Positions 1 to 64,000 of a DNA stretch of 64,000 nucleotides are shown one piece after another. The DNA is from Enemella dayhoffiae. Its GTDB lineage: Bacteria; Actinomycetota; Actinomycetes; Propionibacteriales; Propionibacteriaceae. The stretch's first letter is position 1. Each line of letters begins with the position of its first letter. The notes beneath the pieces were generated by a model that was not told where the DNA came from, did not search any database, and worked only from the letters and a program-made list of their open reading frames with translations. A program made the position numbers and the translations under genes. The stretch lies in assembly GCF_002250625.1 (NCBI RefSeq), contig NZ_NMVQ01000043.1, positions 62,001-126,000 on the forward strand, read 5' to 3'.

Positions 1-1
1 G

Positions 2-535
2 GCCCGGGCGGCGCTGCTGGCGATCGGCCGCAACCCCGAGCTGAACACCTCCTGGGACGCCTCGAGCCAGGAGATCGTCTATCACCCGCAGGTGAACCTC
101 GGCATCGCCGCGGCCACCCCGCGCGGGTTGCTGGTGCCCAACGTCAAGGGTGCCGACCGGCTGTCGCTGGCCGAGCTGGCCGAGGCGCTGAAGGATCTGG
201 TCGCCGTCGCCAAGGAGGGTCGCAGCCAGCCGGCCGACCTCTCCGGCGGCACGTTCACGATCACCAACATCGGCGTCTTCGGCATCGACGGCGGTACGCC
301 GATCCTCAACCCGGGGGAGGCCGGAATCCTCGCCGTGGGAGCGATCCAGCGGCGCCCGTGGGTGGTCGGCGGCCCTTCGACAGGCTCAGGGACCGAGGAG
401 CGGATCGAGGCGCGCTGGGTGACCACGCTCGCGGTCTCCTTCGACCACCGCCTGGTCGACGGGGAACAGGGGTCGAAGTTCCTCGCCGACGTCGCCCGGA
501 TCGTCACCGACCCCGGGATGGCGCTGCTCTTTTGA
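2..535 (+). CDS. 2-oxo acid dehydrogenase E2 acyltransferase, C-terminal part
   Basis: These are the last 177 residues of a dihydrolipoamide acyltransferase (E2). The gene enters from the left edge, so its lipoyl and subunit-binding domains are not visible. The core moves an acyl group from lipoamide to CoA in a cytoplasmic 2-oxo acid dehydrogenase complex. The sequence shows the family stretch TITNIGVFGIDGGTPILNP and the active-site block SFDHRLVDG, which carries the DHxxxDG catalytic His and Asp. The substrate (pyruvate, 2-oxoglutarate or branched-chain acid) cannot be read from this part. Oddly, the residues PSTGSG ahead of the active-site block are encoded by a repeat also found outside genes in this window (374-393). 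The frame is open across the repeat, so the protein is probably intact. Confidence 0.93.
   Translation, partial: ARAALLAIGRNPELNTSWDASSQEIVYHPQVNLGIAAATPRGLLVPNVKGADRLSLAELAEALKDLVAVAKEGRSQPADLSGGTFTITNIGVFGIDGGTPILNPGEAGILAVGAIQRRPWVVGGPSTGSGTEERIEARWVTTLAVSFDHRLVDGEQGSKFLADVARIVTDPGMALLF
374..393. repeat. REP-like repeat copy inside the E2 coding sequence
   Basis: CCTTCGACAGGCTCAGGGAC lies in frame within the E2 gene and encodes a short Ser/Gly/Thr linker. The same core (GCTTCGACAGGCTCAG or its reverse complement) occurs after galE at 36122-36170 and, with one change, at 61484-61502. In this copy it sits between two conserved blocks of the catalytic domain. Confidence 0.7.
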
Positions 536-539
536 ACCC

Positions 540-1277
540 TCAGTCCTTGTTGGCGCGGAGGGCGGCGGTGTCCTGCTGGGTCTTCACCGTGGCGAGCATG
601 AACTCCAGGCCCATCCGCAGACTGATGATCCAGAACGCCAGTGGCACCAGGCCGAGCACCAGCGCCATCAGCCCGAGGAACACGAACACCCCGGAGGCGC
701 CGCTGCTGGAGCCGCCCAGCATGCCGCCCATGGCGGAGGCCATCACCTGTCCCACCAGGAACACATAGCCGGCGCTGCCCAGCCAGTAGAGGACGCCGAT
801 CACGATCCCGAGGATGTAGAGGATCTTCGCCAGCGCCGGGGTGGCGTACTCGCTGAAGCTGAAGTCGAACAAGGTGGCGAACAGGCCCTTGTTCTGCGCG
901 GTCCCGGTCGGCTGGGCCACGTTGGTGTTGGCGCCCGACCAGGCCGCGTCGGCGGACTGCTGCTGCGGGGCCCAGCCGCCCTGCTGCTGTTCCGAGGCGT
1001 ACGCCGCAGAGGCTTGCGAGCCCGGATAGGCCGCGGAGGCCTGCGAGCCGGGGTAGGAGGCCGAGGACTGGGAACCCGGATAGCCCGAGGCCTGCTGGTC
1101 GGCGTACCCGCTCGAGGCCTGCTGGTCGGCGTACCCGGCTGACGGCTGCGAGGTGGGGTACTGCTGGGTGGGCTGGGCGTCACCGGACCAGGCGGACTGG
1201 CCCGCGTCGCCGGAGCCCCAGCCCTGGTTCTGGGAGTTGTTCTGGTAGCCGGACTGGCCGTACTGGTCGTAGGACAT
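540..1277 (-). CDS. DUF4282 domain membrane protein with Q/G/S/Y-rich N-terminus
   Basis: The first ~130 residues are low complexity, rich in Gln, Gly, Ser, Ala and Tyr, with repeats of the type SSGYADQQA and SYPGSQAS. The C-terminal ~110 residues match the DUF4282 pattern: FDFSFSEYATPALAKILY, then two long hydrophobic helices separated by a Gly/Ser loop, then a charged tail. It is therefore a two-helix inner-membrane protein of unknown role with a disordered cytoplasmic tail. I chose the start MSYDQYGQ at 1277 because GGG lies just upstream; an ATG three codons earlier (1286) is possible. It ends 4 bases after the E2 stop, facing it. Confidence 0.85.
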   Translation of the reverse strand: MSYDQYGQSGYQNNSQNQGWGSGDAGQSAWSGDAQPTQQYPTSQPSAGYADQQASSGYADQQASGYPGSQSSASYPGSQASAAYPGSQASAAYASEQQQGGWAPQQQSADAAWSGANTNVAQPTGTAQNKGLFATLFDFSFSEYATPALAKILYILGIVIGVLYWLGSAGYVFLVGQVMASAMGGMLGGSSSGASGVFVFLGLMALVLGLVPLAFWIISLRMGLEFMLATVKTQQDTAALRANKD

Positions 1278-1405
1278 GTCCCGCATTCTGCACGCCCCGG
1301 CGGGTCAGGTGGTCGGCGACGCACCCGAAAAACCAGTCCCGGGGAAAACGAGGCGGCGCCCCTCCCGGTGTGAGGGACGCCGCCAGCGCGTCGTAGCGGG
1401 ACCGA

Positions 1406-4168
1406 TCAGCCGGACATCCCGGTGCGGTTGTTCCAGACGATCACGCCGCCCTGATAGGACTGGCGGCACTCGAAGTCGCCGCCCACCGGGCTGCACTGCT
1501 CATCCCACACCGGGTAACCGAAGCGGCCGGCCTCCCAGCCGTTGCGGGCCCAGTGGTCGCGGATCAGGCCCCAGCTCGGGTGTGCCCCGCTGGCCGGGGA
1601 CCAGTAGATCGAGCCCCCCTGGAAGAACTGGGCGCAGCCGCCGTCGCGGAGCCCGCAGAACTCGTTGCCGATCGGATAGCCGAGCTGGCCGGTCTCCCAG
1701 CCCTTCTCGGCATACTTGTAGACGATGGCACCCCAGACCGGGTGCGCCCCGGTCGCCGGGGACCACAGGATGACCCCACCCTGGAAGCCCTGCACGCAGC
1801 CCTTGTCCTTCAGGCCGCAGTTCTCGTCCGAGGTCGGGTAGCCGAGCGTGCCGCGCTCCCAGCCCTGGGCGGCGTACGCCTTGTAGATCTCGCCCCAGAC
1901 CGGGTGGGCCCCGGTGGCCGGGGACCAGTAGATCAGCCCGCCCTGGAAGGACTGGAAGCAGCCGCCGTCCTTGAGGCCGCAGTTCTCGTCGGAGGTCGGA
2001 TAGCCGAGCTGGCCGTTCTCCCAACCGAGTTGCGCCCACTTCTCGCGGATCGCGCCCTTGATGATCTGCGGGTTCGTGCTGGCCGAGTCATAGACCGAGC
2101 CGCGCTCGAAGTGCTGCCCGCAGCCGCCGTCGCGCAACCCGCAGAACTGGGTGCTGACCGGCTGGCCCAGCGGACCGGCCACGGTGATCGGGACATAGGA
2201 GGTGGTGCCGCTCGGCTTCGCCTCGATCTTCAGGACCGCCGGGCCGGCCGGAACGTCGGCGGGCAGGTTCACCGTCAGCGTGGACTGGCCGTTGGCGACC
2301 GGCGCCCGGCCGACCCCCTTGCCGTTGACCGTGGCGATCACCTCGGTGTTCGGCGGCGGAGTGCTGCCGGAGGCGGTCATGTCCAGGGTGTCGGGGGCCA
2401 GGGCGCTCGGCTTGCCGAGGGTGAACGTGACCGGCTTGCCGGCCTCCATGCCGCCCGCCTTCGGGGTCATCGACACGGCCTGCCGGGCAAAGTCGGGGCT
2501 CAGCGTCTTCTTCGCCTTCACCCAGTCGACGAACGCCTCCAGGTCGACCCGGCCGGTGTCCCTGGTGTTGGTGCCCTTGGTCAGCTCGCTGAAATTGTCC
2601 CCGCCGCTGATCAGGAACGAGCCGGAACCGACGGTGTACTTGGTGCTCGGGTTGACCGGCTTGCCGTTCAGCGCGATCGAGGTGATCCGCGACCCGGCGG
2701 CGGCCGCCGGGTCGTAGGTGTAGGTGAGGTTGGGGGACACGCCCAGCTGAAGGTACTTGTCGCCGGGCTGCCACTGCTGCTCCAGCACCGCCTTGAGCTG
2801 GGCGCCGGTGATCTCGGTGGTCATCAGCGAGTTGGCGAAGGGGAGCACCCCGGCCGCCTCCTCGTAGGTGATGTCGCCGGCGTCGAGGTCGGCGCGGGTG
2901 CCACCGGGGTTCTGCAGGCCGATGAAGTCTGCGTTCCCGCCGGAGAGCTGGTCGCGGAACATCTGCGCCACCGTGTCGGTGAGCGCCGACTCGCGGGTCC
3001 GCTCACCGGCCTGGGCGCGGGTGATCGGGGCGGTCGCGCTGCCGACCACCTGGGCGCCGACCACCTTGGCGTCGGCCAGCGCCTTGTCCAGGATCGGCTT
3101 GATCGCCGCGGCCCGCGGGTACGCCGCCACCGCGGCGCTGGAGGCCATCGTCGAGGGCACGTTGGCCGCGGTGTAGCAGGTGACCTGCTTGCTGGTCGGG
3201 TCGAAGCCGAGCTCCACCTTGCCGATGTGCGAGGCGTACGAACCGGACTGGATCACCGGGCGGGTGGCGCCGGTCATGCCGGGCACCGGCGCCTGGTAGG
3301 CATAGTTCATGTGGCTGTGCGCGTTCAGGATCGCGTTCACCCGGGAGTCGGTCCTGTTCACGATCTTGTCGAACGCCGGGTTGCCGGCCGGGGCGACCTT
3401 CGGGTCGGTGCTCGAGCCGGAAGCCCCCTCGTGGTAGGCCGCGATCACGATGTCGGCCTCGCCGTTGGTGGGGTCGCCGTCCTTCAGCTTGGCCACCTCG
3501 GCGTTCACCGCGTCGACCGGGTCGGTCACCTTGTAGCCGGCCAGCCCGGTCGGCGAGACCAGCGACGGCAGGTCGCCGGTCACCGCGCCGACCACGGCCA
3601 CCTTGAGCCCGGCCTTGTCATAGATCCTGTACGCCTCGGCGATCGGCTTGCCGGTGCTCTCGTTGATCACGTTCGCGCTCTGGTAGGGGAAGGTGGCCCC
3701 GGGCACGACCCGCTCGACGAAGTCCTTCGCCCCCTGGTCGAACTCGTGGTTGCCGGTGGAGTGCCCGTCGATCGCGGCCGCGTTCAGGATGTCGATGGTG
3801 GGGTTGTCCTGCTGGGAGGCCGAGGCGAACAGCGAGCCGCCGATCGAGTCACCGTTCGCGTACACCAGCGCCCTGGAGTCACCGCCGGCATCGGCGCGCA
3901 ACTTTTCCAGGTCGCCGAAGAAGCCGACGGTGTCCGGCCGGGACGTGGCGAGCCGGCCGTGGAAGTCGTTGATGTTGAGCACCGTCAGCTTGTCCGGGCC
4001 GCAGGTCGTGCCGGCCGGGGCCGGGGTGGCGCGGACCTGCGCGGGCGTACGGGTTCCTGATGGTGCGGTGGGGGTCGGCGCGGCGTACGCGGTCGCGACC
4101 GGCCCGGCGATGAGGCCGAGGGCGCAAACCGTGGTTGCGGCACCCCGGATCCAGCCAGCTTTCTGCAT
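1406..4168 (-). CDS. Secreted 5'-nucleotidase/2',3'-cyclic phosphodiesterase family protein with LGFP repeats
   Basis: This 920-residue secreted enzyme belongs to the UshA/5'-nucleotidase family. A signal peptide (about residues 1-30, ending near ATAYAAP) is followed by a metallophosphoesterase domain with the metal-ligand blocks NDFHGRL, NHEFDQG and AHSHMNY (about 55-320) and a 5'-nucleotidase C-terminal domain containing NPGGTRADLDAGDITYEEAAG (about 345-520 overall). An Ig-like stretch comes next, then about five LGFP repeats of ~54 residues (core GQLGYPTSDENCGLKDGGC). LGFP repeats occur in actinobacterial envelope proteins and probably hold the enzyme at the cell wall. The role is likely scavenging phosphate or nucleosides from extracellular nucleotides. 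The start at 4168 is set by AGGAG seven bases upstream and by the signal peptide. Each repeat has a Cys pair, which suggests disulfides. Confidence 0.9.
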   Translation of the reverse strand: MQKAGWIRGAATTVCALGLIAGPVATAYAAPTPTAPSGTRTPAQVRATPAPAGTTCGPDKLTVLNINDFHGRLATSRPDTVGFFGDLEKLRADAGGDSRALVYANGDSIGGSLFASASQQDNPTIDILNAAAIDGHSTGNHEFDQGAKDFVERVVPGATFPYQSANVINESTGKPIAEAYRIYDKAGLKVAVVGAVTGDLPSLVSPTGLAGYKVTDPVDAVNAEVAKLKDGDPTNGEADIVIAAYHEGASGSSTDPKVAPAGNPAFDKIVNRTDSRVNAILNAHSHMNYAYQAPVPGMTGATRPVIQSGSYASHIGKVELGFDPTSKQVTCYTAANVPSTMASSAAVAAYPRAAAIKPILDKALADAKVVGAQVVGSATAPITRAQAGERTRESALTDTVAQMFRDQLSGGNADFIGLQNPGGTRADLDAGDITYEEAAGVLPFANSLMTTEITGAQLKAVLEQQWQPGDKYLQLGVSPNLTYTYDPAAAAGSRITSIALNGKPVNPSTKYTVGSGSFLISGGDNFSELTKGTNTRDTGRVDLEAFVDWVKAKKTLSPDFARQAVSMTPKAGGMEAGKPVTFTLGKPSALAPDTLDMTASGSTPPPNTEVIATVNGKGVGRAPVANGQSTLTVNLPADVPAGPAVLKIEAKPSGTTSYVPITVAGPLGQPVSTQFCGLRDGGCGQHFERGSVYDSASTNPQIIKGAIREKWAQLGWENGQLGYPTSDENCGLKDGGCFQSFQGGLIYWSPATGAHPVWGEIYKAYAAQGWERGTLGYPTSDENCGLKDKGCVQGFQGGVILWSPATGAHPVWGAIVYKYAEKGWETGQLGYPIGNEFCGLRDGGCAQFFQGGSIYWSPASGAHPSWGLIRDHWARNGWEAGRFGYPVWDEQCSPVGGDFECRQSYQGGVIVWNNRTGMSG

Positions 4169-4308
4169 GACTCTCCTGACGACGTGTGGGCACGAGGCGG
4201 GCACGCGGACGTGCCCCGACCCACCCAAGCGGGCGCGCGGGGGCGTTGCAACCGATGTCGCCGATTGTTGGCCGGTTGTTTCCCTGCGGGCGTTCGCGAC
4301 GGGATGTC

Positions 4309-4314
4309 TAGGCT
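4309..4314 (+). promoter_or_regulatory. Leaderless-type -10 box of the HAD remnant
   Basis: TAGGCT ends six bases before the GTG start at 4321. The flanks GGGATG (4301-4306) and CATCCC (4315-4320) form an inverted repeat around it, a possible operator. Confidence 0.5.
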
Positions 4315-4320
4315 CATCCC

Positions 4321-4747
4321 GTGACCGCGCCCAACCCGACCGGGCCGAACCCCATCCGTCTGGTCGCCACCGACCTCGACGGCACCCTGCTGCGCAGCGA
4401 CCTGAGAATCGGGCCGCGGACGGTGCGGGCGATCGGTCGCTGCCGGGAGCTCGGCATCCCGGTGGTACCGGTGACCGCCCGGCAGCCGGGGCCGATGCTG
4501 CAGGTGACCGGGGCGGCCGGTTTCGAGGAGTGGGCGATCTGCGCCAACGGCGCCTTCGCCGAGCACCTCGGCACCGGCGAGGTGGCGTACGCCCGAACTC
4601 TGGCCCCGGTGGGCCATGCTGCGCTGGGCCGGGCACGGGGTCGCGATGGGTGACGCCGACCCGCAGGCGCGGGCAGCGGCGGATGAGGTGCTCTCCGCCG
4701 GAAACGACGACGAAGCCGTCGCGGAGTGGCTGCTCAATCGCCTCTGA
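4321..4747 (+). pseudogene. Cof-type HAD phosphatase with internal deletion
   Basis: The first ~95 codons read as the N-terminus of a Cof-like HAD sugar phosphatase: VATDLDGTLLRSD carries the nucleophile Asp, followed by VTARQP and CANGA. After TLAPVGHA the frame runs into unrelated sequence and stops. From about 4619 a +1 frame reads LRWAGHGVAMGDADPQARAA and ends ...AVAEWLLNRL at 4747, which is the normal C-terminal tail of the family. The cap domain and the acidic GDGxND motif between them are missing, so roughly half of the usual ~265 residues are lost. The break lies around 4612-4620. It cannot make an active phosphatase. Confidence 0.85.
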
Positions 4748-4758
4748 CGACTCACCCC

Positions 4759-4804
4759 TTGATTTTATTACTGACGAGTAGTTCAATGGGTTACCTGCCA
4801 GTAA
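4759..4804 (+). promoter_or_regulatory. Promoter and double TTAC-N6-GTAA operator of the acyl-CoA dehydrogenase gene
   Basis: TTGATT (4759-4764) and TTCAAT (4782-4787), 17 bases apart, form a plausible -35/-10 pair. Two sites of the same architecture follow: TTACTGACGAGTAG (4768-4781), between the two promoter elements, and TTACCTGCCAGTAA (4791-4804), over the expected transcription start. Their spacing is 23 bp. This is the layout expected of a repressor site, most simply for one of the two TetR proteins encoded downstream. Confidence 0.65.
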
Positions 4805-4835
4805 TGCTGACCCGTTCCGATGAGGTAACCACGTC

Positions 4836-6671
4836 ATGACGCACTTCAAGTCCAACCTGCGCGACATCACCTTCGACCTGTTCGAGGTCCTGGATCGGGA
4901 CTCGGTGCTCGGCACCGGGCCGGCCGAGGACATGGACCGTGAGACCGCCGAGGCCGTGCTCACCGAGATGGAGCACCTCTGCGCCACCCGCCTCGCCGAG
5001 CCGTACGCCGAGGGCGACCGGAACCCGCCGATCTATGACCCGCAGACCCGCAGCGTGACGATGCCGGAGTCGACCAAGTCGGCGTTCAAGCAGTACATGG
5101 ACTCCGACTGGTGGCGCCTCGAGCTGCCCGAGGAACTCGGCGGCCAGGACACGCCACCGTCGCTGCGCTGGGCCGCGATGGAGCAGATCCTCGGCGCCAA
5201 CCCGGCGCTCTACATGTATTCCGCGGGCCCCAAGTTTGCCCAGGTGGTGCACGTCAACGGCACCGAGCGGGACAAGAAGATCGCCCAGCACATGGTCAAC
5301 CGTCAGTGGGGCGCCACGATGATCCTGACCGAGCCGGACGCCGGCTCCGACGTGGGCGCCGGGCGTACCAGGGCCACCCTGCAGGCCGACGGAACCTGGC
5401 ACATCGAGGGCGTCAAGCGGTTCATCACCTCGGGTGATCAGGACATGACCGAGAACATCATGCACCTGGTGCTGGCCCGGCCGAGCGGCGTCGAGGGCGT
5501 CGGCGGCCCGGGCACCAAGGGCCTGTCGCTGTTCCTGGTGCCGAAGTACATGTTCGATCTGGAGACCGGTGAGGTGTTCACCGACCAGCGCAACGGCGTG
5601 TACGCCACCAACGTCGAGAAGAAGATGGGGCTCAAGGTCTCCGCCACCTGCGAGATGACCTTCGGCGACGGTCAGCCGGCCGTGGGTTGGCTGCTCGGAG
5701 AGGTGCACGAGGGCATCGTCCAGATGTTCCAGGTGATCGAGCACGCCCGGATGATGGTCGGCACCAAGGCGATGGCGACGCTGTCCACCGGCTATCTGAA
5801 TGCGCTCGAGTACGCCAAGCAGCGCGTCCAGGGTGCCGACATGCTCACCCCGGCCAAGGACGCCCCGCGCGTCACCATCACCCACCACCCGGACGTACGC
5901 CGCTCGCTGCTCACCCAGAAGTCGACCGCCGAGGCGCTGCGGCTGCTGGTGCTGTTCACCGCCACGTTCCAGGACCGGGTGTGGATCGCCGAGTCCGAGG
6001 GCCGCCGCGACGAGGAGGCCGAGGGGGTCAACGACCTGCTGCTGCCGATCGTCAAGGGCTACTGCTCCGAGCGGGCCTGGACCACCCTGGGCACCGAGTC
6101 GCTGCAGACCTTCGGCGGCTCCGGATTCCTGCAGGAGTATCCGATCGAGCAGTACGTCCGCGACGCCAAGATCGACACCCTCTATGAGGGCACCACCGCG
6201 ATCCAGGGCCAGGACCTGTTCTTCCGCAAGATCATCAAGGACCAGGGCCGCGCCATCGGCGTGCTCTCCAAGCAGATCGAGGAATTCCTGACCGGGGCCG
6301 GTCCGCTGACCCGGGAGCGGGAACTACTCGGTCGCGCCGCCCAGGACGTGGCGCAGATGATCGGCACCCTCACCCAGCTGATGATGGGCGCCGGGGAGCA
6401 GCCGAAGGACGTGTACCGGGTCGGGCTGAACACCAGCCGGGTGCTGATGGCGCTGGGCGATCTGGTGTGCGCCTGGCTGCTGGTCCGCGCGGGCGAGGTC
6501 GCCTCGCAGCGGCTCGAGGGGGCCAGCGGGGACGAGCGGGACTTCCTTGCCGGCAAGGTTGCCTCGGCCCAGTGGTTCTGCAGCACCCGACTCCCGCAAT
6601 TGACTGCTGAGCGGAAAATGCTGGAATCGACCACCCTCGACGCGATGGAGCTTCCGGAGAGCGCGTTCTGA
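4836..6671 (+). CDS. Acyl-CoA dehydrogenase, FadE5-like with C-terminal extension
   Basis: This 611-residue FAD enzyme would catalyse the first step of fatty-acid beta-oxidation, alpha,beta-dehydrogenation of an acyl-CoA. Its length matches the large FadE5-type subfamily, which carries an extra C-terminal helical domain, rather than the ~380-residue short forms. Visible blocks include [13 protein letters not shown] near residue 90, the FAD/substrate block [16 protein letters not shown] near 165 and [21 protein letters not shown] near 430, with [13 protein letters not shown] following. The ATG at 4836 has GAGG ten bases upstream. A double operator precedes it and two TetR genes follow. The chain-length preference cannot be read. 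Confidence 0.93.
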
Positions 6672-6738
6672 GAGAAGTGTCACCGGATCGGGGTCGTGGG
6701 GAACGGCCATTCAGGGCCCTTCCTCACCACCATCCGAC

Positions 6739-6744
6739 TATGGT
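6739..6744 (+). promoter_or_regulatory. Leaderless-type -10 box of TetR gene 1
   Basis: TATGGT lies seven bases before the GTG start at 6752. No Shine-Dalgarno sequence is present. Confidence 0.55.
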
Positions 6745-6751
6745 TTGAAGC

Positions 6752-7300
6752 GTGTCCGAAACCTCCGCTTCCCCCGGCGATCGTCGCGCCGAAATCGTCC
6801 GCGCAGCGATGCGCGCCTTCGCGCGGGGCGGATATGGGGGGACGACGCTGGCCGACATCGCGGCCGAGGCGGGTGTGACCCAGCCGCGGATCAGCCAGAT
6901 CTTCGGCAACAAGGAGAACGCCTTCATCGAGGCGCATCAGATGGCCGCTGGCCGGTTGGTGGGCGTGCTCAACGAGAACGCGTCGCCGCCGTTCTCGGCC
7001 GAGGTGCTCGGGGCCGGCTACTACGAGCTGGCCCGTCAGGAGAGCGAGGCCCTGCTGATCGTCTTCCAGGGTTTCGCCTCGGCCTACGTCCCGGCCATCG
7101 GCGACGAGGCCCGACGGACGCTGGCCGAGGTGCTCGACATCATCGTCAACCGGGCCGGCGGGACGTACGCCGACGCCGCCGATTTCCTCGGAACCGGGTT
7201 CACCATCCACCACGTGATGGCGGTCAACCTGCCTGACCACGCCCGGGACTCGGAACACTTCTCCAACCTGCTGCGGGCTCTCCGGCCGGCACCGGTCTGA
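6752..7300 (+). CDS. TetR/AcrR family transcriptional regulator 1
   Basis: This 182-residue protein has an N-terminal TetR helix-turn-helix (residues ~10-55: AEIVRAAMRAFARGGYGGTT ... VTQPRISQIFGNKENAF) and a ligand-binding C-terminal domain. It lies 80 bases after the acyl-CoA dehydrogenase gene on the same strand, so it is a natural candidate for the TTAC-N6-GTAA sites ahead of that gene, with an acyl-CoA or fatty acid as ligand. That link is inference. The GTG start is supported by a -10 box seven bases upstream. Confidence 0.9.
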   Translation: MSETSASPGDRRAEIVRAAMRAFARGGYGGTTLADIAAEAGVTQPRISQIFGNKENAFIEAHQMAAGRLVGVLNENASPPFSAEVLGAGYYELARQESEALLIVFQGFASAYVPAIGDEARRTLAEVLDIIVNRAGGTYADAADFLGTGFTIHHVMAVNLPDHARDSEHFSNLLRALRPAPV

Positions 7301-7354
7301 GTCGCTTGGGCCGCGCCGGAGGGTGAGACGGGCCTTCGGGGGCCGAGAGTCCAC

Positions 7355-7371
7355 TATTGTTCGCGCAACAA
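7355..7371 (+). promoter_or_regulatory. Palindromic operator overlapping the -10 box of TetR gene 2
   Basis: TTGTTCGCGCAACAA (7357-7371) is an inverted repeat with five-base arms TTGTT/AACAA. It overlaps the likely -10 box TATTGT (7355-7360), 27 bases before the ATG. This is the usual position of an autoregulatory TetR site. Confidence 0.55.
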
Positions 7372-7397
7372 CCTGAGCCCACCATAAGGACCAGCCG

Positions 7398-7988
7398 ATG
7401 CGCATACCCCCGGCCCGGCGCCAGCAGCTGTTGCTGGAGGCGGCATTCAGAGTCATGTCCCGGGACGGGGTGGCCGCCGCGACCACCCGCGCGGTCTGTG
7501 CCGAGGCGGGGATGCCGCTGGCCAGTTTCCACTACGTGTTCGAGTCTCAGAAGGCGTTGATGGCGGCACTGATCACCTCGGTGGTCACCCGCGAATCGGA
7601 GCACGTGCACGATTTCGAGGTCACCGACGATCACGCCGCCGACATCGAGGCACTGCTGCTGAGCACGTTCGACTTCGTGCGCGCGCACCCGGGTGAGGAG
7701 CTGGCACTGCTGGAGCTCGGCCACTATGCGGCGCGTACGCGCGGGCTGGAGGACCTGGTCGGCTCGCGGCATGAGGTGTCGCTCGGCGTCGTGGGTGGGG
7801 TGCTGGACAAGCTGGAGGCCAAGCACGGGCCGCTGCACACCGACCGTGAACTGCTGGCGCAGATGGTGATCACCGTGGTCGAGGGCAACACGGTGACCTG
7901 GCTCGGCACCCGCGACGACGAGGCCTGCCTGGCCTCGATGAAGCGGTTCGCCGTCTATCTGGCGGACTTGGCGTACCCCGTTTCCTGA
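7398..7988 (+). CDS. TetR/AcrR family transcriptional regulator 2
   Basis: This 196-residue regulator has a TetR DNA-binding domain at residues ~5-55 (LLLEAAFRVMSRDGVAAATT, then PLASFHYVFESQKALMAAL) and an all-helical C-terminal domain. AAGGA sits eleven bases before the ATG. A palindrome in its own promoter suggests autoregulation. It is unlike TetR 1 in sequence, so the two probably recognise different sites. The target and ligand are unknown; the acyl-CoA dehydrogenase locus is one option. Confidence 0.9.
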   Translation: MRIPPARRQQLLLEAAFRVMSRDGVAAATTRAVCAEAGMPLASFHYVFESQKALMAALITSVVTRESEHVHDFEVTDDHAADIEALLLSTFDFVRAHPGEELALLELGHYAARTRGLEDLVGSRHEVSLGVVGGVLDKLEAKHGPLHTDRELLAQMVITVVEGNTVTWLGTRDDEACLASMKRFAVYLADLAYPVS

Positions 7989-8015
7989 GAATCTGGGGCC
8001 ATTTCTGAGGAAAAC
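7980..8015 (+). terminator. Imperfect hairpin over the stop of TetR gene 2
   Basis: GTTTCCTGAGAA (7980-7991) is nearly complementary to TTTCTGAGGAAAAC (8002-8015). The stem includes the TetR 2 stop codon. It is a possible terminator or a regulatory site for the next gene. Confidence 0.35.
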
Positions 8016-8101
8016 GGGTCGAAAATTTCGGTTTCGTGCCGGGCTGTGTTTAGATTCAGGCCGAACAGTCACGAAATGATCTCGACCCGAAGGCCAGCAA
8101 C

Positions 8102-9196
8102 TTGTCTGACTCCCCGAAGCCCCAGTCCACCTCCGAGGACCTCTCGGCGACCGAGGACCGGGTCGAGCACCTGCCGCAGCGGGCCTTCGCCGACGAGCCG
8201 GACGCCGGTGGCGTGGCCGCCTTCCGGACCCGGGTACGCCGCTTCGCACTTCCGGGCGTACTGACCCTGTCGGTGCTTGCGGGGCTCGCCCTGGCCGGAG
8301 CCACCGAACCCCGTCCGGACACGAGCATCGCGGCGGCGCCGGCCGCAGCGACCGCCGCGACTGAGGAGCCCCGGGGTGGCGACCAGGTCAGCCGCGACCA
8401 GGAGCGGCCCGCGATCGACACCCCGACCGCCGAGCCCACCCCCGAGCCGGAGCCCCCGGCCGGTCAGCCCGGACCGCCCAGCCAGGCCCCGCTGATGAAG
8501 ATGGCCGAGCCCGCGCCCACCACCAGCGCCCCCTCGGCGGCTGGCACCCGCTATGCCACCGAGACGGTCAACGTGCGCGCCCAGGCGAGCGCGGACAGCG
8601 ACAAGATCGGCTCGGTCAGCCAGGACGACTCGGTCTCGATCACCGGGAAGACAACTGCCGGCTTCAGCCAGATCCTCGTTGATGGCAAGGCGGGCTGGGT
8701 CTCCAGCCAATACCTGTCGAGCAGCAAACCCAGCAGCCCCGCACCCAGCCCGACCGCATCCAAGCCGGCCGCGGCGCCGCGCTCCGCGTCGGGTTCAAGC
8801 TCGTCCGGGTCGGCCGGCTCATCGGACTCCTCGGCCAACGTGTCCAGCTCGGGCAACTGCGCCCCGCTGTCCGGCCTGCAGGGCTCGACCGAGAAGCTGC
8901 ACCAGGTGCTGTGCGGCAATTTCCCCGGTGTCAGCAGCTATGGCGGCGTCCGCAGCGACGGTGACTATCACCACCCGAGCGGGCTCGCGCTGGACTGCAT
9001 GACCTCCAACAGCAGCCTCGGCTGGGCGATCGCCAACTTCGCCCGCGCCAACGCCAGCAGCTTCGGCATCACCCAGGTGATCTATCAGCAGAAGATCTGG
9101 ACCACCCAGCGCTCCTCCGAGGGCTGGCGCGCGATGAGCGACCGCGGCTCGGCCACCGCCAACCACATGGATCACGTGCACATCGCGATTCGCTGA
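8102..9196 (+). CDS. Secreted or anchored SH3-domain protein with VldE/ARB_07466-like C-terminal domain
   Basis: The 364-residue protein has a short cytoplasmic N-terminus, one hydrophobic segment (about residues 48-66), a Pro/Ala-rich spacer and a bacterial SH3 domain (about 155-205: TVNVRAQASADSDKIGSV ... GKAGWVSSQYL). A Ser-rich linker follows, then a C-terminal domain with GGVRSDGDYHHPSGLALD and ending TANHMDHVHIAIR. That last domain matches the actinobacterial VldE/ARB_07466-like module found in secreted cell-wall proteins; its paired His and Asp residues resemble a metal site. The likely place of action is peptidoglycan outside the membrane. The start is TTG with AAGG upstream. A possible -10, TAGATT, lies at 8051-8056. 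A strong hairpin follows the stop. Confidence 0.8.
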   Translation: MSDSPKPQSTSEDLSATEDRVEHLPQRAFADEPDAGGVAAFRTRVRRFALPGVLTLSVLAGLALAGATEPRPDTSIAAAPAAATAATEEPRGGDQVSRDQERPAIDTPTAEPTPEPEPPAGQPGPPSQAPLMKMAEPAPTTSAPSAAGTRYATETVNVRAQASADSDKIGSVSQDDSVSITGKTTAGFSQILVDGKAGWVSSQYLSSSKPSSPAPSPTASKPAAAPRSASGSSSSGSAGSSDSSANVSSSGNCAPLSGLQGSTEKLHQVLCGNFPGVSSYGGVRSDGDYHHPSGLALDCMTSNSSLGWAIANFARANASSFGITQVIYQQKIWTTQRSSEGWRAMSDRGSATANHMDHVHIAIR

Positions 9197-9207
9197 TCCA
9201 GCGAACC
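9196..9207. repeat. Single arm of the 12-bp terminal repeat, overlapping a stop codon
   Basis: ATCCAGCGAACC is identical to the left end of the three 70-bp elements that follow. Here it overlaps the TGA of the SH3 gene and is followed by the hairpin at 9211-9245 instead of the usual element body. Confidence 0.8.
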
Positions 9208-9210
9208 ACC

Positions 9211-9245
9211 CAGCAGGGGCGCCCCGATCCGGGGCGCCCCTGCTG
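9211..9245 (+). terminator. Strong perfect hairpin terminator after the SH3-domain gene
   Basis: CAGCAGGGGCGCCCC and GGGGCGCCCCTGCTG form a perfect 15-bp stem with a five-base loop, 15 bases after the stop codon. There is no long U run, as is common in actinobacteria. Confidence 0.85.
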
Positions 9246-9269
9246 TGTTCTCGGGGTGCCCGCGTGGCG

Positions 9270-9339
9270 ATCCAGCGAACCGTGGGGCCATTGGTCGAAC
9301 CCTGCAGGGGGCGCTGGGTGGCAGGTGGGTTCGCTGGAT
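9270..9339. repeat. 70-bp palindromic element, copy 1
   Basis: It is bounded by perfect 12-bp inverted repeats, ATCCAGCGAACC (9270-9281) and GGTTCGCTGGAT (9328-9339). The 46-bp core contains CCCTGCAGGG. Nearly identical copies follow after 24- and 23-bp spacers. Unit spacings of 94 and 93 bp are not both multiples of three, so this is not a coding repeat. Confidence 0.9.
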
Positions 9340-9363
9340 GGGATTACGGGTGCCCGCGTGGCG

Positions 9364-9433
9364 ATCCAGCGAACCGTGGGGCCATTGGTCGAACCCTGCT
9401 GGGGGCGCTGGGTGGCAGGTGGGTTCGCTGGAT
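9364..9433. repeat. 70-bp palindromic element, copy 2
   Basis: It has the same 12-bp terminal inverted repeats and length as copy 1. The core differs at one visible position (CCCTGCTGGG for CCCTGCAGGG). The preceding spacer starts GGGATTACGGGTGCCCGCG. Confidence 0.9.
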
Positions 9434-9456
9434 GGGATTACGGGTGCCCGATGGCG

Positions 9457-9526
9457 ATCCAGCGAACCGTGGGGCCATTGGTCGAACCCTGCAGGGGGCG
9501 CTGGGTGGCAGGTGGGTTCGCTGGAT
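9457..9526. repeat. 70-bp palindromic element, copy 3
   Basis: This is a full copy with the core version of copy 1 and identical terminal repeats. The spacer before it is one base shorter. After it the sequence passes into CCAGCC-type low complexity. Confidence 0.9.
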
Positions 9527-9528
9527 GG

Positions 9529-9592
9529 CACCAGCCAACCAGCCCAGCCAGCCCACCCAATCGCCCCAGCCAACCAGCCCAGCCCAGCCCAG
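9529..9592. repeat. CCAGCC-type low-complexity tract
   Basis: About 64 bases consist almost only of CCAGC and CCAACC words with almost no G/T runs on this strand. It separates the palindromic elements from the promoter of the 46-residue CDS. No coding frame is supported here. Confidence 0.75.
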
Positions 9593-9627
9593 GGTGAACA
9601 AGGTCATATCACGGAGCGCATATGCGA

Positions 9628-9657
9628 TTGGATTCCGCGAATATCGCGGTGTACACT
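9628..9657 (+). promoter_or_regulatory. Promoter with internal palindrome, for the 46-residue CDS
   Basis: TTGGAT (9628-9633) and TACACT (9652-9657) are 18 bases apart. Between them lies the perfect inverted repeat CCGCGA-ATA-TCGCGG (9635-9649). Placement between -35 and -10 is typical of a repressor or MerR-type activator site. The surrounding ~100 bases are clearly richer in A+T than the window. Confidence 0.6.
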
Positions 9658-9697
9658 GAAATATGTGTTGGGGATGGCCCAACAGTCACTTAATTTG

Positions 9698-9715
9698 CCT
9701 GACCATCACGTCAGG
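9698..9715 (+). promoter_or_regulatory. Leader hairpin before the 46-residue CDS
   Basis: CCTGAC-CATCAC-GTCAGG is a perfect 6-bp inverted repeat in the ~70-base leader. It lies just upstream of the ribosome binding site AGGAAAG (about 9723). Confidence 0.45.
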
Positions 9716-9735
9716 ATGATCCAGGAAAGCGTGTC

Positions 9736-9876
9736 ATGTCCTTCGCTCAGAACCTCCGTCAGCGTCGCGCCGCCAACCGCACCCAGCGTGCCGTCCAGCG
9801 AGCCATCAGCCATGCGGCCACCCCGGCCATGCGCGACGAGCTGATCATCGTCGCGCAGCGTCAGCGCTTGTTCTGA
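9736..9876 (+). CDS. Small Arg/Gln-rich protein of 46 residues
   Basis: The frame starts at ATG 9736, with AGGAAAG about eight bases upstream, and encodes an Arg/Gln/Ala-rich helical protein that begins MSFAQNLRQRRAANRTQ and ends with AMRDELIIVAQRQRLF. It is well below usual gene-calling cutoffs. Support for a real gene is the ribosome binding site, the promoter with a palindrome, the short leader hairpin and a protein-like, highly helical composition (predicted by eye). It faces the end of dgt, 4 bases away. I do not recognise a named family; the basic N-terminus and amphipathic tail would fit RNA binding or a small regulatory partner, but that is a guess. Confidence 0.65.
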   Translation: MSFAQNLRQRRAANRTQRAVQRAISHAATPAMRDELIIVAQRQRLF

Positions 9877-9880
9877 GCCG

Positions 9881-11446
9881 TCACACCCCGCTCGCCCAGA
9901 GCAACCCCGAGGAGGGGCCGAGCCGTCCGGCGTACGCCAACGCCTGCGCGTCGCTCAAGCCGGCCACGAAGTCGATGATGGCGCGGCCACGTGCCATCCG
10001 GGCGACCTCACCCCGATCGGTACGTCCGCGTAGCCACTCGGGGTTCTCCTCGCGGACCCGCTGATAGCCGCGCTCGGCCAGGGTGACCAGGTCGAGCAGC
10101 CGCCGCGGTGCGCGCAGGGCGTCGAACCGATCGGCCAGCCAGGCGTCGAAGGTCTCCACCAGATCGGTCAGCACCATCGACTGGCCCCGTTGCAACATCG
10201 CCAGATCCGGCCGGTGCAGCACGAAATACTGGTGCACGAACTTCAGCACCTGGATCTGGTGCCACTCGAGTTGTTGCACGGTGACCACCGGCATCCGCGC
10301 CCCGCTCGGATCGGCGTTCATCTGGATCGCGGTGGTGAAGTGGTCGATCCAGTCACCGACGAACCCGGAGATCGAGCGGTCGGCTGCCCGTGACCCGTCA
10401 TAGGGGAGTACCAGCACCCCGTCGACGAACTCGGCGCCGACGATCCGCACCGCTTCGGTGAACGCGGAGTCGTCGAACACCCAGTCGTCCTTGTCCCGGG
10501 CGCCGCGCCGCAACCGCTCCAGCCCTGCTCCGGGCGTACGCCACATCGAATCCAGCTCCGCATCGGGTACGCCCGCCCAGCGGCCCTGATCGCCCAGCCA
10601 ACTGCGGAACTCCCCGGAGATGGGGGAGAACTGCAGCACCCCGGAGCGGTGAAAGTCCTCCAGGTCGTGCAGCGAATAGGCGATGTCGTCGGCCAGGTCC
10701 ATCACCGAGCACTCGAGCGTCTGCCGACCGCTCGGCAGCTCGAACCCGCCCAGCACCTCGGCCATCTCGGCCAGCTCGGGCACGTAGGCGTTGAACTTGG
10801 CCGCTCCCGAACCGTGGGCCCCCGGGTTGGCACCGCGGGGCCGGTCCGGCCACTGGCCCGGGTGCGGGTCGGGCAGGTCGAACCGCCCCCACGGATACTT
10901 CAGCACCGCCGCCCTGGTGGCCGCGGTCAGGTTGAGCCCGTCCTGCTCCCCGTGCACCTCCAGCTGGGTGAGGATTCGAAACGTCTGCGCGTTCCCCTCG
11001 AACCCGTCCTCCAGCCCGAACCGCTCGCGGGCCACGCGGTCCAGCGTGCGCTCGCCGAGGTGCCCGAACGGCGGATGCCCCAGGTCGTGCGCGACCGCCC
11101 CCGACTGCGCGACCACGTGATCCAGCCCGCCCCAGCGCTCGATGTCGGCGGGGTCGGCGATCTGGCGCAGCCCGACGGCCAGCGCGCGGGCGAGCGCGGT
11201 CACCTTGATCGAGTGGGTGAGCCGGTTGTGCACCACCCCGTCGGTGGCGTCGGCGGTGACCACCTGGGTCACCTCGGCCAACCGGGCGAAGGCGGGCGCG
11301 AACCGCAGCCGCTCCAGGTCGACCCGGAACTCCGACTCCGCCCCCGCGGTCAGCGGCTGCCACGGCTCGCTCTCCGGGTGCCGGCGCGCCAGGCGTACCT
11401 CCGCCAACTCCTCAAGATCGCGGCCGCGGCCGGTCTGCTCCGCCAT
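9881..11446 (-). CDS. dgt: Deoxyguanosinetriphosphate triphosphohydrolase-like protein (dNTPase)
   Basis: This 521-residue HD-domain enzyme hydrolyses dNTPs to the deoxynucleoside and triphosphate and so limits nucleotide pools. The metal-binding HD residues are visible in NRLTHSIKV (about residue 75) and VAHDLGHPPFGHLGERTL (about 120), with a later VMDLADDIAYSLHDLEDF helix (about 240) carrying the third Asp. The ATG at 11446 was chosen; a TTG three codons upstream is the only alternative. A TACGCT box lies at 11455-11460, eight bases before the start, so the transcript probably has almost no leader. Confidence 0.92.
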   Translation of the reverse strand: MAEQTGRGRDLEELAEVRLARRHPESEPWQPLTAGAESEFRVDLERLRFAPAFARLAEVTQVVTADATDGVVHNRLTHSIKVTALARALAVGLRQIADPADIERWGGLDHVVAQSGAVAHDLGHPPFGHLGERTLDRVARERFGLEDGFEGNAQTFRILTQLEVHGEQDGLNLTAATRAAVLKYPWGRFDLPDPHPGQWPDRPRGANPGAHGSGAAKFNAYVPELAEMAEVLGGFELPSGRQTLECSVMDLADDIAYSLHDLEDFHRSGVLQFSPISGEFRSWLGDQGRWAGVPDAELDSMWRTPGAGLERLRRGARDKDDWVFDDSAFTEAVRIVGAEFVDGVLVLPYDGSRAADRSISGFVGDWIDHFTTAIQMNADPSGARMPVVTVQQLEWHQIQVLKFVHQYFVLHRPDLAMLQRGQSMVLTDLVETFDAWLADRFDALRAPRRLLDLVTLAERGYQRVREENPEWLRGRTDRGEVARMARGRAIIDFVAGLSDAQALAYAGRLGPSSGLLWASGV

Positions 11447-11479
11447 GGGGCCCAAGCGTAGCCCCGTGCCGGCGACGCG

Positions 11480-11809
11480 TCAGCGGTCGAGGGCGCGCTC
11501 CAGCTCGGCCTTCGACATCGCGGAGCGGCCCTTGATCCCGCGTCGCTTCGCCTCGGCGTACAACTGATCGCGGGTACGCCCACCCTCACCCGAGTGGGAA
11601 CGCAGGCCCCCGCGCCGGCTGGAGGAGATGTCCTCGGTGGAGCTGCGGCTGGCCTGCTCCGACTCACCGGCGCGGGCGCGCTCCTTGTTCACCGTCCGGG
11701 CCGCGATCTCCTCGGCCTCGTCGGTGTCGTGACCGCGGTCGGTCAGCCCCTCCTTGATGTGCTCGTACTGCCGTTCCCGCTTCTCGCTCCAGGACTGCTG
11801 GGGTGCCAT
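11480..11809 (-). CDS. Small charged protein with Rho_N/SAP-like C-terminus
   Basis: The 109-residue protein is very hydrophilic. Its N-terminal half is a likely helical region (SEKRERQYEHIKEGLTDRG), the middle is Ser/Arg-rich, and the C-terminal 30 residues (QLYAEAKRRGIKGRSAMSKA ...) match the Rho N-terminal/SAP-like helix-extension-helix motif. Such proteins are usually annotated in actinobacteria as plasmid-stabilisation or Rho_N-domain proteins, with a presumed nucleic-acid-binding role. A perfect AGGAGG precedes the ATG at 11809. It lies between dgt and pgi on the opposite strand to pgi. The function is unproven. Confidence 0.8.
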   Translation of the reverse strand: MAPQQSWSEKRERQYEHIKEGLTDRGHDTDEAEEIAARTVNKERARAGESEQASRSSTEDISSSRRGGLRSHSGEGGRTRDQLYAEAKRRGIKGRSAMSKAELERALDR

Positions 11810-11896
11810 GGTGCCCTCCTCGGTGCCGTCCTTCGACGGTACGCCTGCCGGTCGCCCGTTCCGGCGACCGCCCTGCCGTCCGGCGTACGCCGGTCC

Positions 11897-11902
11897 TAGA
11901 GT
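11897..11902 (+). promoter_or_regulatory. Leaderless-type -10 box of pgi
   Basis: TAGAGT ends six bases before the ATG of pgi at 11909. Confidence 0.6.
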
Positions 11903-11908
11903 TGGGCC

Positions 11909-13585
11909 ATGACCACCGCACCCGTCGACCCCACCAGCACCGGGCCCTGGCGTACGCTCACCCAGCTCGCCGAGAATTTCCGCCCCGACCTGCGCGCCTG
12001 GTTCGCCAGCGACCCCGACCGGACCCGCGCTCTCACCTTCGAGGCGGTCGACCTGCACATCGACCTGTCCAAGAACCTGATCACCCCGCCGGTGGCGCAG
12101 TCATTGATCGGGCTGGCCCGCGCGGTCGGTCTGCAGCAGCGGATCGAGGCGATGTTCACCGGTGAGCACATCAACGTCACCGAGGACCGCGCCGTGCTGC
12201 ACACCGCGCTGCGCCTGCCCCGGGACGCCGAGCTCGAGGTGGACGGGCAGGACGTCGTCGCCGACGTGCACACCGAGCTGGACAAGATGTACGCCTTCGC
12301 CGACCGGGTGCGCAGCGGCGAGTGGACCGGGGTCACCGGAAAGCCCGTGCAGACCGTGATCAACATCGGCATCGGTGGTTCTGATCTTGGTCCGGTGATG
12401 GTCTACGAGGCGCTCAAGCCCTACGGCAAGCTCGGTCTGGAGTGCCGGTTCATCTCCAACATCGACCCCACCGACCTGGCCGAGAAGACGTTCGGACTCG
12501 ACCCGGAGACCACCCTGTTCATCGTCGCCTCCAAGACGTTCACCACCTTGGAGACGTTGACCAACGCCCGGCTGGCCAAGGCCTGGCTCCTTGATCAATT
12601 GCGCGAGCGCGGTGTGGTCGGCGAGGGTGAGGAGGCGGCCCGGGGCGCGGTGGCGCAGCACTTCGTCGCCGTGTCGACCGCGCTGGACAAGGTGTCGGAG
12701 TTCGGCATCGACACCGACAACACGTTCGGCTTCTGGGACTGGGTGGGTGGCCGCTATTCGGTGGACTCGGTGATCGGCACCTCGATCGCGATCTTCATCG
12801 GCCCGGAGCGGTTCGCCGAGCTGCTCGGCGGCTTCCACGCCATGGACGACCATTTCCGCACCACCCCGCTGGAGCGCAACGTGCCGGCCCTGCTCGGGCT
12901 GCTCAACGTGTGGTACGGCAACTTCCTCGGTGCGCGCACCCACGCGGTGCTGCCCTATTCGCAATACCTGCACCGGTTCCCGGCGTATCTGCAGCAGTTG
13001 ACCATGGAATCCAACGGCAAGTCGGTGCGCTGGGACGGCAGCCCGGTGACGACGGCGACCGGCGAGGTGTTCTGGGGTGAACCCGGCACCAACGGCCAGC
13101 ACGCGTTCTATCAGCTGATCCACCAGGGCACCGAGCTGATCCCGACCGACTTCATCGCCTTCGCCAACCCCACCCACGCCCTGCGCGACGGTGAGTCGGA
13201 CGTGCACGCGCTGTTCCTGGCGAACTTCTTCGCCCAGACCAAGGCGCTGGCGTTCGGCAAGACCGCCGACGAGGTGCGCGAGGAGGGGACGCCGGAGGCG
13301 ATCGTCCCGGCGCGGGTGTTCCCGGGCAACCGGCCGTCGACCTCGATCATGGCGCCGGCACTCACCCCCGCGGTGCTGGGCCAGCTGATCGCGCTCTATG
13401 AGCACCTCACCTTCACCCAGGGCGTCGTCTGGGGGATCGACTCGTTCGACCAGTGGGGGGTCGAGCTCGGCAAACAGCTGGCCAAGCAGGTCGCCCCGGC
13501 CGTCGACGGAGACCGGGACGCGCTGGCCGAGCAGGACCAGTCCACCAGGTCGTTGATCGAGTACTACCTGGCTCATCGCGCCTGA
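11909..13585 (+). CDS. pgi: Glucose-6-phosphate isomerase
   Basis: This 558-residue enzyme interconverts glucose-6-phosphate and fructose-6-phosphate in the cytoplasm. The length and all signature blocks fit: [18 protein letters not shown] (about residue 152), the SKTFTTLET phosphate-binding loop, [14 protein letters not shown] (about 358), [19 protein letters not shown] (about 392) with the catalytic His, and a C-terminal [10 protein letters not shown] carrying the active-site Lys. The start has a -10 box six bases upstream. It works with ppgK (34 kb) to feed glycolysis and sits alone rather than in an operon. Confidence 0.98.
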
Positions 13586-13607
13586 CGTCGCTCTTGGCCG
13601 ATCCGCC

Positions 13608-13613
13608 TATTCT
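13608..13613 (+). promoter_or_regulatory. Leaderless-type -10 box of the SanA-like gene
   Basis: TATTCT ends six bases before the ATG at 13620. Confidence 0.55.
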
Positions 13614-13619
13614 GGTGCC

Positions 13620-14282
13620 ATGCCGCCCGCCCGCCTGCTCAAGCGCGCGGCGTTCACCGTTGCCGCGGTCGGCCTGGCGGGGGCGCTGGCGGTGCTCGGG
13701 ACGGCCGGTTTCGTCCGATCGCTGTCGGCCCCGCACATCTACGGTGCCGACAAGGTTCCGGCAACCCCGGTGGCGCTGGTCCTGGGGGCCGAGATCTATC
13801 CCGACGGCACCCCCTCGCCCTATCTGAAGGGTCGCCTCGATCTGGCCAAGCGGCTGTACCAGACCGGAAAGGTGAAGGCCATCCTGGTCTCGGGCGACAA
13901 CGGTGAGTTGCACTACAACGAACCGGACGGGATGCGGAATTACCTGATCCGCAACGGCGTTCCGGCCAACCGGGTGGTCGCGGACTATGCCGGGTTCGAC
14001 ACCTACGACTCGTGCGTACGCGCCCGCCAGATCTTCGGGGTGTCCCGGCTCACCGTGGTGACGCAGGGCTATCACCTGCCGCGGGCCGTGGCGACGTGTC
14101 GGCTGGTCGGGGTCGAGGCCGAGGGGGTCGGCGACTATTCCGGTCGACTGCAGGGCCCGACCTGGCGCTACGGCCAACTGCGGGAGCTGGGGGCGAACTT
14201 CAAGATGACGTGGGATGTCGGGACCAGGCGTACGCCGGTCCTGGGCCAGCAGGAGACCAGCGTCCAGGAGGCGCTGCGGTAA
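13620..14282 (+). CDS. SanA/YdcF-like (DUF218) envelope protein
   Basis: The 220-residue protein has one N-terminal membrane segment (about residues 10-33) followed by a DUF218 domain. Family blocks are VALVLGAEIYPDGTPSPYLKGRLD, here split by normal variation, KAILVSGDNGELHYNEP and RLTVVTQGYHLPRA. SanA and ElyC proteins of this family affect envelope integrity and vancomycin sensitivity; the reaction is unknown. The domain would face outside. It follows pgi by 34 bases but has its own -10 box. Confidence 0.85.
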   Translation: MPPARLLKRAAFTVAAVGLAGALAVLGTAGFVRSLSAPHIYGADKVPATPVALVLGAEIYPDGTPSPYLKGRLDLAKRLYQTGKVKAILVSGDNGELHYNEPDGMRNYLIRNGVPANRVVADYAGFDTYDSCVRARQIFGVSRLTVVTQGYHLPRAVATCRLVGVEAEGVGDYSGRLQGPTWRYGQLRELGANFKMTWDVGTRRTPVLGQQETSVQEALR

Positions 14283-14399
14283 CTCCCGGGGACGGTGCGA
14301 ATACGGCCGGCAGTTCCGCGAGAATCCCACTTTGGTCACTTGACCTAACTCACTCGGGCGCGCCATCCTGCTCCTCAGTAGACCGCGCGGGAGCCCCCA

Positions 14400-15808
14400 A
14401 TGACCCATCACGACGTGATCGTCGTCGGCGCCGGTACCTCCGGACTCAATCTGGCGCGCGATCTGGCGGTGGGCGGGCTCGACGTGCTGGCCCTCGAGGC
14501 CGGCGCGCGCCACTCCCGCGCCAGCTATCCGCGCGATGAGCTGATGGGGTCGGTGTCGCTGTTCTGGGGTGGCGGTGTCGAGCTGACCGCCGACGCCGCC
14601 CTCGGCCTGCTACGACCCAAGGTGGTCGGCGGCGGCTCGGTGGTGAACCAGGCGCTGATGGACCGCTTCGACGACGACGCGCTGGACTCCTTCCGCGCGG
14701 CGAGCGGGGCGGAGCTGCACACGACTGCGGCACTGGCGCCCTACTATGACCGGGCAGGGGCCAACCTGCAGCTCGACACCGTGCCCGAGGCGTACCGCAA
14801 CCGCAACGCCGAGATCTTCGCCGGCGGGTTCGCCGCCAACGGTTATGCGTACGCCCCGCTGCGCCGGGCCCAGTCGGACTGCCACCTGGAGCAGGGCAAC
14901 TCCTGCATCCGCTGCCTGTTCGGGTGCCCGATCGACTCCAAGCAGTCGACGGCGGTCACCGCGCTCCCGGTCGCCGAGGCGCATGGCGCCACCGTGCAGC
15001 CGCGGGTCAAGGTGACCCGAGTGGTGGAGCTTCCCGACCGGGTGCGGGTGCGCGGACTGGTCGGTGAACCCGGTCGGCCGCCGACCGAACAGACCTGGAC
15101 CGCGGAACGGCTGGTGCTCGCGGCCGGGGCGATCGGCAACACCAGGCTGCTGCTCGCCAGCGGTTTCGCCCAGCAGTTGCCGGCGCTCGGGCACAACTTC
15201 TTCACCCATCCGCAGTACATGAACTTCGGCGTCTTCGACGATCCGGTACGCGCCCACGACGGTCCGCTGCAGAACTACAAGTCGGCCGACCCCGGCTTTC
15301 GACGGCAGGGGTTCAAACTGGAGAACGTGTTCGCCGGACCCGCCTCGTCGCCCTGCTGCTGCCCGGCTTCGGCGCGACCCATCTGGCTCGGATGCGCCGC
15401 TATGACCACCTGGCCTGCATCGAGGTGTGCGTACGCGACACCAACCCCGGGCGGATCTCGCTGGACCGCCGGGGACGGCTGATCGTCGAGAAGACGCTCA
15501 ACGCCGAGGACCGGCGACGGCGGACCGCAGGGTTCGACGCGATCCGCAACATCTTCAACGCGATGGGTGCCCGCGAACAGATCAACGGGGACGCCGGGAT
15601 CGGGCTGCACCTGATGGGCGGCTGCGCGATCGGGACCGACCAGGACTCCTCGGTCGTCTCCCCGGACTTCATGCTGCACGGCAGCCGGCGGATCCATGCG
15701 GCCGATTCGAGCATCTTCCCGAACGCGCCCGGCATCAACCCGGCGCTGACCATCGCCGCCCAGTCCCTGGCCGCGGCGGACGCGATCCTCGCCACGGCCG
15801 GAAAGTGA
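14400..15808 (+). pseudogene. GMC-family FAD oxidoreductase, frameshifted
   Basis: The N-terminal frame (14400 to about 15344) has the FAD-binding motif VIVVGAGTSGLNLARDLAVG, the family's Cys-rich block SCIRCLFGCPIDSK and ends in FKLENVFAGPA. The expected continuation VALLLPGFGATHLARM is in another frame, which runs to LTIAAQSLAAADAILATAGK at 15808 and carries the GMC C-terminal motif GCAIGTDQDSSVVSPDFMLHG with its catalytic-region His. The two frames overlap by one base at 15344, so a single C appears to be missing (GCCTCGTC for GCCCTCGTC). With that base restored the protein would be about 469 residues and intact. GMC enzymes oxidise alcohols; the next two genes are a small partner and an aldehyde dehydrogenase. 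It may be a recent mutation or a sequence error. Confidence 0.88.
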
Positions 15809-15815
15809 GGTGCCG

Positions 15816-16229
15816 ATGAGCCTGCGACTCACCCCCGCCCAACGTCGCGGCCTGGCCCGGGTCGGGGACGTGATGATCCCCGGGGACGACGCGCTGCCGT
15901 CGTTCTCCGCGGCCGGCATACTCGATCGGATGGACGACGTGCTGCCCCACCTCTACGCCGAGGACCGGGCCGCTCTGTTGACCCTGCTGGACGTGTTCGC
16001 CAGGCTGCCCCGCCCGGGCGTGCGCGCGATCGTCGCCGCCGCCTCCCGCTGGGCCAGTGCACCCGAGCCGCTGGCGGCAGGGTTGCGGATGGTCAACTTC
16101 GCCCTCAAGGGCGTGGTGCACGCCCTCTATTGGTCCGACCTGTCGCAACAGGGAATCCACGCAGCGATAGGGTACGACGCCCGGATTGACGAGACAGCAC
16201 ACGGATTCAGCGAAGGGGAGAACCGATGA
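15816..16229 (+). CDS. Small partner protein of the GMC/aldehyde dehydrogenase operon
   Basis: The 137-residue cytoplasmic protein is helical, starting MSLRLTPAQRRGLARVGDVMIPGDDALPSFS, here interrupted after 'MIPGDD' in the family's typical spacing. This resembles the gluconate 2-dehydrogenase subunit 3-type proteins that accompany GMC oxidoreductases. There is no Tat signal visible. GAGG lies five bases before the ATG at 15816; a GTG at 15810 is possible. Its stop overlaps the ATG of the aldehyde dehydrogenase (ATGA), so the two are translationally coupled. The role is presumably assembly or electron transfer for the oxidase; this is inferred from gene order. Confidence 0.7.
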   Translation: MSLRLTPAQRRGLARVGDVMIPGDDALPSFSAAGILDRMDDVLPHLYAEDRAALLTLLDVFARLPRPGVRAIVAAASRWASAPEPLAAGLRMVNFALKGVVHALYWSDLSQQGIHAAIGYDARIDETAHGFSEGENR

Positions 16230-17767
16230 CCGCAGGGCTCACTGTCGACGGAACGATCGCCCGGGCACGCGTCGCCCAGGTGGCCGTGGGGTGGTTGAGC
16301 CCCGAGGAGCGGCTGGCCCACCTGAGCCGGCTGCGCCGCACGATCCAGGACCGGAGCGAGGAGATCGTGGACCGGGTGCAGGCCGAGACCGGCAAGACCC
16401 GTTCCGACATCCTGATGTCGGAGGTGTTCGGCGTCCTCGACGCGATCCTCTGGCTGGAAGGGAATGCGGCCGCCATCCTGGCCGATGAGAAGGTGTCGAC
16501 CCCGCTCACCCTGATGGGCAAGAAGTCACGTATCTGGTATGCCCCGCGTGGGGTGGCGCTGATCATCTCCCCGTGGAACTACCCGTTCTTCCAGGCGGTG
16601 GTGCCGATCGTGAACGCGTTCGTCGCCGGGAACGCCGTAGTCTACAAGCCGAGCGAGCACACGCCGCTGCCCGGGTTGCTGGAATCCCTGCTGGAGCAGG
16701 CGGGAATCGCACCGGCCTGGGTGCAGGTGGTCCAGGGTGACGGCGAGGTCGCCGAGCGGTTGATCACCCAGCGGCCCGATCAGGTGATGTTCACCGGTTC
16801 CGCTCGCACCGGCCGGGCCATCCTGCGCCAGGCCGCCGAGCTGCTGATCCCGGTCGAGCTGGAGCTGGGCGGCAAGGACCCGATGATCGTCTTCGACGAC
16901 GTCAACCTGGACCGCACCGTGGCCGGTGCCGCTTTCGGTGGACTCACCGCCAACGGGCAGTCGTGCACCTCGGTGGAACGGCTCTTCGTGCAGCGCGGCG
17001 TCTGTGAGGATTTCGTACGCCGGTTGGTGAAACTGGTCGAGGGACTGCAGCAGGTCGCCGATCCCGCCACCGATCGGGCCGGTGACGCCGACCTCGGTGT
17101 GATGACCACCGACTTCCAGGTGGCAACGGTGGCCCGCCACGTCCTCGACGCCGAGCAGCAGGGTGCCCGCCGGCTCACCGGCACCGACTGGGACGCCGCC
17201 GCGGCCGTCGAGGGGCGCCCCGGTCTGCCGGACCGGCCCTACCGGTTCGTGCCGCCAATGGTGTTCGTCGACGTCCCGGAGGATTCCCTGCTGGCCAGCG
17301 AGGAGACCTTCGGCCCGGTGCTGCCGGTCTTCACGTTCGACACCGAGCAAGAGGTTGTCGGCCGCGCCAAGGACACCCCCTACGGGCTCACCGCCAGCGT
17401 CTGGAGCCACGATCTCGACCGGGCCGAGCGGGTGGCCCGACAGCTGCGCTGTGGCGGGGTGTCCATCAACAACGTGATGGCCACCGAGGCCACTCCCGCG
17501 CTCCCCTTCGGCGGGGTCGGCGAGTCCGGGATGGGACGCTACAAGGGAGCCGCCGGACTGCGCACCTTCTGCGACGCCCAGTCGGTGATCATCGACTCCG
17601 ACGGAAAGAAGCTCGAGCCCAACTGGTTTCCCTACACCGGTGCGAAATACCAGCTCTTCCGGCAGATGATGACCGCCTGGCTGGACAGGGGTCCGACGCG
17701 GCTGGCCAAGTTCGCCCGCACCGGCAGCAGGCTCGAGGCGTACGCCCAGAAGCCTCGCGGCAAGTAG
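16226..17767 (+). CDS. Aldehyde dehydrogenase family protein
   Basis: This 513-residue NAD(P)-dependent enzyme would oxidise an aldehyde to the acid. Conserved blocks are ALIISPWNYPFFQAVVPIVN (about residue 112), VMFTGSARTGRAIL (about 190), the glutamate motif VELELGGKDPMIVF (about 212) and the catalytic Cys in ANGQSCTSVERLF (about 250). EETFGPVLPVF and LPFGGVGESGMGRYKG follow. The C-terminal extension after the catalytic fold (about 60 residues, basic) is typical of membrane-associated fatty-aldehyde types. It overlaps the upstream gene by four bases and probably takes the aldehyde made by the GMC enzyme. Confidence 0.93.
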   Translation: MTAGLTVDGTIARARVAQVAVGWLSPEERLAHLSRLRRTIQDRSEEIVDRVQAETGKTRSDILMSEVFGVLDAILWLEGNAAAILADEKVSTPLTLMGKKSRIWYAPRGVALIISPWNYPFFQAVVPIVNAFVAGNAVVYKPSEHTPLPGLLESLLEQAGIAPAWVQVVQGDGEVAERLITQRPDQVMFTGSARTGRAILRQAAELLIPVELELGGKDPMIVFDDVNLDRTVAGAAFGGLTANGQSCTSVERLFVQRGVCEDFVRRLVKLVEGLQQVADPATDRAGDADLGVMTTDFQVATVARHVLDAEQQGARRLTGTDWDAAAAVEGRPGLPDRPYRFVPPMVFVDVPEDSLLASEETFGPVLPVFTFDTEQEVVGRAKDTPYGLTASVWSHDLDRAERVARQLRCGGVSINNVMATEATPALPFGGVGESGMGRYKGAAGLRTFCDAQSVIIDSDGKKLEPNWFPYTGAKYQLFRQMMTAWLDRGPTRLAKFARTGSRLEAYAQKPRGK

Positions 17768-17771
17768 CTGC

Positions 17772-18164
17772 TCATTCGGCATACCGGGTGTCGATCGACC
17801 GGTCCGCCCAGCGTTCGAGGTCCGCCAGTTGGCCGGTGAGCTTGCCGCGGATGCGCGCGACCGACTCCGGGCCCAGGGGTAGCCGCAGCGGAGAGGTCGG
17901 ATCGGCCACCGCCTCCAGGATTGCCCGGGCGGCCCGGGCCGGGTCGTTGGGCTGTTTTCCGCGCTGGTTGCCAAAGTTGCGACGCAGCTCTCCAGCCGGG
18001 GAATTCTGGTACGCCTCCAGCGGTTCGGCCCGCCCGATCGAGCGGCCAGCGAAATCGGTCCGGATCGGACCCGGCTCAACCAGCGTCACCCGTACGCCGA
18101 ACCCGGCCACCTCTCCGGCGAGCGCCTCGGACATCCCTTCCAGGGCAAATTTCGTCGTCGAATA
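17772..18164 (-). pseudogene. Short-chain dehydrogenase, 5'-truncated remnant
   Basis: The minus strand reads YSTTKFALEGMSEALAGEVA then VRVTLVEPGPIRTDFAGRSI and ends DRSIDTRYAE, the C-terminal half of a classical SDR, beginning at the catalytic Tyr-x-x-x-Lys (Tyr codon 18162-18164). Upstream of the Tyr there is no Rossmann domain and no GxxxGxG motif; the sequence changes at once to the leader of a small oppositely oriented CDS at 18189. The first ~150 residues are therefore lost. It cannot bind NAD(P). Confidence 0.8.
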
Positions 18165-18188
18165 GAGGATCAAACAAGAGGAGGCGTT

Positions 18189-18431
18189 GTGGACTCGGTG
18201 GAACGCGATCTCTCCGCCTGGATGGCGGGGATGGAGCCGGCCGATGCCGGAGTCGAGGCGGCGCGGCAGCGGTGGCGGAAGGCAACGGCCACCCGCACCC
18301 GGATCGAGCAGCAACTGTTTTCGTCGGGGACCCCCGCGCAGCTGGATCGGCTGAATCCGTTGCTGGCAAGGCTGCTCGCCGGTTTCGAGGAAGAGTTCGG
18401 AGTCGCCCCGCGGCACGATCGGGCCGGTTAG
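18189..18431 (+). CDS. Hypothetical 80-residue helical protein
   Basis: A GTG start with AAGAGGAGG nine bases upstream opens an 80-codon frame. The protein is acidic and predicted by eye to be helical, with ERDLSAWMAGMEPADAG at the N-terminus and LNPLLARLLAGFEEEFGV near the end. I recognise no family. It begins exactly where the SDR remnant loses homology, so it may be part of the insertion or rearrangement that removed the SDR N-terminus. It faces the debranching-enzyme gene, 12 bases away. Confidence 0.55.
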   Translation: MDSVERDLSAWMAGMEPADAGVEAARQRWRKATATRTRIEQQLFSSGTPAQLDRLNPLLARLLAGFEEEFGVAPRHDRAG

Positions 18432-18443
18432 CCGACCAGGTGG

Positions 18444-20363
18444 TCAACGCAGCGCGCGTGCGGCGATCAGGGCGGCCGCGGCCGACCACGCCTGCGGGTG
18501 GCAGGCGGCCGGATAGGGGATCAGCTGCTCGTCCCCGGACCACAGCTCGGGCAGTCGGCCACCGAGGGTGTCCGCCACGGCGAGCAGGCCCTCGGCCAAT
18601 TTTCGCGCCTCTTCAGTGAATCCGCCCACCAACAGGCCGCGGATCACGATCGCCGTGTCGTGTGGCCAGACGCTGCCGCAGTGATACGACAGCGGTGAAT
18701 ACCCGTGATCGCTGGTCGCCATCGTGCGCAGCCCCAGACCCGAGTCCAGGTCGGGACGGACCAGGCGGGCTGCGACCAGCCGCTCCTCCTCGGCGGACAG
18801 GATCCCGGTCCCGAGCAGGTGGCCGATGTTCGAGGTGACCGAGTCGACCGGACGCTTCTGCGCGTCCAGGGCGAGGGCCGGGAATCGGTCACCGTCCCGC
18901 TCGCACCAGAACCGCTGCCGGAATCGGTTGGCCAACCCCGCCGCCCACTCCCGGAGCCGCCCCGCCTCGACGGCGTCCTCCCGCGATCCCAGTGTCGCAA
19001 GGAGATCCGCCCCGTGCACGGCCGCCTCGTGGGCGTACCCCTGCACCTCGACCAGCGCGATCGGACCCTCGGCCTGCCGCCCGTCGTGGAAGCGGACCGA
19101 GTCGGCCGAGTCCTTCCAGCCCTGGTTGGCCAGCCCGTGCCCGGTGGCGTCCAGATATTCGGCGAATCCGTCGCCGTCGCTGTCCGCGGCGCCGGTGACC
19201 CACGCCAGGGCCGCCCGCAGCTGCGGCAGCAGCGCGGCCACCTGATCCTCAGGCATTCCGGCCCGCCAGGCGTCGTGCAGCAGGCACACCCACAGCGCCG
19301 TGGCGTCGATGGTGCCGAAATAGAGCGGCGGCAGGGTCAGTTCGGCCATCACATAGGTGCCGCGACGCAGCTCGTGCATGATCTTGCCGGGTTGTTCGGC
19401 GGCCGCCGCGTCCTCGCGGACCCCCTGCCGCGCCGCGAGCGTACGCAGCGTCGAAGCCGCCGGTCGCCAGTCCGCCTCCAGCAGGAATCTGGCCGTCCAC
19501 AGTGAATCCCGGCCGAACAGCGTCAGGTACCACGGTGCCCCGGCCGCGAAGAAGGCGTCCTCCGGCCGATCGGCGGTGGCCATCCGCATCCCGTCCAGGT
19601 CGTGCAGGGAGCGGGTCAGCCACGGCTCGAGGCGACGCCGGTACGCCGGGTCGGCCTGCGCGGTCAACGTCTGGCTCCACTCGGCCACGGGCAGCCCGGC
19701 TCCGCGCGGGGCGACGACCGCGCCGCCGCTGTCGCTCATCCGCAATCGCCACCGCAGTACGATTTCCTGGCCTCTCGGCAACGATTGCGCCCAACGCAGC
19801 CGCAGCAACGATCCCTCGGCGCTCAGCCCGGCCCCGGGTGCCTCGATCCTACAGCGCACCTCCCCACCGAACTCGACCGTGTCCCCCGAAACCGCATCCG
19901 AGAAGGAGAGCGGCTCGTTCGGCGTACCCGATTTGATCTGGCCGGGATCGCTGCCGTCGCTCTCCAGCACCACCTCGAGCACCACCTCGTCACGATCCTG
20001 GTCGTCCAGCCCGCGCAGGGTCAGGGTCTCGGTGAGCTCACCGGGGCGTACGCCTCGTCGCCGCTGCAGGCGCAGCGCCGGGTCCTTGGCTCCCTGCACC
20101 GCCGAGACGAAGACCGCGTCAGGGCCGTCGAAGTGCCGGGCCAGCGGCATCGGCGTCTCCCCGTCGAGCAGCAGCTCGTTGCGGCTCAAGGTGCGCACGT
20201 CGGCGTGCAGCACTCCCTCGGCCCGCCCCGGCACCATGTCGCCGCAGGCGTCGGACATGGCCACGGTCGGGGCGGCGACCGTGGTCACCAGGTCGTGCAG
20301 GGCGGCTGCGGCGCGGGCGCTCCGGGTGGTGCGAGTGGGGTGCGGGGCCGACTGGCTGATCAC
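18444..20363 (-). CDS. Amylo-alpha-1,6-glucosidase / glycogen debranching-type hydrolase
   Basis: The 639-residue protein has an N-terminal beta domain of the glycogen-debranching type (about residues 25-240: GDMVPGRAEGVLHADVRTLS) and a C-terminal (alpha/alpha)6 toroid (about 260-639). Typical blocks are APWYLTLFGRDSLWTARFL, GKIMHELRRGTY, NQGWKDSADSVRF and SPLSYHCGSVWPHDTAIV. Such enzymes hydrolyse alpha-1,6 or related glucosidic links in glycogen or trehalose-like sugars; the exact substrate is not readable. The start is GTG at 20363 because AGGAG lies five bases upstream. The frame stays open upstream, but no ribosome binding site supports a longer form. Confidence 0.88.
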   Translation of the reverse strand: MISQSAPHPTRTTRSARAAAALHDLVTTVAAPTVAMSDACGDMVPGRAEGVLHADVRTLSRNELLLDGETPMPLARHFDGPDAVFVSAVQGAKDPALRLQRRRGVRPGELTETLTLRGLDDQDRDEVVLEVVLESDGSDPGQIKSGTPNEPLSFSDAVSGDTVEFGGEVRCRIEAPGAGLSAEGSLLRLRWAQSLPRGQEIVLRWRLRMSDSGGAVVAPRGAGLPVAEWSQTLTAQADPAYRRRLEPWLTRSLHDLDGMRMATADRPEDAFFAAGAPWYLTLFGRDSLWTARFLLEADWRPAASTLRTLAARQGVREDAAAAEQPGKIMHELRRGTYVMAELTLPPLYFGTIDATALWVCLLHDAWRAGMPEDQVAALLPQLRAALAWVTGAADSDGDGFAEYLDATGHGLANQGWKDSADSVRFHDGRQAEGPIALVEVQGYAHEAAVHGADLLATLGSREDAVEAGRLREWAAGLANRFRQRFWCERDGDRFPALALDAQKRPVDSVTSNIGHLLGTGILSAEEERLVAARLVRPDLDSGLGLRTMATSDHGYSPLSYHCGSVWPHDTAIVIRGLLVGGFTEEARKLAEGLLAVADTLGGRLPELWSGDEQLIPYPAACHPQAWSAAAALIAARALR

Positions 20364-20457
20364 GTCATCTCCTGGCGGATCGGGTGGGCGAACCCTGCCC
20401 TGGTCCGTCCCATCGGCCACAAGCTACCAGCCGGTCAGTCAACGGTTCGGCACGGGC

Positions 20458-21491
20458 TCACGCCGGGCGGTCGTCGTCGGAGACGGTGCCGATCATCGTC
20501 TCCATCACGTCTTCCAGCATCACCCAGCCGACCAACTCCTCGTCGGGCCCGGTGACCATGGCCAGGTGCGCACCGCTGCTCTGCATCGGGCGCAGCGCCT
20601 CCAGCAGGGTCGCTCCCTGGTTCACGTGCACCAGGTCGCGAATCTCCTGGCTCGGGATGGGGGCGTGGCGGTCGAGCGCCGGATCGAGCAGGTCCTTCAG
20701 GTGGACATAACCGATCCAGCGTTCGCCGTCACGCACCGGGAACCGGGAGTGTCCGTGCTCGGCGCAGGCCTGTTCGGCCTCGGCCACGGTGGTGCCCGCG
20801 GCCAGGGCGACGATCCGGTCGGTACCGATCATCACCTCCTCGACGTGACCGCGGTTCATGGTCAACGCGCCCGACATCAGCTGGTGCTCGTTGTCCTCCA
20901 ACGTCCCCTCGTCGTGCGACTCCTCCAGATAGTCGGGCACGTCCTCCTCGCTGACGGTGGACTGCACCTCATCGGTCGGCTGCACCTTCATCAACCGGAG
21001 CACCACGTTCGACATCTCGTTCAGCAGCCACAGGACCGGGCGCAGGATGAACGCGATCGCATACATCGGCGGGCCGAGGATCAGCGCGGTGCGCTCCGGG
21101 CCGGCGATGGCGATGTTCTTCGGCACCATCTCGCCGAGCACCATGTGCAGAAGACGACGATCGTCATCGCCACTGCGAACGAGATCACGTGCAACAGCGC
21201 CTCCGGCACGTGCAGCAGGTGGAACAGCGGCTCCAGCAGGTGCGCCACCGCCGGTTCGCCGAGGGCGCCCAGACCGAGCGAGCACATGGTGATCCCCAGC
21301 TGCGCGCCGGCCATCATCAACGACACCTTGTCCATCGCGCGGACGGTCCAGCGGGCGCCGGTGCTGCCGTTGGCCGCGGCGTCCTCGATTCCGGTACGCC
21401 GGGCCGCGACCAGCGAGAATTCGGCTCCCACGAAGAAGGCGTTGCCGAGCAGCAGCAGCACGGTCAGGGCGATCGCGAGTCCGTCACTCAT
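20458..21491 (-). pseudogene. CNNM/CorC-type membrane protein, frameshifted
   Basis: The N-terminal frame (21491 to about 21151) encodes the DUF21 membrane domain, MSDGLAIALTVLLLLGNAFF to AMTIVVF. The rest (MVLGEMVPKNIAIAGPERTA ... to 20458) is in another frame and carries the end of DUF21, the two CBS domains and a C-terminal acidic tail. Comparing the join with the paralogue at 21484-22896 shows that one C is missing near 21150 (TTCTGCAC for TTCCTGCAC). Corrected, it would be ~344 residues and lack the CorC_HlyC domain. Its N-terminus overlaps the end of the upstream paralogue by eight bases, so the two form one transcription unit. Such proteins are linked to Mg2+ or Co2+ transport. Confidence 0.88.
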
Positions 21492-22896
21492 CGTCGGCCT
21501 CCTTGCGCTCGCCGGCCTCGTCGTTCTCGGACTCCTCGGTTTCCTCGTCCTCGTCGATCAGCTCGACCAGGACGGCGGCCACCCGGTGCCCCTCCAGGTG
21601 GTCGGCGCTGAGGCGTACCCGCACCCGCGGAGCGATTCCGTCCTCGTCGGGATGACCCAGGTCGCGGCCGTCCACGACCACCGAATCGCCCTGCTCGGGG
21701 AACCGTTCCAGGCGTTCGGTGAGCAGCCCGCCCAGGGTCTCGCTGACGCGGCCCTGCGGCAGCTCCAACCCGACCAGGCGGGGCAGCTCGTCGTCGGGTC
21801 GCACCAGTCCGGAGAACTTCCAGCGCCCCTCGCCCAACTCCTCGCAGCGCTCCTCGGGCTGGTCCTGCTCGTCGGTGATCTCGCCGACCAGCTCCTCCAT
21901 CAGGTCCTCCAGGGTGATGATCCCGTCGGTACCGCCGTATTCGTCGATCACCACCGCCATCTGCAGACCCCCGCGCAGTTCGCCCAGCACGTTGTCCAGC
22001 GGCATCGAGGCAGGAACCATCGGGATCGGCTGCATGATCTCGCTGACCCGGACCTGGTCGCGCCTTTCCACCGGCACCTGCAGCACGTCGCTGAAGTGCG
22101 CGGCGCCGACCAGATGGTCCGCGTCCTCACCGGTGATCGGGAAGCGGGAGTGCCCGGTGCGCCGGGAGTACTCCAGCAGTCGGCTGACCGGGACCGTCGC
22201 GTCCAGGAAGTGCGCCCGGGCGCGGGGGGTCATCGCGTCGGCGGCGAACCGCTGGCCCAACTCCGCGGACTGGCGCATGTGCTCGGCCAGTTCGGGTTGC
22301 AGGGTTCCCTCCCGGGCGGACCGGTACGCCAGGGCGCTCAACTCGCGTGGTGAGTGGCCCGAGGCCATCTCCTCGGCCGGGGTGATGCCGAACATGCGCA
22401 CCACCACGTTGGCGGTGCCGTTGAAGAACGCCAGCAGCGGCCGGGTGACCTTGCAGAAGATCCGGTGCGGGGTGGCCACCCAGCGGGCCAGCCGCAGCGG
22501 TTCGGCCAGCGCCCAGTTCTTCGGCACCAGCTCGCCGAACACCATCTGGGTGACGGTGGCGAGCACGAACGCGGCGCTCAGCGACACCGCGAGCGCCGCC
22601 TGTTCGGGCAGCCCCGCCGCGTCCAGCAGCGGTTGGAGGATGGTGGCGATCGACGGTTCGGCGATGAACCCCACGATCAGGCTGGTCACCGTGATCCCCA
22701 GCTGACAGCCGGAGAGCTGGGTGGACAGCGTCCGCAGCGCCTCCTGCACCGACTCGGCGCGGGAGTCTCCCTCGGAGACGGCCCTGCGGACCGCTGGGCG
22801 TTCCACGGTGACGAGGGCGAACTCGGCCATCACGAAGAAGCCATTCATGGCGATCAGGATGATGACGAGCGCCAGGAGCAACCAGGCCGTGGCCAA
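21484..22896 (-). CDS. CNNM/CorC-type membrane protein (hemolysin family, DUF21-CBS-CorC)
   Basis: This intact 470-residue protein has a DUF21 domain with four hydrophobic segments (residues ~1-195), a CBS pair (about 210-335: MTPRARAHFLDATVPVS, VSEIMQPIPMVPASMPLDNV) and a CorC_HlyC domain (about 350-440), then an acidic Glu-rich tail. The family is implicated in divalent cation export or resistance. Signature FGELVPKNWALAEP is the DUF21 motif. The start is TTG with GGGAGG seven bases upstream. It is followed by, and overlaps, its shorter frameshifted paralogue. Confidence 0.92.
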   Translation of the reverse strand: MATAWLLLALVIILIAMNGFFVMAEFALVTVERPAVRRAVSEGDSRAESVQEALRTLSTQLSGCQLGITVTSLIVGFIAEPSIATILQPLLDAAGLPEQAALAVSLSAAFVLATVTQMVFGELVPKNWALAEPLRLARWVATPHRIFCKVTRPLLAFFNGTANVVVRMFGITPAEEMASGHSPRELSALAYRSAREGTLQPELAEHMRQSAELGQRFAADAMTPRARAHFLDATVPVSRLLEYSRRTGHSRFPITGEDADHLVGAAHFSDVLQVPVERRDQVRVSEIMQPIPMVPASMPLDNVLGELRGGLQMAVVIDEYGGTDGIITLEDLMEELVGEITDEQDQPEERCEELGEGRWKFSGLVRPDDELPRLVGLELPQGRVSETLGGLLTERLERFPEQGDSVVVDGRDLGHPDEDGIAPRVRVRLSADHLEGHRVAAVLVELIDEDEETEESENDEAGERKEADDE

Positions 22897-22985
22897 GGGA
22901 AACCTCCCGGGTTCGACGGGTCGATCAGAGCTGGGTCTGCCAGTTCTGGGGTGTCGCCAAACCCAGCGTCAAACGATCGGCCTGG

Positions 22986-23813
22986 TCAGGCGCCCACGTC
23001 GAACGTGTCCGGGTCGGGGCCGATCCGGTTGCCGGCGTCCAGTCCGGAGATCCGCGCCAGGGCGGCCTCGTCGAGTTCGAAGTCGAGCACGTCGAAGTTC
23101 TCCTCGATCCGGCTGGGCGTGATCGACTTGGGGAACACGACCAGGCCGCGCTGCAGGTGCCAGCGCAGGATGACCTGGGCCGGCGTGCGGCCCAGCTCGC
23201 GGGCCAGTTCGACCACCGCATCCGACTCGAGATCCTTCGCCTGACCCAGGGGCGACCACGCCTCGGTCACGATCCCGTGCTCGGCGTTGAAGTCGACCAG
23301 CTCGGACTGGGTGAACGTCGGGTGCACCTCGATCTGGTTCACCGCGGGCACCACGCTGCCCTGGTCGAGGATCTCGGTCAGGTGGCTGCGCTGGTGGTTC
23401 GACACCCCGATGCTGCGGGTCAGCCCCTCGGCGCGCACCTGCTCCAGCTGCTGCCACGCCTGCACGTGCTGGTTCTGGCCGGCCACGGGCCAGTGCGTCA
23501 GATAGAGATCCACCTGGTCGACCCCCAACCGCTCCAGGCTCTCGCTCAGCGCGGCCCGGACGTCACCGTGGCGGTCGTTCCACAGCTTGGTGGTGATGAA
23601 CAGCTCCTCGCGGGGCACCCCGGACTCCCGGATGGCCGCGCCCACCCCCTCCTCGTTGCCATAGACCGCGGCGGTGTCGATGTGGCGATAGCCGACCTCC
23701 AGCGCCTTGCGGACCGCCGGCTGGATGTCCTCGGTGGACACCTGCCAGACGCCGAAACCGAGCTGGGGGATGGTGTGGCCGTCGTTCAGGGTGATGCTGG
23801 GGACGTTCGACAA
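22986..23813 (-). CDS. Aldo/keto reductase 1
   Basis: The 275-residue NADPH-dependent reductase has the AKR tetrad: Asp in GYRHIDTAAVYGNEEGVG, Tyr in the same block, Lys in LFITTKLWNDRHG and His in LYLTHWPVAGQ. SIGVSNHQRSHL and VFPKSITPSRIEENFDV (cofactor loop) complete the fold. It resembles 2,5-diketo-gluconate reductase-type enzymes; the true substrate is unknown. The start is TTG at 23813, with GGAGG four bases away on the mRNA; no ATG near the family start exists. A second AKR is at 33377-34207, and the two differ clearly. Confidence 0.92.
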   Translation of the reverse strand: MSNVPSITLNDGHTIPQLGFGVWQVSTEDIQPAVRKALEVGYRHIDTAAVYGNEEGVGAAIRESGVPREELFITTKLWNDRHGDVRAALSESLERLGVDQVDLYLTHWPVAGQNQHVQAWQQLEQVRAEGLTRSIGVSNHQRSHLTEILDQGSVVPAVNQIEVHPTFTQSELVDFNAEHGIVTEAWSPLGQAKDLESDAVVELARELGRTPAQVILRWHLQRGLVVFPKSITPSRIEENFDVLDFELDEAALARISGLDAGNRIGPDPDTFDVGA

Positions 23814-23976
23814 GATTCCTCCGTCGGGCCGATTTTCCGCTTCTGTGATGCCAGCAACACCGCGGGGCGACTTTATTCCGAGCGCTTCCCCCCGGATCGA
23901 CCACTCGAGGATTTCGCGCAACGAGAGTTCGCGGCTCGGCGCGCCGGGGTCCTTCACGAGCGGTCGATCCGGAGGG

Positions 23977-24013
23977 TTCTCCACAAGGCACCCGTGGGCC
24001 CGAGTTGTCCACA
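23977..24013 (+). promoter_or_regulatory. Pair of DnaA-box-like sites
   Basis: TTCTCCACA (23977-23985) and TTGTCCACA (24005-24013) are 28 bases apart in the same orientation. The second is an exact actinobacterial DnaA box; the first has one mismatch. They lie in the 251-base gap between two genes, with no dnaA or dnaN nearby. Confidence 0.45.
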
Positions 24014-24064
24014 ACCGCGCTCCGGCGACCGAACGATCCGCGGATCGCTCGCCACGTTCCCTGC

Positions 24065-24772
24065 ATGAGAGAACACGTGAAACAGTTGTTGGCCGAGAAC
24101 CACGGCGTGATCCGGGTCAGCCAGGCGGGGGAGTTGCAGAACTCGGTGCGGTGGCTGGCCCGGGTCGGCGAGCTGCGGGCGGTGCTGCCCGGGGTGCTGG
24201 CCCCGCCCACCGCCGCCGATGACCACCTCACCCGAGCTCGGGCGCTGAGCGCCGCCTGCCCCGACGCGGTGCTGACCGGGCGATCCGCGGCGACGCTGCT
24301 GGGGTGGGGTGGCGAGGAACCGGGGCGAGTGACGGCCGCGATCCCCCACAAGCTGAAGAGTCACCGGGGATTCGCGCTCACCCGCCGCCGGATCGACCCC
24401 GAGTGGATCAGGACGCTCGACGGCATCCGGGTCACCAACCAGTTCCTGACCACGGTCGACCTGATCCCCGAGCAGGGCGGTCAGGTGATCGACGACCTGC
24501 TGCGCCGCCACCCGAAACGCGGTGAGTGGGCGCTCGACCGGCTCTGGCAGGCCCATCGGGCGAACCCGCGTCGGCCCGGCAACGTCAGGCGTTGCGAGTT
24601 GCTCACCGACTCGGCGGACCGGCCCTGGTCCGAGGCCGAACGCGCGGCCCACCAGCTGCTTCGCCAGGCGGGAATCACCGGGTGGCGGATCCCCGGGTTC
24701 ACCTGGCTCGGACTGACCGAACGGCCGGAGCAGTTCATCGACGACGTGCTCACGCTGACCGTGACGAGGTGA
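24065..24772 (+). CDS. AbiEi/DUF559-type protein with truncated C-terminus
   Basis: The 235-residue protein has an N-terminal winged-helix region like the AbiEi antitoxins (VIRVSQAGELQNSVRWLARV, then LRAVLPGVLAPP). A middle region follows with ALSAACPDAVLTGRSAATLL and IRVTNQFLTTVDLI. In relatives (~280-300 residues) a Vsr-like DUF559 nuclease domain comes next. Here the sequence reaches its entry helix (PWSEAERAAHQLLRQAGITG) and then ends within 45 residues, without the acidic catalytic core. The nuclease part is thus missing or diverged. I chose ATG 24065, where similarity to relatives starts; an upstream ATG at 24005 would overlap the DnaA-box-like sequence. No toxin partner is adjacent. 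Confidence 0.6.
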   Translation: MREHVKQLLAENHGVIRVSQAGELQNSVRWLARVGELRAVLPGVLAPPTAADDHLTRARALSAACPDAVLTGRSAATLLGWGGEEPGRVTAAIPHKLKSHRGFALTRRRIDPEWIRTLDGIRVTNQFLTTVDLIPEQGGQVIDDLLRRHPKRGEWALDRLWQAHRANPRRPGNVRRCELLTDSADRPWSEAERAAHQLLRQAGITGWRIPGFTWLGLTERPEQFIDDVLTLTVTR

Positions 24773-24891
24773 CGCTCGAGATGCCCTCCGCATCGACCGC
24801 CGGTCACCACCGATGGACGGCAGACCTGCGGTGAACCGCGCCCGCCCACCCACTCGAGGTCGATTCGGAGGGGGAGCCAAGCAGTGAAAGA

Positions 24892-26535
24892 ATGCGCATC
24901 ATGTCCTCGCTCCCCTCTGAGTTGAACGCACGGGTGGCTGCCGTGGCCGGGATCGACCCGGAACTGCGCGCCGCGACCAAGCCGCAGTTCGGTCACTTCC
25001 AGTCCAACGTCGCGCTCCGGCTGGCCAAGGCGGAGGGGAAGCCGCCGCGCGAGGTGGCCCAGCGGATCATCGACGAGCTGGACGTGTCCGACCTGTGCGA
25101 ACCGCTCGAGGTGGCCGGACCGGGATTCATCAACTTCCGGCTCCGCAACGACGTGCTGGCCCGCACCGCCCAGGCCCTGCTCACCGACCCGCGGGTCGGC
25201 ATCGCCGCCGCCACAGACCCGCAACGGGTGGTGATCGACTATTCGGCACCCAACGTGGCCAAGCAGATGCACGTCGGCCACCTGCGCACCACGATCATCG
25301 GCGACTGCTTCAACCGGGTGCTCAGGGCCACCGGCAACACCGTGATCGCGCAGAACCACATCGGCGACTGGGGCACCCAGTTCGGCATGCTGATCGAGCA
25401 GATCCTCGACGAGCAGCTCGACGTCGCCACCCTCGACCTCGCCGCCGCCGACGCCCTCTACAAGCGAGCCGCCGCCCGCTTCAAGACCGACGAGGAGTTC
25501 GCCACCCGGGCCCGGGCGCGGGTCGGCATCTTCCAGGGCGGAGACGAGCAGTCGCTTGCCATCTGGCGGCAGCTGCTGGAGATCTCCAAGCAGGGGTTCA
25601 ACTCCGCGTACGCCCGGCTGAACGTGCTGCTCACCGACGACGACCTGGCTGGTGAGTCCACCTACAACGACGACCTGGCCGCGGTCTGCGACGAGCTCGA
25701 GGCCAGCGGGGTCGGTGTGATCGACGACGGGGCGCTGTGCGTGTTCGTCGACGGGTTCGACGCCCCACTGATCGTGCGCAAGCGCGACGGCGGTTACGGC
25801 TACGCCACCACCGACCTGGCCGCGATCCGACGCCGGGTGCGCGAGTTGCACGTCGACCGGATGATCTATGTGACCGACGCCCGCCAGTCCGGCCACTTCC
25901 GCCAGGTGTTCGCCGCAGCCCGCAAGGCCGGTTGGCTGCCGGACGGCATACGCGCCGAACACATCGGTTACGGCATGGTGCTCGGCGAGGACAACAAGCC
26001 GCTCAAGTCCCGCGACGGCTCCGCCGCCAAGCTGGTGGACCTGCTGGATGCGGCCGAGCAGAACGCGGCACCCGACATCGCTCTGGCCGCGATCAAATAT
26101 GCCGACCTGTCATCCGGGCTGCAGAAGGACTATGTGTTCGACCCGGAGCGGATGACCAAGACCCAGGGGGACACCGGCCCCTATCTGCAATATGCGCACT
26201 CACGCTGCTGTTCGATCCTGCGTGAGGCCGAGTCCCGTGGCCACGCGGTCGGCCCGATCGAGGTGCTCGACGAGCCGGCCGAACAGCAGCTGGCGATGTC
26301 GCTCTCCCGATTCGGTGAGGTGGTCGACGAGCTGGCCGAGAACCTGCAGCCGCACAAGCTGTGCACCTACCTGTTCGAGCTGGCCACCGGCTTCTCTGTC
26401 TTCTATGAGAAGTGCCCGGTGCTCAAGTCCGAGGATCCGGTCCGCGCCTCGCGGCTCGGTCTGGTCCAGGCGACCCGGGACGTGCTCGCGCGCGGGCTCG
26501 ACCTGCTCGGGATCGTGGCTCCCGAGCGGATGTAG
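24892..26535 (+). CDS. argS: Arginyl-tRNA synthetase
   Basis: This 547-residue class I synthetase charges tRNA-Arg. The HIGH-type motif is in PNVAKQMHVGHLRTTIIGD (about residue 125), with NHIGDWGTQFGMLIEQ next. The ArgRS-specific N-terminal domain (FGHFQSNVALRLAK) precedes it, and the DALR anticodon-binding domain fills the last ~120 residues (YLQYAHSRCCSILREAES). A KMSKS-like motif is replaced, as in many ArgRS, by LKSRDGSAAKL (about residue 365). The start is ATG 24892 with GTGAAAG close upstream; ATG 24901 is possible. No T-box or other leader is seen. Confidence 0.97.
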   Translation: MRIMSSLPSELNARVAAVAGIDPELRAATKPQFGHFQSNVALRLAKAEGKPPREVAQRIIDELDVSDLCEPLEVAGPGFINFRLRNDVLARTAQALLTDPRVGIAAATDPQRVVIDYSAPNVAKQMHVGHLRTTIIGDCFNRVLRATGNTVIAQNHIGDWGTQFGMLIEQILDEQLDVATLDLAAADALYKRAAARFKTDEEFATRARARVGIFQGGDEQSLAIWRQLLEISKQGFNSAYARLNVLLTDDDLAGESTYNDDLAAVCDELEASGVGVIDDGALCVFVDGFDAPLIVRKRDGGYGYATTDLAAIRRRVRELHVDRMIYVTDARQSGHFRQVFAAARKAGWLPDGIRAEHIGYGMVLGEDNKPLKSRDGSAAKLVDLLDAAEQNAAPDIALAAIKYADLSSGLQKDYVFDPERMTKTQGDTGPYLQYAHSRCCSILREAESRGHAVGPIEVLDEPAEQQLAMSLSRFGEVVDELAENLQPHKLCTYLFELATGFSVFYEKCPVLKSEDPVRASRLGLVQATRDVLARGLDLLGIVAPERM

Positions 26536-26541
26536 CCCCGC

Positions 26542-27618
26542 TCAGTCACCGGTCTTGGCCAGGCCGCCGGTCGACTCGGGCGGGGTGTCGGCGCCACTCG
26601 TGGTCGCGCCACTGTCCGTGCCGCCCGCGTCGCTGCCCGCAGGGGCCGCTGAACCGCTGGCCCCGTCGCTGCTCCCGGCGCCACCGGCACCTTCGGCCGC
26701 ACCGCTCGTGGCCCGGGGTGCGGCCGGCTCAGGGGTCTGCGGTGCCGGGGTGGTGGGGGCCTCGGTCTCGGTGCTCTCCGGGATCTCGGTGGTTTCCGGC
26801 TCGGTGGTCTCCGGCTCGGTCGGCTCCGTCGTCGGGGCCGCGGTCGGACGCGGGCTCTGGCTGCCGCGCGGGGTGGCGCTGCGCTCCGGCGTACCCTTCC
26901 CGGTCGGCTTCGGGCTGCCGGTCGGCTTCGGGCTGACGGTCGGCTTCGGGCTGACGGTCCGGGTCGGCTCCTTGGTCGCGGTCGCCGTCCGGGTGGGCTT
27001 CCCGGTCGGCGTGGCAGATTTCGTCGGCTGCTTTGTGGGGGTGGCCGTCTTCGTGGGCTGCTTGGTCGCGGTGGCGGTCTGCGTCGGTTTCGGCTCGACG
27101 TTCAACCGCTGCACGATCTCCTTGGCCAGCGGCTCCCACTTCTGGTACGCCCCCGGGAAACCGGAGCGCTGCACCGCCTGGGCCGCGTCGGTGAGGCGCA
27201 TCTTCTCCCACCCCTTGACGTCGGTCAGGCCCGGATTGCTGGTGTGCTTGGCAACCCCGAGGAACGCCTCGGTGGCCAGCGCCGGCTTGCGGCACTCCCC
27301 GCTGGGGCACCACCCCATGCTCGGCCGCTGCTGGAACAGCCCCAGCGAGTCGCGATCGCCATAGTTCAGGTTCTTCAGCGTCGACTCCTGCATGGCCGTC
27401 GCGATCGCGATCTGCATCGCCCGCTCCGACATCTTGTGCTTCTTCACCGTGGCGATGATCGTCCTGGCGTTGTCCAGCTGCTCCGCGTTGAGGCCCTTGT
27501 AGGCGCTCGACGGAGCGGCGGCCACTGACACCGCGACCGGTACGCCGACACCGGCGCTGCCGAGGGCGGCGGTGAGCGCCACTGCGGTGATGATCCGGCG
27601 GGTGCTGAAGCGAGGCAT
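26542..27618 (-). CDS. Secreted lysozyme-fold protein with Thr/Pro-rich tail ending in LAKTG
   Basis: The 358-residue protein has a signal peptide (about residues 1-35) and a globular domain of ~140 residues, with MQIAIATAMQESTLKNLNYG and DSLGLFQQRPSMGW. This is the lysozyme-like domain seen in secreted actinobacterial proteins; the Glu in MQEST may be catalytic. A ~180-residue Thr/Pro/Ser/Lys tail follows with repeats such as KPTGSPKPTG. The last seven residues, GLAKTGD, contain LAxTG, the motif used by actinobacterial class E sortases. The hydrophobic helix and basic tail that normally follow are absent because the stop comes one residue later. It ends six bases from argS, facing it. Likely role: cell-wall turnover. 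Confidence 0.75.
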   Translation of the reverse strand: MPRFSTRRIITAVALTAALGSAGVGVPVAVSVAAAPSSAYKGLNAEQLDNARTIIATVKKHKMSERAMQIAIATAMQESTLKNLNYGDRDSLGLFQQRPSMGWCPSGECRKPALATEAFLGVAKHTSNPGLTDVKGWEKMRLTDAAQAVQRSGFPGAYQKWEPLAKEIVQRLNVEPKPTQTATATKQPTKTATPTKQPTKSATPTGKPTRTATATKEPTRTVSPKPTVSPKPTGSPKPTGKGTPERSATPRGSQSPRPTAAPTTEPTEPETTEPETTEIPESTETEAPTTPAPQTPEPAAPRATSGAAEGAGGAGSSDGASGSAAPAGSDAGGTDSGATTSGADTPPESTGGLAKTGD

Positions 27619-27719
27619 CGGGGTCTCCCTGATCGGTATGCCTCCACGCTAGGAAATCCGGAGTCGTCGACGCACCCCGCGAGCGGCGGAAGCTTCCCCT
27701 ATCCCGCCCTCCGAGCAGC

Positions 27720-28394
27720 TCAGCTGGCCCGTTCAACCAGTAGTGCCACCTGCACCCTGGAGTCGGCGTCCACCTTCGCCATCAGCCGCGCGAGGTGGGT
27801 TTTCACCGTGGCCTCGCCCAGAAACAACCGGGCGGCGATCTCGCGGTTGGACAGACCCTGCCACACCAACCGCGCGATCTCCTGCTCCCGATCGCTCAAC
27901 CCGGCAAAGGTTTCCGCAGACTGGCGCCGCAACTGACCCCGGCCGGCCTCGGTCTGGCTGAAGTGGTTGAGCAGGTGTCGGGTGCTGCGCGGGGACAGCA
28001 CCGCGTCCCCGGCAAACACGGTGTGCACCGACCGTCGCAGGTCCTCGGGGCTGGCGTCCTTCAGCAGGAAGCCGGCCGCACCGGCGGCCAGGGCGGCGTA
28101 CACGTACTGGTCCAGGTCGAAAGAGGTCAACGCGATCACCTGCGGCGGGCGTACCTGTCGGCGTACCGTGGCGGTCGCCTCGATCCCGTTCACCCGCTGC
28201 ATTCGCAGATCCATCAGCACCACGTCGGGGGAGTGCCGCTGGCACGCCTCGACCACCTGATCCCCGTCGCTCACCTCGGCGACCACCTCGATCCGCGGGT
28301 CCTGGGTGAGGATCTGGCGTACGCCGGCCCTGGCCATCGGGTCGTCATCGACCAGCAGCACGCGGATCCGGGGTGCGTCGGTGGGGGTGGACAC
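27720..28394 (-). CDS. LuxR/NarL-family response regulator
   Basis: The 224-residue regulator has a receiver domain (about residues 9-125) with IRVLLVDDDPMARAGVRQIL, the phospho-acceptor Asp in DVVLMDLRMQRVNG, Thr/Ser in VIALTSFD and Lys in GFLLKDAS. A LuxR-type helix-turn-helix (about 160-220: LSDREQEIARLVWQGLSNRE, then ATVKTHLARLMAK) follows. The start GTG at 28394 is fixed by a perfect -10 box TACAAT (28401-28406) six bases upstream. It lies 41 bases after its histidine kinase on the same strand but has its own promoter. Target genes are not evident. Confidence 0.93.
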   Translation of the reverse strand: MSTPTDAPRIRVLLVDDDPMARAGVRQILTQDPRIEVVAEVSDGDQVVEACQRHSPDVVLMDLRMQRVNGIEATATVRRQVRPPQVIALTSFDLDQYVYAALAAGAAGFLLKDASPEDLRRSVHTVFAGDAVLSPRSTRHLLNHFSQTEAGRGQLRRQSAETFAGLSDREQEIARLVWQGLSNREIAARLFLGEATVKTHLARLMAKVDADSRVQVALLVERAS

Positions 28395-28400
28395 CGGCTC

Positions 28401-28406
28401 ATTGTA
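28401..28406 (-). promoter_or_regulatory. Leaderless-type -10 box of the response regulator
   Basis: TACAAT on the minus strand lies six bases before the GTG start at 28394. Confidence 0.6.
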
Positions 28407-28435
28407 CGAGCGATGCTCTGCTCCGGAGACCGGTT

Positions 28436-29677
28436 TCACCGCCAGGGCAACCGGACCGACACCTCGAACCAACCGTCCTCGGTTGGACCAACGGTGAGCT
28501 GGCCCTCCAGTGCCGCGACCCGCTCCCGCATCCCGATCAGCCCGGACCCCGAGCCGGGTACGCCCGAAGTGCCACCCACCAGCGGATTCCGGATCCGCAG
28601 CAGCACCCCGGTCTCGGGACTGGCCCGCAGATCCAGACCGACACTGCTGCCGGGGGCGTGTTTGACCACGTTGGTCAGCGCCTCCTGCACGATCCGGAAG
28701 ACCGCTCGGTTGAGCAGTTCGCCGGCCTGATCGCTGTCGGTCAGTTGGACGAACGCGTTCACCTGTACGCCGGCGGCGATGGTCGAGTCGATCACCTCGG
28801 CGACGTCGGCCATCCCGTGCAGCGGCACCCGGGCGGGCTCGGTGACCGGGCCGGGCGGCTGGGGATCGCGCAGCGCGCCGACCAGATCGCGCAGGTCCTC
28901 CAAGGACCGGTGCGCGTTGTCCCGGACCACCTGGGCCGCCTGTGCGGTGGACGGGTCACCGGATCGGATGGCGTCCTCCAGCGCCCCCGAGTGCAACGAC
29001 ACCAGCGACAACCGATGGGCCAGCGCGTCGTGGATCTCCCGGGCCAGCAGCTCCCGCTCGGCCTGCCGGCTGAGCTCGTTGGTGAGGCCCTGCACGTGCT
29101 GCTGGGCCTGTTCCAGGTCGGCGTCCACGCTCTCCAACTGGCGTCGACTGCGGCGCAGCCAGCCCAGGCCGAACGCCCCGGCGTACCCGACCAGCAGAAT
29201 CAGCAGGAAGGCGACCACCCGGGTGAACGGGTCGGAGCTGACGGTCGGGAGGGCGCTGCCACCGGCGATCAGGTTGCGCAGCATGGCCACCACCGAGGCG
29301 GCCCCCGCGCCGATCGCGGCCAGCCGCCACTGCTTGAGCGGTCGCCGCGCGATCAGCTCGCTCATCCCGAGCAGCATCAGCAACGAGTCCAGCTGCAGCA
29401 CCAGGGTGATCACCGCCCCGAGGCCCCAGACCACCCACGGGAACCGGCGGCGGAACAGGATGGACAGTTCGAGCACGATCGCAATCAGCGTGATCATCGA
29501 ACCAAGCTCGGAGGGCAACGGAGAGCCGTTGGGACCAATGCTGCCCACATACGGTGGGAACGCCTGCGCCGCGAGCACGCTCACCACGGCCAGCACCGGC
29601 AGGGCGAGCACGGAGGCGCCCACCGACAGCAGGCTGCGTGCCCAGTGTCGTCGGGGCTGGTTCGGGGGTGGTGGCAT
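28436..29677 (-). CDS. Two-component sensor histidine kinase, HisKA_3 type
   Basis: The 413-residue kinase has about five hydrophobic segments in residues 15-185, a coiled stretch, the phospho-acceptor block LLAREIHDALAHRLSLVSLHSG (His in EIHD) and an ATPase domain with FRIVQEALTNVVKHAPGS (N box) and SGSGLIGMRERVAALEG (G box). It is the NarL/DesK-type partner of the response regulator that follows. No extracellular sensor domain of note is visible, so it probably senses within the membrane. The ATG at 29677 has TAGGAT (29685-29690) seven bases upstream; a longer open frame upstream has no support. Confidence 0.92.
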   Translation of the reverse strand: MPPPPNQPRRHWARSLLSVGASVLALPVLAVVSVLAAQAFPPYVGSIGPNGSPLPSELGSMITLIAIVLELSILFRRRFPWVVWGLGAVITLVLQLDSLLMLLGMSELIARRPLKQWRLAAIGAGAASVVAMLRNLIAGGSALPTVSSDPFTRVVAFLLILLVGYAGAFGLGWLRRSRRQLESVDADLEQAQQHVQGLTNELSRQAERELLAREIHDALAHRLSLVSLHSGALEDAIRSGDPSTAQAAQVVRDNAHRSLEDLRDLVGALRDPQPPGPVTEPARVPLHGMADVAEVIDSTIAAGVQVNAFVQLTDSDQAGELLNRAVFRIVQEALTNVVKHAPGSSVGLDLRASPETGVLLRIRNPLVGGTSGVPGSGSGLIGMRERVAALEGQLTVGPTEDGWFEVSVRLPWR

Positions 29678-29684
29678 GGGTCGG

Positions 29685-29690
29685 ATCCTA
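29685..29690 (-). promoter_or_regulatory. Leaderless-type -10 box of the histidine kinase
   Basis: TAGGAT on the minus strand lies seven bases before the ATG start at 29677. Confidence 0.55.
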
Positions 29691-29859
29691 GGGGCCGGGA
29701 CTGACGTTTCGCGTCCGTCGTTCGGGTCGCGGCATGTCGATCTGTTCATCCTTTCGGGTGACGGCCGTCCACCCGATCGCCGGACGCGGGGCAGGGGCCA
29801 CGGACGGGATCGTGGGAGCACCGCCGGCGCCGACCGGCACCGTCCCCTGAGGAGTCCCG

Positions 29860-30513
29860 ATGTCCCAGCAGCAGCCCCCGCAGCGTCCGCACCAGCAGCA
29901 CCCCAACTATGCGATGTATCCGCCCCAGCAGGGCATGCAGCCGCCGCCGGCACCGCAGCCGAAACCGAAGAAGCCGATCTTCAAGCGGGTCTGGTTCTGG
30001 CTGCTGGCCGGCCTGGTCGGGATCATCGTGATCTCCCAGCTCAGCGGGGGAGGGTCCGGTGCGAGCACCGCCGAACCTGCCGGGCAGAGCCAGCCGGCGA
30101 CCCGGGCGGCAAAGACGACCCCGCCGCCGGCCGGACTGAACACTCCGGTCACCGACGACGGCGTCGAGTTCACCGTCACCGGATTCCAATGCGGGGTGAC
30201 GGTGAGCGACATCAGCCGCACCCTGCAGCCGCAGGGCCAGTTCTGCAAGATGGACCTGACGGCGAAGAACACCGGCACCAAGCAGGCGTCGCTGATGGAT
30301 GACTACCTGAAGGTGATGGACGACAAGGGGGCCGAATACAAGTCCTCTTCCGAGACCTGGATGGTCAACGGGGTGATCCTGATGAAACAGATCAACCCGG
30401 GCAACACGCTCACCGGCAGCGTCTACTACGACGTGCCCAAGGAGGTCTCGCCGAGCCGGGCCAAGCTGCAGGGGTCGCTGTTCGGCAAGGGAGCCAACGT
30501 CTCGTTGAAGTGA
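29860..30513 (+). CDS. Membrane-anchored protein with DUF4352 domain
   Basis: The 217-residue protein has a Gln/Pro-rich cytoplasmic N-terminus (1-36), one membrane segment (about 45-63: VWFWLLAGLVGIIVISQL) and a DUF4352-type immunoglobulin-like domain outside (about 95-217). The domain has two Cys (FQCGVTV and GQFCKMDL), a likely disulfide. Such domains occur in envelope lipoproteins and often bind other surface proteins. GAGGAG lies seven bases before the ATG. The next gene has the same plan (Pro/Gly-rich tail, one helix, outside domain), so the pair may act together. Confidence 0.8.
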   Translation: MSQQQPPQRPHQQHPNYAMYPPQQGMQPPPAPQPKPKKPIFKRVWFWLLAGLVGIIVISQLSGGGSGASTAEPAGQSQPATRAAKTTPPPAGLNTPVTDDGVEFTVTGFQCGVTVSDISRTLQPQGQFCKMDLTAKNTGTKQASLMDDYLKVMDDKGAEYKSSSETWMVNGVILMKQINPGNTLTGSVYYDVPKEVSPSRAKLQGSLFGKGANVSLK

Positions 30514-30575
30514 GATTGGGCCGGGCGCATGTGATCATGGTGCCTGCGAATTCTCTCCCTCGAACGGCAGGTGTC

Positions 30576-31772
30576 ATGAGCAACAACCAGTGGAGTGGCC
30601 CCGGGCCCGGCGGCGGTTATGGCCCGGGCCCGGGAGGTCCGGGACCGCAATGGGGTGGCCAGGGCGGGCCCGCCGATCCGTGGGGTGGACCTCCCGGAAT
30701 GGGTGGCCCCGGCGGCCCCGGCCCCGGTCCCGGCCCCGGTGGGCCGGGCCCCGGTCCGGGTGGTCACGGCTCCGGTGGGCCGGCCTTCCCGGCGTACGCT
30801 CCGCAGGATCCGAAGCCGAAGAAGAAGGCGACGCCGATCGTGATCGGGGCGATCGTGGCGGTCGGAGCCGTGCTCGGCGCGATCGTCGGTTTCGGTGTGT
30901 GGGCCGGTCGGGACACCCCGCAGAAGGGCGTCGACCGCTATTTTGAGGCGCTGAACAACCCCTACACCAGCAACCTGGCCGACCAGGTCGTGAACGTCCC
31001 CAGCGCGGAACAGCTCAACGACGCCAAGACCCTCTCCGCCAGCAGGCGCAGCAAATATGAGGTGAGCAACGTGTCCCTCTCGGGCACCCGGGCCAAGGTC
31101 GACTACACCGTCGACGGGCGCGCCGAGCAGACCGACCTGGAGCTGCGCGAGGTGAACGGGAAGTACAAGGTCGTCGACGGCTTCTCCCAGCTCTCGCTGA
31201 AGGCGCCGGCCGGACTCGAGCTCTCGCTCGGTTACGGCAACAACAACCTGGTGGGCAAGACCGTCCCGCTTTATCCGGGCACCTACGAGCTGCGCGGCAA
31301 CTCGGGCGGCGTGCTGTCCAGCTACTACGAGATCAAGGGCGGAAAGACGATCACCCTCAAGCCGGGGGAGAAGAGGGACCACGACGTCCAGGTCCAGCTC
31401 ACCAAGAACGGGGTGGACGCCGCCAAGCGCGCGGTGGGTTCGGCCTTCAGCAAGTGCACCCTCTCCAACGATCCGGCTCCGCAGGGGTGCCCGTTCAGCG
31501 TCCCCGCCCCGGCCGACAAGGGGCGGAGTTCGGCGAACTGGGAGGTCAGCGGCGGTGCCCGTCGGGCCTACGACGTCGCCGACAACGCGAGCGTCGACGC
31601 CAACCAGCCGCTGAACGCGGTCTGCATGACCTTTGACGCCACCCTCACCTACGAGTACTACACGGCCAACTATGACAAGCGGACGGCGGTTGCCCCGCAG
31701 AACCGGTTCACGGCCTGCGCGGACATGACCTCTCGGGCCACCTCGGGGGTTCCTCCGGTCACCTGGAAGTGA
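30576..31772 (+). CDS. Membrane-anchored protein with Gly/Pro-rich tail and extracellular domain
   Basis: This 398-residue protein starts with ~75 residues rich in Gly and Pro (GPGPGGPGPQWGGQ and similar). A Lys cluster and one membrane segment (about 90-110: PIVIGAIVAVGAVLGAIVGFG) follow, then ~285 extracellular residues. The first part of the outer region (DTPQKGVDRYFEALNNPYTS) resembles DUF4878/NTF2-like domains; the last part has four Cys and no clear family. The internal stretch is rich in Thr and Lys. GCAGGT precedes ATG 30576. It ends with a strong terminator. The function is unknown. Confidence 0.72.
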   Translation: MSNNQWSGPGPGGGYGPGPGGPGPQWGGQGGPADPWGGPPGMGGPGGPGPGPGPGGPGPGPGGHGSGGPAFPAYAPQDPKPKKKATPIVIGAIVAVGAVLGAIVGFGVWAGRDTPQKGVDRYFEALNNPYTSNLADQVVNVPSAEQLNDAKTLSASRRSKYEVSNVSLSGTRAKVDYTVDGRAEQTDLELREVNGKYKVVDGFSQLSLKAPAGLELSLGYGNNNLVGKTVPLYPGTYELRGNSGGVLSSYYEIKGGKTITLKPGEKRDHDVQVQLTKNGVDAAKRAVGSAFSKCTLSNDPAPQGCPFSVPAPADKGRSSANWEVSGGARRAYDVADNASVDANQPLNAVCMTFDATLTYEYYTANYDKRTAVAPQNRFTACADMTSRATSGVPPVTWK

Positions 31773-31810
31773 GCCGAGGCAGGGATTCCGACCCAGGGAT
31801 TCCGAACGGC

Positions 31811-31845
31811 ACAGCCCCCGGGAGCGGATTGCTCCCGGGGACTGT
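31811..31845. terminator. Bidirectional terminator between convergent genes
   Basis: CCCCGGGAGC-GGATT-GCTCCCGGGG is a perfect 10-bp stem with a five-base loop, extended beyond one mismatch by ACAG/CTGT. It lies between the end of the gene at 30576-31772 and that of the symporter at 31867-33261. Confidence 0.85.
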
Positions 31846-31866
31846 TCGGTTCAGGCGTACGCCGCG

Positions 31867-33261
31867 TCACCTGTAGTCGCGTGAGTTGACCCGCTCCCGG
31901 GTCTCCACGTTGAGGCTGGACTGCGGGTGCCCCTCCAGGGACTGCTCGGGGGCGGTCGGCGACTTGCGGTCGTCGATTTCGTGGTGGTGGCTGAGCATGG
32001 TCGCCTCGTCGAACGGGATCTCCTTGTCCAGCACGCGTCGCGCGGTGTCCTGATCGAGCTCACCGACCCACTTCCCGATCAGGAAGGTGGCCACCGCGTT
32101 GCCGGTGAAGTTGGTCAGCGCGCGCGCCTCGGACATGAACTTGTCGATGCCGACGATCACGCCCATGCCGCCGAGCAGCTCGGGCCGGTGCGACTGCAGG
32201 CCGGCCGCCAGGGTGGCCAGGCCTGCCCCGGTGACGCCAGCTGCACCCTTGGAGGCCACGATCATGAACAGCAGCAGCCCGAGCTGCTCGCCGATGCTGA
32301 GCGGGATCTTCATCGCGTTGGAGACGAACAGCGCCGACATGGTCAGATAGATCGCGGTGCCGTCGAGGTTGAACGAATAGCCGGTCGGCACGGTCACCCC
32401 GACCACCGGCTTGGAAACCCCGGCGTGCTCCATCTTGGCCATCAGTCGCGGCAGCGCGGTCTCGGAGCTGGAGGTGGAGAAGATCAGCAGGTATTCCTTG
32501 CCCAGATAGCGAAGCATCTTGAAGATGTTCAGTCCGGCGACCACCCGCAGCAGGGTGCCGAGGATGACCACGATGAAGATGATGCAGGTGGCATAGAACG
32601 CGCCCATCAGCAGCAGCATCGCGCCGATCGCCGACCAACCGGTGGAGCCGACCACCGCCGCGATCGCGCCGAACGCGCCGATCGGGGCGGTCCACATGAT
32701 CATCATCAGCACCCGGAACACCAGCGCCTGCAGATAGGTCATCGCCTTGATCACCGGTTTGCCGGATTCGCCGAGCTGCTGCAGTGCGAAGCCGATCAGC
32801 AGCGCCACGAACAGCGTCGGCAGCACCGGGAGTCCCTCGGGGATGATGTGCAGCAGGAAGTCGACGGTGCCGTTCACATCGCCCGGCTTCGCCGGGGTGT
32901 ACGGCTTGAGCGCCAGGCCCTCACCCGGGTGGACCAGGTTGCCGACGACCAGACCGATGCCCAACGCGAAGGTGGACATCGCCATGAAATAGCCCAGGGC
33001 CAGTCCGCCGACCTTGCCGACGGTGGCAGCGCGGGCGATCGAACCGATGCCGAGGACGATCGTGCAGAAGATCACCGGGGCGATGATCATTTTGATCAGC
33101 TTGATGAACCCGTCACCGAGCGGCTTCATCCCCTTCGCCGTCTCCGGCGCCACCAGGCCCAGGATCACGCCGGCGATCACCGCGACGATCACCAGAATGT
33201 AGAGCCAGTGGGTGCGGTCCTTCTTCCGCGGCTGCGCTGGTGCGGCCGGGTCTTGGGTCAT
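31867..33261 (-). CDS. Dicarboxylate/amino acid:cation symporter (DAACS family)
   Basis: The 464-residue membrane transporter has eight or so helices and the re-entrant loops of the DctA/GltP family. Signature blocks are FSTSSSETALPRLM (hairpin 1, serine-rich), TGYSFNLDGTAIYLTMSALF and MSEARALTNFTGNAVATFL, with the Na+/substrate-binding Asn and Asp. Likely substrates are C4-dicarboxylates such as succinate or fumarate, or glutamate/aspartate. The His-rich C-terminal tail (SHHHEIDD) is extra. CAGGAGACC precedes the ATG. In a propionic-type organism succinate traffic is plausible, but the substrate is inferred. Confidence 0.92.
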   Translation of the reverse strand: MTQDPAAPAQPRKKDRTHWLYILVIVAVIAGVILGLVAPETAKGMKPLGDGFIKLIKMIIAPVIFCTIVLGIGSIARAATVGKVGGLALGYFMAMSTFALGIGLVVGNLVHPGEGLALKPYTPAKPGDVNGTVDFLLHIIPEGLPVLPTLFVALLIGFALQQLGESGKPVIKAMTYLQALVFRVLMMIMWTAPIGAFGAIAAVVGSTGWSAIGAMLLLMGAFYATCIIFIVVILGTLLRVVAGLNIFKMLRYLGKEYLLIFSTSSSETALPRLMAKMEHAGVSKPVVGVTVPTGYSFNLDGTAIYLTMSALFVSNAMKIPLSIGEQLGLLLFMIVASKGAAGVTGAGLATLAAGLQSHRPELLGGMGVIVGIDKFMSEARALTNFTGNAVATFLIGKWVGELDQDTARRVLDKEIPFDEATMLSHHHEIDDRKSPTAPEQSLEGHPQSSLNVETRERVNSRDYR

Positions 33262-33376
33262 TGGGGTCTCCTGTGCCTACGCGACAGGACCGGCCCCGTC
33301 GCCGGCTAAATGGTAGGGCCCACCACCCGGTAGATGTCGAGAAAATGGGCGCAAATGGCCCAGATCACGTTACTGC

Positions 33377-34207
33377 TCAGTGACCGAACTCGTCGGAGTC
33401 CTTCACCTCGAAGTCGGCCGGCGGCTGCAACGAGGTGAGCGCCTGCACCTCTTCCTCGGACAGCGAGAAGTCGAAGACCGACAGGTTTTCCCGCTGCCGC
33501 AGCTGGTTGGCCGACTTCGGCGCCACCGCGCAGTCCTGCTGCACCGCCCAGCGCAGCAGCACCTGGCCCGGCGTACGCCCGTGGGCCTCGGCGATCTGCT
33601 GCACCAGTTCCTCGGTGATCACGCCCTCGCCGCGACCCAGCGGGGACCAGCCCTCCGTCACGATCCCGTGCTGGGCGTGGAACTCCCGCTCGGCGCTGCG
33701 ATCCGCCCACGGGTGCAGTTCGATCTGGTTCACCTCGGGGGCCACCCCGGTCGCCTCGATCAACCGGGTCAGGTGGGCGGGTTTGAAGTTCGAGGTGCCG
33801 ATCGCGCGGGCGAGACCCTTTTCGCGCAACGCCAGCATCCCCTCCCACGCCTGCAGATACGCGTTCTGGTCGGGGTTGGGCCAGTGGATCAGCAGCAGGT
33901 CGACGTGGTCCAGCCCGAGCCGCTCCAGGTTGCCGGCCAGGCCGGCGGCGGGGTCGCTGTGCCACTTCCGGTTGAACTTGGTGGTGACGAAGACCTCCTC
34001 GCGCGGCAGCCCGCAGGAGCGTACGCCGCGGCCGACGCCGGCCTCGTTCTCGTAGTTCTCGGCGGTGTCCACGTGCCGATAGCCGACCTCGACCGCCGAG
34101 CGGAACGCCTGCTCCACCTCGTCGTCGTTCATCGGCCAGGTGCCGAGGGCGACCTGCGGCATCCGGGTGCCGCCGGAGAGCTCAAGCAGGGGTGCGGTGT
34201 CGGACAT
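33377..34207 (-). CDS. Aldo/keto reductase 2
   Basis: This 276-residue NADPH-dependent reductase has the catalytic tetrad in GYRHVDTAENYENEAGVG (Asp, Tyr), VFVTTKFNRKWHS (Lys) and LLLIHWPNPDQ (His), followed by AIGTSNFKPAHL and PKSANQLRQRENLSVFDF. It has the same length as AKR 1 (22986-23813) and perhaps a third of residues in common by eye. It lies 28 bases downstream of ppgK on the same strand, so the two are probably co-transcribed. The substrate is unknown. Confidence 0.92.
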   Translation of the reverse strand: MSDTAPLLELSGGTRMPQVALGTWPMNDDEVEQAFRSAVEVGYRHVDTAENYENEAGVGRGVRSCGLPREEVFVTTKFNRKWHSDPAAGLAGNLERLGLDHVDLLLIHWPNPDQNAYLQAWEGMLALREKGLARAIGTSNFKPAHLTRLIEATGVAPEVNQIELHPWADRSAEREFHAQHGIVTEGWSPLGRGEGVITEELVQQIAEAHGRTPGQVLLRWAVQQDCAVAPKSANQLRQRENLSVFDFSLSEEEVQALTSLQPPADFEVKDSDEFGH

Positions 34208-34235
34208 TCGGTGCTCCTCGGGGTCGGGACAGGAT

Positions 34236-35045
34236 TCAGTTGACGGTGCCGGGGTGGGCCGACGGCGAATCGCGCAGCGGGTCGGGATGCTCGGTGCGGT
34301 CGACCGCCAGCCAGGCGGCGCCGATGATGCCCGCCTTGTTCCGGTGCTTGGCGGGCACGATCGGCGCGTTCAGCTTCAGCTGGGGCAGGAACTTGTCGGA
34401 GTTCTTGCTCACCCCGCCGCCGACCACGATCAGGTCGGGCCACAACAGCCGTTCCACGGTCTCGTAGTAGCGCTGCAGCCGCGGCACCCAGTCGGAGTAG
34501 GACAGCCCGAGTTGGTCCTTCACCCCCGAGGACGCCTGGGTCTCGGCGTCCTTGCCGTCGATCTCGATGTGCCCGAGCTCGGAGTTCGGCACGAGTACGC
34601 CGTTGTGGATGATCGCGCTGCCGATCCCGGTGCCGAGGGTGGTCATCAGCACCAGGCCGGGGTGGTCCTTGGCGGCGCCGAACTTCGCCTCGCACACGCC
34701 GGCGGCGTCGGCGTCGTTGACCAGCACCACGTCGCGGCCGAGCTTGTCCTCGAAGATCTTCTCGGCCTCGGCGTCGATCCACGACTTGTCGATGTTGGCC
34801 GCCGAGCGGGTCCGCCCGTGCGTCACCACCGCGGGGATGGTCAGTCCGATCGGACCGTCGCCGATCTGGTCGGCGAAGTGGGTGACGATCTCGGCCACCA
34901 CCTCGGCCACGTTCTTGGGCGTGGACTTCTTGGGGGTGGCGATGCGCAGCCGGTCGGTGGCGAAGTCGCCCGCCGCCAGGTCGACCGGCGCCCCTTTGAT
35001 GCCGGATCCGCCGATGTCGATGCCGAGTACAGGTCGTTCTGCCAC
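34236..35045 (-). CDS. ppgK: Polyphosphate glucokinase
   Basis: The 269-residue ROK-family kinase phosphorylates glucose with polyphosphate (or ATP). The phosphate-binding motif is [16 protein letters not shown] at the N-terminus. The catalytic region is [17 protein letters not shown], followed by [28 protein letters not shown]. The PpgK-specific block [23 protein letters not shown] distinguishes it from ATP-only glucokinases, which are usually longer. The start is GTG at 35045, with -10 box TAGGCT six bases upstream. Product glucose-6-phosphate goes to pgi (12 kb). AKR 2 follows. Confidence 0.95.
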
Positions 35046-35051
35046 GCCCCG

Positions 35052-35057
35052 AGCCTA
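35052..35057 (-). promoter_or_regulatory. Leaderless-type -10 box of ppgK
   Basis: TAGGCT on the minus strand lies six bases before the GTG start at 35045. Confidence 0.6.
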
Positions 35058-35143
35058 CCCAGCGGTCCGGACCGGGTGGCAAGCGGTCTCATCCGCGTGC
35101 TTGGCTGGAGGCTGATGCGGTATCGCTAGCGGAGGAGTGGTTG

Positions 35144-36103
35144 ATGACCTGGTTGGTCACCGGAGGTGCGGGTTACATCGGAGCGCACGTGGTGCGTTCG
35201 TTCCTCGGCGCGGGCATCGATTCGGTGGTGCTCGACGACCTCAGCTCGGGCCGGAAGGGGTTCCTGCCGGCCGGCGTACCCCTGGTCGAGGCGAACATCC
35301 TGGACACCGACACGGTCGCCAAGACGCTGGCAGAGCACCGGTGCGAGGGTGTGGTGCACATCGCCGGGTTCAAATATGCCGGGGTGTCGGTGCAGCAGCC
35401 GCTGCACACCTACGCCCAGAACGTCACCGGGACCGCCTCGGTGCTGGAGGCGATGGACCAGTGTGGGGTCGACCGGATCGTCTTCTCCTCCTCGGCCGCG
35501 GTCTATGGCTCGCCCGACACCGAGTTGGTTACCGAGGATTCGCCGACCAGGCCGGAATCCCCTTACGGGGAATCAAAACTCGTCGGGGAGTGGCTGCTCG
35601 CCGACCAGGGTCGCGCGGTCGGGCTGCGACACACCTCGCTGCGCTACTTCAACGTGGTCGGTTCCGGCTCCGATGAGGTCCACGACGTCAGCCCGCACAA
35701 CCTCTTTCCGATCGTGATCGAGGCGCTGCTGGCCGGGCGTACGCCGAAGATCTTCGGCACCGACTATGACACCCCCGACGGCAGCTGCGTCCGCGACTAC
35801 GTGCACGTGGCCGACCTGGCGCACAGCCATGTGGTCGCCGCCCGGGCGTTGGCTGCCGGCGAGGAGTTGCGTCCGGTCTACAACCTCGGTTCGGGAGAAG
35901 GACTGTCGGTACGCCAGATCATGGCGGCGATGGCGGCCGGTACCGGGATCGACTTCACCGCGGACGAGGGTCCGCGGCGTCCCGGCGATCCGGCCCGGAT
36001 CGTCGCCAGCGGTGAGGCCGCCGCCCGCGACCTCGACTGGGCCATGCGACACAGCATTGACGACATGGTCCGCACCGCCTGGTCCGCCCGCACCGCTGGC
36101 TGA
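35144..36103 (+). CDS. galE: UDP-glucose 4-epimerase
   Basis: This 319-residue extended SDR converts UDP-galactose and UDP-glucose. The NAD-binding motif is WLVTGGAGYIGAHVVRSF at the start; VHIAGFKYAGVSVQQPLHTY, VFSSSAAVYGSP (active-site Ser), SPYGESKLVGEW (YxxxK) and SCVRDYVHVADLAHSHV follow. GGAGGAG precedes the ATG at 35144; a TTG three bases earlier is possible. The final codons and the stop lie in the first copy of a 17-bp repeat (36089-36105), so the C-terminus (RTAG) is repeat-derived. It supplies UDP-sugars for envelope glycans or the Leloir pathway. Confidence 0.95.
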   Translation: MTWLVTGGAGYIGAHVVRSFLGAGIDSVVLDDLSSGRKGFLPAGVPLVEANILDTDTVAKTLAEHRCEGVVHIAGFKYAGVSVQQPLHTYAQNVTGTASVLEAMDQCGVDRIVFSSSAAVYGSPDTELVTEDSPTRPESPYGESKLVGEWLLADQGRAVGLRHTSLRYFNVVGSGSDEVHDVSPHNLFPIVIEALLAGRTPKIFGTDYDTPDGSCVRDYVHVADLAHSHVVAARALAAGEELRPVYNLGSGEGLSVRQIMAAMAAGTGIDFTADEGPRRPGDPARIVASGEAAARDLDWAMRHSIDDMVRTAWSARTAG

Positions 36104-36170
36104 GCGCACCGCTGGCTGAGCGTGTCGAAGCCACTGCCCGCCCGCACCGCTGGCTGAGCCTGTCGAAGCC
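36089..36170. repeat. REP-like repeat cluster over the galE stop codon
   Basis: CGCACCGCTGGCTGAGC occurs at 36089-36105, 36105-36121 and 36143-36159. The last two copies are followed by GTGTCGAAGCC and CTGTCGAAGCC. The composite is the reverse complement of the GGCTTCGACAGGCTCAG repeat seen at 374-393 and, with a change, at 61484-61502. Confidence 0.8.
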
Positions 36171-36183
36171 GCGCCCGGTTCGC

Positions 36184-37620
36184 TCAGGGCAGACCCGCCC
36201 GCGCCCGCGCCGCCCGCGGCAGCTGCTCGTCGACGATCCGCCGGGCCTCGGCCACATCGAGGTGGTGCAGCACCTGGGTGACCGGCCCCGGGGTGGTGTC
36301 GACGTGCACGGTGGCGAGCCGCAGCCGCCGCTGCAGCGGGCCTTGGGTCAGGCGTACCGACTGGGTCTTGGCGTGCGGCACGATGTCGCGGTGATGGCTC
36401 AGCCAACCCGACTCGGCCACCATCACCTCCTCGTTCCAGCCATAGCGCAGCGTCCGCCAACCGATCGGCCGCAGCCACGCCGCCCGCCGCGGCACCCGCT
36501 GCAGCGTGATCTGCTCGTCGGCGGCTGTGGGCAGCAGGTGGGCCATCGTGAGGCGTACCTGTTCGGTCCGGGCGACCGGCAGCAGCATGCTGGAGGCGGA
36601 ACGGGTGTTCTCGGTGCCGTCGTGGTGGCCATAGCCGAGCACGTCGATGTCCACCCGGTGCAGCCGCAGGAAGTGTCGCCACAGCCAGGACTGGCTGATC
36701 CGCACGCCCTGGATCCGGTCCAGCGGCACCGACTGGCTGGTCAGGTTGGTCAGGCCGCGGGTGATCCGCAGCGCGCCGCCGCCGGTCTGGGCGAGGGTGT
36801 AGTTGAACTGTGAGATCACCCGGCGGCTGATCATCGACAGGGTGCCGATGATCAGCGGGATCAGCCCGCCGATCGCGAATACGCCGACGCCGAGCCACCA
36901 GGTGATCGCCATCGCGGTCAGCACGGCGAGCACCGAGATGATGAACTCGGTGGAGGTGACCAGGCCGAGTACCAGGATCGGCGGCTGCAGGCGTACCAGG
37001 ATTCGGTCGGAGCTGGCGAGGTCGTTGAACGCGTCCGCCTGCGGTTGCTGTTCCGATTCGGCCAGCGTCGTTCGTACGCCGTGGGCGCGAGTCAGCAGAT
37101 AGTCGCGCAGTTGGTACGCCCGATCGCGCTTGAGGTAGCGCAGCACCACTCGGGAGTCGCCGCCGCCGGCCTCGATGCGGAGCTCGCAGAGCCCGAAGAG
37201 CCGGGCGGCCAGCGGTTGGATGACGTCGATCGACTGCACCTTGCCGAACGGGATGCGCCGCGAGGAGCGGGTGAGCATCCCGGTCTCGATCCGCAGCTCG
37301 GTGTCGTCGATGACATAGCGGGTCCACCACCAGGCAGCCAGCGAGACCAGTCCGGCGAGGAGTGCCACGGCGAGGATGCCGAGCGCGATGATCCACCAGA
37401 TCGAGAACCAGTCGATCTCTCGGCCGCTCCGCGGGCCGCCGCGCGGGATCAGCTCCTGGGAGAAGGCGACGATGATCGCCACGAACACCACCCAGCCCCG
37501 GATCAGCGGGGTGAGCGGATGCGGGCGTTGGGCGATGGTCGGCGGCTTCTCACCGGGCTCGGGGGTGGCCTGGGTCTGGGGCGGGCGAGGGTCGTCGGGC
37601 GGGGGAGCGGGCAGGCTCAC
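36184..37620 (-). CDS. PH-domain membrane protein, YdbT type
   Basis: The 478-residue membrane protein has two pairs of hydrophobic helices (about residues 41-60 with 70-95, and 220-270) and three bacterial PH (bPH_2/YdbT) domains. Family blocks are YVIDDTELRIETGMLTRSSRRIPFGKVQSIDV, here shown in part, RITRGLTNLTSQSVPLDRIQ and VAESGWLSHHRDIVPHAKTQ. Each 'R(I/V)P..K.QS(I/V)' segment is the YdbT hallmark. Its start overlaps the end of the upstream YdbS-like gene by four bases. The YdbS/YdbT pair protects Bacillus from some antimicrobial peptides; the role here is inferred. Confidence 0.88.
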   Translation of the reverse strand: MSLPAPPPDDPRPPQTQATPEPGEKPPTIAQRPHPLTPLIRGWVVFVAIIVAFSQELIPRGGPRSGREIDWFSIWWIIALGILAVALLAGLVSLAAWWWTRYVIDDTELRIETGMLTRSSRRIPFGKVQSIDVIQPLAARLFGLCELRIEAGGGDSRVVLRYLKRDRAYQLRDYLLTRAHGVRTTLAESEQQPQADAFNDLASSDRILVRLQPPILVLGLVTSTEFIISVLAVLTAMAITWWLGVGVFAIGGLIPLIIGTLSMISRRVISQFNYTLAQTGGGALRITRGLTNLTSQSVPLDRIQGVRISQSWLWRHFLRLHRVDIDVLGYGHHDGTENTRSASSMLLPVARTEQVRLTMAHLLPTAADEQITLQRVPRRAAWLRPIGWRTLRYGWNEEVMVAESGWLSHHRDIVPHAKTQSVRLTQGPLQRRLRLATVHVDTTPGPVTQVLHHLDVAEARRIVDEQLPRAARARAGLP

Positions 37621-38123
37621 AGTCCGGACATCCTCGTCTCACCCAGTTCGGTCAACCGGTCGCGCAGGGCGGCGGCCTCGGCGGGTGGCAGCCCGGGGAT
37701 GGTGGCGTCGGTGGAGGCGGAGGCGGTGATCAGCTTCACGGTGGCCAGGCCGAGGGCGCGTTCGATCGGGCCCGACTCGACCTCGACCACCTGCATCCGG
37801 CCGTAGGGGACGGCGGTGAGTCGGCGGAACCAGAGCCCGCGGGTGACGTAGAGGTCGTCGGCCAGTTCGGCGTACCCCCAGGAACGCCACAGCGCATCCA
37901 TCCGCCAGAACCGCCAACCGGTCCAGACCAGGCCGGCCACCAGCACCGGCACCCAGCAGTACCAGAGCCCGTTGCTGAAGAACCAGACGACCGCGGTGGC
38001 GAGGGCGACGAACGGCAGCCAGCCGATCAGTACGCCGGCCCGGCGCAGGGTGCGATAGCGCGGGGCGAGGCGGTGCCAGTGTTCGGTGGGCGGGGCGAAG
38101 AGGGTGTCGAGATCAGTGGCCAC
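37617..38123 (-). CDS. PH-domain membrane protein, YdbS type
   Basis: The 168-residue protein has two membrane helices (about residues 30-72) and one bPH_2 domain with DDLYVTRGLWFRRLTAVPYG and RMQVVEVESGPIERALGLA. It is the usual small partner of the YdbT-type gene that follows. The start is GTG at 38123, inside the end of the DUF1707 gene, and its stop overlaps the next start (37617-37620). Three genes therefore form a tightly overlapping operon. Confidence 0.88.
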   Translation of the reverse strand: MATDLDTLFAPPTEHWHRLAPRYRTLRRAGVLIGWLPFVALATAVVWFFSNGLWYCWVPVLVAGLVWTGWRFWRMDALWRSWGYAELADDLYVTRGLWFRRLTAVPYGRMQVVEVESGPIERALGLATVKLITASASTDATIPGLPPAEAAALRDRLTELGETRMSGL

Positions 38124-38823
38124 GTTCGATCCGTCGTTGCTCGCGGCGCTGTCGGCGGGCGGCTCGGCGCCGGCCGCCGAACGTGTCGGGGCCCTTCACC
38201 TCGACGCCGCCCATCAGCGCGACCCCCTTGATCACGATCGTCGGGCCGTCCGGGTCGGGCTGCAGCCCCTTGACCTCGGTGCCGCCCATGATGCCCACCA
38301 CCTCGTCGCGCACGTTCACCCCGGCCGGGACGGTGATCTCAAGCCCGCCCATCATCCAGAACCCTTCGATCACCACCTCCTTGGCGTCGAACACCGCCTC
38401 GGTGAAGTCGAGCTCGTTGCCGCCCATCAGCGCATAGGCGCGGGTCTGGCGGCGGACGTGCCAGATGCCCTTGCGGGTGGATCCGCCGAGGATCCCGACG
38501 AGGGTCTCGCTGTCGGGGGCGCCGGCCTCGGGTCGGACGGCCGGCAGGTTCGGGCTCTGTTGGTTCGACGGGTTTGCGCTGTTGAGCCGGTGCTGCGGGA
38601 GCGGGGAGTGCAGGGGGACCAGGTCGCGGGTCAGCGGGACGAGGTCGTCGAAGGTGCGCGCCTGGTGGGCCAGTCCGCTGCGCTCCTCGTGCTCCTCGCG
38701 GGTCAACCGGCCTTCGGCGTACGCCGCAGAGAGCAGGTCGAGCACCTGGGTGCGGTCGGCGTCGCTGGCGCGGAGGTCGCCTCCGACGGCGGGACCGACG
38801 TCATCGGGTTCGGCGGGGCTCAT
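38113..38823 (-). CDS. DUF1707 and LiaF-like C-terminal domain protein
   Basis: The 236-residue cytoplasmic protein starts with a DUF1707 domain (about residues 15-68: LRASDADRTQVLDLLSAAYA, EGRLTREEHEERSGLAHQA). A flexible linker leads to a beta-helix-like C-terminal domain related to LiaF/DUF2154, with repeated VGILGG, ALMGGNELDF, FWMMGGLEITVP and GIMGGTEVKG units. LiaF-type proteins monitor cell-envelope stress. The last residues are Arg-rich. The ATG at 38823 has a -10 box (TACGCT, 38830-38835) six bases upstream. It is the first gene of the PH-domain operon. Confidence 0.88.
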   Translation of the reverse strand: MSPAEPDDVGPAVGGDLRASDADRTQVLDLLSAAYAEGRLTREEHEERSGLAHQARTFDDLVPLTRDLVPLHSPLPQHRLNSANPSNQQSPNLPAVRPEAGAPDSETLVGILGGSTRKGIWHVRRQTRAYALMGGNELDFTEAVFDAKEVVIEGFWMMGGLEITVPAGVNVRDEVVGIMGGTEVKGLQPDPDGPTIVIKGVALMGGVEVKGPDTFGGRRRAARRQRREQRRIERGH

Positions 38824-38829
38824 GGGTCC

Positions 38830-38835
38830 AGCGTA
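38830..38835 (-). promoter_or_regulatory. Leaderless-type -10 box of the DUF1707/PH operon
   Basis: TACGCT on the minus strand lies six bases before the ATG at 38823. Confidence 0.6.
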
Positions 38836-38925
38836 GGCCAGCAGCACTACCCGTGGTCAGATCGGCGACACCCGTTCCGGGGTTAGCCGGGGAAGGCCCC
38901 GACTCGCGTACGCTGACGTGGTCCC

Positions 38926-38996
38926 GCGGGCGTAGTTCAGTGGCAGAACGGCACCATTCCCTGGTGCAGACGTGAGTTCGATCCTTGCCGCCCGCT
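38926..38996 (+). tRNA. tRNA-Gly-like gene, likely anticodon UCC, atypical
   Basis: The 71 bases fold into a full cloverleaf: a perfect 7-bp acceptor stem (GCGGGCG with CGCCCGC), TA at positions 8-9, D stem GTTC/GAAC, anticodon stem GCACC/GGTGC and T loop TTCGATC. Unusual features: the anticodon loop is ATTCCCT, which gives UCC with C at position 37, where a purine is almost universal. The T stem (GTGAG/CTTGC) contains two G-U pairs, the variable loop is four bases and CCA is not encoded. A -10-like TACGCT lies at 38908-38913. It may be a functional divergent tRNA, a decaying copy or a tRNA-like element. Confidence 0.7.
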
Positions 38997-39036
38997 CTCC
39001 GTCGGGTCGTAGCCCGAGTAGGCCGCCCGCTGCGCG

Positions 39037-39103
39037 ATGATCATGACCAGGGCGGAGTCATATCTGCCCGGGGAGGATATGACCCCGAATCGGTCATGAT
39101 CAT
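39037..39103. repeat. 67-bp palindromic element, copy A
   Basis: It is bounded by ATGATCATGACC (39037-39048) and GGTCATGATCAT (39092-39103). An inner inverted repeat GTCATATC (39057-39064) and GATATGAC (39076-39083) gives a two-part hairpin. The right end overlaps the stop codon of the PemK gene (39100-39102). A 67-bp element with the same ends lies at 53505-53571. Confidence 0.85.
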
Positions 39104-39513
39104 TTCCGGTGGGCGCGCACCGCATCCGCGACGGCTTTGAATCGCCGCTCGTCCAGGCGTACGCCTGCCCCGCGGGTCTGCTCGGGGTCGATCCGGACGA
39201 TCCGGTTCACCCGCGCCTCGCTCGGTCGGCGCCGGCTGTCCCACTCGCCGACGCCGACATCGATCCAGAAGCGTCCCTCGCGCGCCTCCTGGGCGTGATC
39301 GCGATCGTGGTCCTGTGAGGTGAGCGGGAGGCCCAGCAGCCACGGCTCCTCGCGGCCGATGATCAGCACCGGACGCTCCTTGCCCTGGCGGTGGTCCTCC
39401 TCATACGGGACCCACGCCCAAGCGACCTCACCGGGATCGAGCAGGTGCCCCGGATGCGGGGCGTACTCGATCCGGGGCAGTCCGCGATAGTCGCCGGGGT
39501 AGGGCTGGGTCAT
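39100..39513 (-). CDS. PemK/MazF-family toxin-like protein
   Basis: The 137-residue protein matches the actinobacterial PemK/MazF-type family. VAWAWVPYEEDHRQGKERPVLI carries the RPVLII beta strand, and LPLTSQDHDRDH and RVNRIVRIDPEQTRGAGVRLDE follow. PemK/MazF proteins are mRNA or tRNA endoribonucleases of toxin-antitoxin modules. No antitoxin gene is next to it, so it may be an orphan, a detoxified member or paired elsewhere. It is divergent from the tRNA-Gly(CCC) gene 60 bases away. Its stop codon lies within the 67-bp element. Confidence 0.85.
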   Translation of the reverse strand: MTQPYPGDYRGLPRIEYAPHPGHLLDPGEVAWAWVPYEEDHRQGKERPVLIIGREEPWLLGLPLTSQDHDRDHAQEAREGRFWIDVGVGEWDSRRRPSEARVNRIVRIDPEQTRGAGVRLDERRFKAVADAVRAHRK

Positions 39514-39572
39514 GGGAATCAGTGTCGTCGCTGGCGCACCGATGCGCTATCATGGCGGAGCGCTCGTCGCAC

Positions 39573-39646
39573 GCGAATGTAGTTCAATGGTAGAACATCA
39601 GCTTCCCAAGCTGAATACGCGGGTTCGATTCCCGTCATTCGCTCCA
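39573..39646 (+). tRNA. tRNA-Gly (CCC)
   Basis: It has a regular cloverleaf: GCGAATG paired with CATTCGC, D stem GTTC/GAAC, anticodon loop TTCCCAA (anticodon CCC, A37) on stem TCAGC/GCTGA, T stem CGGGT and loop TTCGATT. CCA is encoded at 39644-39646. A -10-like TATCAT lies at 39548-39553, about 20 bases upstream. Confidence 0.96.
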
Positions 39647-39772
39647 CTGATCCACTCGGCCATGCAGCGATGGGGGCGACGACCCCGCAGAGCCACTCAG
39701 CGGCCCGAGAGCCACTCAACGGCTCGTCGCTGAGCCGCGCAGTGGTGTTCGGGCCGCGGAGTGGAAAGAGAG

Positions 39773-40402
39773 CTACAGTTGCGCGACCGTGAAGTGCGGC
39801 TCGCGACAGGGCTGCTCCAGTTCGTCGACAACGGCGATCGCCAGGTCGGCGGCGCTGATGGCCGATCTGCCGTCGGCGTCCACCAGCAGCGTCGTGCCGC
39901 CCCGTCGATAGCGACCGGCGCGTACGCCGGGCTCGAGGACCGCGGGCGGGCTGAGATAGACCGCGCCGGCGTCTCGGAACTCCTGCCACACGTGAAACTG
40001 CGCCAGGCTGGCGCGTGCGATCGGCTGCCACTGCTCGGGGACGAAGCGCGGGTCGTCGATGACCAGCCGGCCCGGGTCATTGGGCGTACGCAGCGGCGCC
40101 GAGCCTCCCACGATCAGCACCCGCGTGCCAGCCGCTGCCTCCAGGAATCCCTGCGTGAGCGGAGCAATCTGGTGCTCCTCACCCGGAGCGAGCCGGATGG
40201 TCAGCACCGCGGCGTCCACCTGTGAGAGCACACCAGCCACGGCCGCCCTGTCGGCCACGTCCACCGCGTGCCCGGTGAGCCGGTCAAGCGCGGACGCGAC
40301 AGGGTTCCGGGAGACGGCATCGACGTCATGCCCGCGGTCCAGTGCCTCCGCGACCACGTTGGCGCCGACCATGCCGGTTGATCCGAATACGGCGATTCTC
40401 AT
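39773..40402 (-). CDS. NAD(P)-binding (NmrA/atypical SDR) protein
   Basis: The 209-residue protein has the Rossmann start MRIAVFGSTGMVGANVVAEA, then SRNPVASALDRLTG and TRVLIVGGSAPL. It lacks the SDR Tyr-x-x-x-Lys in a standard position, as do many NmrA-like sensors and reductases. Its ATG (40402) overlaps the stop of the EamA gene by four bases, so the two are coupled. The role could be redox sensing or reduction of a small metabolite; it cannot be fixed from sequence. Confidence 0.85.
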   Translation of the reverse strand: MRIAVFGSTGMVGANVVAEALDRGHDVDAVSRNPVASALDRLTGHAVDVADRAAVAGVLSQVDAAVLTIRLAPGEEHQIAPLTQGFLEAAAGTRVLIVGGSAPLRTPNDPGRLVIDDPRFVPEQWQPIARASLAQFHVWQEFRDAGAVYLSPPAVLEPGVRAGRYRRGGTTLLVDADGRSAISAADLAIAVVDELEQPCREPHFTVAQL

Positions 40403-41295
40403 GCTGCTTGGGTTTTCCTTCTCCTGTGTGGTGGGGCGAGCTGACCGGAGACCATCGCGGTGAGGGCAAGGGCGAAGCCGGCCAACTGGCTCACGGTGAG
40501 CCATTCCCCGGCGATGATCGCGCCGAGGGCGGCGGCGACCAACGGGGACAGCAGGCCGAGCAGCGCGGTGGCGGTGACGGGTAGCCGCCGGATCGCGGAA
40601 AACCAGATGGTGTAGGTGATCAGCGCGCCGATCAGCCCCAGCCACAGATAGCCGGCCACTGCCCGTCCGTCGATCCCCGGTGGTACGCCGTCGATCAGCA
40701 ATGCCGGCACCAGCAGCACCAGCCCGGCGGCGGTCAATTGCCAGCCGGCCAGGCCGACGCTCGAGACGCCCGGTGGGCGACCCCAGCGTTTCGTGAGCAC
40801 GACCCCGGTCCCCATCGACACTGCGCCGCCCAAGCCGGCGGCCACCCCAATCGGGTCCAGCGCCGCGCTCGGACCGAGCACGACCAGGGCGACCCCGATC
40901 ATGCCGACGACACCCCACCCGACCCGCCACGTGGACAGCCGTTCGTGCAGGAGCAGCACGGCCAGGAAGGCGACCACGATCGGCTGCGCCGCCCCGAGCG
41001 TCGCGGCCACCCCGCCCGGCAAACGTTGTGCGGCCAGGAAGAGCAGCGGGAAGAACGCACCCATGTTGAGCGTGCCCAGCACGAGACTCTTCCACCACCA
41101 CTCCCCGGTCGGCAGTCGGCGTGCCAGCAGCAGCGCGGTCAGACCCGCGGGCAGCGTACGCATCAACGCGGCAAACAACGGATGCCCCGCAGGAAGCAGA
41201 TGGGTGGTCACGATGTACGTCGTCCCCCACGCCGCCGGGGCCAGGGCGGTCAACGCGGTCCTGCCGACGCGTTCGGAGGTGGTGCTCGTGCTCAT
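40399..41295 (-). CDS. EamA/DMT-family transporter 1
   Basis: The 298-residue membrane protein has ten hydrophobic segments in the two-EamA-repeat arrangement. Marker strings are LAPAAWGTTYIVTTHLLPAG, LPGGVAATLGAAQPIVVAFL and PVTATALLGLLSPLVAAALG. This group exports amino acids or other metabolites. I chose the ATG at 41295 (MSTSTTSE). It is transcribed divergently from a LysR gene 70 bases away, the classical arrangement for regulator and target, with the NmrA-like gene as second target. Confidence 0.9.
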   Translation of the reverse strand: MSTSTTSERVGRTALTALAPAAWGTTYIVTTHLLPAGHPLFAALMRTLPAGLTALLLARRLPTGEWWWKSLVLGTLNMGAFFPLLFLAAQRLPGGVAATLGAAQPIVVAFLAVLLLHERLSTWRVGWGVVGMIGVALVVLGPSAALDPIGVAAGLGGAVSMGTGVVLTKRWGRPPGVSSVGLAGWQLTAAGLVLLVPALLIDGVPPGIDGRAVAGYLWLGLIGALITYTIWFSAIRRLPVTATALLGLLSPLVAAALGAIIAGEWLTVSQLAGFALALTAMVSGQLAPPHRRRKTQAA

Positions 41296-41340
41296 GACTC
41301 CACCGTGCTCCGCCACAATCAATCAGTCCAACACATGCTT

Positions 41341-41357
41341 TTCATCGCATCAATGAA
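41341..41357. promoter_or_regulatory. LysR-type binding site (T-N11-A) in the divergent promoter
   Basis: TTCATCGCATCAATGAA has arms TTCAT/ATGAA and fits the T-N11-A rule. It lies between the EamA 1 start (41295) and the LysR start (41366). It could serve both autoregulation and control of the EamA operon. Confidence 0.6.
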
Positions 41358-41365
41358 CTGAGAAC

Positions 41366-42250
41366 ATGGACCCCATGGAGCTTCAACAACTGCGATACGT
41401 GGTGGCGGTGGCGGAGGAGCGCAGCTTCACCCGAGCCGGCGAGCGCTGCTTCGTGGTGCAGTCCGCGCTCAGCCACCAGGTCAAGGCACTCGAGCGCGAG
41501 CTCGGGGTGACCCTGTTCGCACGCACCAGCCGCCGCGTCGAGCCGACCGCCGCGGGCGAGGCGTTCCTGATCGGCGCCCGGGCCGCTCTGGCGGCCGCGG
41601 AACGAGCCGTGTCCGATGCGGCAGCGGCCTCCGGTCTCATTCGCGGTCAGCTGGGCATCGGCACCATCCCGACGGTGACGGCTATCGACCTGCCCGCCAC
41701 GCTTGGGAGGTTTCGTCAGACGTACCCGGAGGTGAAGATCCGGCTCCGCTCGGCCGGTAGCGACGAACTGGTGGCCGACCTCATCTCCGGTGGACTGGAC
41801 GTCGCGTTTCTCGGCCTGCCCACCGGCACGGTGCCCGAGGGCGTCCGGGCCCGTGAGCTGAGCCGCGACCGGTTGTGCGCGGTGGTCGGCGCCGGACACC
41901 GGTTCGCCGACAGACGTCGGCTACGGCTGGGCGACCTGGCTGAGGAGACGTTCGTCGACTTCACCGCGGGTACGCCGGGCCGCGCGCAGTCCGACCTCGC
42001 CTTTGCAGCGGCCGGGCTGACCCGCGAGGTGACGTTCGAGACGATGAGCACCGAGCTGATGCTCGCCCTGGTGCAACAGGGCCTGGCCGTCGCTTTCCTA
42101 GCCCGGGCGGTCGTTCCGGAAGGACGGGGCGTACGCACGATCGCGGTGACCGGCGGCCCCTCCCGGGTGGAATATCTGGCCTGGAGCGACTTCAATCCCA
42201 GCCCCGCCGCTCGGGCGTTCCTTGGTCTGCTCGATCAACCCCGCCCGTAG
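41366..42250 (+). CDS. LysR-family transcriptional regulator
   Basis: This 294-residue regulator begins MELQQLRYVVAVAEERSFTR (ATG at 41366 or, more likely, 41375) with the winged helix-turn-helix in residues ~1-60 (VVQSALSHQVKALERELGV). A coiled linker and a periplasmic-binding-protein-like effector domain (about 90-290) follow. It is divergent from the EamA/NmrA operon and its own T-N11-A site lies in between. The effector is unknown. Its last codons overlap a remnant of a VOC gene on the other strand. Confidence 0.93.
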   Translation: MDPMELQQLRYVVAVAEERSFTRAGERCFVVQSALSHQVKALERELGVTLFARTSRRVEPTAAGEAFLIGARAALAAAERAVSDAAAASGLIRGQLGIGTIPTVTAIDLPATLGRFRQTYPEVKIRLRSAGSDELVADLISGGLDVAFLGLPTGTVPEGVRARELSRDRLCAVVGAGHRFADRRRLRLGDLAEETFVDFTAGTPGRAQSDLAFAAAGLTREVTFETMSTELMLALVQQGLAVAFLARAVVPEGRGVRTIAVTGGPSRVEYLAWSDFNPSPAARAFLGLLDQPRP

Positions 42251-42330
42251 TGGCGCAGCTCGATCGTGTTCCCGTCCGGGTCCTCGATGTAGACCGCCTG
42301 ACCGACTCCGCGGGCGCCGGATGGCTTCGA
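42235..42330 (-). pseudogene. VOC/glyoxalase-family 3' remnant
   Basis: The minus strand reads GARGVGQAVYIEDPDGNTIE then LRHYGRG and a stop at 42235. This is the typical C-terminal beta strand of vicinal-oxygen-chelate proteins, with the metal-ligand Glu (NTIEL). Upstream of it (above ~42325) no further similarity or start is visible. The remnant overlaps the LysR stop codon by 16 bases, so the rest of the gene was probably deleted when this junction formed. Confidence 0.7.
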
Positions 42331-42395
42331 TGACCTTCCTGGGGGCACCCCTTCGGTGGGGAGTTGCCCGTCACGCTACCGAGGCACCGGATCGC

Positions 42396-43298
42396 TCAGA
42401 AGATCGGCTTGCCGCCGGTCACCCCGAGAATGGTGGCGGACACATAGCTCGCCTCACCCGGTGCGGCCAGGAACACGTACGCCCCAGCCAGTTCGCTCGG
42501 CTGCCCGGCCCGCCCGAGCGGGGTGTCCCCGCCAAACTGCTCCACCTTCTCCTCCGGCTGGGTGGCCGGCTGCAGAGGAGTCCAGATCGGGCCCGGCGCC
42601 ACGGCGTTCACCCGGATCCCGCGCTCACCCAGCTCGGCGGCCAGGTTCATCGTGAAGTTGGTGATCGCCGCCTTGGTCGCCGCATAGTCCATCAGCGACT
42701 CCGACGGGTCGTAGGCCTGCACCGAGGTGGTGTTGATGACGCTGGCGCCCTTCTTCAGGTGCGGCAACGCCTGCTGGGTGACCCAGAACATCGCATACAG
42801 GTTGGTCTTCATCACCCGGTCGAGCTGCTCGGTGCTGATCGACTCCAGCCCCTGGCCGCGGCCCATCTGGAAGGCCGCATTGTTCACCAGCACGTCGATT
42901 CCGCCGAGCTCGGCGACCGCATCGTCGACCACCTTGCGGGCGGTGTCCTCATCCCGCAGGTCACCCGGCAGCAGGACCGCCTTGCGGCCAGCCTTCTCGA
43001 TCCACCGTTTCGTGTCCTCCGCGTCAGGCTGTTCTTCTGACAGGTAGGAGATTGCGACGTCCGCGCCCTCCCGGGCGTACGCGATCGCGACGGCTCGGCC
43101 GATCCCGGAGTCACCACCGGTGATCAGCGCCTTCAGCCCCTTCAACCGGTCATGGCCGACCCAGGACTCCTCGCCGTGGTCCGGCAGGGGAGTCATCTCG
43201 CTGGTCAGACCCGGCGGTTCCTGGAGCTGCTTGGGAAAGCCGCCCTTGTCGTTGACCAGCGATTCGGCCTTGCTGGCCACTTCGGATTCGGTACCCAT
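42396..43298 (-). CDS. SDR family oxidoreductase (YghA-like)
   Basis: The 300-residue enzyme has the ~45-residue N-terminal extension of YghA-type SDRs. The NAD(P) motif ALITGGDSGIGRAVAIAYAR, VNNAAFQMG, the active site TTSVQAYDPSESLMDYAATK (Tyr/Lys) and VNAVAPGPIWTPLQP follow. A carbonyl or sugar-alcohol substrate is likely. Its ATG is at 43298. The gene is alone, with no obvious partner. Confidence 0.93.
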   Translation of the reverse strand: MGTESEVASKAESLVNDKGGFPKQLQEPPGLTSEMTPLPDHGEESWVGHDRLKGLKALITGGDSGIGRAVAIAYAREGADVAISYLSEEQPDAEDTKRWIEKAGRKAVLLPGDLRDEDTARKVVDDAVAELGGIDVLVNNAAFQMGRGQGLESISTEQLDRVMKTNLYAMFWVTQQALPHLKKGASVINTTSVQAYDPSESLMDYAATKAAITNFTMNLAAELGERGIRVNAVAPGPIWTPLQPATQPEEKVEQFGGDTPLGRAGQPSELAGAYVFLAAPGEASYVSATILGVTGGKPIF

Positions 43299-43346
43299 AT
43301 GTCGACACTACGCCTCCGAAGGTTGTGGTCAGGACGCGGGGGCCGT

Positions 43347-43754
43347 TCAGTCGGCCAGCTCTCCCCAGCCGTGCCACCGGTCGATCTGGACGCGCACGGA
43401 CACCCGAGCCCGGTCCCTGGTCGGATACGGCTGACCGGTGTAGTGCTGTGCCAATCGGTCGATGTCCACCAACTGCGGATCGTCGACCACCTCCACGACA
43501 TGGCCCTGGACGCTGAGATGGGTGTACCACTCACCGTCCTTGAGCGCGGTGAGTGCGACCCGGCCGTCGTTCTTCAGGTGCTTCACCCGGACCCGCTCGG
43601 AGTCGAGGTTGAGCAGGATGCGACCGTCGTCCTCCACCAGGTACCAGGTCGCCACGCTCACCGGTTGGCCGTCTGAGCGGACGGTGGCCATCACGGCCGG
43701 ATTGGGTTGGCGCAGCAGTTCCATCGCCTCGGGGGTGAGCGCTCCGGTGGGCAT
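43347..43754 (-). CDS. PPOX-class F420/FMN-dependent oxidoreductase
   Basis: The 135-residue split beta-barrel protein belongs to the pyridoxamine 5'-phosphate oxidase-like family common in actinobacteria. PNPAVMATVRSDGQPVSVAT, RILLNLDSERVRVKHLKNDG and the late RVQIDRWHGWG are family blocks, the last being the F420-type signature. It would reduce or oxidise a small substrate with coenzyme F420 or flavin. The start is ATG 43754 with AGAGGAG in the leader. Confidence 0.88.
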   Translation of the reverse strand: MPTGALTPEAMELLRQPNPAVMATVRSDGQPVSVATWYLVEDDGRILLNLDSERVRVKHLKNDGRVALTALKDGEWYTHLSVQGHVVEVVDDPQLVDIDRLAQHYTGQPYPTRDRARVSVRVQIDRWHGWGELAD

Positions 43755-43807
43755 GTGGCATCTCCTCTGGTCTGACCGCGGGCCGGCGTGGCCCGGGATT
43801 GGTTGTC

Positions 43808-43813
43808 TAGGGT
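43808..43813 (+). promoter_or_regulatory. Leaderless-type -10 box of the Nudix gene
   Basis: TAGGGT ends six bases before the ATG at 43820. Confidence 0.6.
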
Positions 43814-43819
43814 GAACGC

Positions 43820-44299
43820 ATGGCGACCCCCGATTTCATCCTGCGGCTGCGCGAAAAGATCGGGACAGACCTGCTCTGGCTGCCCGGCGTCACCGTGGTG
43901 GTCATCGATCGGCGTACGCCCCAGCCGCGCGTGCTCTGCGTACGCCGCGCCGACAACGGTCAGTGGACCCCGGTCACCGGGATCGTCGACCCCGGTGAGG
44001 AGCCCGCGGCCGCCGGCGAGCGGGAGGTGCTCGAGGAGGCCGGGGTCGAGGCTCGCTGCGACTGGCTGGTGTCGGTCGAGGTGGTCGGGCCGATCCGCTA
44101 TCCCAACGGAGATCTGAGCCAGTACGTCGACCTGTGCTTCGCCGCCCACCACGTCTCCGGCGACCCGCACCCCGCCGACGGTGAGAACACCGAGGCGCGC
44201 TGGTTCGGCGCCGATGAGTTGCCGCCGATGAACGACCGCTTCCAACGAGCAGTGCGCCAGGCCCTCGGCCCAGTCGCCCCGGCCGAGTTCAACCGCTGA
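43820..44299 (+). CDS. Nudix hydrolase
   Basis: The 159-residue hydrolase has a complete Nudix box, GIVDPGEEPAAAGEREVLEE followed by AGV (residues ~54-76). This matches GX5EX7REUXEEXGU with the catalytic REVLEE. It is the mutator-type family acting on nucleoside diphosphates linked to X; the substrate is unknown. It has its own -10 box. The aminotransferase gene follows 82 bases later. Confidence 0.93.
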   Translation: MATPDFILRLREKIGTDLLWLPGVTVVVIDRRTPQPRVLCVRRADNGQWTPVTGIVDPGEEPAAAGEREVLEEAGVEARCDWLVSVEVVGPIRYPNGDLSQYVDLCFAAHHVSGDPHPADGENTEARWFGADELPPMNDRFQRAVRQALGPVAPAEFNR

Positions 44300-44381
44300 C
44301 TTCGTGGACACCGTCTCCCTGGGCCTGGCCGAGTGTGATTCGCTTGGCGGACACCGACGCAGCACCGCAAGAGGAGTGGTC

Positions 44382-45746
44382 ATGAGCGAGTCCAACGCAC
44401 CCACCGAGGCCGAGCTGGAGGCCGGCCGCCAGGCGTACGCCCTCGATCGGGCGCACGTGTTCCACTCCTGGCAGGCGCAGGAGACGTTCAAACCGCTCAC
44501 CGTGGTCAAGGCCGAGGGGTCGCTGGTGTGGGACGGCGACGGCAACGAGCTGATCGACCTGTCCGCGCAACTGGTGTTCACCAACCTCGGCCACCAGCAC
44601 CCCAAGGTCGTCCGGGGGATCGTCGAGCAGGCGGGCAAGCTGTGCACGATCGCCCCGCAGCACGTCAACGACGCACGCTCCGAGGCCGCCCGGCTGATCA
44701 CCGAGGTCGCCGGCGACGGGTTCGAGCACGTGTTCTTCACCAACGGTGGCGCCGACGCCAACGAGCACGCCGTGCGGATGGCCCGGTTGCACACCGGCCG
44801 GCGCAAGGTGCTCAGTGCCTATCGCTCCTATCACGGGGGCACCGACCTGGCGATCAACGTCACCGGTGACCCCCGTCGGATTCCCAACGACCACGGCGAT
44901 GCCGGGACGGTGCACTTCTTCGCGCCCTTCCTCTATCGGAGCAACTTTCACGCGAGCACCGAGGCCGAGGAGTGTGAGCGGGCGCTGGCCTATCTGGAGA
45001 ACCTGATCCGGATGGAGGGTCCGCAGACGATCGCGGCGATCATCCTCGAGACCATCCCCGGCACCGCCGGCATCATGGTCCCGCCGCCCGGCTATTTGGC
45101 CGGCGTACGCGAACTCTGCGACAAGTACGACCTGATCTACATCGCCGACGAGGTGATGGCCGGCTTCGGGCGTACCGGGAACTGGTTCGGCGTCCAGCGC
45201 GAGGGCGTCAGCCCCGACCTGATCACGTTCGCCAAGGGGGTCAACTCGGGCTATGTGCCGCTCGGCGGGGTGATCATCCCCGAACCGATCTATCGGAGCT
45301 TCGCGACCCGTGCCTATCCCGGTGGGCTCACCTATTCGGGGCACCCGCTGGCGTGCGCGGCGGCCGTCGCCGCCATCAACGCGATGACCGAGGAGAAGGT
45401 GGTCGAGAACGCCGCACGGCTGGGTGAGGAGATCATCTCGCCCGCCCTGCAGGAGATTGCGGCCAACCATGTCAGCGTCGGCGAGGTTCGCGGGGTCGGC
45501 GCCTTCTGGGCGATCGAGCTCGTCAGCAACCCCGAGACCAAGGAGCCGCTGGCACCCTACGGCGGTTCCAGCCCGGCGATGAGCGAGGTCACCGCCGGTC
45601 TGCTCAAGGGCGGCGTGCTCCCGTTCACCAACTTCAACCGGATCCACGTCGTGCCGGCACTGAACATCCCCGACGACCAGCTGCGACGCGGCCTGGCGGT
45701 GATCGACGACGCGCTGTCCATCGCCGACAGCCACGTCGAGGGCTGA
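44382..45746 (+). CDS. Class III aminotransferase (PLP-dependent)
   Basis: The 454-residue enzyme has the class III fold. FTNGGADANEHAVRMARLHT binds PLP phosphate, DEVMAGFGRTGNWF holds the Asp, and the PLP Lys is in DLITFAKGVNSGYVPLGG. AGAGGAG precedes ATG 44382. It resembles the taurine-pyruvate/beta-alanine and aspartate-aminotransferase-like members, so it would transfer an amino group from an omega-amino acid or amine to pyruvate. It faces lhgO with one base between stops. Confidence 0.92.
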   Translation: MSESNAPTEAELEAGRQAYALDRAHVFHSWQAQETFKPLTVVKAEGSLVWDGDGNELIDLSAQLVFTNLGHQHPKVVRGIVEQAGKLCTIAPQHVNDARSEAARLITEVAGDGFEHVFFTNGGADANEHAVRMARLHTGRRKVLSAYRSYHGGTDLAINVTGDPRRIPNDHGDAGTVHFFAPFLYRSNFHASTEAEECERALAYLENLIRMEGPQTIAAIILETIPGTAGIMVPPPGYLAGVRELCDKYDLIYIADEVMAGFGRTGNWFGVQREGVSPDLITFAKGVNSGYVPLGGVIIPEPIYRSFATRAYPGGLTYSGHPLACAAAVAAINAMTEEKVVENAARLGEEIISPALQEIAANHVSVGEVRGVGAFWAIELVSNPETKEPLAPYGGSSPAMSEVTAGLLKGGVLPFTNFNRIHVVPALNIPDDQLRRGLAVIDDALSIADSHVEG

Positions 45747-45747
45747 C

Positions 45748-46929
45748 TCAGCGGCCAAGCACCCGATCGGCGATCAGCCGGGCGATCTCCAGGGCAGCGG
45801 TGGCGGCCGGGGAGGGGGCGTTCAGCACGTGCAGCTGCCGCGGCCCGGTGACCAGCGCGAAGTCGTCGACCAGCTGCCCGTCCGGGCGCAGCGCCTGGGC
45901 GCGTACGCCCGATGGCGCCGGACGGAGGGCGTCGTCACCCAGCTCGGGCACCAGTTCGCGCAGGCTGCCCAGGAATCGCCGCCTGAACAGCGATCGCGCG
46001 ACCTCGTCGGCCCCGGTACGCCAGAAGCGGCGGCCCAGGCGCCACAGTCCGGGCCAGGCCAGCGTCTCGGCCAGGTCGGCCGGCACCAGATCGCGCCAGC
46101 GGTATCCCTCGCGGGCGAGCCCCAGCACGGCGTTCGGTCCGGCGTGCACCCCGCCGCCGATCATCCGGGTCAGGTGGACTCCGAGGAACGGCAGCGTCGG
46201 ATCGGGCACCGGATAGATCAGCCCACGCACCAGGTGCGTCTGGTCGGCGGCCAGCTCGAAGTATTCCCCGCGGAACGGGATGATCCGCAGTCCCGGATCG
46301 ACCCCGCCCAGCCGGGCCAGCCGATCGGCGTACAGCCCAGCACAGTTGACCAGCAGCTCACCGCGCACCTCACGATCCGCAGCCCGCACCCGGACCTCGC
46401 GCGGCTCGTGGTGGATCTCGGTGACCGGGGCGTGCAACCAGATCTCCCCGCCCGCGGCGACCACCTCGTCAGCGAGCGCGGTGCACACCCCGCGATAGTC
46501 GATGATCCCGGTGCTGGCGACGTGCAGCGCGGCCACCGCGCGCACGTGCGGCTCGTGTGCCAGCGCCCCGGTCGCGTCGAGCAGCGTGCAGGGTACGCCG
46601 TTGGCATGACCGCGGCGGTGCAGCTCCTCCAGGGCAGGAAGTTGCGACCGCTCCGTGGCGACCACCAGCTTTCCGCAGACCTCGACCGCGACGCCGTGCT
46701 CGCGGGCGAAGCGGACCATCGACTCGGCCCCCGCAGTGCAGAGCTGGGCCTTCAGCGAGCCGGGACGGTAGTAGAGCCCGGAGTGCACCACACCCGAGTT
46801 GCGTCCGGTCTGGTGGGCGGCGAGGCTCGGTTCCTTCTCCAGCACGGTCACGCGGTGGCCCCGGCGTACCAACTCCCGTGCCGTGGCCAGGCCGACGATG
46901 CCGGCCCCGACGATGATGACGTGGGACAT
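45748..46929 (-). CDS. lhgO: L-2-hydroxyglutarate oxidase (LhgO-like)
   Basis: This 393-residue FAD enzyme of the D-amino-acid-oxidase fold oxidises L-2-hydroxyglutarate to 2-oxoglutarate. The FAD site is VIIVGAGIVGLATARELVRR. HQTGRNSGVVHSGLYYRPGS is diagnostic for LhgO, and PFRGEYFEL and GVHLTRMIGGGVHAGPNAVLG follow. The length fits. It converges on the aminotransferase. CAGAGT, an off-consensus -10 box, lies six bases before the ATG (46936-46941). Confidence 0.92.
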   Translation of the reverse strand: MSHVIIVGAGIVGLATARELVRRGHRVTVLEKEPSLAAHQTGRNSGVVHSGLYYRPGSLKAQLCTAGAESMVRFAREHGVAVEVCGKLVVATERSQLPALEELHRRGHANGVPCTLLDATGALAHEPHVRAVAALHVASTGIIDYRGVCTALADEVVAAGGEIWLHAPVTEIHHEPREVRVRAADREVRGELLVNCAGLYADRLARLGGVDPGLRIIPFRGEYFELAADQTHLVRGLIYPVPDPTLPFLGVHLTRMIGGGVHAGPNAVLGLAREGYRWRDLVPADLAETLAWPGLWRLGRRFWRTGADEVARSLFRRRFLGSLRELVPELGDDALRPAPSGVRAQALRPDGQLVDDFALVTGPRQLHVLNAPSPAATAALEIARLIADRVLGR

Positions 46930-47011
46930 GGGCCCACTCTGCCACGAGGGGGTGGACGCTGTCTGGGACCGCCTGACACGCTGGCAGCCCGAGACTCACG
47001 AGGAGGCCAGG

Positions 47012-48061
47012 ATGAGCACGTTCGACCGCAGGCTGGTGGACACCGGCCGGTTGACCATGAATGTGTGGACCAGCGGACCCGAGGACGGCGATCCGGTGCT
47101 GCTGGTGCACGGAAACCTGTCCACCGGCGGATTCTGGAAGTATGTGGCCGAGCAGCTGCCCGACGACGTGCGGGTGATCGCTCCGGACCTGCGCGGGTTC
47201 GGGCGGACCGACGCGCTCCCGATCGACGCCACCGTGGGTCTGGGTGATCTGGGCGAGGACGTGCACGCGCTGCTCGAGACGCTCGGGGTTGCCGACCAGC
47301 GCCGGGTGAACGCCGCCGGCTGGTCGATGGGTGGCGGGGTGCTGCAGCAGCTGCTGATCGCCCATCCCGCCGACCTGGCGGCGATCACGCTGGTCGCGCC
47401 GCTGTCACCGTACGGCTTCGGCGGCACCAAGGGAGCCGAGGGGATCCCGTGGGCCGACGACTTCGCGGGCACCGGGGGCGGGGGAGCCAACCCGGAGCTG
47501 GTACGCCGGCTGGCCGCCAAGGACGCCAGCCTGGACAATCCGGCCACCAGCCCACGAGCGGTGATCACCACCTTCTATGGACCCGGCGACAACGGCGCGG
47601 TGGACGTCGACTTCCTGGTCGACGAACTGTTGCTGACCCAGACCGGGGACGACTTCTATCCCGGAAACAGCGTCACCTCGGAAAACTGGCCCGGGGTGGC
47701 GCCTGGCGATCGCGGGGTGCTGAACACGATGTCCCCGCGCTGGTTCAACTCGACCGCAATCGTCGACGTGGAACCGAAACCGCCGATCACCTGGCTGCGC
47801 GGGGATCGGGACCAGGTGGCTTCCGACCGGTCGATGTTCGACCTCGCCACCCTGGGCTCGCTCGGGGTGGTGCCCGGGTGGCCGGGGGCGGAGGTGATGC
47901 CGTCACAGCCGATGGAGGCGCAGACGCGGCAGGTGCTGGAGCATTATGCCGCCGGTGGTGGCCAGACCCGTGAGGTGGTGCTGGAGGGGGAGGACCACGG
48001 GATGCCGCTCGCGGCGCCGGATCGCGTCGCAGAGGAGATCATGGCGATCCTTGTCCGATGA
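47012..48061 (+). CDS. Alpha/beta hydrolase
   Basis: The 349-residue protein has the alpha/beta-hydrolase core: the oxyanion loop VLLVHGNLSTGGFW, the nucleophile elbow AAGWSMGGGVLQQL (Ser in GWSMG) and a C-terminal His in EGEDHGMPLA. A large ~90-residue lid insertion separates the core strands. It could be an esterase or epoxide hydrolase. AGGAGG precedes ATG 47012. Its stop overlaps the next start (ATGA), so it is translationally coupled to EamA 2. Confidence 0.9.
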   Translation: MSTFDRRLVDTGRLTMNVWTSGPEDGDPVLLVHGNLSTGGFWKYVAEQLPDDVRVIAPDLRGFGRTDALPIDATVGLGDLGEDVHALLETLGVADQRRVNAAGWSMGGGVLQQLLIAHPADLAAITLVAPLSPYGFGGTKGAEGIPWADDFAGTGGGGANPELVRRLAAKDASLDNPATSPRAVITTFYGPGDNGAVDVDFLVDELLLTQTGDDFYPGNSVTSENWPGVAPGDRGVLNTMSPRWFNSTAIVDVEPKPPITWLRGDRDQVASDRSMFDLATLGSLGVVPGWPGAEVMPSQPMEAQTRQVLEHYAAGGGQTREVVLEGEDHGMPLAAPDRVAEEIMAILVR

Positions 48062-48945
48062 CCGCTGCGCCGAGCCATCCCCAGCGGCGGGAGGTCATCG
48101 CCACCGTGGCGCTGATCCTGGCCTGGGCCGGCACGATGACGGCGATCAAGATCGGGTTGCAGTATGCCCCGCCGCTGCTGTTCGGCGGGCTGCGCTGCCT
48201 GCTCGGCGGGCTGCTCATGCTGCCGCTGGTGCTGCGGCACGGAGTACGCCCGCGGATCCGGGAGAACTGGCGGCCCTATCTGCTGCTCACCCTCACCAAC
48301 GTGATCGGTTTCATCGGCCTGCAAACCCTTGCGTTGAACGCATTGCCGTCCGGGCTCGGGGGTGTGGTGATCTATCTGCAGCCGGTGCTGGTGGCGATCC
48401 TGGCCCGGTTCTGGCTCGGCGAACCACTGGGCCCCGGCAAGGCCATCGGGTTGCTGGTGGCGTTCGGCGGGATCGTGGTGGTCAGCGCCGCCGCCATGGG
48501 TGGCCACGTCTCGCTGGGCGGGATCCTGTTGGCCGCGACGGCAGCGTTCAGCTGGGCCCTCGGCACCGTGGGTTTCAAGCATTCGGCGCCGCGGTTGGGG
48601 GCGTGGTGGTCGGTCGCCGTGCCCTTCCTGGCCGGCGGGATGGTGCTCACCGTGGCGGGGCTGGCCGTGGAGGGCCCGCGGGTTCGGCCGGCGCCCGGGT
48701 TCTTCGGGGCGTGGGCGTTCGCCGGGGTGCTCGGCACCGGGGTGGCGTGGATGCTCTATTTCTGGTTGGTCGCCCAGGGTGAGGCCGGGCGTACCGCGTC
48801 GCGCATCTTCTTCGTGCCGATCCTGGCGCTGCTGATCGGGGCGGTGGTGCTCGGCGAACGGCTGTCGCCGATGCTGCTGGTGGGCGCGGGCCTGGTCGTG
48901 GTGGGGGTCTACCTGGTCAACCGGCGGCGACGGCCGGCGGGGTGA
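48058..48945 (+). CDS. EamA/DMT-family transporter 2
   Basis: The 295-residue membrane protein has ten hydrophobic segments and the EamA duplication (LILAWAGTMTAIKIGLQYAP in half 1, LLAATAAFSWALGTVGFKHS in half 2). It probably exports metabolites. It overlaps the upstream hydrolase gene by four bases, so the hydrolase product might be its substrate; this is a guess. Confidence 0.9.
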   Translation: MTAAPSHPQRREVIATVALILAWAGTMTAIKIGLQYAPPLLFGGLRCLLGGLLMLPLVLRHGVRPRIRENWRPYLLLTLTNVIGFIGLQTLALNALPSGLGGVVIYLQPVLVAILARFWLGEPLGPGKAIGLLVAFGGIVVVSAAAMGGHVSLGGILLAATAAFSWALGTVGFKHSAPRLGAWWSVAVPFLAGGMVLTVAGLAVEGPRVRPAPGFFGAWAFAGVLGTGVAWMLYFWLVAQGEAGRTASRIFFVPILALLIGAVVLGERLSPMLLVGAGLVVVGVYLVNRRRRPAG

Positions 48946-48950
48946 GCCGA

Positions 48951-49345
48951 CTCAGGCCCGGGAGGCCAGCTCGCGCAGTGCGGCGTACGCGCCGTCGGCG
49001 TCGATGATGCGGTGGAAGCCGTCCTGCTCGATCACGAACTCGGTCGGCACGCGCGCCTGATCGCCGAAGTGGAAGTCTGCACCCGCGTCGGTGAGGGACG
49101 GTTCCTCCGCCCGGCGACCGCACTCGGCAGGAAACTGTTCACCAGCAGCGATCCGTCGGTGGCGCGCTGAGCGGTCAGGGCGCGCAGGGTGGTCACGGCG
49201 TGCACGGCGTCGTCGAGGGTACGCCGTCGCAGCAGTCGGGAATTGGTGATCGTGCCGGTGACGACCAGCAGCGAGAACACCACCGCGACACCAGGATCAC
49301 CCAGCGCAGCACCCCGCCCAGGGCGGTGCCCAGGTTGACCCACGC
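48951..49345 (-). pseudogene. Membrane protein remnant with at least two frameshifts
   Basis: Reading the minus strand leftwards from ~49345 across three frames gives AAWVNLGTALGGVLRWVILV, then VFSLLVVTGTITNSRLLRRR and LDDAVHAVTTLRALTAQRAT, then AEEPSLTDAGADFHFGDQA and a C-terminus VIEQDGFHRIIDADGAYAAL ending in ASRA at 48951. The stretches are clearly one protein (a hydrophobic segment plus a soluble tail) broken near 49280 and 49120. No start codon remains. It lies tail-to-tail with EamA 2 and head-to-head with the AraC remnant. Confidence 0.7.
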
Positions 49346-49356
49346 GGCGCCGGCGC

Positions 49357-50182
49357 CGGGGATGGTCGCCGCCTATCGCGTCACCCAGGTGGGCGAACGC
49401 CCGCAAACCACGTCTCACCGGGGAATCGAGTTGCCCACTCCGACTGAGTGGCCCGAACTGGCCGTGGACGACACCGTGCTGGTGCCGGGGTGGCGGATCG
49501 GGCAGCGGCCGCTGCGTTGTCCGCTCGGCAAGGAAACGTTGCACCGCATCGCTGCGCACCACCAGCGCGGGGGGCGGGCGGCCAGCGTGTGCGCCGGAGC
49601 GGTCGCGTTGGCTCAGGCCGGGCTGCTGGACGGACGACGGGCCACCACCCACCATGACCTGCTGCCGGCGTTCGCCGCCCGGTTTCCGTGGGTGCGCGTG
49701 GTGGAGGACGTGCTGTTCGTCGACGACGGCATTGTGCACACCTCGGCGGGTATCGCCAGCGGGATCGACCCGGCGCTGCACCTGGTCGCCCTCGACCACG
49801 GGCCGGCGGTTGCCGCACGGACGGCCCGATCCCTGGTCGTCACCGCCCGTCGCAACGGGGATTCCCCACAGCACAGCGCAATGCTGCGGCATCGCGATCA
49901 CCTGGTCGACCTGAAGCACCGCACCCAGGACGTGATCGACGCCCGGTTCACCGAGCCGCTCGGCCTGCAGGAGCTGGCCGAGGTGGTTGCGGTCAGCCCG
50001 CGTACCCTCGCGCGCGCGTTCGTCACCGCCACCGGATTCACCCCGCTGCGCTACCAGCAGCAACTGCGGGTGGAACGGGCCGAACAGCTGATCGGCCAGG
50101 CTGGACACGGCAGCAGGCCGCTCGCGCCGTCGGGTTCACCGAGGCGCGGATGCTGCGCCGGCTGCTCGCCGACCGCACCCGG
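49357..50182 (+). pseudogene. GlxA/AraC-family regulator, truncated and frameshifted
   Basis: The frame from about 49357 begins inside the DJ-1/PfpI-like domain (VAAYRVTQVGERPQTTSHRG) and continues through GRAASVCAGAVALAQAGLLD and the family Cys pocket. It reaches the first AraC helix-turn-helix (LGLQELAEVVAVSPRTLARA). About 25-30 N-terminal residues are missing. Near 50100 the frame breaks: the second helix-turn-helix (QQAARAVGFTEARMLRRLLA) is one base out of frame. No promoter or plausible start is visible. Such regulators need both helix-turn-helix motifs to bind DNA, so this one is dead. It abuts the pseudogene on the other strand. Confidence 0.8.
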
Positions 50183-51220
50183 TCAGGGCTGCCGCGGGTC
50201 GATCACGGTGATCCCGGCCGCGCCACGGTCACCGAGGGAGGGTAGCAGGGTCGCCGCCGCGCTCAGGCCGACCGTGCGGCGTACCAGATCCTGTGGACGC
50301 AGGGATCCCGCGGCGATCAGCTCCAGCATCGGCGGATAGTCGACCGCGGCCATGCCGTGGCTGCCGAGCACGTCCAGCTCCCAGCCGATCACCCGATCCA
50401 TCGGCACCCGCGGGTGCCCGTCGACCGGCGGCAGCAACCCGACCTGCACGTGTCGGCCGCGGCGACGCAACGAGTGGATCGCGGCCGCGCAGGTCGCCTC
50501 GGTGCCGACGGCGTCCACCGCCACGTGGCAGCCGCCGGTGAGAGCAGTGATCGTCTCGGCCAGCTCGTCGTCTGGGGCCAGCGTGTGCTCGGCACCCAAC
50601 GCCTCGGCGCTGGCCCGCGCGCCGGGGTTTGGGTCGACCACCAGCACCCGGGCACCCAGGGCGCGGGCGATCTGCACCGCGCTCAACCCGACCCCACCCG
50701 CCCCGACCACCGCCACCCACTCGCCGGGTTGCAGCCGGGCGCGGGCGGTCAACGCGCGGTATGCCGTCGCGAACCGGCAGCCGAGACTGGCGGCGGCCGG
50801 CATCGTGACGTCGTCGGGAATCCCTACCAGGTTGACATCCGCGGCGTGCAGCACCACCCGTTCGGCGAACGAACCCCAGTGGGTGAAGCCGGGTTGCTGC
50901 TGCTCCGGACACACCTGGGCGTCGCCCGCGACGCACCACGCGCAGCGGCCACAGCCGCAGACGAACGGCACGGTCACCCGGTCACCGACCTGCCAGCGGC
51001 GCACGCCCGCACCCACCTCGACGACCACCCCCGCGAGTTCGTGGCCGGGCACGTGCGGCAGGTTCACGCCGTCGTCGTGGCCGGCCCAGGCGTGCCAGTC
51101 GCTGCGGCACAGCCCGGTGGCGTGCACCTCGACGACCACCCCTTCGGCGGGGGCGGTCGGGTCGGGCACCTCGGTCACCTCGAGCGGACCTCCGAACCGG
51201 TGCATCAGCAGCGCGCGCAT
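50183..51220 (-). CDS. Zinc-dependent alcohol dehydrogenase
   Basis: The 345-residue MDR enzyme has catalytic-zinc ligands in GLCRSDWHAW and HVPGHELAGVVVEVGAG, structural-zinc cysteines in CGCGRCAWCVAGDAQVCPE, and the NAD(P) motif VAVVGAGGVGLSAVQIARAL. It would oxidise a primary or secondary alcohol. I chose ATG 51220. Its last residues are next to the AraC remnant. Confidence 0.95.
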   Translation of the reverse strand: MRALLMHRFGGPLEVTEVPDPTAPAEGVVVEVHATGLCRSDWHAWAGHDDGVNLPHVPGHELAGVVVEVGAGVRRWQVGDRVTVPFVCGCGRCAWCVAGDAQVCPEQQQPGFTHWGSFAERVVLHAADVNLVGIPDDVTMPAAASLGCRFATAYRALTARARLQPGEWVAVVGAGGVGLSAVQIARALGARVLVVDPNPGARASAEALGAEHTLAPDDELAETITALTGGCHVAVDAVGTEATCAAAIHSLRRRGRHVQVGLLPPVDGHPRVPMDRVIGWELDVLGSHGMAAVDYPPMLELIAAGSLRPQDLVRRTVGLSAAATLLPSLGDRGAAGITVIDPRQP

Positions 51221-51231
51221 GGAGCCCACAA

Positions 51232-51237
51232 TAGGAT
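51232..51237 (+). promoter_or_regulatory. Leaderless-type -10 box of the DUF4334 gene
   Basis: TAGGAT lies seven bases before the ATG at 51245. Confidence 0.55.
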
Positions 51238-51244
51238 TTGGCGC

Positions 51245-51784
51245 ATGAGCGCAGACCGGTTGTCCGAGCTCGAACCAACGTGTACGCCGCAGCAGGCGCT
51301 GGCGCTGTTCGACGCGCTGCCGTCCGTGCGAGCCGACGAACTGACCGGCCGCTGGCGCGGCCGTGAACTCGGCACCGGCCACCGACTGGACGGGCTGCTC
51401 GCGGCGTCCGGCTGGTATGGCAAGCAGGTCGACTCGGCCGAGGACGTGCACCCACTGCTGTTCCGGACGCCGCGCGGCCGCATCTTCGCCGGCGACCCGC
51501 AGCGGATGCCGCTCGGGCTGGCCGGGGTGGTGCCGGTGCCGGTGGTCGATCGAGCCCGGCGTCTGCTGGGTGCGGTCGAGCCGGCTCTGCGCACCAGCCG
51601 ACCCCGCGCCCGGCTCCGCAACCTGGAGTATCGCGGCGTGGTGTCCGCGGCGATGATCTATGACCACCTGCCGATCATCGACTCCTTCCGCCGGGTCGGC
51701 GCCGAAACCCTGCTCGGCGCGATGGATCTGCGCAACCAGCCGCGACCCTACTTCTTCGTGCTCACACGGGATGCTGACCGCTGA
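51245..51784 (+). CDS. DUF4334/GXWXG-domain protein
   Basis: The 179-residue protein has the N-terminal GXWXG domain (about residues 15-75: ALALFDALPSVRADELTGRW then RGRELGTGHRLDGLL) and the C-terminal DUF4334 domain (about 105-175: LRNLEYRGVVSAAMIYDHLP then DSFRRVGAETLLGAMD). The family is common in actinobacteria and has no known activity. It is divergent from the alcohol dehydrogenase (24 bases apart). Confidence 0.88.
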   Translation: MSADRLSELEPTCTPQQALALFDALPSVRADELTGRWRGRELGTGHRLDGLLAASGWYGKQVDSAEDVHPLLFRTPRGRIFAGDPQRMPLGLAGVVPVPVVDRARRLLGAVEPALRTSRPRARLRNLEYRGVVSAAMIYDHLPIIDSFRRVGAETLLGAMDLRNQPRPYFFVLTRDADR

Positions 51785-51812
51785 ACGGTCTGGATTGCTT
51801 GGGTTTGACTAC

Positions 51813-52121
51813 TCAGTCAGGGACATCGAGGTCGTAGGCCAGGACGACAGCACGAGCCAGCTCTCGTTCCTGCTCGGAGCTGAGGAAGCCGATTGTCCTT
51901 CCCAACGAACCCGCCGGGATGGTCACGACGTTGTCGATCGAAATCGCGCACTCGTGATCGAGACCGTTCGCGGTGCCCACACCCACCTCGCTGCTGAGCC
52001 CCTTGACCGTCGAAGTGATCGGCGCGACGGTCACCTTGGTCATCGCGGCTCGAGCTGGTTCGCGGGTCAACACCACTACAGGTCGGGTCTTGTCGAGTCG
52101 AGCAAAGCAGATCTCCCGCAC
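51813..52121 (-). CDS. MazF-type toxin of a MazEF pair
   Basis: The 102-residue endoribonuclease-type toxin starts MREICFARLDKTRPVVVLTR and contains the loop and strand VTVAPITSTVKGLSSEV. GLDHECAISIDNVVTIPAGS follows, with the conserved Thr/Ser near the catalytic Arg. It lies five bases downstream of its antitoxin gene, so the two are one unit. It would cleave mRNA at short motifs when released. Confidence 0.92.
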   Translation of the reverse strand: MREICFARLDKTRPVVVLTREPARAAMTKVTVAPITSTVKGLSSEVGVGTANGLDHECAISIDNVVTIPAGSLGRTIGFLSSEQERELARAVVLAYDLDVPD

Positions 52122-52126
52122 GTGCC

Positions 52127-52360
52127 TCAGTCCTCGACCGCGGCGTTCGTCACCGACCAGTTCACAAGCTCGTCGAGGTCGTCAGCGGAGCCGAGCCGCT
52201 TCAGTACCTCGACGTCCCTCTGGGCTGCCTGGCGGCGCATTTCGCGCTCAAGCGCAGAGGCGACGAGAGCCGCACGGCTGTTGGCCTTGCCTGACGCCAC
52301 GCTCTCGTCAAGGAACGCCACCAGCTCGTCGGGCAGGCGGACGGCGATCTGCTTGGTCAT
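52127..52360 (-). CDS. MazE-type ribbon-helix-helix antitoxin
   Basis: The 77-residue antitoxin has an N-terminal ribbon-helix-helix (MTKQIAVRLPDELVAFLDES ... SRAALVASALEREMR) and an acidic, presumably toxin-wrapping tail. The ATG at 52360 has -10 box TATGAT six bases upstream. It represses its own promoter, presumably through the inverted repeat at 52380-52398. Confidence 0.9.
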   Translation of the reverse strand: MTKQIAVRLPDELVAFLDESVASGKANSRAALVASALEREMRRQAAQRDVEVLKRLGSADDLDELVNWSVTNAAVED

Positions 52361-52366
52361 GAGACC

Positions 52367-52398
52367 ATCATACCCAATTGAATCCCGAATCGGGATTC
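52367..52398 (-). promoter_or_regulatory. MazEF promoter and operator
   Basis: TATGAT on the minus strand (52367-52372) is a -10 box six bases before the start. GAATCCCGAATCGGGATTC (52380-52398) is a perfect 9-bp inverted repeat around one base and overlaps the expected -35 region, the standard site of a ribbon-helix-helix autoregulator. Confidence 0.7.
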
Positions 52399-52409
52399 GC
52401 TGCGGTGGA

Positions 52410-52958
52410 TCAGTCTTCGCAGGCGCGACCGCTCGTCAGCCGGTCGATCAACTCCGGCGGAAGGCGGTCCCGGAACGAGGCGTCGGCGCGCGTACCCGTG
52501 GCGTCCAGCACCGTGCTGAAGAAGCAGCGGGCGGCGGCGGCCAGGGTCACGTCGAACACCTGCTGATCGTCGAGCCCGTGCGCCCGGAGCGAGTCGACGT
52601 CCGACTCGTCCACCTCGGTCGCGCCACGGGCGACCTTGGCGGCGAAGGCGGCGACCGCGGCATCCCGGTCCGCTGCTCCCACCGGGTCGCGGGAGTCGGC
52701 GGCGGCGAGCAGCGCGTCGAGGCCGTCCTCGTCGACATGCTTGTCGAGCAGGACGCCCCCGTGGGCGAGGCTGCAATAGGTGCTCTGCAGCGCCCGCGCG
52801 GCCCCGATGGTCGCCACCTCGTACAGCCGGTTGTCCATCCCGCCGACGATCGCTCCCGCGAGCTGGCGCCAGGCGGCGTACACCTCCGGTCGGCTGGCGA
52901 ACACCCGCTCGTAGTTCGGCTGCGCCTCGCGGGATTCGATGCTGGACAGGAATCCCAT
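52410..52958 (-). CDS. Carboxymuconolactone decarboxylase/AhpD-like protein
   Basis: The 182-residue helical protein matches the AhpD-like family in SIESREAQPNYERVFASRPE and LQSTYCSLAHGGVLLDKH. The motif keeps one Cys and the His of the usual CxxC...H arrangement, so it may act as a thiol peroxidase-like or sulfur-handling protein rather than a decarboxylase. It starts two bases after the DsrE gene ends and is on the same strand, forming an operon. Confidence 0.85.
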   Translation of the reverse strand: MGFLSSIESREAQPNYERVFASRPEVYAAWRQLAGAIVGGMDNRLYEVATIGAARALQSTYCSLAHGGVLLDKHVDEDGLDALLAAADSRDPVGAADRDAAVAAFAAKVARGATEVDESDVDSLRAHGLDDQQVFDVTLAAAARCFFSTVLDATGTRADASFRDRLPPELIDRLTSGRACED

Positions 52959-52960
52959 GA

Positions 52961-53320
52961 TCAGTAGCTGAACGTCGTGGCGCCGTCGCCGATCCACTCC
53001 CACAGCTGGACGGTGCCGGCCACCTCGGCGTTGTCGACCAGGGAGTCTGGATCGACGCCCTTGGACTTCACGCAGATGCCGCAGGCGATGTACCGGCCGC
53101 CGGCCGACCGGTAGCGGTCCATCAGTTCGGCGAGCGGCGGGCAGCCGGCGCAGGCGGTGGCGCGGGCGTACCCGTTGATGGCGAGGCGTACGGCCTCCTT
53201 GGTCAGGAAGATGAGCGTTTCGCGCCCGGATTCGGCGGCGCCGACGGCGACCAGGAAGGCCACCGTCACCTTCTCCGCGTCCTCGAGGCCGGTTGAGAGT
53301 GAGATTGCTGCCTTGGTCAT
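52961..53320 (-). CDS. DsrE-family sulfur-relay-like protein
   Basis: The 119-residue protein has the DsrE fold start KAAISLSTGLEDAEKVTVAF and Cys residues in ATACAGCPPLAELMDRY and IACGICVKSKGVD, which could carry persulfide. DsrE proteins take part in sulfur transfer. Its partner gene encodes an AhpD-like protein, so a redox/sulfur pathway is likely. GAGGGGGG precedes ATG 53320. Confidence 0.85.
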   Translation of the reverse strand: MTKAAISLSTGLEDAEKVTVAFLVAVGAAESGRETLIFLTKEAVRLAINGYARATACAGCPPLAELMDRYRSAGGRYIACGICVKSKGVDPDSLVDNAEVAGTVQLWEWIGDGATTFSY

Positions 53321-53383
53321 CAGGCCCCCCCTCGGGCTGAGAGATGGCCCCGGCACTGGGGCACCTCCCCACGGTACGACCAC

Positions 53384-53485
53384 TCACCGACCTGAGCAAT
53401 GGGCCAACTGCACGCCGGCGTCGGACAGTCGCTGCATCATCCAGCCGAGCTCCCGGAAAACCTCCGGCAGCGCTCGACAGGTCAT
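53384..53485 (-). CDS. Possible 33-residue microprotein upstream of the DsrE gene
   Basis: An ATG at 53485 opens a 33-codon frame, reading LPEVFRELGWMMQRLSDAGV as an amphipathic helix and ending ...LAHCSGR. It precedes the DsrE/AhpD operon on the same strand and follows the 67-bp element copy B. Spacing to the next gene is 63 bases. There is no clear Shine-Dalgarno sequence. It may be a real small gene or a chance frame. Confidence 0.25.
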   Translation of the reverse strand: MTCRALPEVFRELGWMMQRLSDAGVQLAHCSGR

Positions 53486-53504
53486 CCCCGGTGTGTCGTT
53501 CGCA

Positions 53505-53571
53505 ATGATCATGACCAGATCGGCGGTGTCTTTTCACTGTGCGAAAACGACCCCGATCTGGTCATGATCAT
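53505..53571. repeat. 67-bp palindromic element, copy B
   Basis: It has perfect 19-bp ends ATGATCATGACCAGATCGG (53505-53523) and the reverse complement at 53553-53571. An inner arm pair GTCTTTTC and GAAAACGAC adds a second hairpin. Length and ends match the element at 39037-39103, as does GACCCCGA before the right arm. It lies in the 318-base region between the DsrE gene and the AAA ATPase gene, which holds no other supported gene except the possible microprotein. Confidence 0.85.
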
Positions 53572-53638
53572 GTTCGGGGCCGGGCCAGAAGGCGGCCATG
53601 GCGCGGCGCATGCCGGGCAGCCCCCGGCGGGTCGAGCC

Positions 53639-54844
53639 TCACCCCTGACCGCGCAGGTATCGCCCGAAGTGCGGCACGGTGAACGCGATCCGGCCGCGCT
53701 CCCCGGAATAGATCAGCCCCTTCTTCAGCAGGGCGTCGCGGGCGGGGGAGAGGGATTGCGGCTTGCGCTCGAGTTCTTTGGCGACATCGGCGGTGGTGAT
53801 CGACTCGGCCGGGTGACCGTCCTCGTCGATCTGGGCGTACGCCACGTCGGCCATCGCGCGCAGGTATTCCCGCTCACCGGGGGTGGCCCGGTCGAACCTG
53901 GAGCCGAAGAAGCCGATCGCCAGCTCCGCCTCGGCCTCCGGGGCCGCCATCCGCACGTCCGCCTCGCTGATCGGGGACACCGGGGCCAGGTCCCAGGCCA
54001 CTTTTCCGTACGCCTGAATGAAATACGGGTAGCCGCCGGTGGCGGCGTACATCTCCCTCAGTGCCGCCTCGGAGAACTCCGCCCCCTCCTCGCGCGCCGG
54101 GGCCTGCAACGCCTGCGCCGCGGCCTCCCGGTCCAGCCGATCGATCCGCTGATACCGGAAAAGTCTTTCGGAATAGGATTTCGAGGCCGACAGCACCGCT
54201 GGCACGTGCGGGAGTCCCGCCCCCACGACGATCACCGGCAGCCCGTTCTGGCTGATCTCGTGGCAGGCCGCGCACAGCGCCGACACGTCCTCGGGGCGCA
54301 GGTCCTGCATCTCGTCGATGAAGATCGCCACCCCCTTGCCGACGTCCTGGGCCAGCCCGCCGACATCGGTCAACAACTCCACCAGGTCGATCTCGATGTC
54401 GCCGGAGTCCGCCCGACCCGGCGTGGCCGGTACATCGATCCCGGGCTGCCATCGATCCCGCAGCTTGGCGTTGGCCGGCGAGTCCCGCAGCGCGAACGAC
54501 TTGATCACCCCGAGCACCTGGGACACGTCGTCACCCGACGGGTGCCCGAGCTCGCGGACGGCGGTGTGCAGGGCCGCCGACACCGGTCGGCGCAGCCCCT
54601 GGTCGGGGCGCGCCTCGAACTTGCCCGAGCCCCAGCCCCGGCGTACCGCCGCCGAGCGCAGCGTGTTCAACAGCACGGTCTTGCCCACCCCGCGCAGGCC
54701 GGTCAGCACGATCGAGCGTTCGGGGCGTCCCTTACCGACCCGCTCCAGCACCACCTCGAAGGCGCGCAGCTGCTCGTCCCGGCCGGCCAGCTCCGGTGGG
54801 CGCTGACCGGCGCCGGGGGCGTACGGGTTGTTGATCGGGTCCAC
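53639..54844 (-). CDS. AAA ATPase with winged-helix C-terminus (ORC/Cdc6-like)
   Basis: The 401-residue protein has a P-loop (Walker A VLTGLRGVGKTVLLNTL), Walker B GVAIFIDEMQDLRPEDV, a sensor strand PVIVVGAGLPHVP and a C-terminal winged helix (ITTADVAKELERKPQSLSPA). This is the STAND/Orc1-like plan. Such ATP-binding proteins in actinobacteria are often linked to DNA or defence; the function here is unknown. The start is GTG 54844 with -10 box TACGGT (54851-54856) six bases upstream. It is divergent from modB. Confidence 0.85.
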   Translation of the reverse strand: MDPINNPYAPGAGQRPPELAGRDEQLRAFEVVLERVGKGRPERSIVLTGLRGVGKTVLLNTLRSAAVRRGWGSGKFEARPDQGLRRPVSAALHTAVRELGHPSGDDVSQVLGVIKSFALRDSPANAKLRDRWQPGIDVPATPGRADSGDIEIDLVELLTDVGGLAQDVGKGVAIFIDEMQDLRPEDVSALCAACHEISQNGLPVIVVGAGLPHVPAVLSASKSYSERLFRYQRIDRLDREAAAQALQAPAREEGAEFSEAALREMYAATGGYPYFIQAYGKVAWDLAPVSPISEADVRMAAPEAEAELAIGFFGSRFDRATPGEREYLRAMADVAYAQIDEDGHPAESITTADVAKELERKPQSLSPARDALLKKGLIYSGERGRIAFTVPHFGRYLRGQG

Positions 54845-54850
54845 GATAAA

Positions 54851-54856
54851 ACCGTA
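54851..54856 (-). promoter_or_regulatory. Leaderless-type -10 box of the AAA ATPase gene
   Basis: TACGGT on the minus strand lies six bases before the GTG start at 54844. Confidence 0.55.
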
Positions 54857-54922
54857 TGGCCTTGTCTAGCGAAAACGACAGATCTCCGCAGAGTTCGGCA
54901 TCGTGTCGCGAGTCCGGGTCGT

Positions 54923-54928
54923 TAGGCT
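54923..54928 (+). promoter_or_regulatory. Leaderless-type -10 box of modB
   Basis: TAGGCT ends six bases before the GTG at 54935, which supports that codon over the GTG at 54929. Confidence 0.55.
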
Positions 54929-54934
54929 GTGCCC

Positions 54935-55702
54935 GTGACGTTGCCGCGCTGGATCCTGCTGCCCGCGCTGCTCGGCGCCGCCCTGGTGCTGGTCCCCCTG
55001 CTCGGTCTGGTGCTCCGGGTCGACTGGCCGCGGTTCGGGTCGCTCATCACCAGCCCGGCCTCCCTGGCCGCCCTCGGGCTCAGCCTGCGCACCGCCCTGG
55101 CCGCGACCGTGATCTGCCTGCTGCTCGGCGTACCGCTGGCGCTGCTGCTGGCCCGGACCAACTTCCGCGGCCAGAACCTGCTGCGCACCGCGGTGTTGCT
55201 GCCGTTGGTGCTGCCGCCGGTCGTCGGCGGTATCGCGCTGTTGCAGGCGTTCGGCCGCCGCGGCCTGTTGGGTGCCGGGTTGGAGGCCGCCGGGATCCAC
55301 CTCGCCTTCACCACGATGGCCGTGGTGCTCGCGCAATCCTTTGTCTCGTTGCCGTTCCTGGTGTTGTCGGTGGAGGGGGCGCTGCGCAGCGCCGAGGTCG
55401 GTTATGAGCAGGTGGCGGCCGGGCTCGGCGCCGGACCGTGGACCGTGCTGCGTCGGGTCACCCTGCCGCTGGTGCTGCCCGGTCTGGGCTCGGGGGCGGT
55501 GCTCTCGTTCGCTCGCGCGCTCGGCGAATTCGGTGCCACGCTGACGTTTGCGGGTTCGCTGCAAGGGGTGACCCGGACCATGCCGCTGGAGATCTATCTG
55601 CAGCGCGAGGCCGATCCGGACGCCGCGGTCGCGCTGTCGCTGGTGCTGCTGGTGCTGGCGGCGGCGATCGTCGCGTTGACCCATCGGCGGGTCCGCCGGT
55701 GA
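54935..55702 (+). CDS. modB: Molybdate ABC transporter permease
   Basis: The 255-residue permease has five or six membrane segments and the EAA loop [21 protein letters not shown] (shown in part) that contacts the ATPase. [20 protein letters not shown] and TMPLEIYL are typical of ModB. The start GTG is chosen from the -10 box. Its stop overlaps the modC start (GTGA). A ModA binding protein is not nearby. Confidence 0.9.
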
Positions 55703-56748
55703 GCTGGTTCGAGGCGCGGGTACGCCTGGCCCAGCGCGGCCTGGACGCCTCCCTCGAGCTGGCCGAGGGGGAGGTGGCGGTGCTGATCGGACCCAACGGA
55801 TCCGGGAAATCCTCGCTGCTGAAGGTGGTTTCGGGCTTGTTGACCCCCGATGAGGCCCGCGTACGCCTGGCCGGCCGCGATCTGGACCGGGTCCCCGCGC
55901 ACCGCCGCCGGGTGGTCCAGCTGACCCAGCAGCCGAAGCTGTTTCCCCACCTGAGCCTGCTCGACAACGTCGCGTTCGCGCCGCGGGCAGCGGGCACCTC
56001 CCGCCAGCGCGCCGCGGAGCGGGCCAAGGAATTCCTCGCACTGGTGGGAATCCCGGAGCTGGCCCAGCGTCGACCGGTGGAGGTGTCCGGTGGGCAGGCG
56101 CAGCGGGCGGCGATCGCCCGGGCCCTGGCGGCCGAACCGCAACTGCTGCTGCTCGACGAACCGTTCGCCGCCCTCGACGTCGAGGTGGCCGCCGAACTGC
56201 GGCAGGTGCTCCGCCGGGTGCTGCGGGAGACCGGGCGTACCACCGTGCTGGTCACCCATGACCTGCTCGATGCCCTAGCCCTGGCCGAGCGGATTCTCGT
56301 GCTGGAGCAGGGAAAGCTGGTCGAACAGGGGCCGCTGCGCGAGATCCTCTCCCGGCCGCGCAGCCGGTTCGGCGCGCGGTTCGCCGGGGTGAACCTGGTC
56401 GCCGGTGAACTCTGGGGCACCGAGCTGCGCAGCGGCGACGGGGTCGTGCTCGGACGCCCGCCGACACCCGCCGCCGCACCGGGCGCGAGCGGTGTCGCCC
56501 TGTTTCGCCCGGCCGCGGTGTCGGTCCACCTGCAACCCCCGCACGGCAGCCCGCGGAACAGCTGGCTGGTCCGGCTGGCCGGGGTGGAGGCGTACGCCGA
56601 AGGGGTCCGACTGCGCGGAACCCATCAGGAGCTCGGTGAGTTGAGCGCCGACATCACCGCAGCCGCCGCGGCCGAGCTGAACCTCACGATCGGTGACGGC
56701 TGCTGGTTCGTGGTGAAGGCCCAGGAGGTCGAACTGCTGGAACGGTGA
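55699..56748 (+). CDS. modC: Molybdate ABC transporter ATP-binding protein
   Basis: The 349-residue ATPase has Walker [19 protein letters not shown], the Q loop [18 protein letters not shown], the signature [15 protein letters not shown] and Walker [16 protein letters not shown] with His in [11 protein letters not shown]. The C-terminal ~100 residues form the TOBE/molybdate-binding domain ([20 protein letters not shown]). It energises uptake of molybdate through ModB. It is coupled to modB by a four-base overlap. Confidence 0.92.
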
Positions 56749-56751
56749 GGC

Positions 56752-57744
56752 TCAGCCGTGGCGGCGGCGGCCGTGGGAGAACAGGGCCGCGCCCATCAGG
56801 GTCAGCAGCACCGCACCGATCGCCATCAGGGTGGCCCGGGACACCAGCCAGGCCGGCAGCAGCATCGCACCCACCTGACGCGGCGGCGCCTCCGAGCCCG
56901 CGGCCCCGACCGGGGTCGGGCTCGCGGTCGGGGTCGCCGGTGCGGGGGTGACCCGACGAGTGGGTGTCGGAGTGGCCGACGGCGCGGCGACCGGCGGCGG
57001 CTCGGCCAGGGTCAGCATCACCTCCTGCTCGGCGACCGCCGACCAGAAGTCCCCCTCGAAGCGCACCTTCACCGGATAGCGCGGGAACCCCTGGCTCCAG
57101 TTCCCGGCCTGGCTCGGCAGGGTGAGCTCGAGCTTGAAGTTGCCCTGCTCGTCGGTGGTCGCGAACTCGTACGAGTTCAGCGTGGGATCGAGCACGGCGA
57201 CGATCTGGTTGCCAACCGACGGCTTGTTCTCGTCGCGGCGCAGGCCGCCGGTGAGGCTCACGGTCTGGCCGGCGCGCACCGGTTCGGGGTGGGGGGCCAC
57301 GGTGAGCACCATCGGCGAGATCCGGTCCGCGACCACCGTGATCGGGACCGAGGCGCCGGCCGCCGGGAAATTCGGGTCACCGGCGAAGAACACCGAAAGG
57401 CTGTGCTCGGTCATCCCCCACGACTCGTCGAGGGACAGCTCGGCCCGCCAGCGCCCGTCCGCGTCGGTGGTCACGTGCTGGGCGTCCACGTCGCCGTCGA
57501 TGCCCAGCCCGATCGTGGCGTTCGGGATCGGGCGACCGGTGGCGGTGAGCCGACCGTTCACCGGGACCCGTTCGTGCAGCTTCCAGGTGGTGCGTTCGGG
57601 GATGGCTTCGAGGAGTACGCCGTTCGGGGCCTGGGCGGCGGGCGTGCTGGCCGGATTGGCGTACGCCGGCCCGGCGACCCCCATCGGAAGCGCGAGGGCG
57701 AGGACGGCGACGGTGCCGGCCAGAACGGCGCGGGGTCGGTCCAT
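56752..57744 (-). CDS. Secreted Ig-like-domain protein with C-terminal membrane anchor
   Basis: The 330-residue protein has a signal peptide (about residues 1-30), two or three beta-sandwich domains (about 40-245) related to carboxypeptidase-regulatory/Ig-like folds (ISPMVLTVAPHPEPVRAGQT), a Pro/Thr-rich linker with ATPTPTRRVTPAPATPTASP, a C-terminal helix (about 300-322) and a basic tail (HGRRRHG). This is the plan of a surface protein anchored by its own membrane helix. CGGAGG precedes ATG 57744. No enzymatic motif is visible. It converges on modC. Confidence 0.82.
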   Translation of the reverse strand: MDRPRAVLAGTVAVLALALPMGVAGPAYANPASTPAAQAPNGVLLEAIPERTTWKLHERVPVNGRLTATGRPIPNATIGLGIDGDVDAQHVTTDADGRWRAELSLDESWGMTEHSLSVFFAGDPNFPAAGASVPITVVADRISPMVLTVAPHPEPVRAGQTVSLTGGLRRDENKPSVGNQIVAVLDPTLNSYEFATTDEQGNFKLELTLPSQAGNWSQGFPRYPVKVRFEGDFWSAVAEQEVMLTLAEPPPVAAPSATPTPTRRVTPAPATPTASPTPVGAAGSEAPPRQVGAMLLPAWLVSRATLMAIGAVLLTLMGAALFSHGRRRHG

Positions 57745-57773
57745 CGGGGCCTCCGGTGACGGGGAAGTCTGGG

Positions 57774-58454
57774 TCACCCAATGTTGCCACTGTCGCCAGG
57801 CGAACCGGTGGAGGACGGGCGTGGGCGGGTCGCGACGGCGGCCACGAGCAACGCCTGGGCGATCGCGTAGGTGGGCATGATCGCCAGGTCGGACCAGCCG
57901 AACCGCCACCGGGGAACGAAGGTGGTGACCGCGATCAGGCTGTCGGAGATCCAGAACAGCACCCCGCCGCCCACTCCCAGCACCCCCCAGGAGGCCGCCC
58001 GGGAGACCGTCGTCAGCAGCAGCAGGGCGTACACCACCACCGCCGGAGCCAGGGCGCCGGCCGTCGGCAGGCACAGGGAGACCAGCCACGCCGAGGGGAG
58101 GACGCCGAGGGCGAGGGCGAGGTTGGCGCGGCGGTGCTGCCGGCGTGTGGTCGGCCAGAGGGCGACGATCCAGCACAGCTGCGCCACCGTGAAGCAGCCG
58201 ATCAGGACCGGAATCTTCTGCGCCTCTGGGACGAACCGGGGCAGCGTGTCGCCCAGCCAGGAGGCGGTCAGGGCGGCCAGCGCCCAGGAGCGGGTACGCC
58301 CCCGCGGCAGCCGCCAGGCGGTCAGCGCCAGCACCGGCATGAGCAGCACCTGGGCGGTCGCGCTGACCGGTCGGGAGCCCACCGCGAGACCGATCAGGTT
58401 CGCGGCGACGACTGCGGCGTACGCTGCCCAGCGCCAGGCGGCCGAACGGGTCAG
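57774..58454 (-). CDS. YhhN-family membrane protein (lysoplasmalogenase-like)
   Basis: The 226-residue protein has eight or so membrane helices of the YhhN family. TASWLGDTLPRFVPEAQKIP with the conserved Asp (here WLGD), and VLGVGGGVLFWISDSLIAVT with WISD, are family marks. YhhN enzymes hydrolyse lysoplasmalogens. The start is odd: the only codon that fits the first helix, the GGAGGAG ribosome site and the overlap with the upstream stop is a CTG at 58452-58454 (CTGA overlap). No ATG, GTG or TTG is in frame near it. Confidence 0.8.
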   Translation of the reverse strand: MTRSAAWRWAAYAAVVAANLIGLAVGSRPVSATAQVLLMPVLALTAWRLPRGRTRSWALAALTASWLGDTLPRFVPEAQKIPVLIGCFTVAQLCWIVALWPTTRRQHRRANLALALGVLPSAWLVSLCLPTAGALAPAVVVYALLLLTTVSRAASWGVLGVGGGVLFWISDSLIAVTTFVPRWRFGWSDLAIMPTYAIAQALLVAAVATRPRPSSTGSPGDSGNIG

Positions 58455-59341
58455 GGCAACTCCTCCACGGCGATCCTGACCGACATCTCGTGGCTCTCGC
58501 CGGGGTGCAGGTGCACCGCGGAGGCCTGCACGTTGCCGGGCTCGACGCAGACGAACCGCTGCCACTCGCCCGGTGCGAGGTCGTCCAGAGAGGCGGACTT
58601 CTCCGCGCCCGGGTTCCAGACGACCGTGTTGGCGGAGTTGTGGGTGTGCACGGTGGTACGCCGACCCAGCACCGGGTCGTCGATGGACAACCGGTTCCCG
58701 CCGGCGTACACCCGGTCGACCTCGCCGGTCAGGCGTACCGGGCCGATCTGGGTGTGCTGATCGCCGCCGACCTTGTCGAGATAGTCGACCCCGGACAGCC
58801 CGTCGACGCTGAGCTGCCGCACGTCGCCGACCCGGAAATAGGCGTGCAGCGCCAACTCGAACACCATCGGACCGCGCGGGTCGGTGTTGCGGACCGAGAA
58901 ACGCAGCTCCAGCTCCGGGCCGAACACCTGCTGGAAGTGGGCCTGGAACCGGTTCCGATGCCGGTCGACGTGGTCGACCTCGGGGATCATCGTCTCGTCG
59001 AAGCGCCAGTCCAGGGTGGTCACGGCCGCGACCTCGCGGGCCCGTTCGAGCTGCCAGTTGGCGATCCGGGCAAACCCGTGGGAGGGGCGTTTCCGGCCGC
59101 TGCGGCCGGGGCCGAACCACGGGAAGCAGACCGGTACGCCGCCGCGGATCGCCTTCAGCGGGTGATGGTGGGCGCGCTCGGAGACGAAGAACACGTCGGT
59201 GGTGTCGGCCGTCGGGGCCCAGCTCAGGATCTGCGCGCCGTGGTCGACCGCCTGGAAACGGCCGGGGTGCGGCGTACCGTTGGGGACGTCTCCGGTGCAG
59301 CGTCCGAAGGCGCGGTCGGTGGCCTCGTGGCGTTCGAACAT
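58451..59341 (-). CDS. D-hexose-6-phosphate mutarotase (YeaD-like)
   Basis: The 296-residue galactose-mutarotase-like enzyme has GGVPVCFPWFGPGRSGRKRP and SHGFARIANWQLE, the ALHAYFRVGDVRQLSVDGL block with the catalytic His, and NTVVWNPGAEKSASLDDLAP. It equilibrates the alpha and beta anomers of glucose-6-phosphate and so complements pgi and ppgK. The ATG at 59341 has CAGGAT six bases upstream, near the -10 consensus. Its stop overlaps the CTG start of the YhhN gene. Confidence 0.93.
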   Translation of the reverse strand: MFERHEATDRAFGRCTGDVPNGTPHPGRFQAVDHGAQILSWAPTADTTDVFFVSERAHHHPLKAIRGGVPVCFPWFGPGRSGRKRPSHGFARIANWQLERAREVAAVTTLDWRFDETMIPEVDHVDRHRNRFQAHFQQVFGPELELRFSVRNTDPRGPMVFELALHAYFRVGDVRQLSVDGLSGVDYLDKVGGDQHTQIGPVRLTGEVDRVYAGGNRLSIDDPVLGRRTTVHTHNSANTVVWNPGAEKSASLDDLAPGEWQRFVCVEPGNVQASAVHLHPGESHEMSVRIAVEELP

Positions 59342-59353
59342 GTCCCCATCCTG

Positions 59354-59413
59354 CCTCAGCCGGGGGTGTCCGGCCTCAGCCCAGGGTGTCCGGCCTCAGC
59401 CCAGGGTGTATAG
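59354..59413. repeat. Three 20-bp tandem repeats at the 3' end of the YwiC-like gene
   Basis: The unit CCTCAGCCCAGGGTGTCCGG occurs at 59354-59373 (with two changes), 59374-59393 and 59394-59413 (last six bases differ). The third contains the stop codon and last residues (TLG) of the YwiC-like gene, so the first two copies are duplications of its 3' end. Confidence 0.85.
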
Positions 59414-60232
59414 GGCGAGTGCTGCGAAGGCGAGGCTGAGCACGATCTCGCCGATACCGGCCTGCTTGGGGGTGACGGTACGCCCGGACATCGGCCCGAG
59501 CAGGGGAACGAGCACCGCCCGCAGCAGCACCAGGTCGAAGAACACGGCCCAGGCCCAGCCGAGCCCGCTGGCCGCGGCGGTCACCACGGCGACGGCCGAG
59601 GCGACCGCGTGCCAACCGATCGACAGCATCAACCAGCTCGCCTCGCTGCGGTGGCGGATAAGGGTCTTCACATAGAGGACCGTGCCGAAGAAATAACCGA
59701 ACGCGAGCAGGCTGAGCGTGATCGTGCTCGCGCTGATCGGCAGCTCGGTCGGGTTCGGGTGCAGGATGGTGATCGGCATCAGGCAGGCCGCCGCCACCGT
59801 GAGCAGCCCGGAGATCGTGCTCCGCTCCTGGTGGTGGGCGACCAGCCACAACGTGCCCGTGATCAGCGGCGTGTAGACCCCCGCCCAGACGAGCAGTTCC
59901 CAGCCGATCTGGCTGAGGGCGACCAGTCCGGAGGCGGCGGTGAGGATGCACCAGGCGGCGATCGGGGTCACATAGCGTGAGCGGCGACGGGTGCTGCGGA
60001 CCTTGAGCCAGCCGGAGATCGAGTTGAACGCGAAGTAGCCCAGGATCCAGCAGGCGAGCAGGGGAAGCAGGTGCAGAGACAGGCCGTCGCGGCGGACCGT
60101 TGCGACGACGGCGAGCAGGCTGGGCACCAGCAACATGGCCCACGCTCCGTGCTGGCGAGGGATCCACCCCTCGCTGCGGCGTCCCCGACGAACGGCCGTG
60201 ACGGCCGACGAGCGGGACACCGAGGTACTCAT
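59396..60232 (-). CDS. YwiC-like membrane protein
   Basis: The 278-residue protein has the family signature WIPRQHGAWAMLLVPSLLAV at residues ~23-42 and about eight membrane helices, with YFFGTVLYVKTLIRHRSEAS in the middle. YwiC-like proteins are of unknown function and are often found near nitrate respiration genes. None are visible here. The start is ATG 60232; the A+T-rich stretch upstream (60233-60327) has TTGATCAA at 60265-60272 and no recognised gene. Confidence 0.88.
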   Translation of the reverse strand: MSTSVSRSSAVTAVRRGRRSEGWIPRQHGAWAMLLVPSLLAVVATVRRDGLSLHLLPLLACWILGYFAFNSISGWLKVRSTRRRSRYVTPIAAWCILTAASGLVALSQIGWELLVWAGVYTPLITGTLWLVAHHQERSTISGLLTVAAACLMPITILHPNPTELPISASTITLSLLAFGYFFGTVLYVKTLIRHRSEASWLMLSIGWHAVASAVAVVTAAASGLGWAWAVFFDLVLLRAVLVPLLGPMSGRTVTPKQAGIGEIVLSLAFAALALYTLG

Positions 60233-60327
60233 TTGCTCGAATGTAATGGTGATTCGGGACGTTTGATCAAGAGAATATTAAGAAAACCCCCAAGAGTTTG
60301 ACCAGTTGTCAGAATTGTGACGGGGTG

Positions 60328-61305
60328 TCAGGAAACGCGTGAGCGGGTCACGATGAATCGCGGATCGCGCGTCAGGATCGCGGTCCGCCCCACCGCGCGC
60401 CACAGGGCCGGGAGGTAGGGCAGGTGGGCGTTCCAGACGGCCCACAGCTCGCCACCGGGACGAAGCACGCGCCCGGCGTCGCGAAACATCGCGAGGGTGG
60501 GTGAGGTGTCCTTGGCGGTGCCGACGTGGAACGGCGGGTTGGTGACGATCAGGTCGGCGGAGTCGGGCGGGCGGCCGGTCAGGCTGTCGGCGAGCTGGAT
60601 CGTCGCGCTGAGCCCGTTGGCCGCGAGGGTGGCCCGGGTCGCGGCGGTCGCCGCGCGTGAGTTGTCGACGGCGGTGACGCTGAGGCCGCGGCGGGCGAGG
60701 ACGGCGGTGAGCGTGCCGTTGCCGCAGCCCAGGTCGATGGCTTGCGGACCCGGGGGTGTGAGCCGGTCGAGGGCGCTGATCAGCAGCCGGGTGCCGGGGT
60801 CCACCCTGGTTCCGCCGAACGTGGCGCCGTGGGCATGCAGGGTGAGGTCGAGGTCCGCGTGATGGCGGTGCCGCGGCCAGTCGACCGGGCCGGGTGTGGG
60901 GTGGTTGGCGATCAGGGCGCGGGACTTCTGTCTGCCGAGCGAGGCGCGGACCTCGCCGAAGCGGCTGGCCAGGGTGTCGTTCATCGACCGGGTCATGTGC
61001 CGGGTCCGTCCGCCGAGGACGAGGTGGGCTGAGGGGTCGGCGGTGGCCGCGATGCGCTGGGCGTATTCCTCGAGCGCGCCGAGCGACTTCGGCAACCGGC
61101 CCAGGACGAGGGTGACGTCGGCGGCGTCAAGGGGCGCCTCGGTGTGGTCGGCCGGGAGGTCGTCGTACGCCCGGACGTCGCTCCACCGCTGCCGGGCGGC
61201 GGCGGTCAGCGCGGGGGAGTCCAGGACCAGGACCGGGCCGGGATCGCCGGTGGTCTGGGTGAGGCTGAGCGCCTCGTCCCAGACCAGGGCCTCCACCGGA
61301 TCCAC
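60328..61305 (-). CDS. Class I SAM-dependent rRNA methyltransferase (RsmC/RlmG-like)
   Basis: The 325-residue protein has an N-terminal half with the weak fold of a duplicated methyltransferase (VLVLDSPALTAAARQRWSDV) and a catalytic half with the SAM motif AIDLGCGNGTLTAVLARRG, VTAVDNSRAA and the NPPFH motif in LIVTNPPFHVGTAKDTSPTL. NPPFH enzymes of this layout methylate guanine N2 in rRNA (16S G1207 or 23S G1835 type). GTG start at 61305, with TAGGCT (61312-61317) six bases upstream. Confidence 0.9.
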   Translation of the reverse strand: MDPVEALVWDEALSLTQTTGDPGPVLVLDSPALTAAARQRWSDVRAYDDLPADHTEAPLDAADVTLVLGRLPKSLGALEEYAQRIAATADPSAHLVLGGRTRHMTRSMNDTLASRFGEVRASLGRQKSRALIANHPTPGPVDWPRHRHHADLDLTLHAHGATFGGTRVDPGTRLLISALDRLTPPGPQAIDLGCGNGTLTAVLARRGLSVTAVDNSRAATAATRATLAANGLSATIQLADSLTGRPPDSADLIVTNPPFHVGTAKDTSPTLAMFRDAGRVLRPGGELWAVWNAHLPYLPALWRAVGRTAILTRDPRFIVTRSRVS

Positions 61306-61311
61306 CCCCGC

Positions 61312-61317
61312 AGCCTA
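61312..61317 (-). promoter_or_regulatory. Leaderless-type -10 box of the rRNA methyltransferase
   Basis: TAGGCT on the minus strand lies six bases before the GTG start at 61305. Confidence 0.55.
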
Positions 61318-61343
61318 GTGGCCTGCGCCGAGGATGAGGGCCG

Positions 61344-61480
61344 CCCACTTCGCGTACCGAACGTCACTTCGCGCGCTCAATGTCACTTCGCGCGCTCAAT
61401 GTCACTTCGCGGCTCACCGGTGATCCGCGAGGTGGAACTCGTCACGCGAGGTGAAACTCGGTCCGCGAGGTGGAGTGCTG
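61344..61480. repeat. 19-bp-period array that reverses direction at its centre
   Basis: Four units with core CACTTCGCG start about every 19 bases (61346, 61365, 61384, 61403); two of them continue CGCTCAAT. After GCTCACCGGTGATC the core appears in reverse complement-like form, CCGCGAGGTGGAACTCG (61425), ACGCGAGGTGAAACTCG (61444) and CCGCGAGGTGGAGTGC (61463), again with 19-base steps. It lies between the methyltransferase and PDRP genes. Confidence 0.75.
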
Positions 61481-61505
61481 GGTGGCTTCGCCAGGCTCAG
61501 CCACC
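61481..61505. repeat. REP-like hairpin before the PDRP gene
   Basis: GGTGGCT and AGCCACC form a 7-bp stem around TCGCCAGGCTC. The sequence is a one-change variant of the GGCTTCGACAGGCTCAG repeat found at 374-393 and 36089-36170. Confidence 0.6.
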
Positions 61506-61547
61506 GTTGCGCTCAGCCCCGGGATGAGCGGCGGGTCTGACCGGGAG

Positions 61548-61553
61548 TAGGTT
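61548..61553 (+). promoter_or_regulatory. Leaderless-type -10 box of the PDRP gene
   Basis: TAGGTT lies seven bases before the GTG at 61561. Confidence 0.5.
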
Positions 61554-61560
61554 GTGTGCC

Positions 61561-62442
61561 GTGTCCGGGCAGCCGTTGGAAATCCACGTCATCGCCGACT
61601 CGACCGGCGAGACGGCGGCGCGGCTGGCCCGTGCGGCGCAGGCACAGTTCCCGAACCACCCGTTCCGGATCGTGCGGCACCCCCGGATCACCACCCCCAA
61701 GGGTCTGTTCCTGATCTTCGACGACATCCGCCAGCACCATGATCGACCGGTGGCGGTGCTGTCGACCCTGGTCAACCAGGTGCTGCGCGACCTGGTCGAC
61801 GACGCGTGCGCCGAGCTGGGCATCGTGCACTGCGACCTGCTCGGCCCGACCCTGCAGCAGCTCGAGATCGCCACCGGCGCGCCGGCCGAGCGGGTGCCGA
61901 TGCGTCCGGTCGGTGTCGAGGCGGACTATTTCAGCCGGATCGCCGCGATGGAGTTCGCGGTACGCCACGACGACGGCCAGCAGTTGGCCGGGTTGAAGGA
62001 CGCCGACATCGTGCTCGTCGCCGCCTCCCGTTGCGGCAAGACGCCACTGTCGATGTACCTGGGCTACCTCGGCTACAAGACGGCCAACGTCCCGCTGGTG
62101 GCCGGTATCGAACCTCCCGCCGAGCTGTTCCAACTCGACCGCTGGCGCATCGTCGGGCTCACCCTGGACCCCGAGCGGATGGCCGCGATCCGCGCCCGCC
62201 GGGTCACCACGATGGGCAGCCGCGGCCGACACAAGGACGGGTACGCCGACCTGGCCAAGATCTATGACGAGCTCGACGAGATCAGCGCGATCCAGCGCCG
62301 GCTCGGCTGCCCGGTGCTCGACACCACCAAGATCGCCCTCGAGGAGGCCGCCTCCCGCATCATCGATCTGGTCGACAACCGGGCCCGCGCCAACGGCCGC
62401 GCCCTGCGTCGCCCGCCGGGAGAGATGGTGATGGCACCGTGA
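61561..62442 (+). CDS. Pyruvate, phosphate dikinase regulatory protein (DUF299)
   Basis: The 293-residue bifunctional kinase/phosphorylase controls PPDK by ADP-dependent phosphorylation and Pi-dependent dephosphorylation of a Thr beside the catalytic His. Family blocks are IHVIADSTGETAARLARAAQ, the P-loop ASRCGKTPLSMYLGYLGYKT and the C-terminal YDELDEISAIQRRLGCPVLD with TTKIALEEAASRII. The GTG start has a -10 box upstream. The target, ppdK, follows 121 bases later, the expected gene order. Confidence 0.95.
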   Translation: MSGQPLEIHVIADSTGETAARLARAAQAQFPNHPFRIVRHPRITTPKGLFLIFDDIRQHHDRPVAVLSTLVNQVLRDLVDDACAELGIVHCDLLGPTLQQLEIATGAPAERVPMRPVGVEADYFSRIAAMEFAVRHDDGQQLAGLKDADIVLVAASRCGKTPLSMYLGYLGYKTANVPLVAGIEPPAELFQLDRWRIVGLTLDPERMAAIRARRVTTMGSRGRHKDGYADLAKIYDELDEISAIQRRLGCPVLDTTKIALEEAASRIIDLVDNRARANGRALRRPPGEMVMAP

Positions 62443-62563
62443 GAGATGTTTCGTCTGACGGCACCCGTTTCCGCCCAACAGCCCTTGTCACCCCAGTATT
62501 GCAGACAGCACCATCCGGCCAGTCGTGCCGGCCGCTGGCGATCGAATCGAAGGAGATTCCCAG

Positions 62564-64000
62564 ATGACCCACACCGATTACGTCTATGACCTCTCCGACG
62601 GCGATGCCACCATGCGCAACCTGCTCGGCGGCAAGGGCGCGGGCGTGGCCGAGATGAAGCGGCTGGGCGTACCCGTTCCGGACGCGTTCACCGTCACCAC
62701 CACCGCCTGCGTGGAGACCATGCGACGCAAGGGGGAGTGGCCGGAATCGCTGTGGCAGGAGGTGCTCGACGGCCTGCACCGGCTGGAGGAGCGGACGGGA
62801 CTGAAGCTGGGGGACGCCGAGAAGCCGCTGCTGCTGTCGGTGCGCTCCGGCGCGGTCCAGTCGATGCCGGGGATGATGGACACCATCCTCAACCTGGGCG
62901 TCTCGGAGGAAACCGTTCCGGCGTTGGCGAAGGCAGGCGGCAACGAGCGCTTCGCGTGGGACTCCTATCGCCGCTTCATCCAGATGTACGGCGAGGTGGT
63001 CGAGGGGATCGAACCGCACGTCTATGAGGACGCGCTCACCAAACTGAAGAGCGACCGTGGGGTCGAGCACGACACCGACCTGACCGCCGAGGACCTCAGG
63101 GAACTCGTTGCCACGTTCAAGAAGCTGTCCGATGACGCCCTTGGCGGCGCCTGGACCAACGACCCGACCGAGCAGTTGAAGAAGGCGATCAACGCCGTCT
63201 TCAAGTCCTGGCTCAACCCGCGCGCCGACGTCTATCGCAAGGCCAACAACATTTCCGCCGACCTCGGCACCGCCGTGAACGTGATGCAGATGGTGTTCGG
63301 CAACCGCGGTGACGACTCGGCGACCGGCGTCTGCTTCACCCGCAACCCGTCCACCGGCGCCAAGGAGCTCTATGGTGAGTTCCTGGTGAACGCCCAGGGT
63401 GAGGACGTCGTCGCCGGCATCCGCACTCCGCGCAATCTCGAGGAGATGAAGGAAGTCCTGCCGGAGGCGTACGACCAGCTGATCGACACCATGAACCGGA
63501 TGGAGCAACACTACAAGGACATGCAGGACATGGAGTTCACCATCGAAGGTGGTCAACTCTATCTGCTGCAGACCCGCAACGGGAAGCGCACCGCCGCCGC
63601 CGCCCTGAAGATCGCCAACGACATGGTGGCCGAGGGGATCCTGACCAAGGAGGAGGCGCTCAACCGGATCGAGCCGGCCCAGCTGGACCACCTGCTGCAC
63701 CCGGCGATCGACCCGAGTCACGGCCAAACCCCTATCACCAAGGGACTTCCGGCCTCTCCGGGGGCGGCGATGGGCACCGTGGTGTTCGACGCGGACACCG
63801 CTCACGAAAAGGGCCACGCCGGCGAACCGGTGGTGCTGGTCCGCTTCGAGACCACCCCCGACGACATCCACGGCGTGCTGGTGGCCCAGGGTGTGCTGAC
63901 CGCCCACGGCGGCATGACCTCCCACGCGGCCGTCGTCGCGCGTGGCATGGGCCGCCCCTGCGTGGCGGGCGCCCACGAGATCAAGATCGACCCGAAGGCC
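62564..64000 (+). CDS. ppdK: Pyruvate, phosphate dikinase, N-terminal part (runs off the window)
   Basis: 479 codons are visible of an enzyme that is usually ~880 residues. It interconverts pyruvate + ATP + Pi with PEP + AMP + PPi. The N-terminal ATP-grasp domain has LLGGKGAGVAEMKRLGVPVP, the loop LLLSVRSGAVQSMPGMMDTI and DLGTAVNVMQMVFGNRG, with TGVCFTRNPSTGAKELYGEF. The central domain carries the phosphorylated His in LTAHGGMTSHAAVVARGMGR, with the regulatory Thr two residues before it. GAAGGAGAT precedes ATG 62564. The upstream gene encodes its regulator. With a pyrophosphate-linked metabolism this step can serve gluconeogenesis. Confidence 0.97.
   Translation, partial: MTHTDYVYDLSDGDATMRNLLGGKGAGVAEMKRLGVPVPDAFTVTTTACVETMRRKGEWPESLWQEVLDGLHRLEERTGLKLGDAEKPLLLSVRSGAVQSMPGMMDTILNLGVSEETVPALAKAGGNERFAWDSYRRFIQMYGEVVEGIEPHVYEDALTKLKSDRGVEHDTDLTAEDLRELVATFKKLSDDALGGAWTNDPTEQLKKAINAVFKSWLNPRADVYRKANNISADLGTAVNVMQMVFGNRGDDSATGVCFTRNPSTGAKELYGEFLVNAQGEDVVAGIRTPRNLEEMKEVLPEAYDQLIDTMNRMEQHYKDMQDMEFTIEGGQLYLLQTRNGKRTAAAALKIANDMVAEGILTKEEALNRIEPAQLDHLLHPAIDPSHGQTPITKGLPASPGAAMGTVVFDADTAHEKGHAGEPVVLVRFETTPDDIHGVLVAQGVLTAHGGMTSHAAVVARGMGRPCVAGAHEIKIDPKA

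Follow-up and report, generated by a model that had tools for sequence, protein, structure and literature searches.

We found that each protein of a solitary AbiEi-like family has a private palindrome, which brackets the protein's own gene and is scattered over the genome mostly at gene 3' ends. The window, the whole 64,000-nucleotide stretch of the Enemella dayhoffiae genome analysed here, carries three tandem copies of one such palindrome, which we call Family I. With a probability of roughly two in three, these elements are phased sites of a solitary AbiEi-nuclease family that have spread in a REPIN-like manner, probably by means of the protein.

An earlier note on this DNA had described three 70-bp elements with 12-bp inverted ends and a lone left arm upstream of them, and this anatomy was confirmed (Table 1). 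All three copies begin with ATCCAGCGAACC and finish with GGTTCGCTGGAT, the spacers measure 24 and 23 bp as claimed, and the lone arm overlaps by one base the stop codon of the upstream gene, which encodes an SH3-domain protein. The palindrome reaches 76 bp per element, with 15-bp arms around the 70-bp core, and two inner half-sites per element, more degenerate than the outer ones, complete the layout -> -> <- <-. Copies 1 and 3 are identical, and copy 2 has a single mismatch to them; the three also have flanking sequence in common, with a period of 94/93 bp. Given this identity of 99-100% and the common flanks, the triplet arose by local tandem duplication and is a recent duplication of one dispersed copy. 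A strong GC-rich hairpin resembling a terminator stands between the lone arm and the array; such a hairpin is also found 3' of the SH3-domain gene in E. evansiae, there without elements. Past the array lies a small unannotated open reading frame of 47 amino acids, and the stretch upstream of it (GGTCATATCAC...GCGCATAT...ATTGGATT) is conserved in E. evansiae, which suggests a promoter or leader.

Table 1. Positions of the elements, arrays and genes discussed in the text. Positions without a prefix are those of the window; G000 is the E. dayhoffiae genome.
Feature	Position	Strand	Remarks
Lone left half-site ATCCAGCGAACC	9196..9207	+	1-base overlap with stop codon TGA 9194-9196 of the upstream gene
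Terminator-like hairpin, distinct from the elements	9208..9248	+	3' of SH3-domain gene
Family I element copy 1	9267..9342	.	70-bp core 9270-9339
Copy 1 half-sites	9270-9281 ->, 9290-9301 ->, 9308-9319 <-, 9328-9339 <-
Family I element copy 2	9361..9436	.	core 9364-9433
Family I element copy 3	9454..9529	.	core 9457-9526
Small unannotated ORF	9735-9875		47 aa
Family II-type element	39692..39765	.	-> -> <- <-, 19-bp period, arms CCACTCAGCGG
Family II array	61346..61472	.	matches element of the C7 paralog
Family II array half-sites, four ->	61346, 61365, 61384, 61403		CACTTCGCG
Family II array half-sites, three <-	61426, 61445, 61464		CGCGAGGTG
Partner gene of Family I (C12)	G000:C12:220506-221519		bracketed by Family I elements
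Three tandem half-sites in predicted CDS	G000:C12:150202-150255		21-bp period
Further -> -> <- <- family	G000:C3:32783-32850, G000:C1:212421-212488		GCGACGCCCCC arms
DUF222-HNH genes	G000:C34:79180-80472, C1:193359-194651, C1:326538-327845, C23:42478-43785		e.g. GCGGAAAGGGCGTC / GACGCCCTTTCCGC; the C34 gene assigned by length and flank only, the other three by Pfam
Long array after tRNA-Leu gene	L151:1850-2460 (G013)		units of about 21 bp, GCCTCGCT-type arms
Hairpins at Collinsella aerofaciens gene	L328:817-1170 (four, before), 2248-2509 (two, after)		GTCTCGATCTGTAAC...GTTACAGATCGAGAC

The exact 12-mer arm occurs 39 times in the genome compared to no occurrence of a reversed-pattern control, and the element hairpin is more stable than all of 200 shuffled sequences (z = -4.5), a large advantage that applies to both strands; the element is therefore not a product of chance. 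From 15 copies we built a covariance model, which recovered 16 copies in E. dayhoffiae, all exactly 76 bp long and far above the next match, 13 of them single copies outside the window. In E. evansiae (G001), the only sister genome with Family I copies, we found about 36, all but one of 76 bp, whereas the same model found none in three other genomes of the genus. Outside the genus, most of its weak matches were GC-rich hairpins of the ordinary kind; the exceptions were G012 and perhaps an array of G013, which follows a tRNA-Leu gene there. Since many further copies lie elsewhere, the purely local duplication that the earlier note had named as a refutation of its own reading does not apply. A phage origin was considered and rejected, as exact paired copies are absent from IMG/VR and no relatives of the protein were found there.

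The ungapped alignment of the copies gives the consensus GCCATCCAGCGAACC-N5-GCCATCCNNCGAACC-CTSSAG-inverse-N5-inverse, with CTSSAG at the centre and the four half-sites at offsets of 0, 20, 38 and 58. Extra half-sites have often been added outward, pointing inward, at 20-23, 31-35 or 41 bp, and these spacings lie near whole helical turns (p = 0.00025 compared to uniform spacing). Such helical phasing suggests that a protein binds on one face of the DNA. Three tandem half-sites were also seen inside a predicted coding sequence, where they encode a 7-residue repeat of the SSEPTPR type.

Orthologous Family I elements flank the same single gene in both species, here called C12. Its product has an AbiEi_4 winged helix (E about 1e-5) and matches the AbiEi models of PADLOC, which detect paralogs down to 1e-15; PF13338 is above its cut-off in several paralogs. 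The C-terminal half contains the invariant residues E226, D258, E269-x-D271-G and K275-Y. A profile of eight paralogs aligned over its full length with a Tsukamurella protein (hhalign, E 2.4e-13) that has Pfam DUF559 above the cut-off and a sub-threshold REase_MTES_1575 match; the partner protein thus shows DUF559 homology with conserved acidic residues and a lysine, including the D...E-x-D-G pattern of this family. Unlike in DUF559 and REase_MTES_1575 proteins, the C-termini of the paralogs are not matched directly by Pfam, apart from a weak match in Collinsella (E 0.022), and neither a PDB profile search with the partner protein nor hhalign against Vsr gave a match. On the basis of one remote homolog and the conserved residues, the C-terminal domain is likely a PD-(D/E)XK-like nuclease domain. 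The earlier note had proposed to look for a RAYT-like transposase, and this was not borne out: PF01797 is absent at E<=1 from five genomes of the genus, in a search in which the controls respond in 10 of 14 cases. The partner of the elements is AbiEi/DUF559-like, not RAYT-like.

Family I is not the only such pair. An arm-blind search for the -> -> <- <- layout in 2.04 Mb of the E. dayhoffiae genome gave 15 matches compared to 2 in a mirror control. Two of the 15 are an ordinary tandem repeat, and in most the arms are those of a known paralog. When the flanking elements served as profiles in searches of the same 2.04 Mb, four paralogs proved to have dispersed copies of their own, namely C12 (15 sites), C7 (10, 2 of them flanking), C8 (11, 2 flanking) and C11 (5, 2 flanking). 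Two further features of the window belong here: an element 46 bp past a tRNA-Gly gene with arms that resemble those around the C7 paralog, and an array whose half-sites step by 19 bp and which the C7 element matches. In G012, a member of another genus, an element with the arm GCTTCGCTACC, the same 70-bp layout and a CTGGAT centre is both dispersed and located beside an AbiEi-like gene. Another family with GCGACGCCCCC arms was observed at two sites in E. dayhoffiae; no partner gene was identified for it in the sequence examined. The G013 array, also in another genus, is long and consists of tandem units (Table 1).

The pairing of gene and palindrome extends beyond these cases. AbiEi-like genes occur in six of the seven genomes searched (4 to 10 matches each), and arm-blind scans showed that nested palindromes adjoin many of them. 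At least three 11-mers are common to the 5' and 3' flanks of 18 of 26 paralogs but of only 7 of 117 control genes (p = 1.5e-11), and at least five in 15 of 26 versus 1 of 117; the eight paralogs with little flank sharing include truncated or remote homologs. Among 1,693 called genes of E. dayhoffiae, about 1.4% reach five flank-shared 11-mers. All five of its AbiEi-like genes do so with corrected starts (84, 25, 22, 16 and 5). The repeats are private to each gene, since element 9-mers are common to only 5 of 153 gene pairs. The similarity of element arms and that of proteins correlate weakly at best (Pearson p = 0.009; rank test not significant). A tblastn search of a plasmid collection yielded four distant homologs on records with housekeeping genes, and two of three Tsukamurella genes as well as a Collinsella gene have 25-38 11-mers common to both flanks. 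The latter, an AbiEi/DUF559-like gene of Collinsella aerofaciens, is preceded by four hairpins and followed by two, and this hairpin occurs at 17 places in the 900-kb record. Four DUF222-HNH (13E12-type) endonuclease genes, of an unrelated protein family, are likewise among the top-ranked ones for repeats common to both flanks in the E. dayhoffiae genome; nuclease-type genes in general may tend to be bracketed by palindromes.

The main rival explanation is that the elements are operators and nothing else, bound by an AbiEi-like protein whose nuclease domain is degenerate and which acts as a repressor or roadblock, so that the arrays would form a regulon in which transcription is halted at gene ends. 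AbiEi proteins do autoregulate via inverted repeats, the half-sites are helically phased, and the placement of Family I, determined with gene calls from a simple codon-usage gene caller, favours 3' ends and convergent genes: 23 copies lie between convergent, 22 between co-directional and 3 between divergent gene pairs (23 versus 3, p = 9e-5). The other families showed 10 convergent, 6 co-directional and 4 divergent placements. However, an operator role alone would not lead one to expect elements on both sides of the protein gene, a location away from promoters for most dispersed copies, turnover of copies between sister species and invariant residues of catalytic type. Taken together, we consider this explanation unlikely, about one chance in a handful.

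The same placement, together with folding, could point to bidirectional intrinsic terminators or to RNA hairpins that stabilise 3' ends. The hairpin is very stable on both strands, the copies usually lie 2-45 bp past a stop codon and fill convergent gaps of 89-123 bp, and paired positions covary among the E. evansiae copies. Yet no T-run follows the element stems, a terminator scan matched only a hairpin at 9230-9242 and none of the elements, and the terminator-like hairpin that adjoins the array is separate from them. In addition, each arm type belongs to a particular linked gene, and the half-sites extend on one side only. In the copies of E. dayhoffiae itself, pairing is no better than in shuffled alignments and no covariation rises above them, for which reason RNA structure was rejected as the sole constraint; subfamilies can explain the covariation in E. 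evansiae. A role as terminator or stabilising hairpin is thus improbable. The processed hairpin RNA proposed in the earlier note finds weak support, with arms conserved as sequence and one-sided tandem half-sites that do not fit a hairpin alone. A search for a processed small RNA or Rfam family gave nothing near threshold in 8900-9900.

The comparison of the two sister species bears on mobility. The E. evansiae arm reads GCGATCCA[G/T]CGAAYC, and CCATCCAGCGAACC of E. dayhoffiae is found in none of its arms. A single region carries elements at positions that are orthologous between the two species, and there each species has its own arm type. Elsewhere, E. dayhoffiae has an element downstream of dnaA where E. 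evansiae has a 15-bp gap and three other relatives also lack one, and at the E. evansiae locus that corresponds to the window array none of the three copies is present. Species-specific arms at the orthologous region, together with presence or absence at other sites, indicate that positions turn over and that arms change in concert. Terminal inverted repeats, a fixed length and dispersed intergenic copies would also fit MITEs that belong to a conventional insertion sequence whose inverted repeats measure 12-15 bp. Against this, the flanks of 35 E. evansiae and 14 E. dayhoffiae copies have no excess identity, so that the target duplications sought are absent, and no clean insertion junction was readable at the compared orthologous sites. 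Moreover, the inner half-sites repeat the ends, the bracketed gene encodes an AbiEi-like protein rather than a transposase, and exact arms are confined to the elements, tandem arms and three spots in coding regions; an exact-arm search of the genome found no insertion sequence or other autonomous element with the same ends. We regard conventional MITEs as very improbable. The dispersed palindrome implied by the MITE/REP-like reading of the earlier note was right in kind, while the target duplication, RAYT and matching insertion sequence that would go with it were missing. A tandem duplication of purely local meaning can be dismissed, as the window copies are near-identical with common flanks but are joined by the 13 further copies in E. 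dayhoffiae and about 36 in E. evansiae.

The closest resemblance is to REPIN/RAYT pairs. REPINs are palindromic doublets that are dispersed and constant in length (71 and 110 bp); they show compensatory changes, form tandem clusters that include flanks plus an extra half, and accompany a single-copy enzyme gene located next to its own repeat type, with several types per genome (Bertels and Rainey 2011, PMC3116915). All these traits recur here. RAYTs are thought to spread REPINs. In contrast to that system, a Y1/HUH transposase was not found in any of five genomes, the protein linked to the elements is AbiEi/DUF559-like, and each hairpin, while inverted in its arms, fixed in length and dispersed, consists of four half-sites of about 12-15 bp in 20-bp steps instead of two REP stem-loops. 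Since the Y1 transposase is absent, the elements do not belong to the REPIN/RAYT class. The protein side resembles the AbiEi antitoxins of type IV toxin-antitoxin systems (AbiE, Rv2827c), with an N-terminal winged helix and inverted-repeat arrays before the gene; AbiEi binds two 23-bp inverted repeats in S. agalactiae, and Rv2827c binds four (PMC7319586). Unlike in these systems, the repeats also lie downstream of the gene and over the genome, the C-terminal domain is DUF559-related, and no toxin gene was found in the annotated neighbourhoods checked: the neighbours of the Tsukamurella and Collinsella genes are annotated as ordinary, unrelated or hypothetical, and none is named an AbiEii (DUF1814) toxin.

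In the reading that we favour, phased sites of an AbiEi-nuclease family, the 70/76-bp element would be a nucleoprotein site in which one half-site is present four times in phase. By analogy with AbiEi on its inverted repeats, the winged helix would bind these half-sites on one face of the DNA. The nuclease-like domain may then act at the palindrome, presumably by cutting, and, in analogy to REPIN/RAYT pairs, thereby spread elements to new places; the window triplet would stem from one such dispersed copy, duplicated in tandem later.

The pairing of AbiEi genes and palindromes looks like an undescribed counterpart of REPIN/RAYT pairs. Our search of the open-access literature, which left subscription papers and preprints outside its scope, found nothing relevant that links AbiEi or DUF559 to palindromic repeats, and no link of DUF559/REase_MTES_1575 to dispersed palindromes. 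More tentatively, and at somewhat less than even odds, the solitary AbiEi-DUF559 proteins of Actinomycetota may constitute a second, independently evolved REPIN/RAYT-like class, in which every nuclease recognises a phased palindrome of its own, maintains two copies of it around the encoding gene and copies it to other parts of the genome, mostly to gene 3' ends, while arm and protein specificity change together. In actinobacteria, the main annotations given to AbiEi-like and DUF559-type genes are hypothetical protein and orphan antitoxin. If each of them owns a private dispersed palindrome, its cognate DNA site can be read from the flanks of the gene. It would then become testable what spreads and maintains REP-like repeats in genomes without RAYTs, and the family would be a second, independent example of a nuclease that is encoded by the host and lives with a population of tiny palindromes.
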